Source: Asticcacaulis sp. (GTDB lineage: Bacteria > Pseudomonadota > Alphaproteobacteria > Caulobacterales > Caulobacteraceae). Taken from it: a DNA stretch of 38,253 nucleotides. Each line of letters begins with the position of its first letter. The stretch's first letter is position 1. This document shows, piece after piece, positions 1 through 38,253 of this stretch. The translations under genes and the position numbers were made by a program. The notes under the pieces were generated by a model that was not told the DNA's origin, searched no databases, and worked only from the letters and a program-made list of their open reading frames with translations. Location of the stretch: positions 1 through 38,253 of the forward strand of contig NZ_JAIXSV010000184.1 of assembly GCF_027484505.1 (NCBI RefSeq), given 5' to 3'.

Positions 1-1004
1 CCGGCCAGCGTGCCGCCCAGATCGCGGGTCAGTTGCCCGGCCTTGATCACCGCTTCGATGGCGGCGTCCAGTGCGTCGGCTTCGACGCTCAGATTGAGCG
101 AGAAGCGCAGCATCATGGCCACGGACTTCAGCGTGCCGATGGGGTTGGCGAGGTCCTTGCCCGCAATGTCCGGAGCCGAACCGTGGATCGGCTCATAAAG
201 ACCTTTGCCGGAACCCAGCGAGGCCGAACCCAGCAGGCCAATCGAACCCGGCAGCACCGAGGCGAGGTCAGACAGGATGTCGCCGAACATGTTTTCGGTG
301 ACGATCACGTCAAACGACTTCGGACGGGTGACGAGGTGCATGGCCATCGAATCGACCAGAGCGTGCTCCAGCTCGACATCCGCATATTCCGCCTTGTGCA
401 GCTTAATGACCGTTTCGCGCCACAGACGCGAGGTCTCGATGACATTGGCCTTATCGACCGAAGTGACCTTGTTGCGGCGCTTGCGGGCGGCTTCAAAGGC
501 GACGCGGGCGACGCGCTCGATCTCTTCGACCGTATAGACGCATTCATCGACGGCGCGGTCTTCGGTGCGGGTCTGCTTACCAAAATAAAGACCGCCGGTC
601 AGTTCGCGCACGATCAGCATGTCGGCACCCGACACGATCTCTTCTTTCAGCGGCGAACGGAAGGCCTGCGAAGCGGGGACGTCCATCGGGCGCAGATTAG
701 CGAACAGGCCCATCGACTTGCGCACGGCCAGAAGACCCTGCTCCGGGCGCTTGGGTTGCAGGTCCCACTTCGGACCGCCCACGGCCCCCAGCAGCACCGC
801 ATCGGCGGCCAGACAGGCGGCGTCCGTATCGGCAGGGTAGGGGTCGTTGCGCTCATCAATGGCGATACCGCCGATCAGCTTTTCTTCGAAGTTGAAGGTG
901 TGGCCATAGACCTCACCGATGGCCTTCAGCGCGGACACGCCCGCGGCGGCGACTTCGGGACCGATGCCGTCACCCGGCAGCACGACGATGTTGAAACTTG
1001 GCAT
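1..1004 (-). CDS. leuB: 3-isopropylmalate dehydrogenase LeuB (3' end outside window)
   Basis: LeuB oxidises and decarboxylates 3-isopropylmalate with NAD+ to 2-oxoisocaproate, the third step of leucine synthesis, in the cytoplasm. Read on the minus strand the protein begins MPSFNIVVLPGDGIGPEV, the typical nucleotide-binding start of isocitrate/isopropylmalate dehydrogenases. Further in are the RELTGGLYFG segment, the VDKANVIETSRLWR segment with the catalytic Lys, and the substrate/metal Asp region ENMFGDILSD, followed by the adenine-binding LYEPIHGSAPDIAGK. About 334 codons are present. The family is normally 350-370 residues, so only some 20-30 C-terminal residues lie beyond base 1. The ATG at 1004 lies two bases after the leuD stop codon, so the two genes are surely co-transcribed and probably translationally coupled. 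Identification is very secure. Confidence 0.97.
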   Translation of the reverse strand, partial: MPSFNIVVLPGDGIGPEVAAAGVSALKAIGEVYGHTFNFEEKLIGGIAIDERNDPYPADTDAACLAADAVLLGAVGGPKWDLQPKRPEQGLLAVRKSMGLFANLRPMDVPASQAFRSPLKEEIVSGADMLIVRELTGGLYFGKQTRTEDRAVDECVYTVEEIERVARVAFEAARKRRNKVTSVDKANVIETSRLWRETVIKLHKAEYADVELEHALVDSMAMHLVTRPKSFDVIVTENMFGDILSDLASVLPGSIGLLGSASLGSGKGLYEPIHGSAPDIAGKDLANPIGTLKSVAMMLRFSLNLSVEADALDAAIEAVIKAGQLTRDLGGTLA

Positions 1005-1006
1005 TA

Positions 1007-1597
1007 TCAGGCAGCCTTTCCGTTGGTTTTTTCATAGGCTTCGATTTCCGGCAGGCGCTTCAACAGCCAGCCCATCGCATCGACGCCTTCCAGCAGGCAC
1101 TGGCGCGCAAAGGCTTCGACCTGGAAGGTGACGGTCGTGCCGTCTTCCAGCGTCAGGGTGCAGGATTCGAGGTCGATGGTGACGCGCTGCTGCGGGTTTT
1201 GCGTCAGCTTGTCGTGGATGTCCGGCGATACCACGACCGGCAACAGGCCGTTTTTCAGGCTGTTCGACTTGAAGATGTCGGCGATCTCGGTCGAGATGAC
1301 GGCCTTGAAGCCATAATCCATCAGCGCCCACGGGGCGTGTTCGCGCGACGAACCGCAGCCGAGATTATTGCCGGCGACCAGCACGCGGTGCTCGGTCGGG
1401 TCGATCTCGTTCAGGATGTGCGGCTTGTTCGAGCCGTCGGCAGTGTAGCGCCAGTCGTTGAACGCGACCTTACCCAGACCGGCCTTGGTGGTGGTGGTCA
1501 GGAAGCGCGCGGGGATGATCTGGTCGGTGTCGATATTGGCTTCCGGCAGGACGACGATGCGTGAGGAGAAGCTGTTGACGGGTTCTTGGTTGGACAT
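1007..1597 (-). CDS. leuD: 3-isopropylmalate dehydratase small subunit LeuD
   Basis: The small (swivel-domain) subunit pairs with LeuC to isomerise 2-isopropylmalate to 3-isopropylmalate. I chose the ATG at 1597, giving 196 residues starting MSNQEPVNSF, which matches the family length of about 200. The frame stays open further upstream, but only through the low-complexity palindromic spacer. Visible signatures are NIDTDQIIPARFL near residue 20, the NLGCGSSREHAPWAL loop in the middle, and KAVISTEIADIFKSNSLKNGLLP. The gene follows leuC after a 154-base spacer that holds a large inverted repeat, and runs straight into leuB. Confidence 0.96.
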   Translation of the reverse strand: MSNQEPVNSFSSRIVVLPEANIDTDQIIPARFLTTTTKAGLGKVAFNDWRYTADGSNKPHILNEIDPTEHRVLVAGNNLGCGSSREHAPWALMDYGFKAVISTEIADIFKSNSLKNGLLPVVVSPDIHDKLTQNPQQRVTIDLESCTLTLEDGTTVTFQVEAFARQCLLEGVDAMGWLLKRLPEIEAYEKTNGKAA

Positions 1598-1612
1598 TGG
1601 GTTCTCTTTTTT

Positions 1613-1746
1613 CCCTCCTCCCCTGCAAGCCCTTGGGCGAAGCGGGGGAGGTGCCGAGCGTGTCGAGGCGGAGGGGGCAAGGCCATCGGTGGAAGGCCCC
1701 CTCCACCACTTCGTGGTCCCCCTCCCCCGCGTTGCAGGGGAGGAGA
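1613..1746. repeat. Large GC-rich inverted repeat between leuC and leuD
   Basis: The spacer between leuC and leuD is nearly filled by an imperfect palindrome. Its outer arms are a perfect 14-base inverted repeat, CTCCTCCCCTGCAA at 1615-1628 and its complement at 1732-1745. The inside carries further complementary CCCCCTCC/GGAGGGGG tracts and a small CCACttCGTGG hairpin. There is no T-run, so it does not look like a terminator. It belongs to a palindrome family seen again near 3197, 7825, 27973 and 34048. It would form a strong structure in the leuCD mRNA and might affect its stability or the ratio of products. Confidence 0.8.
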
Positions 1747-1751
1747 AGGGG

Positions 1752-3167
1752 TTAGGCGCTTTCAAGCTGCATGAATTGACGGGGATCGGCCACATGACCG
1801 GCAATGGCTGAGGCCGCGGCGGTGGCCGGTGAGGCCAGAACCGTGCGCGAGCCGGGGCCCTGACGGCCTTCGAAATTGCGGTTGGAGGTCGAAACGGCCA
1901 GTTGCCCCGGCAGCACGAAGTCGCCGTTCATGGCAATGCACATGGAGCAGCCCGGCAGACGCCATTCGGCACCGGCTTCGAGGAAGATATTATGCAGGCC
2001 TTCCTTTTCGGCTTCGACGCGCACCCATTCCGAACCCGGCACGATCAGGGCGCGCACGCCCGGCGCGACCTTGCGGCCCTTCATGATAGCGGCAGCGGCG
2101 CGCAGGTCGGCCATGCGGCCATTGGTGCACGAACCGATGAAGACCACATCGACCTTCTCCACCTCGCGGGCCTCGCCGCCGGTGAAGCCCATATATTTCA
2201 GCGCGCGTTCTTCGTCTTCGTTGGCGGCCACCGGCACGCCCCTGACGATGGGCGCACCCTGATCGGGCGAGGTGCCCCAGGTGGCCATCGGCTCGATGGC
2301 CGAACCGTCGATGGTGATTTCCTTGTCGAAGACCGCGCCGTCGTCGGACTTCAGCGTCAGCCACTGGGCGGCGGCTTCGTCGAAGGCCGCGCCTTGCGGC
2401 ACGTATTCGCGGCCGCGCAGCCATTCGACCGTCTTCTGGTCAGGGGCGATCATGCCGCAGCGCGCGCCCGCTTCGATCGACAGGTTGCAGACCGTCATAC
2501 GGCCTTCCATGTCGAGCGCTTCGATGACCGGCCCGGCATATTCGAGCGCGTAGCCCGTGCCACCGGAGAAGCCCAGCGTGTTGATGACGGTCAGCGCCAC
2601 GTCCTTGCCCGTCACGCCCGGTTGCAGCGCGCCGGTGATGTTGATGCGCATGGTCTTCGGCTTACGCTGAGCGAGGCACTGGGTGGCCAGAACGTGGCCG
2701 ACTTCCGACGTGCCGATCCCGAAGGCGATGCAGCCGAAGGCCCCGTGGGTCGAGGTGTGCGAGTCGCCGCAAACGACCGTGAAACCCGGCTGGGTCAGGC
2801 CCATTTCCGGCCCGATGACGTGGACGACGCCGCGGTTTTCGGCGTCATAGCCGAACAGGCGCAGACCATTTTTGGCGGCATTGGCCTCAAGCGTTTCGAC
2901 CTGCTTTTTGGCCTGCGCCGTCACATAGGGGCGGTTGCCGTCGGCGTCGGGGGCCAGAGTCGGGATCGAGTGATCGAGCGTTGCAAAGGTGCGATCGGGA
3001 CGACGTACCTTCAGGCCGCGCGCATCCAGCTCGGAAAAGGCCTGAGGGCTGGTCACCTCATGAACCAGATGCAGGTCGATGTAGAGGACGGCGGGCTTGT
3101 CCGCGCCTTCTTCCTCAACGATGTGGCGTTCCCACACCTTCTCGAACAATGATTTGGGTTTTGACAT
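1752..3167 (-). CDS. leuC: 3-isopropylmalate dehydratase large subunit LeuC
   Basis: LeuC is the [4Fe-4S] aconitase-family catalytic subunit that interconverts 2- and 3-isopropylmalate together with LeuD. The 471-residue product starts [17 protein letters not shown] and has the expected length. Aconitase motifs are clear: [15 protein letters not shown] near residue 130, [11 protein letters not shown] near residue 340 with the first cluster Cys, and [11 protein letters not shown] near residue 405 with the other two. It lies downstream of ilvE after a 118-base spacer with palindromes and upstream of leuD. Confidence 0.97.
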
Positions 3168-3196
3168 GATGGTCGTCCGTGCACTTCATAAAAGAG

Positions 3197-3246
3197 CCTC
3201 CCCTGAACTCAGGGGAGGGGGACCGCGCGGCTAAAAAACCGCGCGG
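3197..3246. repeat. Two palindromes in the ilvE-leuC spacer
   Basis: The first is a perfect palindrome, CCTCCCCTGA-ac-TCAGGGGAGG, at 3197-3218. It is nearly identical to the one after acs at 34048. The second is a pair of self-complementary CCGCGCGG boxes at 3223-3230 and 3239-3246 with an A/T tract between them. On the minus strand the loop is T-rich but no T-run follows the second arm, so a terminator is not well supported. Most likely this is a member of the dispersed intergenic palindrome family. Confidence 0.75.
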
Positions 3247-3285
3247 CGTTGGGGTTAATACCGACGGGGTTAACCCCGCGGCGGT

Positions 3286-4212
3286 TTAATTCACGTAGTC
3301 GAGCCAGCCCCACTTGTCTTCGGTCTGGCCATTGAACAGGCCGTGGAAACGGGTCTGAAGCAGCTTGGTGATCGGGCCGGGGCCGTTTTCACGCGTCGGA
3401 ATGTCGTCGATCGTGCGGATCGGCGTGATTTCCGCCGCCGTGCCGGTCATAAACACTTCGTCGGCGAGGTAGAGCATTTCGCGCGGCAGGTCCTGCTCGA
3501 TGATCTCGATGCCCTCTTCGCGGGCGAGCGTCAGCACGGTGTTGCGCGTGATACCGCCCAGAATCGAGGCCGAGACCGGCGGGGTGTAGATCTTGCCACC
3601 CATCATCAGGAACAGGTTCTCACCGGCCCCTTCCGACAGACGACCATCGACGCCGAGGCCCAGACCTTCGACATAGCCCTTCGAGCGCGCCTCGCGGCCG
3701 ATCAGGTAGGACGACAGGTAGTTGCCGCCGGCCTTGGCCATGACGGGGATGGTGTTCGGCGCGGCGCGGTTCCACGAGGAGACGATGACATCGACGCCCT
3801 TGGTCAGGCCTTCGTCACCGAGGTAAGCGCCCCACGGGAAGGCGGCGATAGCGACATCGACGCGGACGTTTTCCGGCTTCGGCGTCACGCCCATGCCGCA
3901 TTCGCCTAGGAAGGCGATGGGGCGCAGATAGGCCGACTTCAGGCCGTTGACGCGCAGGGTTTCCTTACAGGCTTCGTTGATCTGTTGCAGCGTGTAGGGG
4001 ACCGGCATGTGATAGATGCGGGCCGAATCGAGCAGGCGCTGGGTGTGTTCAGTGAGGCGGAATACCGCCGGCCCCTTCGGCGTGTCGTAGGCGCGCACAC
4101 CCTCAAACACCGAGGTGCCATAGTGCAGGGCGTGGGTCATGACGTGGACCTTAGTGTCCTCCCACGCCTTGAGTTCACCGTTGAACCAGATTTTTTCAGC
4201 GAGCGGTTTCAT
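3286..4212 (-). CDS. ilvE: Branched-chain amino acid aminotransferase IlvE
   Basis: IlvE is a PLP-dependent class IV aminotransferase that makes Ile, Val and Leu from their 2-oxo acids using glutamate. The 308-residue protein has the family start KIWFNGELKAWEDTKVHVMTHALHYGTSVFEGVRAY, the PLP-binding Lys in VMAKAGGNYLSSYLIGREA near residue 160, the phosphate-binding EGAGENLFLM, and SILGGITRNTVLTLARE toward the C-terminus. Its ATG lies inside the end of leuA (17-base overlap), so translation is probably coupled. It is the shared last step of all three pathways, which fits its place between the ilv and leu parts of the cluster. Confidence 0.96.
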   Translation of the reverse strand: MKPLAEKIWFNGELKAWEDTKVHVMTHALHYGTSVFEGVRAYDTPKGPAVFRLTEHTQRLLDSARIYHMPVPYTLQQINEACKETLRVNGLKSAYLRPIAFLGECGMGVTPKPENVRVDVAIAAFPWGAYLGDEGLTKGVDVIVSSWNRAAPNTIPVMAKAGGNYLSSYLIGREARSKGYVEGLGLGVDGRLSEGAGENLFLMMGGKIYTPPVSASILGGITRNTVLTLAREEGIEIIEQDLPREMLYLADEVFMTGTAAEITPIRTIDDIPTRENGPGPITKLLQTRFHGLFNGQTEDKWGWLDYVN

Positions 4213-5779
4213 GTTGTTTCTCAGAATTCAGGTTTGAGGCATGAGTCTTCCGGTCGTGCAGGAAGACGTATTTTTCAAAAGCGTCGCACATGGCGCGAAG
4301 CCCGGCCCATACAGGGTCGGGGCCGCGACCACGGCCCCGGTATGCCTCACCCTTAATCTGTAAACTGATTTCTGCAAAGGCCCCGCCGTCGAAGGTGAAC
4401 CCCGACTGGATGATTTCGCAGTCATTGACGCGCGCCTCGATCTGATAGGCGTCCACCAGAGCGCGGAACCCGGCCTCAAAGGCATTGAGCCCCGTGGCCG
4501 TCACCTTCAACGGTTCGCCGTTGTCGCGGAACAGGTCGAGCGTGATCGTCACAAAGTCCTTGGTGACTTCGCTCGACACCTTGAACAGGCGCGCATCGTC
4601 CTTGTCGGCATTGTCGCGCGTGAGCAGCGACATCAGCTCGAACTCGTCGATTTCGCCGATCTCATCGGCCCGGCGCTTGAAGGCGGCGAACAGGTCACCC
4701 AGCGACAGCTCATCAAGGTCGAAGCCCAGCGCCGCCGCCTGCTTGGCGATGGCGTGGCGGCCCGAATGTTTGCCCAGCACCAGATTGGACTTTTCCGCGC
4801 CGACGTCTTCCGGGCGCATGATCTCATAGGTGCGCGCATCGGTCAGCATGCCGTGCTGATGGATGCCCGATTCGTGGGCAAAGGCGTTGCGGCCGACGAC
4901 CGCCTTGTTGCGCATGACGATGGTGCCCGTGGCGCGCGACAAAAGGTGGCTGGCCTTGCTGAGCAGCGGCGTGTTGATGCCGGTGTGCAGCTTGAACAGC
5001 TCAGGCCGCGTGCGCAGGGCCATGACGACTTCTTCCAGCGCCGCATTGCCCGCGCGCTCACCGATGCCGTTGATGGTGACTTCGATCTGACGTGCCCCGG
5101 CTTCGAGGGCGGCCAGCGTATTGGCGACGCCCAGCCCCAGATCGTCGTGATTGTGCGCCGACAGGATGACCTGCGGATGGTCTTTCAGGGCGGCCTTCAG
5201 GTCGCTGAAAATCTGATAGATTTCCTTCGGCGTGGTGTAGCCGACCGTGTCCGGAATATTCAGCGTGCGCGCCCCGGCCTCGGCCGCGGCGATACACACC
5301 TCGTGCAGGAAGTCCTGTTCGGTACGGATGGCGTCTTCGGGCGAGAACTCGACCTCATCGAAAATCGTCGAGGCGTAGCTGACGGCCTTGTGCGCGATTT
5401 CGACCACCTGCTCGCGCGTCTTCTTCAGCTTGGCTGCGCGGTGGATGGGCGAGGTGGCCAGGAAGATGTGGCAGCGCTTGCGCTTGGCCGGCAACAGCGC
5501 GCGGGCGGCGGCGTCGATGTCGGATTCCAGCGCGCGCGACAGTGAGCAGAAGGTGGGGCCAACCACTTCGCGGGCAATGGTGCGGATGGCCTCTTCATCG
5601 CCGGGCGACGAGGCGGCGAAACCGGCTTCGATGACGTCCACGCCCAGATCCTTGAGCGTGTGGGCCAGCATCAGCTTATCCTTGACGCCTAACGAAAAGC
5701 CGGGGGCCTGTTCGCCGTCACGCAGGGTGGTGTCAAAGACGATGACGCGGTTGGGGTCGTTGGGGACAATGGCATTCAT
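4196..5779 (-). CDS. leuA: 2-isopropylmalate synthase LeuA
   Basis: LeuA condenses acetyl-CoA with 2-oxoisovalerate, the committed step of leucine synthesis. The 527-residue protein opens with the TIM-barrel signature VIVFDTTLRDGEQAPGFS near residue 12. It then has the second family signature LSAHNHDDLGLGVANTLAALEAGARQIE near residue 205 (metal-binding HxH) and NAFAHESGIHQHGML near residue 300. The last 130 or so residues form the LeuA regulatory (feedback) domain, including FDGGAFAEISLQIKGEAYRGRG. Citramalate synthase is a relative, but the length and the neighbouring leuBCD favour LeuA. It starts 8 bases after ilvN and overlaps ilvE. Confidence 0.95.
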   Translation of the reverse strand: MNAIVPNDPNRVIVFDTTLRDGEQAPGFSLGVKDKLMLAHTLKDLGVDVIEAGFAASSPGDEEAIRTIAREVVGPTFCSLSRALESDIDAAARALLPAKRKRCHIFLATSPIHRAAKLKKTREQVVEIAHKAVSYASTIFDEVEFSPEDAIRTEQDFLHEVCIAAAEAGARTLNIPDTVGYTTPKEIYQIFSDLKAALKDHPQVILSAHNHDDLGLGVANTLAALEAGARQIEVTINGIGERAGNAALEEVVMALRTRPELFKLHTGINTPLLSKASHLLSRATGTIVMRNKAVVGRNAFAHESGIHQHGMLTDARTYEIMRPEDVGAEKSNLVLGKHSGRHAIAKQAAALGFDLDELSLGDLFAAFKRRADEIGEIDEFELMSLLTRDNADKDDARLFKVSSEVTKDFVTITLDLFRDNGEPLKVTATGLNAFEAGFRALVDAYQIEARVNDCEIIQSGFTFDGGAFAEISLQIKGEAYRGRGRGPDPVWAGLRAMCDAFEKYVFLHDRKTHASNLNSEKQHETAR

Positions 5780-5787
5780 GATGGAAC

Positions 5788-6069
5788 TCAGGCGCTCAGT
5801 TTTTCGGCGTTAGGGCTGACAGTTTGCGCCCGTTCCGGCGCCTGCTCAAGCCGCTTGATGCCATAGAGGCGGTCGATTTGCAGCCCCAGAATGTCGATAT
5901 TGCGGCCCGCATCACGCGGACGCACGCTGACGCTGAGGCCGCGCGTATCGGGGCCCAGATCGTACAGGTCGATCTCATCAATGTGGAAGCCGCGACGCTC
6001 GATCAGGCCCAGCACCCGCAGGAGCGTGCCTTCCAGACGGTCGATCTCAATATGAATCGATTGGCTCAT
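5788..6069 (-). CDS. ilvN: Acetolactate synthase small regulatory subunit, short ACT-only form
   Basis: This is the regulatory subunit that stimulates the IlvB-type catalytic subunit. At 93 residues it holds one ACT domain ([30 protein letters not shown]...) and a short tail. It therefore resembles enterobacterial IlvM (about 87 residues) more than IlvH/IlvN of many alphaproteobacteria (about 160-185 residues), which carry an extra C-terminal domain. The ATG at 6069 overlaps the end of ilvB by 23 bases, typical of coupled synthesis of the two subunits. An ilvM label would be equally defensible. Confidence 0.88.
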
Positions 6070-7735
6070 CCCAGCGCTCCTCCATCATTTCCGCGTTCGA
6101 CGCGCCCGGCGGCACCAGCGGCCAGACGTTTTCGCGCGGGTCGATCAACACATGCAGCAGGGTCGGGGCATCGGCGGCCAGAAGCCGGTCGATGGCACCT
6201 TCGACCTCATGGCGCTGGGTGATGCGGAACGCACTCAGGCCAAACGCCTTGGCGACCTCGACAAAGTCCGGATTATCGGACAGGTCGATTTCGCTGTAAT
6301 TTTCTTCGTAGAACAGTTCCTGCCACTGACGCACCAGCCCCAGCGACGAATTGTCGAGCAGGACGATCTTCAGATTGATGCCGTAGCGCCGCAGCGTCGC
6401 CATCTCCTGAATATTCATCATGAAACTGCCGTCGCCGGAGACGGTGACGACGTGGTGGTCGGGCAGGCCCAGCTTGGCCCCCATGCCGGCGGGCAGGCCA
6501 TAGCCCATCGCGCCGGAACCGCCGGAGGTCAGGTGGGCGCGGTTCTGCTCAAACTCGCAATGCTGCGCCACCCACATCTGATGCTGGCCCACATCGCAGG
6601 CGACAATGAACTTCTTGCCCGCCTTTTCCGACAGCGACTTGAGCAGGGCCGGGGCATAGACGCCCTTGCCCGGCGCATCGTACTTAAAGCGGTGCTGCCA
6701 CTTATTGGCCCTGTTGAGCTTCACCCAGTCCGAAATGTCGGGCATGGTTGGGCGCAGGGCCGGTAAGGCCAGTTTCAGGTCACCCAGAATGGCGACATCG
6801 GCGCGGCGGTTCTTGTGGAACTCGGCCGGGTCGATGTCGAAATGGATGACCTTGGCGTGCGGGGCAAAGGCCGACAGCTTGCCCGTAGCGCGGTCATCGA
6901 AACGCGCGCCGACGGCGATCAGCAGGTCGGTTTCCTGCACGGCCATGTTCCCGGCGCGGGTGCCGTGCATCCCCAGCATCCCCAGGTGCAGGTCGTGATA
7001 GGTCGAAACCGTCCCCAGCCCTTTCAGGGTCGAAACAAAGGGGATGCCGGTGCGCTCGACAAAGTCGCGCATCTCGGCATCGGCATCGGCCATGTGTACG
7101 CCACCGCCGATGTACAGCAGCGGCTTTTTGGCCTGTTCGATCAGGGCTTTCGCGGCCTCAATGACGTCGGCCTTCGGCGCAGCCGGCGTCCAGGCGGGCA
7201 GTTCACCCATTTCGGAGGCTTCGACGAAGCTGGCGGCGACGTCCTTCGGGATATCGACCAGCACCGGGCCGGGGCGGCCTTCCTTGGCGATGGCAAAGGC
7301 GCGGGCGAGGATGGCCGGGATTTGTGCGGCGTCGCGCACCAGCCACGAGTGTTTGACGACCGGCAGGGTCAGGCCCAGAAAGTCCACTTCCTGAAAGCCA
7401 TCGGTGCCCATCAGGTGCGTGGCGACCTGACCGGTGATAAAGACGACGGGGACCGAGTCCATATAGGCATTGGCGATGCCGGTGATCAGATTGGTCGCAC
7501 CGGGGCCGGAGGTGGCCATGCACACGCCGACGCGGCCTGTGGCGCGCGCATAGGAATCAGCGGCGAACGACGCCCCCTGTTCGTGGCGCACCAGAATGTG
7601 ACGCAGGCCTGATCCAGCCAGCGCGTCATAGATCGGCATGATGGCGCCGCCCGGATAACCGAACAGCACGTCTACGCCCAGCGCCTTCAGCGTTGAGATG
7701 ACGAGTTGCGCGCCGGTCGGTTTATTGGTGGGCAT
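6047..7735 (-). CDS. ilvB: Acetolactate synthase large (catalytic) subunit
   Basis: This is a thiamine-diphosphate enzyme making acetolactate or acetohydroxybutyrate, the first common step of Val/Leu and Ile synthesis. The 562-residue protein shows the order N-terminal PYR domain ([18 protein letters not shown]; the catalytic Glu in [19 protein letters not shown] near residue 50), central FAD-type domain ([11 protein letters not shown]..., [14 protein letters not shown]), and C-terminal TPP domain with the [29 protein letters not shown] segment near residue 430. Because its partner is the short IlvM-like subunit, it may be closer to IlvG. It follows ilvC after 171 bases containing a large palindrome. 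Confidence 0.95.
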
Positions 7736-7798
7736 TGTAAATTACTCGGTGTTGGGGTGCGGATTGACCGCCTGGTCTTGTGGTTCTGGGCTGAAAGC

Positions 7799-7901
7799 CA
7801 CCCCACCACCGCTCGCTACGCTCACGGTCCCCCTCCCCGCCAGCGGGGAGGGGGACCGCACGACGCTTGCGGAGCAAGCGAGATGCGGGGGTGGGGTGTC
7901 C
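7799..7901. repeat. Nested perfect palindrome between ilvC and ilvB
   Basis: The core is a perfect 16-base inverted repeat with a two-base loop: CGGTCCCCCTCCCCGC at 7825-7840 and its complement at 7843-7858. Around it are matching outer arms, CCACCCCACCACCGCTCGC on the left and the roughly complementary GCGAGATGCGGGGGTGGGG on the right. The element is the same style as the leuC-leuD spacer. It would make a long stem in the ilvC-ilvB transcript. No T-run follows it on the minus strand. Confidence 0.85.
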
Positions 7902-7906
7902 TGCTT

Positions 7907-8908
7907 TTAGCCGTTACCCTTTTGGTTCAGCCACGACATGCGCGAACGCAGGTCACGACCGACGGTTTCGATCGGATGCTCAAGGTCCTGACGCATCAGG
8001 GCGTTGTAGCGCGGACGACCGGCCATGTTTTCGAGGATCCAGTCGCGCGCGAAGTCACCCGACTGAATGTCGTTGAGCACTTCTTCCATGCGCTCGCGGG
8101 TTTCTTCGTTGATGATGCGCGGACCCGACACGAGGTCGCCGTACTTGCAGGTTTCCGACACGAAGGAGTGCATCTTTTCGAGGCCGCCTTCATACAGCAG
8201 ATCGACGATCAGCTTCAGTTCGTGCAGCACTTCGAAATAGGCGATTTCCGGACGGTAACCGGCATTGGTCAGCGTCTCAAAGCCCATCAGGATCAGTTCC
8301 GACGTACCGCCGCACAGAACGGCCTGTTCACCGAACAGGTCGGTTTCGGTTTCTTCGCGGAACGAGGTTTCGATCACGCCGCCGACGGTGCCGCCGATGC
8401 CGCGGGCATAGCCCAGCGCCTTGCGCGCCGCCTGACCGGTGACGTCACGATCCACGGCGAACAGCGACGGCACGCCGCGGCCACGCTGATATTCACGACG
8501 CACCAGGTCGCCCGGACCCTTCGGCGCGACGAGGATGACGTCGAGGTCTTCACGGGCGGTGACGCGGCCATAGAGGACCGAGAAGCCGTGCGCGAACAGG
8601 AGCGCCGCACCCTTCGGGGCGTAGGGCTCGATGTCGTTCTTGTAGATGTCGGCGTGCGACATGTCGGGCGTCAGAAGCGCGATGATGGTGGCGTCCTTCA
8701 CGGCGTCCTTGATTTCCGCCGTGGCGAGGCCATCGGCGGTCGCCTTGGTGTGACCCGCACCGCCCGCGCGCACGCCGACGATCACGTCAGCGCCCGACTC
8801 TTTCAGGTTCTGAGCGTGGGCGCGGCCTTGCGAGCCGTAGCCGATAATGGCGATGCGTTCGCCCTTCAGGCTGTCCGGCGAAACGTCGTCATTGGTATAG
8901 ATTTTCAC
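7907..8908 (-). CDS. ilvC: Ketol-acid reductoisomerase IlvC (class I)
   Basis: IlvC rearranges and reduces acetolactate to dihydroxyisovalerate (and the Ile-pathway equivalent) with Mg2+ and NAD(P)H. The 333-residue protein has the Rossmann loop ERIAIIGYGSQGRAHAQNLKESG near residue 17, LLFAHGFSV near residue 100, VAPKGPGDLVRREY near residue 125, the metal-site segment EETETDLFGEQAVLCGG near residue 185, and FEVLHELKLIVDLLYEGG near residue 220. Length matches the short class I form. Some loop residues (GSQGRAHA for the common GSQGHAHA, VRAGGAGHTKA) differ from the commonest versions and may bear on cofactor preference. It starts 62 bases after the IlvD-C-like gene. Confidence 0.96.
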   Translation of the reverse strand: MKIYTNDDVSPDSLKGERIAIIGYGSQGRAHAQNLKESGADVIVGVRAGGAGHTKATADGLATAEIKDAVKDATIIALLTPDMSHADIYKNDIEPYAPKGAALLFAHGFSVLYGRVTAREDLDVILVAPKGPGDLVRREYQRGRGVPSLFAVDRDVTGQAARKALGYARGIGGTVGGVIETSFREETETDLFGEQAVLCGGTSELILMGFETLTNAGYRPEIAYFEVLHELKLIVDLLYEGGLEKMHSFVSETCKYGDLVSGPRIINEETRERMEEVLNDIQSGDFARDWILENMAGRPRYNALMRQDLEHPIETVGRDLRSRMSWLNQKGNG

Positions 8909-8970
8909 TTGGGAGGCTCCATTGAGTGCCGGCTTTGCCGGTCGCTTTGAAAGGAAAAAGGAAAAGGGGT

Positions 8971-9519
8971 TCAGGCCTGAGCGGCGTCGGCCTCGGCCAT
9001 GAGGGCCGCGTACTTGCCCATCGGGGCAAAGCCGTTCTTCACCTTCGCACCGCGCGGCCCGTCCGCCCGGCGCGCCACCATGTCGGCGTCGATGTCGAGG
9101 CGGCGGTTTTTGATGTCGATGGTGATGGTGTCGAAATTCTGGACGTAGCGGATCGCCTTGCCGACGTGGCCGATGACGATTCCCTCTCTTGGGCCTTCCG
9201 ATGCGGCGGCAAAGCGCCCGTTGGAGATCAGGCTGATATCGCGCAGACCGGCCTCGGCGATGGCCCCGAAGATGGCCGTCATTTCCGCATCGTCCGCCGC
9301 CGCGATGACGACGGCTTCACCGTGGGCGACGCGGCCTTGCTGAATGGCGGCGATGGCGTCGGATTCCATGGCGAAGACGCGGGCGCGGGCTTCGTGCGGG
9401 TCGCGCTCGAAACCGCCGCCGGTCATCACGCAGCCTTCCGGCGACAGCGAACCGTGCAGAATCACGAAGTTCGAAGCGGGGAGAGCGGCCGGGTCAATGA
9501 TGCGAGCGTGAGCGTTCAT
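8971..9519 (-). CDS. Standalone IlvD/Edd C-terminal-domain-like protein, probably non-catalytic
   Basis: The 182-residue product aligns by eye with the C-terminal (swivel) domain of dihydroxy-acid dehydratase. VILHGSLSPEGCVM matches Ilv[41 protein letters not shown] matches [42 protein letters not shown] matches [24 protein letters not shown] matches [11 protein letters not shown], and FDTITIDIKNRRLDI matches [15 protein letters not shown]. The Cys-rich Fe-S domain of IlvD is absent. The [11 protein letters not shown] loop is replaced by AAADDAEM, and the GRFSG loop has lost the Ser that acts as catalytic base in IlvD. It is therefore very unlikely to be an enzyme. It is the first gene after the ilv attenuator, so it is expressed with the pathway. 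A role as IlvD partner or metabolite sensor is only a guess. The ATG at 9519 was chosen as the first in frame; no strong ribosome site is visible. Confidence 0.85.
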   Translation of the reverse strand: MNAHARIIDPAALPASNFVILHGSLSPEGCVMTGGGFERDPHEARARVFAMESDAIAAIQQGRVAHGEAVVIAAADDAEMTAIFGAIAEAGLRDISLISNGRFAAASEGPREGIVIGHVGKAIRYVQNFDTITIDIKNRRLDIDADMVARRADGPRGAKVKNGFAPMGKYAALMAEADAAQA

Positions 9520-9584
9520 GGCGAAATCTCGGTTTTCAGGGGTTTACGCGGGATACTGAGGTTGGTCAGGCAGCAGGCATGTAC

Positions 9585-9613
9585 AAAAAAGCCCGCTCTG
9601 GTCAGGGAGCGGG
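9585..9613 (-). terminator. Attenuator terminator of the ilv-leu operon
   Basis: On the minus strand the sequence reads CCCGCTC, an 8-base loop, GAGCGGG, C, then six T residues. This is a perfect 7-base stem plus U-run, a classic Rho-independent terminator. It lies 39 bases after the stop codon of the Ile/Val/Leu-rich leader peptide and about 65 bases before the first structural gene, the position expected for a transcription attenuator. Confidence 0.9.
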
Positions 9614-9656
9614 AGGATGGTTATTCCTCATTAGCGGGTTTCAGACCTGCGCTACC
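9605..9656 (-). promoter_or_regulatory. Candidate antiterminator / alternative hairpins of the ilv leader
   Basis: The segment at 9650-9656, which contains the leader stop codon (9652-9654), is complementary at 6 of 7 positions to 9605-9611, part of the 5' arm of the terminator. Pairing these would prevent the terminator. A ribosome reaching the stop codon would cover the first segment and let the terminator form; one stalled earlier on Ile/Val/Leu codons would leave it free. A competing local hairpin (9633-9639 with 9645-9653) and a GAGGA/TCCTC stem (9613-9617 with 9625-9629) are also possible. The pairing scheme is my inference by eye; RNA folding was not run. Confidence 0.5.
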
Positions 9657-9828
9657 ACTCCGTGATCATAGGGCGTACAAGTACGCCTACGATGAGTAGG
9701 TTAATCAGGGCTACAATAATGGCAGACGCAGCAGCAGACAGGTTCAGGGCAGCGCCTTGAACGTCCATGCGGGCAGCGATGGCAACAGCCTTGCGCACCT
9801 TAAGCGTCTCCATTCGTCGGGCCACCAT
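9652..9828 (-). CDS. Ile/Val/Leu-rich leader peptide of the ilv-leu operon
   Basis: A small ORF ends with TAG at 9652. Its C-terminal part reads SAIIVALINLLIVGVLVRPMITEW, here split as SAIIVALINLL then IVGVLVRPMITEW: 12 of the 15 residues from IIV to VLV are Ile, Val or Leu. Many of these codons (four GTA, three ATT, CTA, CTT) are rare in the surrounding genes, which use GTC/GTG, ATC and CTG. This is as expected of a leader whose translation rate reports charged tRNA levels. Three in-frame ATGs are possible: 9828 (58 residues), 9813 (53) and 9768 (38). None has a clear ribosome site. The first two fit best with a promoter whose start site would be near 9838, possibly nearly leaderless. A GGCGTAC/GTACGCC hairpin at 9672-9687 overlaps the Val-Leu-Val codons and could be a pause site. 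Confidence 0.85.
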   Translation of the reverse strand: MVARRMETLKVRKAVAIAARMDVQGAALNLSAAASAIIVALINLLIVGVLVRPMITEW

Positions 9829-9844
9829 GGCCGCGTCGTGAGAT

Positions 9845-9874
9845 CATATAGACTGAAACCTTTACCGATTGCAA
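9845..9874 (-). promoter_or_regulatory. Putative promoter of the ilv-leu operon
   Basis: On the minus strand a TTGCAA -35-like box (9869-9874) and a TATATG -10-like box (9845-9850) are 18 bases apart. They would start transcription near 9838, just upstream of the leader peptide. The boxes are reasonable but not perfect matches to a housekeeping sigma consensus. Just beyond lies an A/T-rich tract (about 9875-9975), unusual in this GC-rich window, that separates this promoter from the divergent ilvD side and could be a regulator-binding or bending region. Confidence 0.5.
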
Positions 9875-10026
9875 AGGCAAAATTGAAAAAAAATTTCTTT
9901 AGGGGGCGAATGACGGAATTTATCAGGTGAAACTTGATGAAAAAATGCCATATTTTGAAAATATTTTTTTAGTATACGGTTTCTGTGAAAAAATTACCCC
10001 ACAACCACCGGGCTTTGCGCAACAGT

Positions 10027-10075
10027 TTCGCAGGAGCAAAAAAATGCCGGATGCGCCTGCGAAGGTTTGCGGGCG
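10027..10075 (+). promoter_or_regulatory. Mutually exclusive hairpins around the start of the Cys-rich upstream ORF
   Basis: TTCGCAGG at 10027-10034 is perfectly complementary to CCTGCGAA at 10056-10063. The resulting stem would bury the AGGAG ribosome site (10032-10036) and put the ATG (10044) in the loop. A second stem, CGCCTGC at 10054-10060 with GCGGGCG at 10069-10075 (7 pairs, one G-U), uses the same middle segment, so only one of the two can form. This is the architecture of a translational or ribosome-controlled switch. It was seen by eye; folding energies were not computed. Confidence 0.5.
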
Positions 10076-10166
10076 TCTGAGGTGCTGTTGCAATTCGCCT
10101 TGTTCGTTTTATATGGCCGCACGTCACACGACCATCCGTGCCTGTTTCCCCCCGCACTGCCTCTGA
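10044..10166 (+). CDS. Cys-rich 40-residue upstream ORF ahead of ilvD
   Basis: A 40-residue ORF starts at an ATG preceded by a good AGGAG ribosome site. It has seven Cys residues, including a CCC triplet ([15 protein letters not shown], later RACFPPHCL). Its TGA at 10164-10166 overlaps the ribosome site of ilvD (GAGG 10165-10168), so a ribosome finishing it would stand at the ilvD start (10174). No family is recognised. Because IlvD is an iron-sulfur enzyme whose cluster assembly draws on cysteine sulfur, a leader whose translation senses Cys-tRNA, or whose product binds metal, would make sense, but that is inference. A longer in-frame reading from 9927 lacks a ribosome site and seems less likely. 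Confidence 0.5.
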
Positions 10167-10173
10167 GGTTCCC

Positions 10174-12039
10174 ATGCCCGCCTATCGCTCACGCACCACG
10201 ACTTTCGGCCGCAATATGGCGGGCGCACGGGCGCTTTGGCGGGCGACCGGCATGACCGATGCCGACTTCTCCAAGCCGATCATTGCCGTGGTCAATTCCT
10301 TCACGCAGTTCGTGCCCGGCCACGTCCACCTGAAGGACCTGGGCCAGATGGTGGCGCGCGAAATCGAAAAGGCCGGCGGTGTCGCCAAGGAGTTCAACAC
10401 CATCGCCGTCGATGACGGGATCGCCATGGGCCACGGCGGTATGCTCTATTCGCTGCCGTCGCGCGACCTGATCGCCGACAGCGTGGAATATATGGTCAAT
10501 GCCCATTGTGCCGACGCCATGGTCTGCATTTCCAACTGCGACAAGATCACGCCGGGGATGCTGATGGCCGCCATGCGCCTCAACATCCCCTGCATCTTCG
10601 TGTCTGGCGGACCGATGGAGGCCGGCAAGGTGGTGTGGCCGGACAAGGACGGCGTGCAGCGCACCCACGCGCTCGATCTGGTCGATGCCATGGTGCAGGC
10701 CGCCGACGATTCGATCTCGGATGAGCAGGTCAAGGCCGTCGAAGAGGCCGCCTGTCCGACCTGCGGTTCCTGCTCCGGCATGTTCACCGCCAATTCGATG
10801 AACTGCCTGACCGAGGCTTTGGGGCTGTCTTTGCCGGGCAATGGCACGACTCTGGCCACCCATGCCGACCGCAAGGCGTTGTTCTGCGAAGCGGGACGTC
10901 TGATCGTCGAAAATACGCGCCGTTATTATGAGACGGACGACGCCTCGGTCCTGCCGCGCTCGATCGCCACGTTTGAGGCCTTTGAAAACGCCATTCGCCT
11001 CGATATCGCCATGGGCGGTTCGACCAACACCGTGCTGCACCTGCTGGCGGCGGCGCAGGAGGCGGGGGTCAACTTCACTATGCAGGATATCGACCGCCTG
11101 TCGCGCACCACGCCGTGCCTGTGCAAGGTGGCCCCGGCCACGTCGAGCGTGCACATCGAAGACGTGCACCGCGCCGGGGGCATTGTCGGCATTCTGGGCG
11201 AACTGCATCGCGGCGGCATGTTGCACGGCGAAGTGCCGACCGTGCATGCCCCGACCCTCGCTTCGGCCATCGCCCACTGGGACATTAAGCAGTCGAACGA
11301 TGCGCGCGTGGCCACCTTCTTCAAAGCGGCACCGGGTGGGGTGCGCACGACGGTCGCCTTCTCTCAGGAGCGCCGCTGGGACGAGCTGGACTCAAACCGT
11401 CAGACGGGCGTCATCCGCTCGGTCGAGCACGCCTTTACCAAGGATGGCGGTCTGGCCGTGCTGTACGGCAATATCGCCGAAAACGGCTGCATCGTGAAGA
11501 CGGCCGGCGTTGATGAGGAAATCTGGCGCTTCACGGGCAAGGCGCGCGTGTTCGAGTCGCAGGAAGACGCCACGCACGGCATTCTCAACAATCAGGTGCA
11601 GCCGGGCGAAGTGGTCATCATCCGCTACGAAGGGCCGCGCGGCGGGCCGGGGATGCAGGAAATGCTCTACCCCACCTCCTATCTGAAATCGAAGGGGCTG
11701 GGCAAGAAATGCGCGCTCCTGACCGACGGGCGTTTCTCCGGCGGCACCTCGGGCCTGTCGATCGGTCACGCCTCACCCGAAGCGGCGCAGGGCGGTCTGA
11801 TCGCGCTGGTCGAAGACGGCGACACGATCGAAATCAACATCCCGGAACGCACGATTAAGCTGGCGGTTTCCGATACCGTGATCGCTGAGCGCCGTGCGAA
11901 GGAAGAGGCGCGCGGCGCCGACGCCTATACGCCGAAAAACCGCGAGCGTTACGTTTCGGCGGCGCTTCAGGCCTATGCGGCCATGGTCACCAGCGCTGAC
12001 ACCGGCGCGGTGCGCGATGTGAGTTTGCTGAGGAAGTAA
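10174..12039 (+). CDS. ilvD: Dihydroxy-acid dehydratase IlvD
   Basis: IlvD dehydrates 2,3-dihydroxy-isovalerate and -methylvalerate, the common third step of Val/Leu and Ile synthesis. I chose the ATG at 10174 (621 residues, [22 protein letters not shown]), which matches E. coli IlvD and has GAGG 5 bases upstream; the frame is open further 5'. Cluster and metal motifs are [24 protein letters not shown] near residue 120 and [18 protein letters not shown] near residue 195. C-terminal motifs [11 protein letters not shown] and [12 protein letters not shown] (with the catalytic Ser) are intact. The sequence is of the E. coli, oxygen-sensitive [4Fe-4S] group by resemblance. It is transcribed divergently from the rest of the pathway, after a Cys-rich upstream ORF. 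Confidence 0.97.
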
Positions 12040-12042
12040 GCG

Positions 12043-12366
12043 ATGAGCTTTCGCCGCCCAACTGCGGAAGAAAAGTCTATGCTGGCTGAGCTATGTAAGC
12101 TGGCTGGTTGTCCAAACTCTGATGCTCTGGACGATATATGGGTAGAGCCTATGTCCGATGGCCGAATGGGTGGCGTCCGTTTGTCTTTAAGACTTCCGCA
12201 AGTGCCGGACAGAAAATTCGCAAACCAGATCAGCGCATTATCTTTCTCTGATGCTGACGGTACGGCTGTTTCGGCTGTTTTGAACGTCGATCAGTTTGGC
12301 GAACTGTTTGAATTGGATATGTGGAAGGTCGATTTTTCACCTCTCCAAAGATGGCCTGAATTTTAG
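12043..12366 (+). CDS. Small hypothetical protein downstream of ilvD
   Basis: A 107-residue soluble protein starts with ATG four bases after the ilvD stop, so it is probably translated from the ilvD mRNA. It begins MSFRRPTAEEKSMLAELCKLAGC and ends with ELDMWKVDFSPLQRWPEF. That shape (R-P-T-x-E-E start, VDFSPL end) reminds me of the DUF6984-type small proteins, but I cannot confirm this. No signal peptide, membrane segment or catalytic motif is seen. Base composition is more AT-rich than ilvD, with codons such as TTA, AGA and ATA, which suggests later acquisition. A likely terminator follows directly. Confidence 0.75.
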   Translation: MSFRRPTAEEKSMLAELCKLAGCPNSDALDDIWVEPMSDGRMGGVRLSLRLPQVPDRKFANQISALSFSDADGTAVSAVLNVDQFGELFELDMWKVDFSPLQRWPEF

Positions 12367-12367
12367 T

Positions 12368-12399
12368 CTCTTTCTATTGAGAGAGAGGATATTGTTTTT
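12368..12399 (+). terminator. Probable terminator of the ilvD transcript
   Basis: CTCTTTC at 12368-12374 pairs with GAGAGAG at 12379-12385 (7 pairs, one G-U, four-base loop), followed after a short gap by a TTTTT tract ending at 12399. The stem is weaker than usual, so the call is moderate. Confidence 0.5.
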
Positions 12400-12456
12400 C
12401 ATTCCCAATTCATCTGCGCCATCGTATCGTTAACCAAAGCCATGGGGAGCACGAGG

Positions 12457-13173
12457 ATGGACCGGCGTTTTGTGATAGCGGCACTGATTTCGGCAGGGTG
12501 GACCACGCAGGCGGCCGCCGAAAGCGATCTGTCGAAGGTGATCAAGGCCGTAACGGCCTCCAAAGGCGGGCTCACCGCATCGCAGGCCGACAGTGGCCTG
12601 CGCGAAGCCCTGTCGCTGGGGGCCGCTGCCGCGGTGACGCGGGTCGCTAAGACCGATGGGTACTGGGGCGACAGCCTGATCCGTATTCCGCTGCCCGACA
12701 CCCTGTCGAAGGTGCAAAGAACGCTGAAGCCGTTGGGCCTGTCCGGGGCGCTTGATGACGTACACCTGAAGATGAACCGGGCCGCCGAAGCCGCCGCGCC
12801 GGTGGCGAAAGGCCTGTTTATCGACGCCATCAGGGCCCTGACCATTCAGGACGCCATCGGTATTGTGAAGGGCGGGCCGACTTCCGGTACGCAGTATCTG
12901 CAAAAGGCGACAACGCCACGCCTGACCACCCTGTTCACGCCGCCGATTGAAACCGCCTTGCAGGATACGGGAGCGGTGCAGGCGCTGGACCGCGCCATCA
13001 AGCGCAATGGGCTGAATGGCTATATCAGGAAAGAGCCGAAGGTTTACCTTAGCGAATTCGCTGTGGGCAAGGCGCTGGGCGGCCTGTTCCACTATGTCGG
13101 GACCGAAGAGACGGCCATCCGCACCGATCCGGCCAAGCGCACCAGCGCCATTCTGAAAGCTGTGTTCGGATAG
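12457..13173 (+). CDS. DUF4197 family exported protein
   Basis: The 238-residue product has a signal peptide (MDRRFVIAALISAGWTTQAAA, predicted cut before ESD) and then the DUF4197 fold: GLREALSLGAAAAVTRVAKTDGYWGD near residue 45, IRIPLPDTLSKVQRTLKPLG, and DAIGIVKGGPTSGTQYLQKATTPRL near residue 130. Function is unknown in the family; members are periplasmic. I preferred the ATG at 12457 because GGGGAG lies seven bases upstream and the signal peptide then starts properly; an ATG at 12442 adds five residues. Confidence 0.88.
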   Translation: MDRRFVIAALISAGWTTQAAAESDLSKVIKAVTASKGGLTASQADSGLREALSLGAAAAVTRVAKTDGYWGDSLIRIPLPDTLSKVQRTLKPLGLSGALDDVHLKMNRAAEAAAPVAKGLFIDAIRALTIQDAIGIVKGGPTSGTQYLQKATTPRLTTLFTPPIETALQDTGAVQALDRAIKRNGLNGYIRKEPKVYLSEFAVGKALGGLFHYVGTEETAIRTDPAKRTSAILKAVFG

Positions 13174-13214
13174 CCGCGTTCGCGCAAATAAGATCGTACA
13201 ATTGACGATTGAAC

Positions 13215-13244
13215 TTGACGCAAATTGCGCGGAGTTCATAATTG
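13215..13244 (+). promoter_or_regulatory. Putative promoter of the Sel1-repeat gene
   Basis: TTGACG at 13215-13220 and TAATTG at 13239-13244 are separated by 18 bases, a fair match to a sigma-70-type promoter. It would give a leader of about 80 bases before the ATG at 13331. Seen by eye only. Confidence 0.4.
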
Positions 13245-13330
13245 CGCGCAGGATTTGCGGCCTTCAACCGTATCAATTCAGACACGATCAAGGCCGCAAA
13301 GGCCGATAACAGGGAAAGAGGGGGGAGACG

Positions 13331-14812
13331 ATGCGTCAGGGCATTGCGAAACTTCACGCCGGTATGTGTGCACTGGTTTTGGTGGCCGCACCGTTAAGCA
13401 CATGGGCGCAGACGACAGCGAAGCCGGCGCAAACCCCGGCACCCGCAAGCACGAATGCGGCTGACAATGTCACCGACGTCACGGTTTTTCTGAAAAAGAA
13501 AAGCAGTATCCCTGAGCAGAATATGCGCATCGACACGCGCAAGGCCTCGTCGTGCGGTTTCATAGGCAGTGACGGAACGTCTGAATATGTCGCAGATTAC
13601 ATCCGCGACATGACCGGCAGTTACGATCTGAATGATCCTAACAGTTTCAGTGAAACCAGCCCCCTTGGCGATGCCTCACGTGAGAGCACCAATATTGCGG
13701 CCTCCCCTGGCGGTTCCGAGGATAGCGCGAATGCCGACAGTGAAAGGGATGGCTGTACCGATACCGATCGCCGCTTTGCCGCCGGGCGCGCCTACATTCT
13801 GCGTAAAGACAAGACCATCTATCAGGCCTTCGACTTCTTCGATCAGAAGAAGTACCCGGAGGCGCTGGCCATGTTTAAAACCGCCTATAATAAGATCGGT
13901 TATGAGGACGCGGCCTTCTATATCGCCCGCATGTACCTCGAAGGGCTCGGCACGCCCAAAAGCCCCAAGGACGCCATTTTCTGGTTCCGCAAGGTGGCCG
14001 AACAGCCGATAAACATGCGCCGACCGCATCCGTTTGATCCCAAAAATCCGGACTATATGGAGACGCGGGCCGAAGCGACCATGACGCTGGCCAAGATTTA
14101 TCTGACCGGCTTCGGCGTGCCGCGCGATCCGAAAGAGGCGCTGAAATGGTTCGAAAAGGCCGCCTCCATCGGCTTCATCCCGGCGTCAAAGATCGTTGGC
14201 GACATCTACTATTACGGCAATGGCGTGCCGAAGGACCTGAACAAGGCCTATAAAAACTATAGCGAAGCGGCAAAGTACGGCTATGCGCCCGCGCAGTACG
14301 CCGTGGGGCAGATTCTCGAATACGGCGAAGGCGCGATCAAGGCCGATCCCAATACGGCGCTGGGCTGGTTCCGCGAAGCGGCCAAGGCCAAGCATCCGGG
14401 CGCCATGTACAAGATCGCCGTCGCCTACGACAGCGGCGAAGGCGTCGCGGCCGACCCGCAAAAGGCGCTGGTTTTCTATAAAGAGGCGGCGGTCGGCGGC
14501 AATCCGGACGCTCAGAACGCCATCGGCACCTACTTCTATCAGGGCGGCCTTTTGCCTAAGGACGATGTGGCGGCGCGTCAGTGGTTTGAGGTGGCCGCCC
14601 GCAATGGGCAGGCGGACGCGGCCTTTAACCTGGCCGTCATGTACACCAAGGGTGAGGGCGGTCCGAAGGATCTGGTCAAGGCCTATGTGTGGTTCATGGC
14701 CGCGCGCGTGCATGGGCATGAAAACGCCACAGCCGCGCTCAAGTCGATCCAGTCTCAGTTGACCGATGCCGAGAAGGCCGAGGTGGCAAAGCTGTTTGCG
14801 CCCAAGAGCTAG
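13331..14812 (+). CDS. Exported Sel1-repeat (TPR-like) protein
   Basis: The 493-residue protein has an N-terminal signal peptide (hydrophobic MCALVLVAAPLSTWAQ region), a Pro/Ala/Thr-rich linker, a variable region with Ser/Asp-rich stretches to about residue 150, and then about seven Sel1-like repeats. The repeats have the usual form, for example AEATMTLAKIYLTGFGVPRD then PKEALKWFEKAA, and AMYKIAVAYDSGEGVAAD then PQKALVFYKEAA. Such repeats form helical solenoids that bind protein partners in the periplasm, often tied to envelope stress or cell-wall control. No catalytic domain is seen. The ATG is preceded by AGGGGGAG. Confidence 0.9.
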   Translation: MRQGIAKLHAGMCALVLVAAPLSTWAQTTAKPAQTPAPASTNAADNVTDVTVFLKKKSSIPEQNMRIDTRKASSCGFIGSDGTSEYVADYIRDMTGSYDLNDPNSFSETSPLGDASRESTNIAASPGGSEDSANADSERDGCTDTDRRFAAGRAYILRKDKTIYQAFDFFDQKKYPEALAMFKTAYNKIGYEDAAFYIARMYLEGLGTPKSPKDAIFWFRKVAEQPINMRRPHPFDPKNPDYMETRAEATMTLAKIYLTGFGVPRDPKEALKWFEKAASIGFIPASKIVGDIYYYGNGVPKDLNKAYKNYSEAAKYGYAPAQYAVGQILEYGEGAIKADPNTALGWFREAAKAKHPGAMYKIAVAYDSGEGVAADPQKALVFYKEAAVGGNPDAQNAIGTYFYQGGLLPKDDVAARQWFEVAARNGQADAAFNLAVMYTKGEGGPKDLVKAYVWFMAARVHGHENATAALKSIQSQLTDAEKAEVAKLFAPKS

Positions 14813-14845
14813 TTTTTACCGTCGGCGGCTGATAGAGACAGGGAC

Positions 14846-15247
14846 ATGCGCGTCATGTCCCTTTTTCTGTGCCTGCCGCTGGTGCTGGCCTCCGCGTCGG
14901 CGCGGGAAGCCCCCTTGCCGCCGGACAAGGCTTTTGCGCTCAGTTGGGAACGGCGCGGCGATCAGGTGCGGCTGAACTGGCGGATGCCGAAGGGCTATTA
15001 TCTCTACCGCGCCCATATCGAAGCCAAAGACGCCAGTGGGCGTTCGTTGCCCGTCAAAACGCCTGCCGGGCGGATTAAACCCGACCCGACGTTTGGGCCG
15101 ACCGAGGTCTATTACGGCACGGCGCGGGCTTCGCTGAACCATGCCGGTCAGGTTCGGCTGACCTATCGCGGCTGTCAGGAAGATGGCCTGTGCTATATCC
15201 CCATTTCCGTTGTTATTCCCGCTGTGCAGGAGCGTCCGCGTCCATGA
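14846..15247 (+). CDS. Standalone DsbD alpha-domain (periplasmic disulfide interchange) protein
   Basis: The 133-residue product has a signal peptide (MRVMSLFLCLPLVLASASA) and then the immunoglobulin-like N-terminal domain of DsbD: FALSWERRGDQVRLNWRMPKGYYLYRAHI and VRLTYRGCQEDGLCYIP. The two Cys, five residues apart, match the redox-active pair of E. coli DsbD-alpha (YQGCADAGFCYPP). The membrane beta and thioredoxin gamma domains of DsbD are absent. Its stop overlaps the start of the next gene (ATGA), so this carrier is made together with a DsbA-like protein and probably exchanges disulfides with it or a separate membrane partner. Confidence 0.85.
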   Translation: MRVMSLFLCLPLVLASASAREAPLPPDKAFALSWERRGDQVRLNWRMPKGYYLYRAHIEAKDASGRSLPVKTPAGRIKPDPTFGPTEVYYGTARASLNHAGQVRLTYRGCQEDGLCYIPISVVIPAVQERPRP

Positions 15248-15870
15248 TCTCCCGTCGTCATCTGCTGGCCGCCGCCCCGGCGCTTCTGGCCGCGCCGACT
15301 CTGGCACAAGAGTCGGCACCTGTGCCGAAGCTGCCCGATGTGCATTATGATCCGCTGGTCCCGGTGCTGGGCAATCCGCAGGGCGATGTGACCATCGTCG
15401 AATACTTCGATTATCAGTGCGGCGTCTGTAAGCGGATGCACCCGCTGCTGCTCGATGTGGTGGCAAAGGACGGTCAGATCCGTCTGGTCATGCGCGACTG
15501 GATCATCTTTGGCGAAGGCTCACACTATGCGGCGCAGGTGGCCCTGGGGGCGCAGGCGCTGGGGCGGTATCTCGACGTGCATCTGGCGCTGATGGCGACA
15601 GGCAGTCAGTTGAGCAAGGGCGATGTGTTTGCCGCCCTGTCTGCGACCGGTCTGACGCCGGCGGCGGCGCTGGCCGCCTATCGTGAAAAGGCCGAGGCCT
15701 ATGAGGCGCTTTTGCTGCGCAACGACGCGCAGGCCATGGGCTTTGGTTTCCGGGGCACGCCGTCCTTTGTCGTGGGTAATGCCGTCTATCCGGGGGCGTT
15801 CCAGAGCCGCGAAGATATGGTTCAGGCGGTGGCCGAAGCCCGCGCCCGGCAAAAACCGAACGCGGTATAA
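15244..15870 (+). CDS. DsbA-family thiol:disulfide oxidoreductase, Tat-type signal
   Basis: The 208-residue protein starts MISRRHLLAAAPALLAAP, a twin-arginine signal (S-R-R-H-L-L), so it is probably exported folded. The mature part has the thioredoxin-fold start DVTIVEYFDYQCGVCKRMHPLL with the CGVC active site near residue 60, the helical insert with DWIIFGEGSHYAAQVALGAQALG, and the cis-Pro loop FGFRGTPSFVVGNAVYPG near residue 178. It belongs to the DsbA/DsbG-like COG1651 group. The chosen ATG at 15244 overlaps the preceding gene by four bases. The likely role is oxidation or repair of periplasmic disulfides. Confidence 0.9.
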   Translation: MISRRHLLAAAPALLAAPTLAQESAPVPKLPDVHYDPLVPVLGNPQGDVTIVEYFDYQCGVCKRMHPLLLDVVAKDGQIRLVMRDWIIFGEGSHYAAQVALGAQALGRYLDVHLALMATGSQLSKGDVFAALSATGLTPAAALAAYREKAEAYEALLLRNDAQAMGFGFRGTPSFVVGNAVYPGAFQSREDMVQAVAEARARQKPNAV

Positions 15871-15900
15871 AGAAAAGGCCGCTCCGGGGTGGGAGCGGCC
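15871..15900 (-). terminator. Terminator after actP
   Basis: A perfect 9-base stem, GGCCGCTCC at 15877-15885 with GGAGCGGCC at 15892-15900, is followed on the minus strand by TTTTCTTTA. It lies between the converging dsbA-like and actP genes and serves actP best; the stem may also slow plus-strand transcription. Confidence 0.8.
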
Positions 15901-15934
15901 AGTCTGTGCGCAAACGCTTACTCGAACAAGTGAT

Positions 15935-17608
15935 TTAATGATCCACGGCCTCCGAAGCCCCAAGCCCCGTCTGTGAGCGGACGAACTGGGCGAAGAACTT
16001 CTCGCGCTCGGCCTTGGCCTTGGCGGAGGTGTCCGTCACCGAGAACAGCCAGATACCCACAAAGGCGGCGATCATGGCGAACAGGGCCGGATATTTGTAC
16101 GGGAAGATGGCGGCTTGATGGTGCAGCACATCGACCCACACGGTCGGGCTCAGGACGGTGAGCGTCAGGGCCGTGATCAGGCCCATGGCCCCGCCGATGA
16201 CCGCGCCGCGCGTCGTCAGCTTCGACCAGTACATGCTGAGGAACAGGATGGGGAAGTTGGTCGCCGCCGCCACCGAGAAGGCCAGTCCCACCATGAAGGC
16301 GATGTTCTGCTTCTCAAACACGATGCCGAGCACGATGGCTACGATACCGAGCACAATGACTGCGCCCTTAGAAACCGCCATCTGCGCCTTTTCATTGACG
16401 TTACCGCCGCGCAGGACGTGGGTATAGAGGTCGAGCGCCACGGCGGAGGCCCCGGCCAGAGCCAGACCGGCCACGACAGCCAGAATGGTGGCAAAGGCGA
16501 CGGCTGAGATGAAGCCGAGGAAGAAGTCGCCACCCACAGCCTTGGCCAGGTGCACCGCCGCCATGTTCGACCCGCCCAGAAGCTCACCCGCCGCGTCCTT
16601 GAAGGCCGGGTTGGTGCCCACCAGCAGGATGGCCCCAAAGCCGATGACAAAGGTCAGGATATAGAAATAGCCGATAAAGCCCGTGGCGTAGAAGACCGAC
16701 TTGCGCGCTTCCTTGGCGTCGCTGACGGTGAAGAAACGCATCAGGATGTGCGGCAGACCGGCGGTGCCAAACATCAGGGCCAGACCCAGCGAAATGGCCG
16801 AAATCGGGTCGCTGATCAGCACACCGGGGCCCATGATGGCGTCGCCCTTTGGATGCACTTCGACGGCCTTTTCAAACAGGGCGGAGAAGTCGAAATTGAC
16901 CGATTTCAGCACCATGACGGCCATGAAGGTCGCGCCCGACAAAAGCAGGACGGCCTTGATGATCTGCACCCAGGTGGTGGCCAGCATCCCGCCAAACAGC
17001 ACATAGAGCACCATCAGCACGCCGACCAGCACCACGGCGATCAGGTAGTCGAGCCCGAACAGAAGCTGGATCAGCTTGCCCGCCCCGACCATCTGCGCGA
17101 TCAGGTAGAAGGCCACAACCGTCAGCGAGGACAGGGCCGACAGGAAGCGGATCGGCTTTTGCCCCAGACGATAGGAAGCGACGTCCGAGAAGGTAAACTT
17201 GCCCAGATTGCGCAGTCGCTCGGCCATCAGGAACAGGATGATGGGCCAGCCGACAAGGAAGCCGATCGAGTAGATCAGGCCGTCAAAGCCGGAGGTGAAG
17301 ACCTGCGCCGAAATCCCCAGAAACGAGGCGGCGGACATATAGTCACCGGCAATGGCCAGCCCGTTCTGAAAGCCGGTAATCTTGCCGCCGGCGGTGTAAT
17401 AGTCCTTGGTCGAAGCCGAGCGCGCCGAAGCCCATTTGGTGATGCCCAGCGTCAGGACGATGAAGGCGAGGAACATACCGATGGCGATGTAGTTGGTGGC
17501 CTGCTTATGCACCTCGCCATTCACGGAGTCGGCCAGCACCATGGCCGGGACCGCGCTGATCAGGGCGGCCCCGAACAGGGCGCGCCAGCTGAATGAGAAG
17601 CCCTTCAT
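15935..17608 (-). CDS. actP: Cation/acetate symporter ActP
   Basis: This is a sodium:solute symporter family membrane protein of 557 residues with a cleavable-looking N-terminal segment ([17 protein letters not shown]) and about 13 membrane helices. Family signatures include [37 protein letters not shown] near residue 70, [34 protein letters not shown], and [39 protein letters not shown] near residue 270. It imports acetate and similar short acids with a cation. It is coupled by a four-base overlap to a DUF485 gene, the usual pair (yjcH-actP in E. coli). Acs, which would activate the acetate, is encoded at 32084 in the same window. Confidence 0.93.
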
Positions 17609-17919
17609 TGCCCGGCCTCCTCAAGGATCTGACGCACTTCGCGGTCAAACTCGCCATTGGCACGCTGCACATAGATGCCGGTGAGGATGAAGCACAGGAG
17701 GATCAGGCCGATGCCGCCCGGAATGCCCCAGGTGAGGACCGCGTCCGGCTGTATGCGCGTGCCCAAAAGCTTCGGGTCAAAGGCGATCAGGCAGACAAAG
17801 CCATAATAGGCCAGCAGCATGAGGGCCGACAGTGTCCAGGCGAAGCGTCCGCGCTTTTTGACCAGCGTCTGAAATTTGGGGTTGTCGTAGATACGACGAT
17901 AGACCTCGTCGGAACTCAT
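17605..17919 (-). CDS. yjcH: DUF485 membrane protein (YjcH-like, ActP partner)
   Basis: The 104-residue protein begins [31 protein letters not shown]. It has two membrane helices ([16 protein letters not shown] and [22 protein letters not shown]) and the C-terminal [14 protein letters not shown] typical of DUF485. It is always found beside acetate-type symporters and probably assists them. The frame is open 51 codons further 5', but the ATG at 17919 has a GGAAGGA ribosome site and begins the family homology. Confidence 0.9.
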
Positions 17920-18128
17920 TTCGGGTTGTCCTTCCTGTTTTTGGCCTTCAGCCGCTTGTTCGTCTTCCTTATGGCACGGAAGATCAGAGGGGGAGGGTAA
18001 AACACCCCCGCCCCGGCGGCTATTCGACTTTAGTCGTCGCAAAATGCAACAGCAAATTCCGCGATTTTCCACTTGCGGCCAGCCGGAGGCGGGCTAAGGT
18101 TTCTCCTGTTATTAAAGGGGACACTGGC

Positions 18129-19016
18129 ATGACCATCCGTACACTGAGCCTGGCCGTTTTTCTGGCCGTCGTCGCCACGCAGGCTCCGGCGCAGGATAAG
18201 CCCGTCACGCCCACCTCGGTGCTGGAGGCCGCGCCGGCGACCGCGTGGAAGGATATTGCGGCCGAAGACCTGATGGTCATGACTCTGGCTGACGGATCGA
18301 AGGTGGTGGTGCAACTGGCTCCCGCTTTTTCGCCGCAGCACGTGGCCAATGTCCGGGCCTTTGCCCGCGCCAAATGGTGGGATGGCGCGGCCATTATCCG
18401 CTCTCAAGACAATTATGTCAGCCAATGGGGTTGGCCCAATGAACCGGAACCCAAATACCCGGAGGCCGTAAAGGCTGAGCCCCCCGCCGAGTACCAACAG
18501 CCCCTGTCAAAGGGCTTCCGCCCGCTGCCCTATCGTGACGCCTATGCGGCTCAGGTCGGACATGTGGACGGCTGGCCCGTGGCGACGGACGGTCAGGCGC
18601 AATGGTTGCCGCATTGCTATGGCATGGTCGGCGTGGCGCGTGGCCTCAATCCGGATACGGGCTCGTCGTCGCAGCTTTACGCCATTATCGGCCACGCGCC
18701 GCGCCACCTCGACCGCAATCTGGCCATGGCGGGGCGCGTCGTGTCGGGTATGGACGCCCTGAGTGCCCGTCCACGCGGCACGGAGGCTCTGGGCTTTTAC
18801 AAGACCGAGGCAGAACGCACAAAGATCATGTCCGTGCGCATCGCCGCCGATATTCCGTCCACGGAGCGTCCGTCTTTTCAGTATCTCGATACGCAAAGCC
18901 CGACCTTTGCCGCCTGGGTAAAGGCCCGCGCCAACCGCAAGGACGATTTCTTCGCGGTGTCGGCCGGAGCGGTGGATATTTGCAACGCTTTACCACCCAT
19001 CCGTCAAAAACCGTAA
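18129..19016 (+). CDS. Exported cyclophilin-type peptidyl-prolyl isomerase-like protein
   Basis: The 295-residue protein has a signal peptide (MTIRTLSLAVFLAVVATQAPAQ). It then has a cyclophilin-like core beginning LMVMTLADGSKVVVQLAPAFSPQHVANVRAFARAKWWDGAAIIRSQDNYVSQWG. The core continues after an insert with HCYGMVGVARGLNPDTGSSSQLYAIIGHAPRHLDRNLAMAGRVVSGMDAL. The usual F-x-R-V-I-x-x-F-M-x-Q-G-G segment is changed (IIRSQDNYVSQWG keeps the Arg and Gln), and an insert of about 70 residues sits before the second half, as in a known alphaproteobacterial subgroup. Activity as an isomerase is probable but not certain. AAAGGGGA precedes the ATG. Confidence 0.85.
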   Translation: MTIRTLSLAVFLAVVATQAPAQDKPVTPTSVLEAAPATAWKDIAAEDLMVMTLADGSKVVVQLAPAFSPQHVANVRAFARAKWWDGAAIIRSQDNYVSQWGWPNEPEPKYPEAVKAEPPAEYQQPLSKGFRPLPYRDAYAAQVGHVDGWPVATDGQAQWLPHCYGMVGVARGLNPDTGSSSQLYAIIGHAPRHLDRNLAMAGRVVSGMDALSARPRGTEALGFYKTEAERTKIMSVRIAADIPSTERPSFQYLDTQSPTFAAWVKARANRKDDFFAVSAGAVDICNALPPIRQKP

Positions 19017-19076
19017 AAAAGGGCTTTTGCGAAGCCCCCGCCCGTGCCAACACTAAAAAGGTTAACGGGTGGGTAG

Positions 19077-19880
19077 ATGGGTCTGTTCCGGAAAATTATT
19101 GGCGCGGTGCTGAGCCTGATGCTGCTGGTCAGCCAGCTCTATGTGCTGGGCGGCACGCTGGATCAGCGTCAGCAGGCTCAGCGCCTGTCGCGTGAACTGG
19201 CGCGGCTGGAGCCGGAGGTGGGGCAGTCGAAGGACTTCGTGGCGCTCATGCAAACCCGCGACACACCGGCCGTGCGCGCTCAGATGAACAGCGACTATAT
19301 CGACGCCAATTTTGACCTGATCATGGACCGCGTCTATCTGTACCTGCCGCAGGAAGCGCCGCGCAATATCCAGCCCGTCGGCTATATGGTGCGCGACCTG
19401 AGCGGTAAGCGCTTCGTGTTTGTGGCGCTGGAATACGAATTTTCTGATCGCTGGATCATCGCCACGGTGACGGTCGAACCGGGCTCCGGGAAGCAGGCGG
19501 TGGCGGGTTTCAATATCAATACCTACCGCGCGTCGCTGTTTGAGCGCACGGCCTTCCGTCTCAGCGGGCAAAGCATCGAACACTATGCGCTTCTGGGGCT
19601 GGCGGTCATCAACCTGATCTTCTGTGCGGTGACCTTGTTCATCTGTATCGCCGCCCCGCGCGTGCGCTGGCGCTTTGTGTGGATCGGCCTGATCCTGCTG
19701 GGGGTAGGGCTGATGAGTTTCAACTGGCTGGAAGGGCGTATGGCGCTGACGCTGTTCACGGCCAATCTGCCGCCGTCGCGTTTCAGTCTGGGCCTCTATC
19801 AGCCGCTGATCATCCTTCTGTCCATCCCCCTGGGGGCCATCCTGTTCTGGATGAATTTCCGCAAGCTGACGCGGGCCTGA
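19077..19880 (+). CDS. Unknown inner-membrane protein with a periplasmic domain
   Basis: I do not recognise this 267-residue protein. It has an N-terminal membrane helix (residues about 5-25, IIGAVLSLMLLVSQLYVLGG), then a soluble stretch of about 150 residues, and three more helices near 180-203, 207-225 and 241-262. The soluble part includes MDRVYLYLPQEAPRNIQPVGYMVRDLSGKRFVFVALEYEFSDRW. If the N-terminus is inside, the soluble domain is periplasmic. It ends in a short basic tail (MNFRKLTRA). It faces the HPt-like gene tail to tail, with no visible shared control. Confidence 0.75.
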   Translation: MGLFRKIIGAVLSLMLLVSQLYVLGGTLDQRQQAQRLSRELARLEPEVGQSKDFVALMQTRDTPAVRAQMNSDYIDANFDLIMDRVYLYLPQEAPRNIQPVGYMVRDLSGKRFVFVALEYEFSDRWIIATVTVEPGSGKQAVAGFNINTYRASLFERTAFRLSGQSIEHYALLGLAVINLIFCAVTLFICIAAPRVRWRFVWIGLILLGVGLMSFNWLEGRMALTLFTANLPPSRFSLGLYQPLIILLSIPLGAILFWMNFRKLTRA

Positions 19881-19898
19881 CGCCAACCGCGTCTAACC

Positions 19899-20375
19899 TC
19901 AGAGCCTCAGGATTCGGTTGTGAAACGGCTGCACCTGAACCTCCAGCTCGTGCGCAAGCCTCTGGCCCTCCGCGTGGCTTTCGTCCCTGATCTCGCAATC
20001 GACCAGCACGGTGATGGCCGCGGCGTGCGCCTCCAGCAGGGGCAGGGTCAGCGCCAGATCCCTGTTGGCGGTCAGCAAGGTGCAGGCCGAGGCGGCCACA
20101 CGGCTGACCAGCGGGTAGCCGTAGGTCGTACCCATGCCCTTGAGGTCGCCGTAGCTTTTCAGCAGCTCCCGCCAGCTCGCCTCACCGGGCGTCTGACAGG
20201 CGGCCTGAACGGCCCTGTTCAGACGGATGATGTCGTCTGACAACCAGCCCTTAAACTGGGCCGACAAGGTGTGCAGGGCCTCTTCCACCCGCTCAAGCAT
20301 GGCCGCATCCGAAAGCGCGTCCCCCAGCTTGGCGTGCAGATCATTGGGAACCTCCAGAATAAGTGCCGTTTTCAT
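19899..20375 (-). CDS. HPt-like four-helix protein lacking the phospho-accepting His
   Basis: The 158-residue, all-helical protein carries SYGDLKGMGTTYGYPLVSRVAASACTLL at residues about 70-97. This matches the active-site helix of histidine phosphotransfer domains (A-H-x-L-K-G-x-x-x-x-F-G-x-P-x-L) except that the phosphorylated His is replaced by Gly. Related alphaproteobacterial proteins keep AHDLKGQGGTFGYPL. The rest, helices MLERVEEALHTLSAQFKGWL and LLEAHAAAITVLVDCE, fits the same bundle. It could act as a phosphorylation-independent decoy or partner of response regulators. The assignment rests on motif similarity by eye. Confidence 0.65.
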   Translation of the reverse strand: MKTALILEVPNDLHAKLGDALSDAAMLERVEEALHTLSAQFKGWLSDDIIRLNRAVQAACQTPGEASWRELLKSYGDLKGMGTTYGYPLVSRVAASACTLLTANRDLALTLPLLEAHAAAITVLVDCEIRDESHAEGQRLAHELEVQVQPFHNRILRL

Positions 20376-20563
20376 GAGGGGGCACCGTCCGTCGGGTGGT
20401 GAGCAGAAAGGCTGACGGGACCTGTGCCCATAGCCGATGGCATAGCAAACATAGGGTTCGCTCCTCGTGGTTTAGGGGTATTCCGGGCACTGCACATCCA
20501 TAGCGCGAATATCTTAAATCGGCATTAACGACGTTGTACGGTATCTCTGTGTCCGGCCGGAGG

Positions 20564-21580
20564 TTAAGGCTTGTGCGCGCGCAGGGTTTCCTTGGGGGTT
20601 TCTCCGAACCGGGCCGTATAGTCTTTCAGGAAGCGGTGGCGGCTGGAGTAACCGCATTCCGCCGCCAGCGCCGAGATGGTCCCGCGATAGGTCCCTGAGG
20701 TCAGAATCGCCCGGATGGCGTCGAGGCGGACCTTCTTGACGAAGGCAGACGGGCTCATCCTCAGACTCTGCTCAAACCCGCGTTCGAGTTTTCTCAGGCT
20801 GACGGCGCAGTGTTCGGCCAGTTCGCGGATGGTGAGGGGCTCGCGATAGTGGTGGACGATGTAATCGCAGGCCTTGCGGATATAGGGCGGCACCCTGTCG
20901 GCTTCGGACAGGCGCACGTGCCGGCGCATCACATTGGGCACCAGATCAAAGACCAGTTCCCCCATGGCCGTGATCAGGGCATGGCGCGTTTCTTCGGACA
21001 GCACCGAAAAGACCGCCTCGGAATCAAGCCCGGACATCGTGCCGACCAGTGCCGGGATCAGGCCAAAACCGGGCATGCTCTGTTCGATCACCTGACGGAA
21101 ATCGGTGCGCAGACGATCAAAGCGACCGGTGCGACGCGCAATGATGCGCCGCACGCATTTGTTGCTCAGGCGCAGAGATACCGAGCGCGCCACACGATCG
21201 TGGGTCATGAAGGACTGACGCAGCTGCTCACACTGCTGGTACATGATGGCCTGTCCCTTGCCGATTTCGACCGTCTGATCGGCAAAGGTGTGGCTCTGGC
21301 GGCCTTCCAGCGGAAAGCTCATAATGATGTCGTCGCAGGGCGTATTGGACGTAAAAGACCAGTCCGCCGTCGTCTCCACCATGGCCAGCTTCAAATAGAT
21401 AGGGTCCTTGAGGTGACGCGACTCAACAGAGGATAAATTCAACCGCCAGTTTAAAGCTTGCGAAGGATCGGGTTGCTGGGCGGTTACATCGCAGTAGCGG
21501 TGCAGAATCTGAGCGAAACCCTCGAACGAATCCCCGCTAAACTTCCAGTCCTCTCGCGGTAAAGTGCTGTTATTTGACAT
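20564..21580 (-). CDS. AraC-family transcriptional regulator
   Basis: The 338-residue protein has an N-terminal AraC-binding-type domain (FEGFAQILHRYCDV... MSFPLEGRQSHTFADQTVEIGKGQAIM). Its C-terminal 100 residues form two helix-turn-helix units: PLTIRELAEHCAVSLRKLERGFEQSLRMSPSAFVKKVRLDAIRAIL, then GTISALAAECGYSSRHRFLKDYTARFGETPKETL. That is the full AraC/XylS signature. I chose the ATG at 21580, which has GAGGAG eight bases upstream; the reading that adds MGH starts at a GTG inside that ribosome site. The target is unknown; no metabolic gene lies close on the same strand. Confidence 0.9.
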   Translation of the reverse strand: MSNNSTLPREDWKFSGDSFEGFAQILHRYCDVTAQQPDPSQALNWRLNLSSVESRHLKDPIYLKLAMVETTADWSFTSNTPCDDIIMSFPLEGRQSHTFADQTVEIGKGQAIMYQQCEQLRQSFMTHDRVARSVSLRLSNKCVRRIIARRTGRFDRLRTDFRQVIEQSMPGFGLIPALVGTMSGLDSEAVFSVLSEETRHALITAMGELVFDLVPNVMRRHVRLSEADRVPPYIRKACDYIVHHYREPLTIRELAEHCAVSLRKLERGFEQSLRMSPSAFVKKVRLDAIRAILTSGTYRGTISALAAECGYSSRHRFLKDYTARFGETPKETLRAHKP

Positions 21581-22235
21581 GTGCCCCACTCCTCAGCGAC
21601 GGGTAATCGTATTCGGAATGTATCGTAAGAGGCGAATTTGCTGCGTGTGCGTCAATCGCCGGTGATTTGTTCCGATTGCGACACATGGCCCTTTTGTCGC
21701 GGTATTTGGGTGCCGTTGCCTTGTTGGAAAAACCCGCCAGCTACGCTGTTTTACGAGGATGGGGTGCCAAAATCTTCTTACAAAATAAGCTTATCCACCA
21801 CAGTTGCGCGCGGGACAGAGAATCATATCCCGGTGGGCGCGTCTCCCAAAAGATGCGTCAGCAGCCCGTAACACGGCGCCGAAAACGCATAGCGCTTATC
21901 AACCCTCAGGGGAATGCGGCAAACTGAGGCGGGTTTGATAGGTCGGCGTCATCTGAGGAGAGGCGGTGCGGGCCAGCTCGTGCTGAGCGGGTGGGGCTTC
22001 GCGCAGGGCGTTACCGGGCGATGGCTGCGTCAATTTCGGGACAGCCTCAATGCCGCTAAAGTCCGAGAAGTAGATAGCGCTGTTCTGAGATTGGGATTTG
22101 CCATGCTCGCAGAACGATGTTCCTTTTGCTTCCTAAAGTTAGCCCGCCTCGGCAACTAGGAAATCACTGATACTGTAAACTTCGTCTTAATCAACTAATG
22201 CGGGAATGGAAGCGATTCAATCCTAGGAGTGACGA
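21581..22235. other. 655-base gap without a convincing gene
   Basis: I find no ORF here with both a ribosome site and plausible protein features. The stretch next to the AraC start contains inverted repeats, CAATCG (21653-21658) with CGATTG (21673-21678) and GCGACA...TGTCGC about 21678-21700, that could be operators for the adjacent regulator. The remainder has mixed composition and may include decayed sequence at the edge of the acquired patch to the right. Confidence 0.5.
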
Positions 22236-23039
22236 ATGCCCGAGACCGAAGAAGTGAGCCTTTTGGTAGAGAAGTTGCTCGAAATAGGCGGCAGATCAAG
22301 CAATACCGTGCTCCGGAGCAAGCTCGGATGGTCGAAAGAAAAATATTATAATATTCGAAATATGTGCAGGGCGCTTGGCTTAGTAGGGTCCGCCCGTGGA
22401 CGTGGCGGTGTTGTATTTCTTACGGATACGGCAAAAACCACATCCGCAGACGCGGCTCCCGGCGATGCCTCTGCTGCGAAGGAGGAGGAGGAATATGCAA
22501 AGGAATTTGAATATTATGACAAATTGCTGCCAACGATTAAGCGTGACTGGGTTGAAAGCGAAGGATTTGATGATTCTGTAGTGGAGTTAACAGCGTCAAA
22601 ACGAGTGCGGGGCGCGGGAAGATGGACGGTTCCAGATATAGTCATCGTTGGAAAAATTGTTCGACAGTACGTCCCTGGATTTGAGTTTACCGTCCAGTCA
22701 ATTGAGGTAAAAAGGTTCGAAAGTGCAGATGCGTTATCTGTATTTGAAGCATTAAACCACCGTAGGGCTGCGCATTATTCTTTTCTTTTAATTGTAAATT
22801 TTCCGAAAAAGCCTACCGACAAAGAAAATGAGCGCTTTGGGCAAATCAGCCAGCTATGCGAGGAGCATGAGGTTGGCCTTGTTGTCGTGAAAAAAGGTGA
22901 CGAGTTAGATTACGAGGCTTGGGAATTTCCAGTCGAAATTTCCAACAGCACGGAACCAGACCCTTATAATTTGGATGGGTTCATCAAACAATATATGAGT
23001 CCTGAAAGCAAAGATGCTGTCGCTAAAATGGTAAGGTAA
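22236..23039 (+). CDS. Winged-helix plus PD-(D/E)XK-like protein, probably horizontally acquired
   Basis: The 267-residue protein starts with a helix-turn-helix-like region (LLVEKLLEIGGRSSNTVLRSKLGWSKEKYYNIRNMCRALGLVG), then an acidic linker (AKEEEEYAKEFEYYD). A C-terminal domain follows in which VPDIVIVGKIV near residue 132 is followed about 20 residues later by SIEVKRF, then EALNHRRAAHYSFLLIVNF. D followed by E-x-K on adjacent strands is the restriction-endonuclease (PD-(D/E)XK) pattern, so it may be a DNA-cleaving or nuclease-derived protein. Codons are clearly more AT-rich than neighbours (ATA, TTA, AGA). AGGAG precedes the ATG. It stands alone beside tRNA-Thr, with no partner methylase in view. 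Confidence 0.7.
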   Translation: MPETEEVSLLVEKLLEIGGRSSNTVLRSKLGWSKEKYYNIRNMCRALGLVGSARGRGGVVFLTDTAKTTSADAAPGDASAAKEEEEYAKEFEYYDKLLPTIKRDWVESEGFDDSVVELTASKRVRGAGRWTVPDIVIVGKIVRQYVPGFEFTVQSIEVKRFESADALSVFEALNHRRAAHYSFLLIVNFPKKPTDKENERFGQISQLCEEHEVGLVVVKKGDELDYEAWEFPVEISNSTEPDPYNLDGFIKQYMSPESKDAVAKMVR

Positions 23040-23429
23040 GGCCACTTCCAAAGTGGGCTCTACACCTAAGCAATTGGTTCAAGCTTTTTTTTCGATCAGT
23101 CTGAATGACCGTCACCACTTAAAGAGTGCCAGCGGCCAGTGGCGGTAGGAAGAGGGTGGCATGGATCTGTTATGCTCGGCGACCGCAGCCTACCTGCTGG
23201 CGGGCCACTGTATGGCTTGGCAGCAGGCTTCGCATTCCTAAGCTGGGTAACGACTAGAGACATTTTTGGGGGCCACGCATTTTTGCTGTTTCCAAGTGGC
23301 CCCCAATGTGGCCCCCAAATTGGTCCGACTAGGGACGGACGGGGGCGGACGCTAGCGGCCAACTAGCGTCTAAAGTATCAGTTTTTCTTGGATTTTTCAA
23401 CCTTGGGCGGATTTCAGCGAACAAGGTGA
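23040..23429. other. Non-coding stretch with repeated GTGGCCCCCA boxes next to tRNA-Thr
   Basis: No credible gene is present. At 23267-23317 there is one TGGGGGCCAC box (23267-23276) and two GTGGCCCCCA boxes (23296-23305 and 23308-23317), i.e. an inverted copy and a direct pair. Together with a position just past the 3' end of tRNA-Thr and the foreign-looking gene to the left, this suggests recombinase arm sites of a tRNA-targeted element. No copy of the tRNA 3' end was found at a second boundary, and no integrase gene is in the window. Confidence 0.45.
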
Positions 23430-23505
23430 TGGTGCCGCTTAGGTGACTCGAACACCTGACCCCCTCATTACGAATGAGGTGCTCTACCGGCTGAGCTAAA
23501 GCGGC
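23430..23505 (-). tRNA. tRNA-Thr (anticodon CGU)
   Basis: On the minus strand the 76-base sequence folds as a cloverleaf. The acceptor GCCGCTT pairs with AAGCGGC, followed by A and an encoded CCA. The D arm has GCTCAGCCGGTAGAGC. The anticodon stem CCTCA/TGAGG closes the loop TTCGTAA with anticodon CGT, which reads the Thr codon ACG. The T arm has GGTGTTCGAGTCACC (T-loop TTCGAGT). The gene's 3' end points toward the acquired-looking patch. Confidence 0.97.
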
Positions 23506-23605
23506 ACTTTGATGCAGGCGCATAATCGCCCGCCCCGGTTCGGAGAGCGCTGTTTACAGGCTCCTGTAGCGGTTTGGCAAGGCCCCAAAGCGCTCGCACC
23601 GGCAA

Positions 23606-25153
23606 TTATTTTGTGGGTTTTGTCTTGCGGGCGCGGGGTTTGGGTGCGGGAGCGGCGACTTCGGCCTCATCAAGGTCGTGTCCAGCAATGGCCGCGTCGT
23701 ATCCGTCCGGGCTGAGGGCCAGATTGTCGGGCAGGGGCGCGGGGCCGGATTTTTTCTGCGCCGCCTTGACGAAGGGCATGGACGGCACGTAGCGCGTCGG
23801 CATGTCGGGCACGTCGGGCAGGCCCTTTTCAGCGCGTTCATGGCGCGGGTGCGCCAGAGCGCCGGTTTCGGCATAGGTCAGGACCAGAGTCGTCCAGTCG
23901 GACGGCGTATAGGCAAAGGCCTTGCCTTCCGGGTCGAGGTCGGACCAGTCGGGTTCGGCCTTGGCCAGCGACGCCTTGGCCACCCAGCCGCGCGCCCCGT
24001 CCACGTCCTGCACGGCCAGAGCCGCCTTGGCCATCAGGCCACACAGACGACGCGTCAGGCGCTCCTCGGTCAGTTCGTCCTCAAGCGCCGCCGTAGCGCG
24101 GTCGATGTCGGCGCGCACGCCACTCAGGACAGCGCGTTCGACCTCCAGCAGGCGGCTTTCGCGGTGTTGCGGGTTGCGGTCGATCAACCCTTGCAGCCGG
24201 CGGGCGCGGTCCTTTGGCGTCTCATCGTTCACCAGGTCACGGTAGGCCAGCCAGATGGCCGGGTGCGGCTGGGCGGCATAGGCGGCCTCCAGCACGTCTT
24301 CGGCGCGGCCCAGCTTATTATGCGCGGCCAGCAGACGCGCGGCGATGACGGCACCGGGCGCGAACATGGGCTGAAGCTTGGCGGCGCGCACGGCGTAATC
24401 GAGCGCCTGTTCGCGGATTTGTCCTTCGGCGGCGTTTTCCAGACGGGCGGCCGAAGCGGCCATCAGGGCGGCGCGCGCGCGTTCGGCAAACAGCGGCGAG
24501 ATCAGCTTGCGGTTCAGCGCCCCTTCGACCAGATCGAGCGCTTCGGCCCATTCGCCAGCGGTCGAGCGGGCTTCGAACAGGGTCTTGAACGCCCACATGG
24601 CGGGCTTGGGCTGGTTATAGCCTTCGGCGGCCAGACGGATGGCCTCGGCGCGGTCGCCTTCGGAGATGGCGAGGGTCATCAGGCCACGCAGACCGGCGAG
24701 TTTCAGTTCCGGCACGCTGAGCATCGCCGTCCAGGCGGCGCGTGTGGCGACGGGGTCGCTGGCGGTTTCGGCGGCCAGCGCATTGAGGATGCGCACCAGC
24801 GCCACATTGTCGTGCAAATCCACGGCCTTGATCGCCTGACGACGGGCTTCGGCCCCATCGCCGGAAACGACGGCGATAAAGCCGCGGGTCAGCGTCTCTT
24901 CGCCCTGACGTCGGCGGGCTGCGGCGCGCTGACGTTCGGCGCGTTGCGGGGCGCGCGACATCCACAGGACGAGGTTCCAGAAACTGACCGCCGCAAAAGC
25001 CAGCAGGCCGATGGCGATAACCGCGGCGGCGGCCGGCGTGTCGATGCGGTAGCCGAGCCAGATCAGGGTCGCGCTGCCGGAATCACCAGCGGCGGCAAAG
25101 GCAACAGCGATCAGGGTGAGGACACTCAGCAGAATCAGAAGCGTGCGGATCAC
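23606..25153 (-). CDS. hemY: HemY-like TPR membrane protein
   Basis: The 515-residue protein has two N-terminal membrane helices (MIRTLLILLSVLTLIAVAFAAAG and AAAVIAIGLLAFAAVSFWNLVLWM), an Arg-rich stretch, the HemY N-terminal region (GEETLTRGFIAVVSGDGAEARRQAIKAV), helical repeats to about residue 400, and an Ala/Pro/Lys-rich tail. Proteobacterial HemY of this type is linked to haem synthesis by gene order, but its biochemical role is not settled; it is not the Bacillus oxidase of the same name. It overlaps the mitofilin-like gene by four bases and is last in the hemC-hemD operon. Confidence 0.92.
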   Translation of the reverse strand: MIRTLLILLSVLTLIAVAFAAAGDSGSATLIWLGYRIDTPAAAAVIAIGLLAFAAVSFWNLVLWMSRAPQRAERQRAAARRRQGEETLTRGFIAVVSGDGAEARRQAIKAVDLHDNVALVRILNALAAETASDPVATRAAWTAMLSVPELKLAGLRGLMTLAISEGDRAEAIRLAAEGYNQPKPAMWAFKTLFEARSTAGEWAEALDLVEGALNRKLISPLFAERARAALMAASAARLENAAEGQIREQALDYAVRAAKLQPMFAPGAVIAARLLAAHNKLGRAEDVLEAAYAAQPHPAIWLAYRDLVNDETPKDRARRLQGLIDRNPQHRESRLLEVERAVLSGVRADIDRATAALEDELTEERLTRRLCGLMAKAALAVQDVDGARGWVAKASLAKAEPDWSDLDPEGKAFAYTPSDWTTLVLTYAETGALAHPRHERAEKGLPDVPDMPTRYVPSMPFVKAAQKKSGPAPLPDNLALSPDGYDAAIAGHDLDEAEVAAPAPKPRARKTKPTK

Positions 25154-26124
25154 AGGCCATTCTCCGGCTGAGGCGCGACGGCGGCACCGCTGTCCGTTGT
25201 GGCATCGGCCCCATTGGCCGTGCTGTAATTGGCCTGACTGAGGCGGCTTAAGGCTTCAACCGTGATGCGGCGGGTGGTGGTATCGACCAGCACGCGGTTG
25301 CGCGCATCGGTCATCCACGGTTTCAGCGCGGCCTGCGACGCCGGGGGCAGGGTGGAGAGGACTGTCAGCGCGCCGTTGAGGTCGCCCTGATCCAGACGGC
25401 CCTGCGCCTGAAGCAGCAGGGCGTCCGGGCCGCGCGCGGCGCCGTCGATGCGGCGTATGCTGATCAGGCCGCTGAGCGCATTGGTCAGACGCGACAGGAA
25501 GCTGTCGTCGGTTTTGGCATTCGCGGCGGTGCGGGCCCTGGCGGCATAGTCCGGAAAGCTGAGCGCCAGCGCGATTTCGCTGGGTACGCCCTTTTGCGCC
25601 AGAGGCCGCAGCGGCGCGACCATCACCGTGTCGGTCAGGCTCTTTTCGACGTCGGCCAGTTCGGACAGAAACGGCTGAGAGCCCTTGGCCGCCTGTTGCA
25701 GGCCCGAAGCCGAGGTGGCCGCAGCGGCGGCCTGAATCAGCAGGCGTTGATTGGCCTCAAGGCGATCGAGGCGCTCCGACAGACGGTTGAGGGCCGTCGG
25801 GTCGGCATAGGTGGGCGCTTGCGGAGCCTCGACGGAGGCCTGAGCCTGGCGCACGCGCAGGGCGTTCAGTTCAGCGGTCAGGCGGGCGATTTCGGAGTCT
25901 TTTTCGCTGTCCTTGGCCACCGCCGCCGCATCGAAATAGTCGGCCACGGTCTTTTGCGGGGCGCTCAGGTGCTCCTTATAGACCGCAAAGCCCAGCACTC
26001 CCAGCGCCAGCAGCACAAAGACGATGGGGAAGGCGAAGGCGATGATCAGCGGGCCGCGCCCCCAACGGGTCTTTTCCGGCTCCGCCGCAGCGGGGATCGG
26101 GTTCGGGGCAAAGTCGTCGGTCAT
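25150..26124 (-). CDS. Mitofilin-like (COG4223) membrane protein
   Basis: The 324-residue protein has a short cytoplasmic N-terminus (MTDDFAPNPIPAAAEPEKTRWGRG), one membrane helix (PLIIAFAFPIVFVLLALGVLGFAVY), a coiled-coil (KDSEIARLTAELNALRVRQ... LNRLSERLDRLEANQRLL), and a C-terminal helical domain with the mitofilin-like FLSRLTNALSGLISIRRID. This is the alphaproteobacterial relative of the mitochondrial crista protein Mic60, regularly found between hemD and hemY. I chose the ATG at 26124; a longer reading adds 15 residues without homology. Confidence 0.85.
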   Translation of the reverse strand: MTDDFAPNPIPAAAEPEKTRWGRGPLIIAFAFPIVFVLLALGVLGFAVYKEHLSAPQKTVADYFDAAAVAKDSEKDSEIARLTAELNALRVRQAQASVEAPQAPTYADPTALNRLSERLDRLEANQRLLIQAAAAATSASGLQQAAKGSQPFLSELADVEKSLTDTVMVAPLRPLAQKGVPSEIALALSFPDYAARARTAANAKTDDSFLSRLTNALSGLISIRRIDGAARGPDALLLQAQGRLDQGDLNGALTVLSTLPPASQAALKPWMTDARNRVLVDTTTRRITVEALSRLSQANYSTANGADATTDSGAAVAPQPENGL

Positions 26125-26140
26125 GGCGGTCCGTGGGGTT

Positions 26141-26824
26141 TTAGAGCCTGGCGAACAGGGCCTCTTCATCCGGAGAGGCCGCTACCTCTATGTTTAGGCC
26201 CGCAGAGGGTAAATTTCCAGTGAAATTGAGGTGTTCGCGCAACCGTTGGGCGGTGGCCTCAGAGATGCAGAGGACGCGCGCCGTCACACCCGCCAGATAG
26301 GGCGCACAGGCCTGCGCGCCGCGCGGCGAATACAGCAGGATATGGGTGATCGCCGCCATCTGCGCTCTGGCGTCGCGGGCGTCGCGCACCACCGTGCGAT
26401 AAAAGAGGACCGGGTGCAGGTCGAAGCCCGACAGGGCGGCGCTCAGGTCACGCGCCGGGGTTTCGGGCTGCGGGTAGAGGAGGGGGCCTTGCGGCGCCTC
26501 GCTTTTCAGCAGGCGGATCAGGTCTTCTACATCGCCGTGGGCGCTATGGACGGTATTGAAGCCGGCCTCACGCGCTTCGCGGGCGGTGGCGTCGCCGACG
26601 GCCCACACCGTCTGATGCCGCGTGGCGTACTGACGCGTAAAGGCTTTCAGGCCGTTGATCGAGGTGGCAATGATATGGGCAAAGCGCGCGACATCGATAT
26701 TGGGGCTTAAGGGTTCGACCTCAAGCAGCGGGTCATTGAGCACATCAAACCCGCGTGCCCGCAGCGCCTGCGCCGTGACGCTGGCCTGCGGTTCCGTTCG
26801 GGTAATCCATATTAATTCGCTCAC
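26141..26824 (-). CDS. hemD: Uroporphyrinogen-III synthase HemD
   Basis: HemD closes hydroxymethylbilane into uroporphyrinogen III. The sequence of this family is poorly conserved, but the 227-residue length is right and the expected features are present: an N-terminal IWITRTEPQASVTAQALRARGFDVLNDPLLEVEPL, the hinge ATSINGLKAFTRQY, VWAVGDATAREAREAGF, LLYPQPETPARDL, YRTVVRD and LLYSPRGAQA. The start is a GTG at 26824, with GAGG upstream. The position between hemC and the mitofilin-like gene supports the call. Confidence 0.88.
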   Translation of the reverse strand: MSELIWITRTEPQASVTAQALRARGFDVLNDPLLEVEPLSPNIDVARFAHIIATSINGLKAFTRQYATRHQTVWAVGDATAREAREAGFNTVHSAHGDVEDLIRLLKSEAPQGPLLYPQPETPARDLSAALSGFDLHPVLFYRTVVRDARDARAQMAAITHILLYSPRGAQACAPYLAGVTARVLCISEATAQRLREHLNFTGNLPSAGLNIEVAASPDEEALFARL

Positions 26825-26873
26825 GGCTACCTCACTGCGTTCGGGCCTCCGCGGGGGCGGCGCAGGGGCGCCG

Positions 26874-26894
26874 GCGCCCGGTCGGGCGCTTTTT
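26874..26894 (+). terminator. Terminator-like hairpin in the hemC-hemD gap, pointing against the operon
   Basis: GCGCCC (26874-26879), loop GGTC, GGGCGC (26884-26889), then TTTTT (26890-26894) reads as a Rho-independent terminator on the plus strand. No plus-strand gene precedes it, since both flanking genes are on the minus strand. It could end an antisense transcript, or be a chance structure. In the minus direction it is a hairpin without a U-run. Confidence 0.4.
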
Positions 26895-26933
26895 ATGGCC
26901 GTGCGTGTTTACTAACTTTAGAATGCTAAAAAA

Positions 26934-27878
26934 TCAGCCTGTGTATTGGATCAGCCGCTCGCCGGCCTCATCACGGATAGACTGCCCCAGACGCAGGCCC
27001 AGCGCGTGGGCGGATTCCACCGTAGGGGCGTTGATCGTTTCGCGCCTTTGCCAGCGGGTGCGGCCGTCTGCGGTGAGGGCTTCGACAAACAGGGTGAGCG
27101 CGTCGCCTTCGATTTTCGCATAGGCTCCGACGGCCGTGCGGCACGAGGCTTCGAGCGCCACCAGCGCGCCGCGTTCGGCCGAAATTTGCAGGTGCGTTTC
27201 GCCATGGTGCAGCCGCTTGATCCACTCCTGATCGAGGTCGGCCGTGCGGCATTGCACGGCCAGTGCGCCTTGACCGGGGGCGCAGGGGAACTGATCGGGG
27301 TCGATATAGGACTTGATATGGGCCTCAAGCCCCATGCGTTTCAGGCCCGCCGCCGCCAGCAGGATGGCGTCGCAATGCCCGGCCTCCAGCTTCGACAGGC
27401 GCGTATCGACATTGCCGCGCAGCATGACGACTTCAAGGTCCGGCCGCACGGCCAGGGCCTGCGCCTGACGCCGCAGCGAGGCGGTGCCGAGCTTCGCCCC
27501 CTGCGGCAGGTCTTCGAGACGGCGGTAGTTGATCGAGACGAAAGCGTCGCGTGGGTCTTCGCGTACCGGAAAGGCGCACAGGCTGAGGCCGGGAATATCT
27601 TCGGCGGGCATGTCCTTCAGCGAATGGACGGCGACATCGACCTCACCGCTCAGAAGGGCGTCCTCGATCTCCTTGGTGAACAACTGCTTGCCGCCCGCTT
27701 CGATCAGGCGGCGGTCCTGAATGCGGTCGCCCTGGGTGGTGATGATGACCAGCGGCGCAACGTCGTGCGACAGGGCCGGGTCGTGACCGAGCGCGGTGAC
27801 GATCTGACGCTGAACCCAGCCGCATTGGGTGGTGGCCAGCCGCGAACCGCGCGTACCGATTTTCAGAAGTGGGGTCAT
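26934..27878 (-). CDS. hemC: Hydroxymethylbilane synthase (porphobilinogen deaminase) HemC
   Basis: HemC polymerises four porphobilinogens into hydroxymethylbilane using a dipyrromethane cofactor. The 314-residue protein shows the start LLKIGTRGSRLATTQ, GDVDVAVHSLKDMP-type region (GEVDVAVHSLKDMPAEDIPGL) with the catalytic Asp, KLGTASLRRQAQALAVRPDLEVVMLRGNVDTRLSKL, CAPGQGALAVQCR, and the cofactor Cys in ALEASCRTAVGAYA near residue 245. It is first in the operon and diverges from tsaD. Confidence 0.96.
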   Translation of the reverse strand: MTPLLKIGTRGSRLATTQCGWVQRQIVTALGHDPALSHDVAPLVIITTQGDRIQDRRLIEAGGKQLFTKEIEDALLSGEVDVAVHSLKDMPAEDIPGLSLCAFPVREDPRDAFVSINYRRLEDLPQGAKLGTASLRRQAQALAVRPDLEVVMLRGNVDTRLSKLEAGHCDAILLAAAGLKRMGLEAHIKSYIDPDQFPCAPGQGALAVQCRTADLDQEWIKRLHHGETHLQISAERGALVALEASCRTAVGAYAKIEGDALTLFVEALTADGRTRWQRRETINAPTVESAHALGLRLGQSIRDEAGERLIQYTG

Positions 27879-27891
27879 GAGTTTTCCGAAC

Positions 27892-27996
27892 TTTCCCTCC
27901 CCCCTTGAGGGAGAAGGTGGCCCGAAAGGGCCGGATGAGGGGACGGTGGCACGGACGCCCCCCTCACCCCAGCCCTCTCCCTCAGGGAGAGGGGGC
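27892..27996. repeat. GC-rich palindromes between hemC and tsaD
   Basis: A perfect palindrome, CCCTCTCCCT (27973-27982), C, AGGGAGAGGG (27984-27993), sits at the right. At the left are CCCTCCCCCCTTGAGGGAG and GGTGGCCCgaaaGGGCC hairpins. The two halves are roughly complementary to each other. It is a member of the same intergenic family as those in the ilv-leu cluster, here in a divergent promoter region. Confidence 0.75.
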
Positions 27997-28130
27997 TAAG
28001 ACAGAGCGTAGTCTATGTTTGCTTCTTCCTAAAATTTCGCCCTGCGGCTTGCAAGCCCCTTGACCTGCGGCCATTTGGCCTTTTCAGGTAACCCCTCTCT
28101 CCGTAAGGCTGCGGGGGATAAGGATATGTA

Positions 28131-29264
28131 ATGTCTCTTTGCGTTCTGGGTGTCGAATCGAGCTGTGACGAAACCGCGGTCGCCGTAGTGCGGCGTGGCG
28201 ATGATGGCACGGTCGAAGTCCTGTCTTCGGTCATCCATTCTCAGGTGGTCAAGCACGCCGTCTATGGCGGGGTCGTGCCGGAAATCGCGGCGCGCAGCCA
28301 CGTCGAAACCATCGACGATCTGGCGCGGCTGGCGCTTTCGCAGGCCGCCGAAAAGGGCGTCGGGGTGGACGATATTGACGCAGTGGCCGCTACCGCCGGG
28401 CCGGGCCTGATCGGCGGGGTGATGGTGGGCTTAAGCTTCGCCAAGGGCTTTGCCCTGTCGCGCGGTCTGCCGCTGATCGGGGTCAATCACCTCGAAGGCC
28501 ATGCCCTGTCCGTGCGCCTGACGCATGATGTGCCGTTTCCCTTCCTGCTGCTGCTGGTCTCCGGCGGCCATTGTCAGTTGCTGCACGTGCGCGGCGTCGG
28601 CGATTATGAGCGTCTGGGCACCACCATCGACGATGCGGCGGGCGAGGCCTTCGACAAGATCGCCAAGACTCTGGGGCTGGGCTATCCCGGCGGCCCGGCG
28701 CTGGAAGCCGAGGCGGCGAAGGGCGATGCCACGCGCTTTACCCTGCCGCGCGCACTTTTGGGACGCAAAGACTGCGATTTTTCCTATTCGGGCCTGAAAA
28801 CCGCCGCCGCCAAGATCGCCATGGAGCAGGTGAAGACGCCGCAGGACCGCGCCGATCTGTGTGCTTCGGTGCAGGCGGCGATTGCGCGGCAACTGGTCGA
28901 ACGCTCGGCCCGCGCCATGCGCGCCTTCAAGGCCGAAAATAGAGTGGATAGTCCGGCGTTTGTTGTGGCGGGCGGCGTAGCGGCGAATAAAACCGTGCGG
29001 TCTGAGCTGTCGGCACTGGCCGAAAAAGAGGGGTTTGACTTTGTTGCCCCGCCTCTGGCCTACTGCACCGACAATGCGGCCATGATCGCTCTGGCCGGGC
29101 TGGAACGCTTTGCGCTGATGCAGGCGGCGGCCGATTATGATGGGGACAAACAGGTGCACGACGGTCTGTCGGCGCTGGCGCGGCCACGCTGGCCCCTTGA
29201 CGAGCGCCGTGCGCTCAGTGCACCCATACATAAATATTCGGGACGCAAGGGAGCCAAGGCTTGA
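28131..29264 (+). CDS. tsaD: tRNA N6-threonylcarbamoyladenosine transferase TsaD
   Basis: TsaD transfers threonylcarbamoyl to A37 of tRNAs reading ANN codons and is essential in most bacteria. The 377-residue protein has the ASKHA-fold start [30 protein letters not shown], the iron-binding HLEGH near residue 117 in [62 protein letters not shown], and the C-terminal [17 protein letters not shown]. Slightly longer than E. coli TsaD (337), as in other alphaproteobacteria. AAGGAT precedes the ATG. It overlaps gpsA by four bases. Confidence 0.96.
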
Positions 29265-30277
29265 CCCAATTCGTGCACGCCAAAGCCTTTGACAAGGTGG
29301 GTATCATCGGGGCAGGGGCATGGGGTACGGCGCTGGCGCAGGTCGCCGCGCGGGCCGGGCGCGAGGTGTTGATTCAGTGCCGTGAGCCGGAAGTCGCCGA
29401 TTCGATCAACGCTCAGCACCTCAATCACCTCTATTTGCCGGGCCGTGAGCTGTTGCCGCAGGTGAAGGCGACCGCCGATCTGGCCGATCTGGGGGACTGT
29501 GACCTTATTCTGGCCGTGCCGCCGGCGCAGCATATGCGCGCCTCGCTGAAGGCCTTTGCGCCGCACGTGCGCGACGGCCTGCCGATCGTCCTGTGCGCCA
29601 AGGGGGTTGAGCGCGGCACCGACAATCTGATGAATGAGGTCCTGACCGAGACCCTGCCGCAGGCGCGCGCCGCCGTCCTGTCCGGGCCGTCCTTCGCCGC
29701 CGAAGTGGCGCGCGGTTTGCCCACTGCGGTGACGCTGGCGTGCAAGGATGCGGCATTGGGGGCGCAGATTTCGACGACTTTGGCGACGCAGACCTTCCGC
29801 CCCTATCTGATCGACGACATGATCGGGGCCGAAGCCGGCGGGGCGTTGAAAAACGTGCTGGCCATTGCCTGTGGCATTTCCGAGGGCAAGGGGCTGGGGC
29901 GTTCGGCGCACGCCGCCCTGATCACGCGCGGTTTTGCCGAAATGACCCGTCTGGCCGTGGCGCTGGGGGCAAAGGCCGAGACGCTGAGTGGCCTGTGCGG
30001 TATGGGTGATCTGGTCCTGTCGTGCTCGTCGCCGCAATCGCGCAATATGAGCGTCGGTCTGGCGCTCGGCGGCGGGCAAACCTTGGCTCAGGCGCTGGAA
30101 GGCAAGATTTCGGTCGCCGAAGGGGTGGAATCGGCCCCGGCGGTCAAGCATCTGGGCGAAAAGCTGGGCGTCGATCTGCCGATCTGCAACATGGTGGCGA
30201 CCATCCTGTCGGGCGAAGCCAGCGTCGATAAGGCCATCGGCGATCTGATGTCGCGCCCGCTGAAGACGGAACGGTGA
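29261..30277 (+). CDS. gpsA: Glycerol-3-phosphate dehydrogenase [NAD(P)+] GpsA
   Basis: GpsA reduces dihydroxyacetone phosphate to sn-glycerol 3-phosphate for phospholipid synthesis. The 338-residue protein has the nucleotide-binding loop [21 protein letters not shown] near residue 13, [21 protein letters not shown] near residue 146, the catalytic Lys segment [22 protein letters not shown] near residue 195, and [14 protein letters not shown]. The start is a TTG at 29261 that overlaps the tsaD stop (TTGA) with AGGGAG upstream, so translation is coupled. Confidence 0.95.
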
Positions 30278-30609
30278 GACCGCCTCCCGGCACCATCATC
30301 TGCACCTGGGCTGAGTTGCAGCAAACCGGCACCGTCCTCTATCGTCAGGATGGGTTTGAGGGGTTCGTTATCCTCGATGACTATGTGCCGCGCGGCTATG
30401 TCGATGCCTGCCCGCACAACGGTATGCCGCTGGGCGGCGATCAGGAAGAAAGCGATTATCAGACGCGCGAGCAGGACGTGATTATCTGCCGCTGGCACGG
30501 CGCGTCGTTTCTGAAAGACAGCGGCCTGTGCATCGGCGGCCCCTGCGCCGGAGCGCACCTCATGCCGTGGCCGGTCGAACGCCGCGGCGATGAGGTGGTG
30601 ACGGTTTAG
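30274..30609 (+). CDS. Small Rieske-type [2Fe-2S] protein
   Basis: A 111-residue soluble protein has the two Rieske cluster motifs: C-P-H in [12 protein letters not shown] near residue 46 and C-x2-H in [24 protein letters not shown] near residue 72. It resembles small Rieske ferredoxins such as the NirD or dioxygenase-ferredoxin type and carries no other domain. It could pass electrons to an oxygenase or reductase, but the partner is not in the window. It starts at a GTG that overlaps the gpsA stop by four bases, so it belongs to the tsaD-gpsA operon. Confidence 0.88.
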
Positions 30610-30615
30610 ATGAAC

Positions 30616-30634
30616 TGTGCTAATATTTAGCACA
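30616..30634 (+). promoter_or_regulatory. Palindromic operator ahead of parDE
   Basis: TGTGCTA (30616-30622), five-base spacer, TAGCACA (30628-30634) is a perfect inverted repeat lying 14 bases before the parD ATG. Its centre (TAATAT) could be a -10 box. ParD-type antitoxins and their toxin complexes repress their own promoter through such sites. Confidence 0.7.
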
Positions 30635-30648
30635 TAAGGAGCCTGAGC

Positions 30649-30891
30649 ATGGCACGCACAACCTCCATATCTCTGGGTGAGCACTTCACCGGCTTTATTG
30701 CAACGCAGCTCGAAGAAGGTCGTTACGGGTCGGCTACCGAAGTGGTGCGCGCCGGACTAAGACTGCTCGAAGAACATGAAGCCAGGGTCAAGGCGCTGCA
30801 ACAGGCGCTGATTGAGGGCGAACAATCCGGTCCTCCCGAAGCCTTTGATAGCGACGCTTTTCTGAAGCAAATGCGCGCCGAACATGGCTGA
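30649..30891 (+). CDS. parD: ParD-family antitoxin
   Basis: The 80-residue protein begins ARTTSISLGEHFTGFIATQLEEGRYGSATEVVRAGLRLLEEHEARV. That is the ribbon-helix-helix DNA-binding form of ParD antitoxins (strand, then two helices with S-x-T-E-V-V-R-A-G-L), followed by a C-terminal toxin-binding tail. It neutralises ParE and represses the operon. AAGGAG precedes the ATG. The end overlaps parE by eight bases. Confidence 0.92.
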   Translation: MARTTSISLGEHFTGFIATQLEEGRYGSATEVVRAGLRLLEEHEARVKALQQALIEGEQSGPPEAFDSDAFLKQMRAEHG

Positions 30892-31171
30892 GGCGTACAG
30901 CCTTCGACCGGCCGCACAAGCCGACCTGCGCGACATCTGGCTGTATAGCCGCCGTCAATGGTCGGCGGATCAGGCGGATCGTTATACACTCTTACTGGCC
31001 GCCGCCTTCGATGATCTGGCGTCAGGCCGCCGCAAGGGCAGGCCCGTGGGTGTAAGGACAGGCTATCTGAAATATGCCTGTGGATCTCACATCATCTATT
31101 TTCGCCTGAACGATGGGCTCGACATTGTTCGCATCCTGCATCAACGCATGGATGTCGAAACGCATCTGTAG
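30884..31171 (+). CDS. parE: ParE-family toxin
   Basis: The 95-residue protein has the RelE/ParE fold signature: YSLRPAAQADLRDIWLYSRRQWSADQADRYTLLLAAAFDDLA, then GVRTGYLKYACGSHIIYFRLNDGLDIVRILHQRMDVETHL. The C-terminal I-V-R-I-L-H-Q-R-M-D is the usual end of ParE toxins, which typically poison DNA gyrase. It follows the antitoxin in one operon. Its stop directly abuts the stop of the creatininase-family gene on the other strand. The pair looks intact. Confidence 0.92.
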   Translation: MAEAYSLRPAAQADLRDIWLYSRRQWSADQADRYTLLLAAAFDDLASGRRKGRPVGVRTGYLKYACGSHIIYFRLNDGLDIVRILHQRMDVETHL

Positions 31172-31954
31172 TCAGGGCCGTTCTTCGGCCTCGAATTTCG
31201 CAATGTCTTTCAGCAGGGCCGGGACCGCCGCCTCAAGGATTTGACGACCCAGTTCGATGCTGGCCAGCGATGAGTCGGCGCCGATGCGGCCGTCAGGGAA
31301 ACGCGCGCGGTAATCGAGCGCGTCGCGGATCGGACCCGTGGGCGCAATCGGCGGCTCCATCGTCACGTCGCGCACGGCCTCCGGATAGGCGGCCCAGGTC
31401 AGGGCGATTTCCGACGGTGTGGCGTGGCTGCCGTGACCCTTGGGGAAAAGGCGGGCGCACAGAGGCGAGATACCCGGCAGATCCCACCAGTTCGACAGTT
31501 TCAGCGCAAACGGGCAGCGCGTGCCCTGCCATGACCACTGGCTATAGATTTCCGAAAAGGCCGCTTCGATCGAGGCGACATTGCCGCCGTGGCCATTCAG
31601 GAAATAGATGTGGGTAAACCCATGTCGCCCCAGCGACTTCACCCAGTCTTCGATGGCCGCCATGAAGGTCGAAGGGCGCAAGGAAATGGTGCCCGCAAAG
31701 CCCAGATGGTGCTGCGCCATGCCGATATTGAAGGTCGGCGCGATCAGAATATCGCCTTGTTTTTCCGCCGCATGGGCGATGATTTCCGGGCACAGCCAGT
31801 CGGTCCCCAAAAGCCCCATCGGGCCGTGCTGTTCGTTGGAGCCGATGGGAATGATCACCGTCTTTGAGGTCTTCAGACGGGCGTCGATTTCCGGCCAGGT
31901 GGATAGCGCAAGATGCACGGACAGTCTTTCGATATGGTCACAAAAATGATCCAC
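31172..31954 (-). CDS. Creatininase-family amidohydrolase
   Basis: The 260-residue protein has the metal-site motifs of the creatininase superfamily: VIIPIGSNEQHGPMGLLGTDWLCPE near residue 35, FLNGHGGNVASIEAAF near residue 118, and GSHATPSEIALTW near residue 175. The family includes creatinine amidohydrolase, MftE-type peptidases and FAPy deformylase; which substrate is used here cannot be told. Both plausible starts are GTG: 31954, with no ribosome site, or 31918 (protein starting VHLALSTW), with GAAAG upstream. I list the longer form. Confidence 0.85.
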   Translation of the reverse strand: MDHFCDHIERLSVHLALSTWPEIDARLKTSKTVIIPIGSNEQHGPMGLLGTDWLCPEIIAHAAEKQGDILIAPTFNIGMAQHHLGFAGTISLRPSTFMAAIEDWVKSLGRHGFTHIYFLNGHGGNVASIEAAFSEIYSQWSWQGTRCPFALKLSNWWDLPGISPLCARLFPKGHGSHATPSEIALTWAAYPEAVRDVTMEPPIAPTGPIRDALDYRARFPDGRIGADSSLASIELGRQILEAAVPALLKDIAKFEAEERP

Positions 31955-32083
31955 ATTGCATAACCAATATACGACCTATTGCCAAGTTTCCCTGCCGGGC
32001 AAATTGTGGTTGGCTGGCTCGACAGGGCCGTGGATCAGTCTTATCTCTACGGCAAGATAAGCAAGACAATGTGTGAGGACGCC

Positions 32084-34030
<1,947 letters not shown>

Positions 34031-34047
34031 GCACCTCAAACATAAAG

Positions 34048-34080
34048 CACCTCCCCTGATATCAGGGGAGGTGGATTTTT
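34048..34080 (+). terminator. Palindromic terminator after acs
   Basis: CACCTCCCCTGAT (34048-34060) is directly followed by its perfect complement (34061-34073) and then GATTTTT. The 13-base perfect palindrome plus T-run would stop acs transcription. Its core is the same as the palindrome at 3197-3218, so a member of the dispersed repeat family seems to serve as terminator here. Confidence 0.75.
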
Positions 34081-34118
34081 GGCGAATGCCAAAAAGACGG
34101 TAGGGTTAAGCTGTCGGT

Positions 34119-34568
34119 CTACGCCCCGGCCATCATGTCCTTCTTCAGCGCGTCCATCTCCTTGGCCAGCTGGCGGGCCTGATCGGCGCTAAGATAGGTC
34201 TTGGCCTTTTCGAAGATTTCGCCCTCTTCCTCTTCGACGTGGTGCATGACGGCGTGCTTCAGTTCGCCGAAGTGCAGCAGCCACTGGTCGCTGTCAGCCG
34301 ACAGGCCGGACACCTTCTGAAGGAAAGCTTCGATTTCGTCATGCTCCTCATTGGCATGTTCCATCTTGTGCTCGACGGCCTTTGAACGCGTGGCGTCGAG
34401 CACGGCCTTGTAGAAGGTCTCTTCCTCGCTCTTGGCGTGGAGCGTCAGCTCGTTTTTGATCTCATTGAACAGACGCAGACGCGTCGCGCCATCGGCGGCA
34501 TTGACCACCTGCTCCATCAGGTCCTCGACCTTGCGGTGGTCTTTTTTGATGTAGTTGTAGATATCCAT
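34119..34568 (-). CDS. Hemerythrin HHE-domain protein
   Basis: The 149-residue, all-helical protein carries the di-iron ligand pattern of the HHE family: His11 in KKDHRKV, His44 and Glu48 in LHAKSEEETFY, His76 in EEHDEIE, and His110 with Glu114 in HHVEEEEGEIF. No membrane segment or fused domain is present. Such proteins bind oxygen or nitric oxide, or handle iron under stress; the exact role is not fixed. It is a single gene with its own upstream region of about 190 bases. Confidence 0.9.
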   Translation of the reverse strand: MDIYNYIKKDHRKVEDLMEQVVNAADGATRLRLFNEIKNELTLHAKSEEETFYKAVLDATRSKAVEHKMEHANEEHDEIEAFLQKVSGLSADSDQWLLHFGELKHAVMHHVEEEEGEIFEKAKTYLSADQARQLAKEMDALKKDMMAGA

Positions 34569-34761
34569 TTCCTCGGCTCCAGTGTTATTTCAGGTTGAAG
34601 CCTGAGCCTAGACCCGCCGCGCGTAAGAGCGATATGGCGCACCTCTGACAGGGTGTAAGACGGGGGTAAGTCCCGTCACGGTTGGCGGTGTCATCGTGCC
34701 GTCAAATTTGACAGAAGGTGGGCCATCCTGTAACAAGACGGCAACTGTTTAGGGGGAGACC

Positions 34762-36081
34762 ATGACCATTTCATCGAAAATTCTGCGTCCGCTCGTGCTG
34801 ATTGTCGCGCCTCTGGCGGCGCTGATGGTCTATGGCTGTGGTGGAGGCGGCGGCGGGGGTGGTTCATCCTCCGGTGGGGGCACCGGCGGTGGGTCATCGT
34901 CATCATCGGCGTCACAAAGCAGCTATGTGGCTTCAAGCCCGGTAACCGTCAGCACGCGCAGCAACGGGTTAAGATACGAAACGGCTGTGACGGGTCTTTC
35001 GGGTGGCGGTTATGCGGTGGCGTGGACCGAGCGCACTGTGGTCGCCGGCAGCCCGGACACATCAGGCTCGGCTATCTTGTATCGCGTGATTTCGAGCAGC
35101 GGTGCCATGCAGACGACGGAACTCACGGCCAATACGACGACGGCCGGCGATCAAAGCATGCCTGCCATCGTCGGCCTTAGCGGTGGCGGCTTTGTTGTCG
35201 CCTGGGCCGATCGTAGCGCGACGGCACCCGTTGTTCGGGCTCAGATCTTCGATGCCAATGGCGTCAAACAAGGCAGCGAATTGCGTGTAAACACCCGGGC
35301 GTTGTCTGCAACGCTGTTCGCATCGGACACAACGGTACAACTAGTGTCGGCTGGGACAGGCTTTATGGTGGCTTTCCGTGAGCGGGCCGTCAACAATACT
35401 CAGGTGACCACCGCAGATGAGGTTCGGGCACAGATATTCACAGCGACCGGTGCCACCGTTGGTTCTGAACTGACGCTTAAGGGTTTTCCGACCGGTTCGA
35501 TTGGCGGCAATGTCCCGGCCTATACGCTTGTCGGTCTAACGGACGGGACGTTTGCTTTGTCCTATGAGGAAGCCAATAATACGCAGGGTCTGATGCAGGG
35601 TAAGGTTCAGCTTTACACCGCCGCAGGCGCAGCATCAGGCAACCCTATAGCCTTGAATGGCGGTCTGGAAGCCTGGCTTCCGGCAGTGATCAGTCTGAAT
35701 AGCGGACGCTTTGCGGCGATCTGGTCGCAGCGGACGACGGTTCAGAGCCTGCGCGCTCAGGCCTATAGTGGTGCGGGGGCTGCCTATGGGACGGCAGCGA
35801 CGGTCAATGCCAATGCGGCGCTGAGTGCCAGCTATCGCGGCGCTACCGGATTGAGCAATGGCGGCTATGCGGTGGTCTATAGCTATAATTCGGGTCTGAC
35901 CGGCCAACTGATGTCCGATGATGGCACCAAACTTTTCACGGAGTTTGAGATCACCACCGCCACGTCGTTCAATGGCGTGAATCTGGGGTCAGGACCGAAT
36001 GGCTTTGCCCTGGTGTGGACCGAACCCAACGCCCGCAATAACGATCAGCCGGTGATCCTGCGCATCTATAATCGCCAGTAA
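34762..36081 (+). CDS. Lipoprotein with Gly/Ser linker and seven propeller-like repeats
   Basis: The 439-residue protein has a lipoprotein signal (LVLIVAPLAALMVYGC, Cys26), then a Gly/Ser-only linker of about 25 residues. Seven repeats follow, each with a G-G/N-G-[FY]-x-[VA]-x-[WY] strand: GLSGGGYAVAWTE, GLSGGGFVVAWAD, GTGFMVAFRE, GLTDGTFALSYEE, SLNSGRFAAIWSQ, GLSNGGYAVVYSY and GPNGFALVWTE. Between them lie A-Q-I-F-D-A-N-G-like strands. This is the repeat found in many large adhesins and calcium-type surface proteins, and seven copies fit a seven-bladed propeller. The protein is probably anchored in the outer membrane. GGGGGAG precedes the ATG. Confidence 0.85.
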   Translation: MTISSKILRPLVLIVAPLAALMVYGCGGGGGGGGSSSGGGTGGGSSSSSASQSSYVASSPVTVSTRSNGLRYETAVTGLSGGGYAVAWTERTVVAGSPDTSGSAILYRVISSSGAMQTTELTANTTTAGDQSMPAIVGLSGGGFVVAWADRSATAPVVRAQIFDANGVKQGSELRVNTRALSATLFASDTTVQLVSAGTGFMVAFRERAVNNTQVTTADEVRAQIFTATGATVGSELTLKGFPTGSIGGNVPAYTLVGLTDGTFALSYEEANNTQGLMQGKVQLYTAAGAASGNPIALNGGLEAWLPAVISLNSGRFAAIWSQRTTVQSLRAQAYSGAGAAYGTAATVNANAALSASYRGATGLSNGGYAVVYSYNSGLTGQLMSDDGTKLFTEFEITTATSFNGVNLGSGPNGFALVWTEPNARNNDQPVILRIYNRQ

Positions 36082-36084
36082 AGC

Positions 36085-36729
36085 CTACAGCGTTCGCCCA
36101 AGCTCCCCGCGTTTGACCGCGCCGTACCAGCCCCACAGGGCGTGCGACACCACTGAGCGGTAGGGCGACCAGCGCAGGGCCCGCTCGCGGCAATAGGTCT
36201 CGTCCGGGCGGGCATCGAGGCCGTCTAACCAGCCGACGGCCTCGCGCAAGGCGATGTCGCCGGTCGGGAAGATGTCGAGGCGGCCTTCGCAGAACATCAG
36301 ATAGACCTCGGCGGTCCAGCGCCCTATGCCTTTCAGCGCCGTCAGGTGGTCGATAGCGGCCTCGGCCTCAAGGCCCTGCACATGCGTAAAGTCGAGGGCG
36401 CGGGCGTGGACGGCTTCGGCGAGGATGCGGGCATATCTGACCTTGGGCCGCGACAGGCCGTGGCCGCGCAGGGCCTCGTCCGACAGGGTCAGCAGATGGG
36501 CCGGGCTCATCTCAGACAGGCCACCGCGCAGCTTTTGCCAGATGGCGTCGGCGGCCCTGACCGATAATTGCTGCTCGACGATCAGGCGCAGCAGGCCTTC
36601 GAAGCCGTCGGCTCGGTGGCGGAAGTTGAGGTCGCCGACGGTGGCAAACAGCGGGGCCAGCGCCGGGTCGGCTTCGGTCAGAGCGCTCATATGCGCGCGT
36701 TCAAGAGGAACAAGGTCACCGGGGATCAT
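36085..36729 (-). CDS. AlkA-like DNA-3-methyladenine glycosylase II
   Basis: The 214-residue protein is a helix-hairpin-helix DNA glycosylase: FEGLLRLIVEQQLSVRAADAIWQKL near residue 45, the hairpin LTALKGIGRWTAEVYLMFCEGRLDIFPTGDIAL near residue 130 with the catalytic Asp in TGD, and the C-terminal RWSPYRSVVSHALWGWYG. It removes alkylated purines from DNA. It lacks the N-terminal TBP-like domain of E. coli AlkA, so it is the shorter Mag-type form. It ends three bases from the end of the lipoprotein gene on the other strand. Confidence 0.92.
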   Translation of the reverse strand: MIPGDLVPLERAHMSALTEADPALAPLFATVGDLNFRHRADGFEGLLRLIVEQQLSVRAADAIWQKLRGGLSEMSPAHLLTLSDEALRGHGLSRPKVRYARILAEAVHARALDFTHVQGLEAEAAIDHLTALKGIGRWTAEVYLMFCEGRLDIFPTGDIALREAVGWLDGLDARPDETYCRERALRWSPYRSVVSHALWGWYGAVKRGELGRTL

Positions 36730-36788
36730 GCGCGAAGCCTTACACGGATACTGGCGCGCGTCACCTCCCGAATATTGCGGTTAAATCC

Positions 36789-37616
36789 TTAGCTTTGGAT
36801 ACAGCCGACCTGTGCCACGCGATACTCCCGGCGCAGGGTGTCGGAAACGATGCCGTAATTGCGGCGCGTCAGCAGGTCTTCGTGCTCGAAATCGTAGGTG
36901 CGCGACGGCGTATTGCCGATCTTGGCCAGCGTCGCCGGGGTCGAGGAATAGAGACGCCCGCGGCGCGGCTTGGTCTTCAGCGTGATGCCGATGACCTGAG
37001 ATTGCGCATCGAGGGTGGGGCCGCCCAGCAGCTTGTTCAGGCTGCCCGTCAGGTTGGCCGTATGCCCGGCTTCGGCCCAGGCCAGCACGGTTTCGGGCGC
37101 TTCGAAGCGTTTGCCGGTCTTGAGCCGGGTTTCCCCGATCAGGCGGCCGGTGGCTTCGCCGGCCTGATCCTGCGGAAAGCCCGGCATGAAGCCGCGCATA
37201 CCCGGTTTGATGGTTTTGGGATCGGCGAAGGGCAGGGGGCGCGCGCCGCTTTCGGTGACGGCCAGCACGTAGTTATCGAGGCTGCGCTTATACTGCACGC
37301 GGATACGCACCCCCAGATTGCCGCCCAGATTGAGGAAGGGATAGCGACAGTTCCGGATGCTTTCGCGGGCCAGCACCCACTCACCGGATTTTGAGACGGA
37401 AAAGGCCGTACCGCGATAATCAATATCGTTCATGATCGGCAGGCTGATGATCTCGTTGGTCGAGAAGGGGGAGTAGGTGGCAAACAGGGCCGCTTCGCCG
37501 GGCGGCGGCGGCGGCGGCGCGGGCGGCGACAGGGATTTGTCGGCCCAGCGGCCCGGCACGATGACCATCAGGGCCACCGCCGAACCGTAGAGCAGCCAGT
37601 CGGGGATGAGGCCCAT
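36789..37616 (-). CDS. Trypsin-fold-like membrane-anchored protein, catalytic residues apparently lost
   Basis: The 275-residue protein has an N-terminal membrane helix (WLLYGSAVALMVIVPG), a Pro-rich linker and a domain resembling trypsin-like peptidases. In active relatives GTAF...G-x-W-L-T-A-R-H-V-V-x-x-C holds the catalytic His; here the segment reads GTAFSVSKSGEWVLARESIRNC, with Glu-Ser in place of His-Val. The G-D-S-G-G-P-V-L-D motif around the catalytic Ser reads KLLGGPTLDAQSQVIGI, with Leu for Ser. It is probably a non-catalytic member that binds peptides or partners. It is followed, or led, by a DUF350 gene 15 bases upstream in one operon. Confidence 0.7.
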   Translation of the reverse strand: MGLIPDWLLYGSAVALMVIVPGRWADKSLSPPAPPPPPPGEAALFATYSPFSTNEIISLPIMNDIDYRGTAFSVSKSGEWVLARESIRNCRYPFLNLGGNLGVRIRVQYKRSLDNYVLAVTESGARPLPFADPKTIKPGMRGFMPGFPQDQAGEATGRLIGETRLKTGKRFEAPETVLAWAEAGHTANLTGSLNKLLGGPTLDAQSQVIGITLKTKPRRGRLYSSTPATLAKIGNTPSRTYDFEHEDLLTRRNYGIVSDTLRREYRVAQVGCIQS

Positions 37617-37631
37617 GACTCTTGCCTTCCC

Positions 37632-38090
37632 TTAGCCGGCGACGGCGGCGGCGAGGATCAGGGCGACGGCCAGCTTGCCCGCCACCAGCAGTACGGCGGC
37701 CGACACTTCGCCCTCGTCAATGCGCTGCGGCAGACCGGCCAGCAGGAAGTCCACCAGACGGAAAACAAACAGTTGCAGAAGGACGGTCGCCCCGCCCCAG
37801 ATGAGGATTTCGCGCACCGAGGTCGAAGCGGCCATCGAGGCAGCCAGCGGCACAGCCAGACCGATGATCACCCCGCCATAAGCCACAGCGGCGGCGGAAT
37901 TGCCGTCGCGGATTTGCTGGATTTCCTTATAGGGCGTCAGGATCGAATAGACGAAGGCCCCGATAAACAGCATCAGCAGGGTCGCCCCGGCGTGTAGCAG
38001 GGTGACCGGGAAACCGGCGGCGAAGGCCTGAACCTCCGGACGCAGCACGTCCGGCACCAGAAAGTCGAGAGTGAGGAAATCCGGTATCAT
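37632..38090 (-). CDS. DUF350 (YjfL-like) inner-membrane protein
   Basis: The 152-residue protein has four membrane helices with the DUF350 pattern: FPVTLLHAGATLLMLFIGAFVYSILTPYKEIQQIRDGNSAAAVAYGGVIIGLAVPLAASMA, here split as two helices around the conserved E-I-x-x-I-R-x-G-N-x-A-A-A. Then come ILIWGGATVLLQLFVFRLVDFLL and VSAAVLLVAGKLAVALILAAAVAG. Function is unknown. I chose the ATG at 38090; a TTG nine bases earlier is possible. It shares an operon with the protease-fold protein downstream. Confidence 0.85.
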   Translation of the reverse strand: MIPDFLTLDFLVPDVLRPEVQAFAAGFPVTLLHAGATLLMLFIGAFVYSILTPYKEIQQIRDGNSAAAVAYGGVIIGLAVPLAASMAASTSVREILIWGGATVLLQLFVFRLVDFLLAGLPQRIDEGEVSAAVLLVAGKLAVALILAAAVAG

Positions 38091-38209
38091 GCCGATCAAA
38101 AGCCCCGATTACGCCCGCCGTCCCGTGCGGATGGCCAGTATTGTATCGGGGGTCTTGCAAGATCAAGGCCGAAAAATGTGACCGTTTTTTATAGGCGCAA
38201 GGGCCGCAC

Positions 38210-38253
38210 CTACACGCCAGAGGCCAGATGGCCGTAGGGCAGTTCCGTTTCGA
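38210..38253 (-). CDS. Possible C-terminal end of a gene entering from the right
   Basis: On the minus strand one frame at the window edge reads ETELPYGHLASGV followed by TAG at 38210. The residues look protein-like and the frame is open to the edge, but 14 codons are too few to identify it or exclude chance. It would be upstream of the DUF350 gene on the same strand. Confidence 0.25.
   Translation of the reverse strand, partial: ETELPYGHLASGV

Follow-up and report, generated by a model that had tools for sequence, protein, structure and literature searches.

Enzymes of the IlvD/Edd family combine an N-terminal domain, in which three cysteines bind a [2Fe-2S] cluster, with a C-terminal domain supplying a serine that acts as base (Ser480 in the L-arabinonate dehydratase of Rhizobium), and the cavity housing the active site is found between these domains and at the dimer interface (PMC9795676). 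The dihydroxy-acid dehydratases (IlvD) of the NF002068/PRK00911 type, with the solved relatives 6ovt, 6nte and 5ym0, share their C-terminal domain, collinear throughout, with a 182-amino-acid protein from Asticcacaulis that we here term X, and in 11 of 20 loci read outside this genus the gene of the full enzyme occupies the operon slot that X holds in Asticcacaulis. X differs from these enzymes in lacking the N-terminal Fe-S domain, the EGPxGGPGM loop and, in 21 of 23 orthologs, the catalytic serine.

Several other small proteins invite comparison. The isopropylmalate dehydratase small subunit LeuD and the small subunit of aconitase X are stand-alone swivel-type domains and fold kin. Like X, they are small stand-alone products in a hydro-lyase pathway, with leuD located in the same operon. 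They pair, however, with a catalytic large subunit, whereas no partner gene of that kind exists for X in 25 genomes; no LeuD family member appears among the profile matches of the window protein and its orthologs, and the Foldseek match of the X model to the aconitase X chain 7cnr is very weak (E 0.63). The small subunit of acetohydroxyacid synthase (AHAS; IlvN/IlvH/IlvM) resembles X as a small, non-catalytic gene of the operon with, in the case of ilvM, an overlapping dN/dS range, but ilvM diverges half as fast, and the subunit is an ACT-domain protein of other fold and origin rather than the remnant of an enzyme. In Escherichia coli, the small ORF ilvX sits directly behind the ilvL attenuator, as X sits behind its leader, but is far shorter and is not known to be related to X. 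Among the papers listed in searches of the open-access literature, with subscription papers mostly outside the search, neither an IlvD C-domain protein that stands alone nor a non-catalytic IlvD subunit is described. X is new within the known IlvD/Edd family and not a new kind of system.

Protein X and the ilv-leu operon

The DNA analyzed, henceforth the window, is a stretch of 38,253 nucleotides from Asticcacaulis sp. (contig NZ_JAIXSV010000184.1). X is encoded on its reverse strand at 8971–9519 by an open reading frame with an ATG start and an in-frame stop a short distance upstream. The sole Pfam match of X at E ≤ 1 is the IlvD/Edd C-terminal (β-barrel) domain ILV_EDD_C (PF24877; 73.9 bits at a cut-off of 27.7, E 1.4e-20), with residues 11–177 aligned to profile positions 9–187 of 191. 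The same domain is the only one matched in profile searches of all 23 X orthologs, and the N-terminal Fe-S domain (PF00920) is absent from the window protein and the orthologs in Pfam searches. A single BLASTP comparison with the IlvD encoded next door gave 27% identity across the IlvD C-domain (E 7e-13), and the best matches in a sequence search of the PDB are solved IlvD structures (6ovt, E 6.9e-19). An AlphaFold2 model computed from 43 alignment rows reached a mean pLDDT of 75.8, and every one of its 25 Foldseek hits at E ≤ 0.001 carries the title of a dehydratase (dihydroxyacid, sugar-acid, 6-phosphogluconate or Fe-S-dependent); we take all 25 to be IlvD/Edd family members. Because IlvD C-domains were among the alignment rows, this fold match does not count as evidence separate from the sequence match; with that dependence, the model supports an IlvD/Edd C-domain fold for X. 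In the window copy, residues 109–112 (window 9184–9195) form a GPRE insertion, within ASEGPREGIV, that the other 22 aligned orthologs all lack at this place.

X heads an operon that continues on the reverse strand with ilvC (ketol-acid reductoisomerase, 7907–8908), 62 nt downstream of X, and with the catalytic subunit of an ilvG-type acetolactate synthase (6047–7735; NF006524, acetolactate synthase 2). A 93-amino-acid ORF at 5788–6069, without an NCBIfam match at 1e-8, is presumably an ilvM-like AHAS small subunit, a name that we assign from its position. It is followed by leuA (2-isopropylmalate synthase, 4196–5779), ilvE (branched-chain aminotransferase, 3286–4212), leuC (isopropylmalate dehydratase large subunit, 1752–3167) and leuD (small subunit, 1007–1597; 196 amino acids from an inner ATG), all on the reverse strand. 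Transcribed divergently from the operon is a full-length ilvD (10174–12039, forward strand) of the NF009103 subfamily (profile match 1169.7 bits), presumed to encode the catalytic dihydroxy-acid dehydratase.

Upstream of X, positions 9652–9813 of the reverse strand encode an Ile/Leu/Val-rich leader peptide (METLK...SAIIVALINLLIVGVLVRPMITEW, then a stop; an alternative in-frame ATG lies at 9828), whose content of these residues was equalled in 0 of 100 dinucleotide shuffles. A predicted terminator-like hairpin followed by CTTTTTT (9592–9613, reverse strand) separates the leader from X. The predicted minimum-energy fold of this region is an alternative pairing and not the terminator-like hairpin, an Rfam scan of 5500–10300 gave no match at E ≤ 1, and the two terminator-like sites of the region compare with a shuffle mean of 1.8, a count not beyond chance, which leaves the place of the hairpin behind the leader as the argument. 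Together, the leader and the hairpin with its alternative pairing (9592–9828) suggest transcription attenuation. A leader of this type precedes X in 23 of 23 loci, with 11–14 Ile, Leu or Val among the last 25 residues, matched by at most 4 of 100 shuffles.

These results bear out much of a preliminary description that had been made from the window sequence. It had presented X as a C-domain-only IlvD protein without an Fe-S domain, placed it first in the ilv-leu operon behind an attenuator-like leader, and proposed a profile search against the IlvD/Edd family and a structure prediction, in which a missing IlvD fold would have spoken against it; the single matched profile, the predicted fold, and the leader and hairpin all agree with it. 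The distance between X and ilvD, given there as 1.2 kb, is in fact about 0.65 kb from start to start (9519 to 10174). Further genes lie in the three longer intervals that were read: at L057 a transposase-like ORF (10019–11134, reverse strand; by eye) lies between the two genes, with a gap of 3.15 kb, and an esterase-like gene (326–339 amino acids, by eye) is found there in all three, at L039 (8435–9439), L042 (5899–6879) and L057 (8791–9810).

Active-site residues and selection in Asticcacaulis

In IlvD/Edd enzymes, the glutamate of the EGPxGGPGM loop is a magnesium ligand. This loop is missing from the window X, and the column of the catalytic serine holds alanine. Residue columns were read from two alignments comprising 23 X proteins and 20 IlvDs from outside the genus. 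The serine is kept in two of the 23 X proteins (L047 and L055) and the loop glutamate in two others (L039 and L052), versus 20 of 20 outside IlvDs in each case; GGPGM occurs in 0 of 23 versus 20 of 20, and no X ortholog retains both serine and glutamate. The claim that the catalytic residues were lost therefore stands for the window protein and, as regards GGPGM, for every ortholog, but two exceptions each apply to the serine and the glutamate. Four positions (G23, G29, D130 and D135) are invariant across all 43 rows. H22 and F37 are each present in 23 of 23 X proteins versus 1 and 0 of the 20 outside IlvDs, respectively, and such X-specific columns are few. Judged by its sequence, X has retained the IlvD fold and lost the chemistry, with a few columns under a constraint of their own.

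A C-only X gene was found in all 25 Asticcacaulis genomes, in each of them directly upstream of ilvC (22 loci, two more loci and the window). Substitution rates, obtained with a purpose-written counting script for 21 hand-chosen, non-independent ortholog pairs, gave dN/dS values for X of 0.026–0.258 in 20 pairs and 0.485 in one. In the same pairs ilvM ranged from 0.00 to 0.34, overlapping X, and ilvC was below X in 21 of 21. Mean pairwise protein distances over 21 genomes were 0.825 for X, 0.129 for ilvC, 0.177 for ilvG, 0.153 for ilvD and 0.409 for ilvM, so that the divergence of X is roughly 4.7- to 6.4-fold that of ilvG, ilvD and ilvC and twice that of ilvM. The partial correlation of X distances with those of ilvD, given ilvG, was 0.39, a figure with no null behind it on which we place no weight. 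Purifying selection on the X protein is clear, while its sequence is not tightly held, and its fast evolution would equally be expected of a gene under loose constraint or in slow decay. Given its presence upstream of ilvC in 25 of 25 genomes and the low dN/dS in 20 of 21 pairs, X is not a pseudogene; the absence or degradation in close relatives that the preliminary description had named as a sign of a pseudogene fragment was not seen, and the survey of gene position that it had proposed likewise came out in favor of a conserved location. The ORF gap between X and ilvC is 17–113 nt in 19 of 22 loci, and the three negative gaps probably reflect overlong ilvC starts; tight translational coupling is therefore not general. 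In genome G119, translation reveals an in-frame stop upstream of X, so that a reading of the open frame as 578 amino acids, against 232 in two other searches, is taken to be an artefact.

Parentage of the operon gene

Subfamily profiles separate X from the IlvD encoded beside it. The window X scores 84.3 bits with NF002068 versus 42.8 bits with NF009103, the family of the neighboring IlvD. NF002068 was the best profile for seven of eight X proteins scanned (the window protein and seven others), the exception being L057 (95.4 bits with TIGR00110, 94.6 with NF002068), and both of these profiles outscore NF009103 in all eight, with none of the scores near the full-length cut-offs. The slot itself was read in 20 hand-picked loci outside the genus, 17 from the same order and three from other classes. 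In 11 of them (9 of 17 and 2 of 3, respectively) a full-length ilvD is immediately 5' of ilvC and shares its strand, and these 11 include all three same-family loci of the sample (L085, L086 and L093; group g3, which we guess to be Brevundimonas). Most of these 11 loci have ilvG and leu genes after ilvC, and three in-slot IlvDs that were scanned all scored best with NF002068. An ILV-rich leader precedes ilvD in eight of the 20 loci (L081, L082, L086, L088, L089, L091, L092 and L093), seven of them in-slot, at a cut of a score of at least 10 with at most 3 of 100 shuffles that was set after the scores had been seen and that excludes L090 (score 8, 3 of 100); none was detected 5' of the same-family operon ilvD of L085. 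In the other nine loci, ilvC does not come next after ilvD. These include L077–L079, whose full-length proteins are the top-scoring relatives of X among the matches listed (41–43% identity) and whose ilvD lies on the other strand, about 4.5–5 kb from ilvC and facing away. In five further same-family loci from other genera (L101, L102, L103, L105 and L106), ilvC is absent from the stretch fetched around ilvD. The full-length state of the slot is hence real but patchy among relatives. In two same-order loci, L097 (8529–10220) and L098 (8909–10565), the operon ilvD frame is divided into two ORFs (238 and 323, and 167 and 452 amino acids), an assembly error or early decay.

No gene for a lone N-domain was found in any of the 25 Asticcacaulis genomes, where ILVD_EDD_N matched four times per genome (five in one), always in a frame of at least 435 amino acids. 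Relics of this domain were likewise missing in tblastn searches with the 20 outside IlvDs against 21 gaps (best E 0.095) and against three further gaps, those of the window, L107 and L108 (best E 0.21), and the three longer X–ilvD gaps that were read hold unrelated genes. Outside the genus, the top relatives of X among the matches listed are full-length IlvDs, and no C-only homolog was established in the listed matches from 149 family and 385 class genomes, 398 phylum genomes (E ≤ 1e-15; E ≤ 1e-40) and 299 order genomes (E ≤ 1e-15). Short-frame matches among those listed include G051 (200 amino acids), G062 (227), G910 (243), G908 (247), G069 (292), G647 (316), G586 (324) and G038 (328), and several of the short-frame matches sit near contig starts; an IlvD piece followed by ilvC is seen in G586 and G647 as well as, with longer frames, in G677 and G691. 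A plasmid search matched 37 records, and among the 10 of 37 listed, nine are annotated ilvD and one carries no annotation. Broken genes were also encountered: the dehydratase frame is split in two in G094 and G109, and G771 has a 116-amino-acid tail on another contig. Three Asticcacaulis genomes (G060, G068 and G770, the last on contig 74) contain a second, shorter IlvD tail elsewhere. The two that were read (L109:4494–4880 and L110:3822–4148, both on the forward strand; 128 and 108 amino acids) show 62% and 67% identity with the NF009103-type ilvD, adjoin molybdenum-hydroxylase-like genes (by eye) and look like recent true fragments, unlike X.

In a tree containing 20 of the 23 X rows (three near-copies were left out), X forms a single clade (support 99/97), so that a single event is enough to account for it. 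X begins at the start of the C-domain, i.e., at a domain boundary. With long branches in play, a tree that groups X and the operon IlvDs of the three same-family loci was rejected (p-AU 0.010), and one placing X beside the NF009103 type was not (p-AU 0.17), so that the tree by itself does not single out a parent. The latter result, together with the collinear 27% identity and the adjacency of the two genes, is what speaks for X as a partial duplicate of the neighboring ilvD, the origin proposed in the preliminary description. That proposal finds no support in the profiles, in which NF002068 outscores NF009103 for each X protein scanned, or in the full ilvD that fills the X slot in 11 of 20 outside loci, and the true NF009103-type fragments of the three genomes above look different; we consider a duplication quite improbable. 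Since the neighboring ilvD belongs to another subfamily and a full ilvD occupies the slot in those 11 loci, the simplest reading is that X is the operon ilvD cut down in place, and this origin, taken by itself, we regard as likely.

Role of X and its significance

X would accordingly represent the remains of the original ilvD of the ilv-leu operon. In the Asticcacaulis ancestor, a second IlvD, the divergent NF009103-type gene, may have taken over the catalytic step, after which the operon ilvD would have lost its entire Fe-S/N-terminal domain in place, leaving the C-terminal domain alone behind the leader and before ilvC. The Mg-binding loop would then have disappeared from the remaining domain, as would the catalytic serine in most species, with the core of the domain kept by purifying selection. 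X would today be co-expressed with the pathway enzymes and act as a non-catalytic partner, most likely one that binds the catalytic IlvD and aids its assembly, protects its cluster or tunes its activity. An IlvD assembly partner, a sensor and a feedback regulator are the possible roles that the preliminary description had put forward. IlvD is favored as the target because it is a homolog of X, because its active site lies at domain and dimer interfaces and because the replacement ilvD adjoins the operon. A partner role in the pathway, considered alone, appears about evenly balanced against its absence. The full statement, that an operon ilvD truncated in place now serves as a non-catalytic partner, most probably of IlvD, is our best explanation, held tentatively and somewhat short of an even chance. 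The more specific notion that the dihydroxy-acid dehydratase of Asticcacaulis is a hetero-oligomer, in which X would be a dedicated subunit that regulates the replacement IlvD or protects its cluster and is dosed via the leader, is doubtful, if conceivable.

Other roles have to be weighed against the same observations. X might be a ligand sensor: its barrel would recognize an acid of the pathway or one of its end products and relay the signal to AHAS, IlvC or another protein, with IlvD not the target. The conserved domain core, the near-exclusive H22 and F37, and the invariable adjacency to ilvC in 25 of 25 genomes fit such a function, but the loop that carries the Mg ligand in the enzymes is gone and X-specific columns are few, and we consider a sensor unlikely. 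A similarly low probability attaches to X as a slowly decaying remnant, kept since a leader-proximal first gene is hard to lose without harming the expression of ilvC and the genes downstream, be it as a spacer or for translation. Its position at the head of the operon, the loss of most catalytic residues, the fast divergence and the one pair with a dN/dS of 0.485 are all as expected of a remnant; the C-only frame is nevertheless intact in every genome, dN/dS is low in 20 of 21 pairs, the domain profile is matched in 23 of 23 orthologs although a spacer has no need of a conserved protein sequence, and the gaps to ilvC speak against general translational coupling. A further possibility is a split dehydratase that is still active, of which X would be the C-terminal half and whose N-domain would be encoded elsewhere. 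It has a parallel within the operon itself, where a dehydratase in two parts, LeuC and LeuD, has its small subunit encoded separately. This possibility is largely refuted, and we rejected it as highly improbable: there is no N-domain-only gene in 25 of 25 genomes, and the active-site residues are lost (GGPGM in 23 of 23 orthologs, the serine in 21 of 23).

An operon ilvD reduced in place and retained as a protein partner stays the reading that we prefer. X offers a good candidate case of an enzyme gene shortened within its operon to a single domain and held by selection once the chemistry was lost, and some relatives still preserve the gene at full length. Should X act on IlvD, the synthesis of valine, leucine and isoleucine would have a new level of control, exerted at the step that depends on an oxygen-sensitive cluster.
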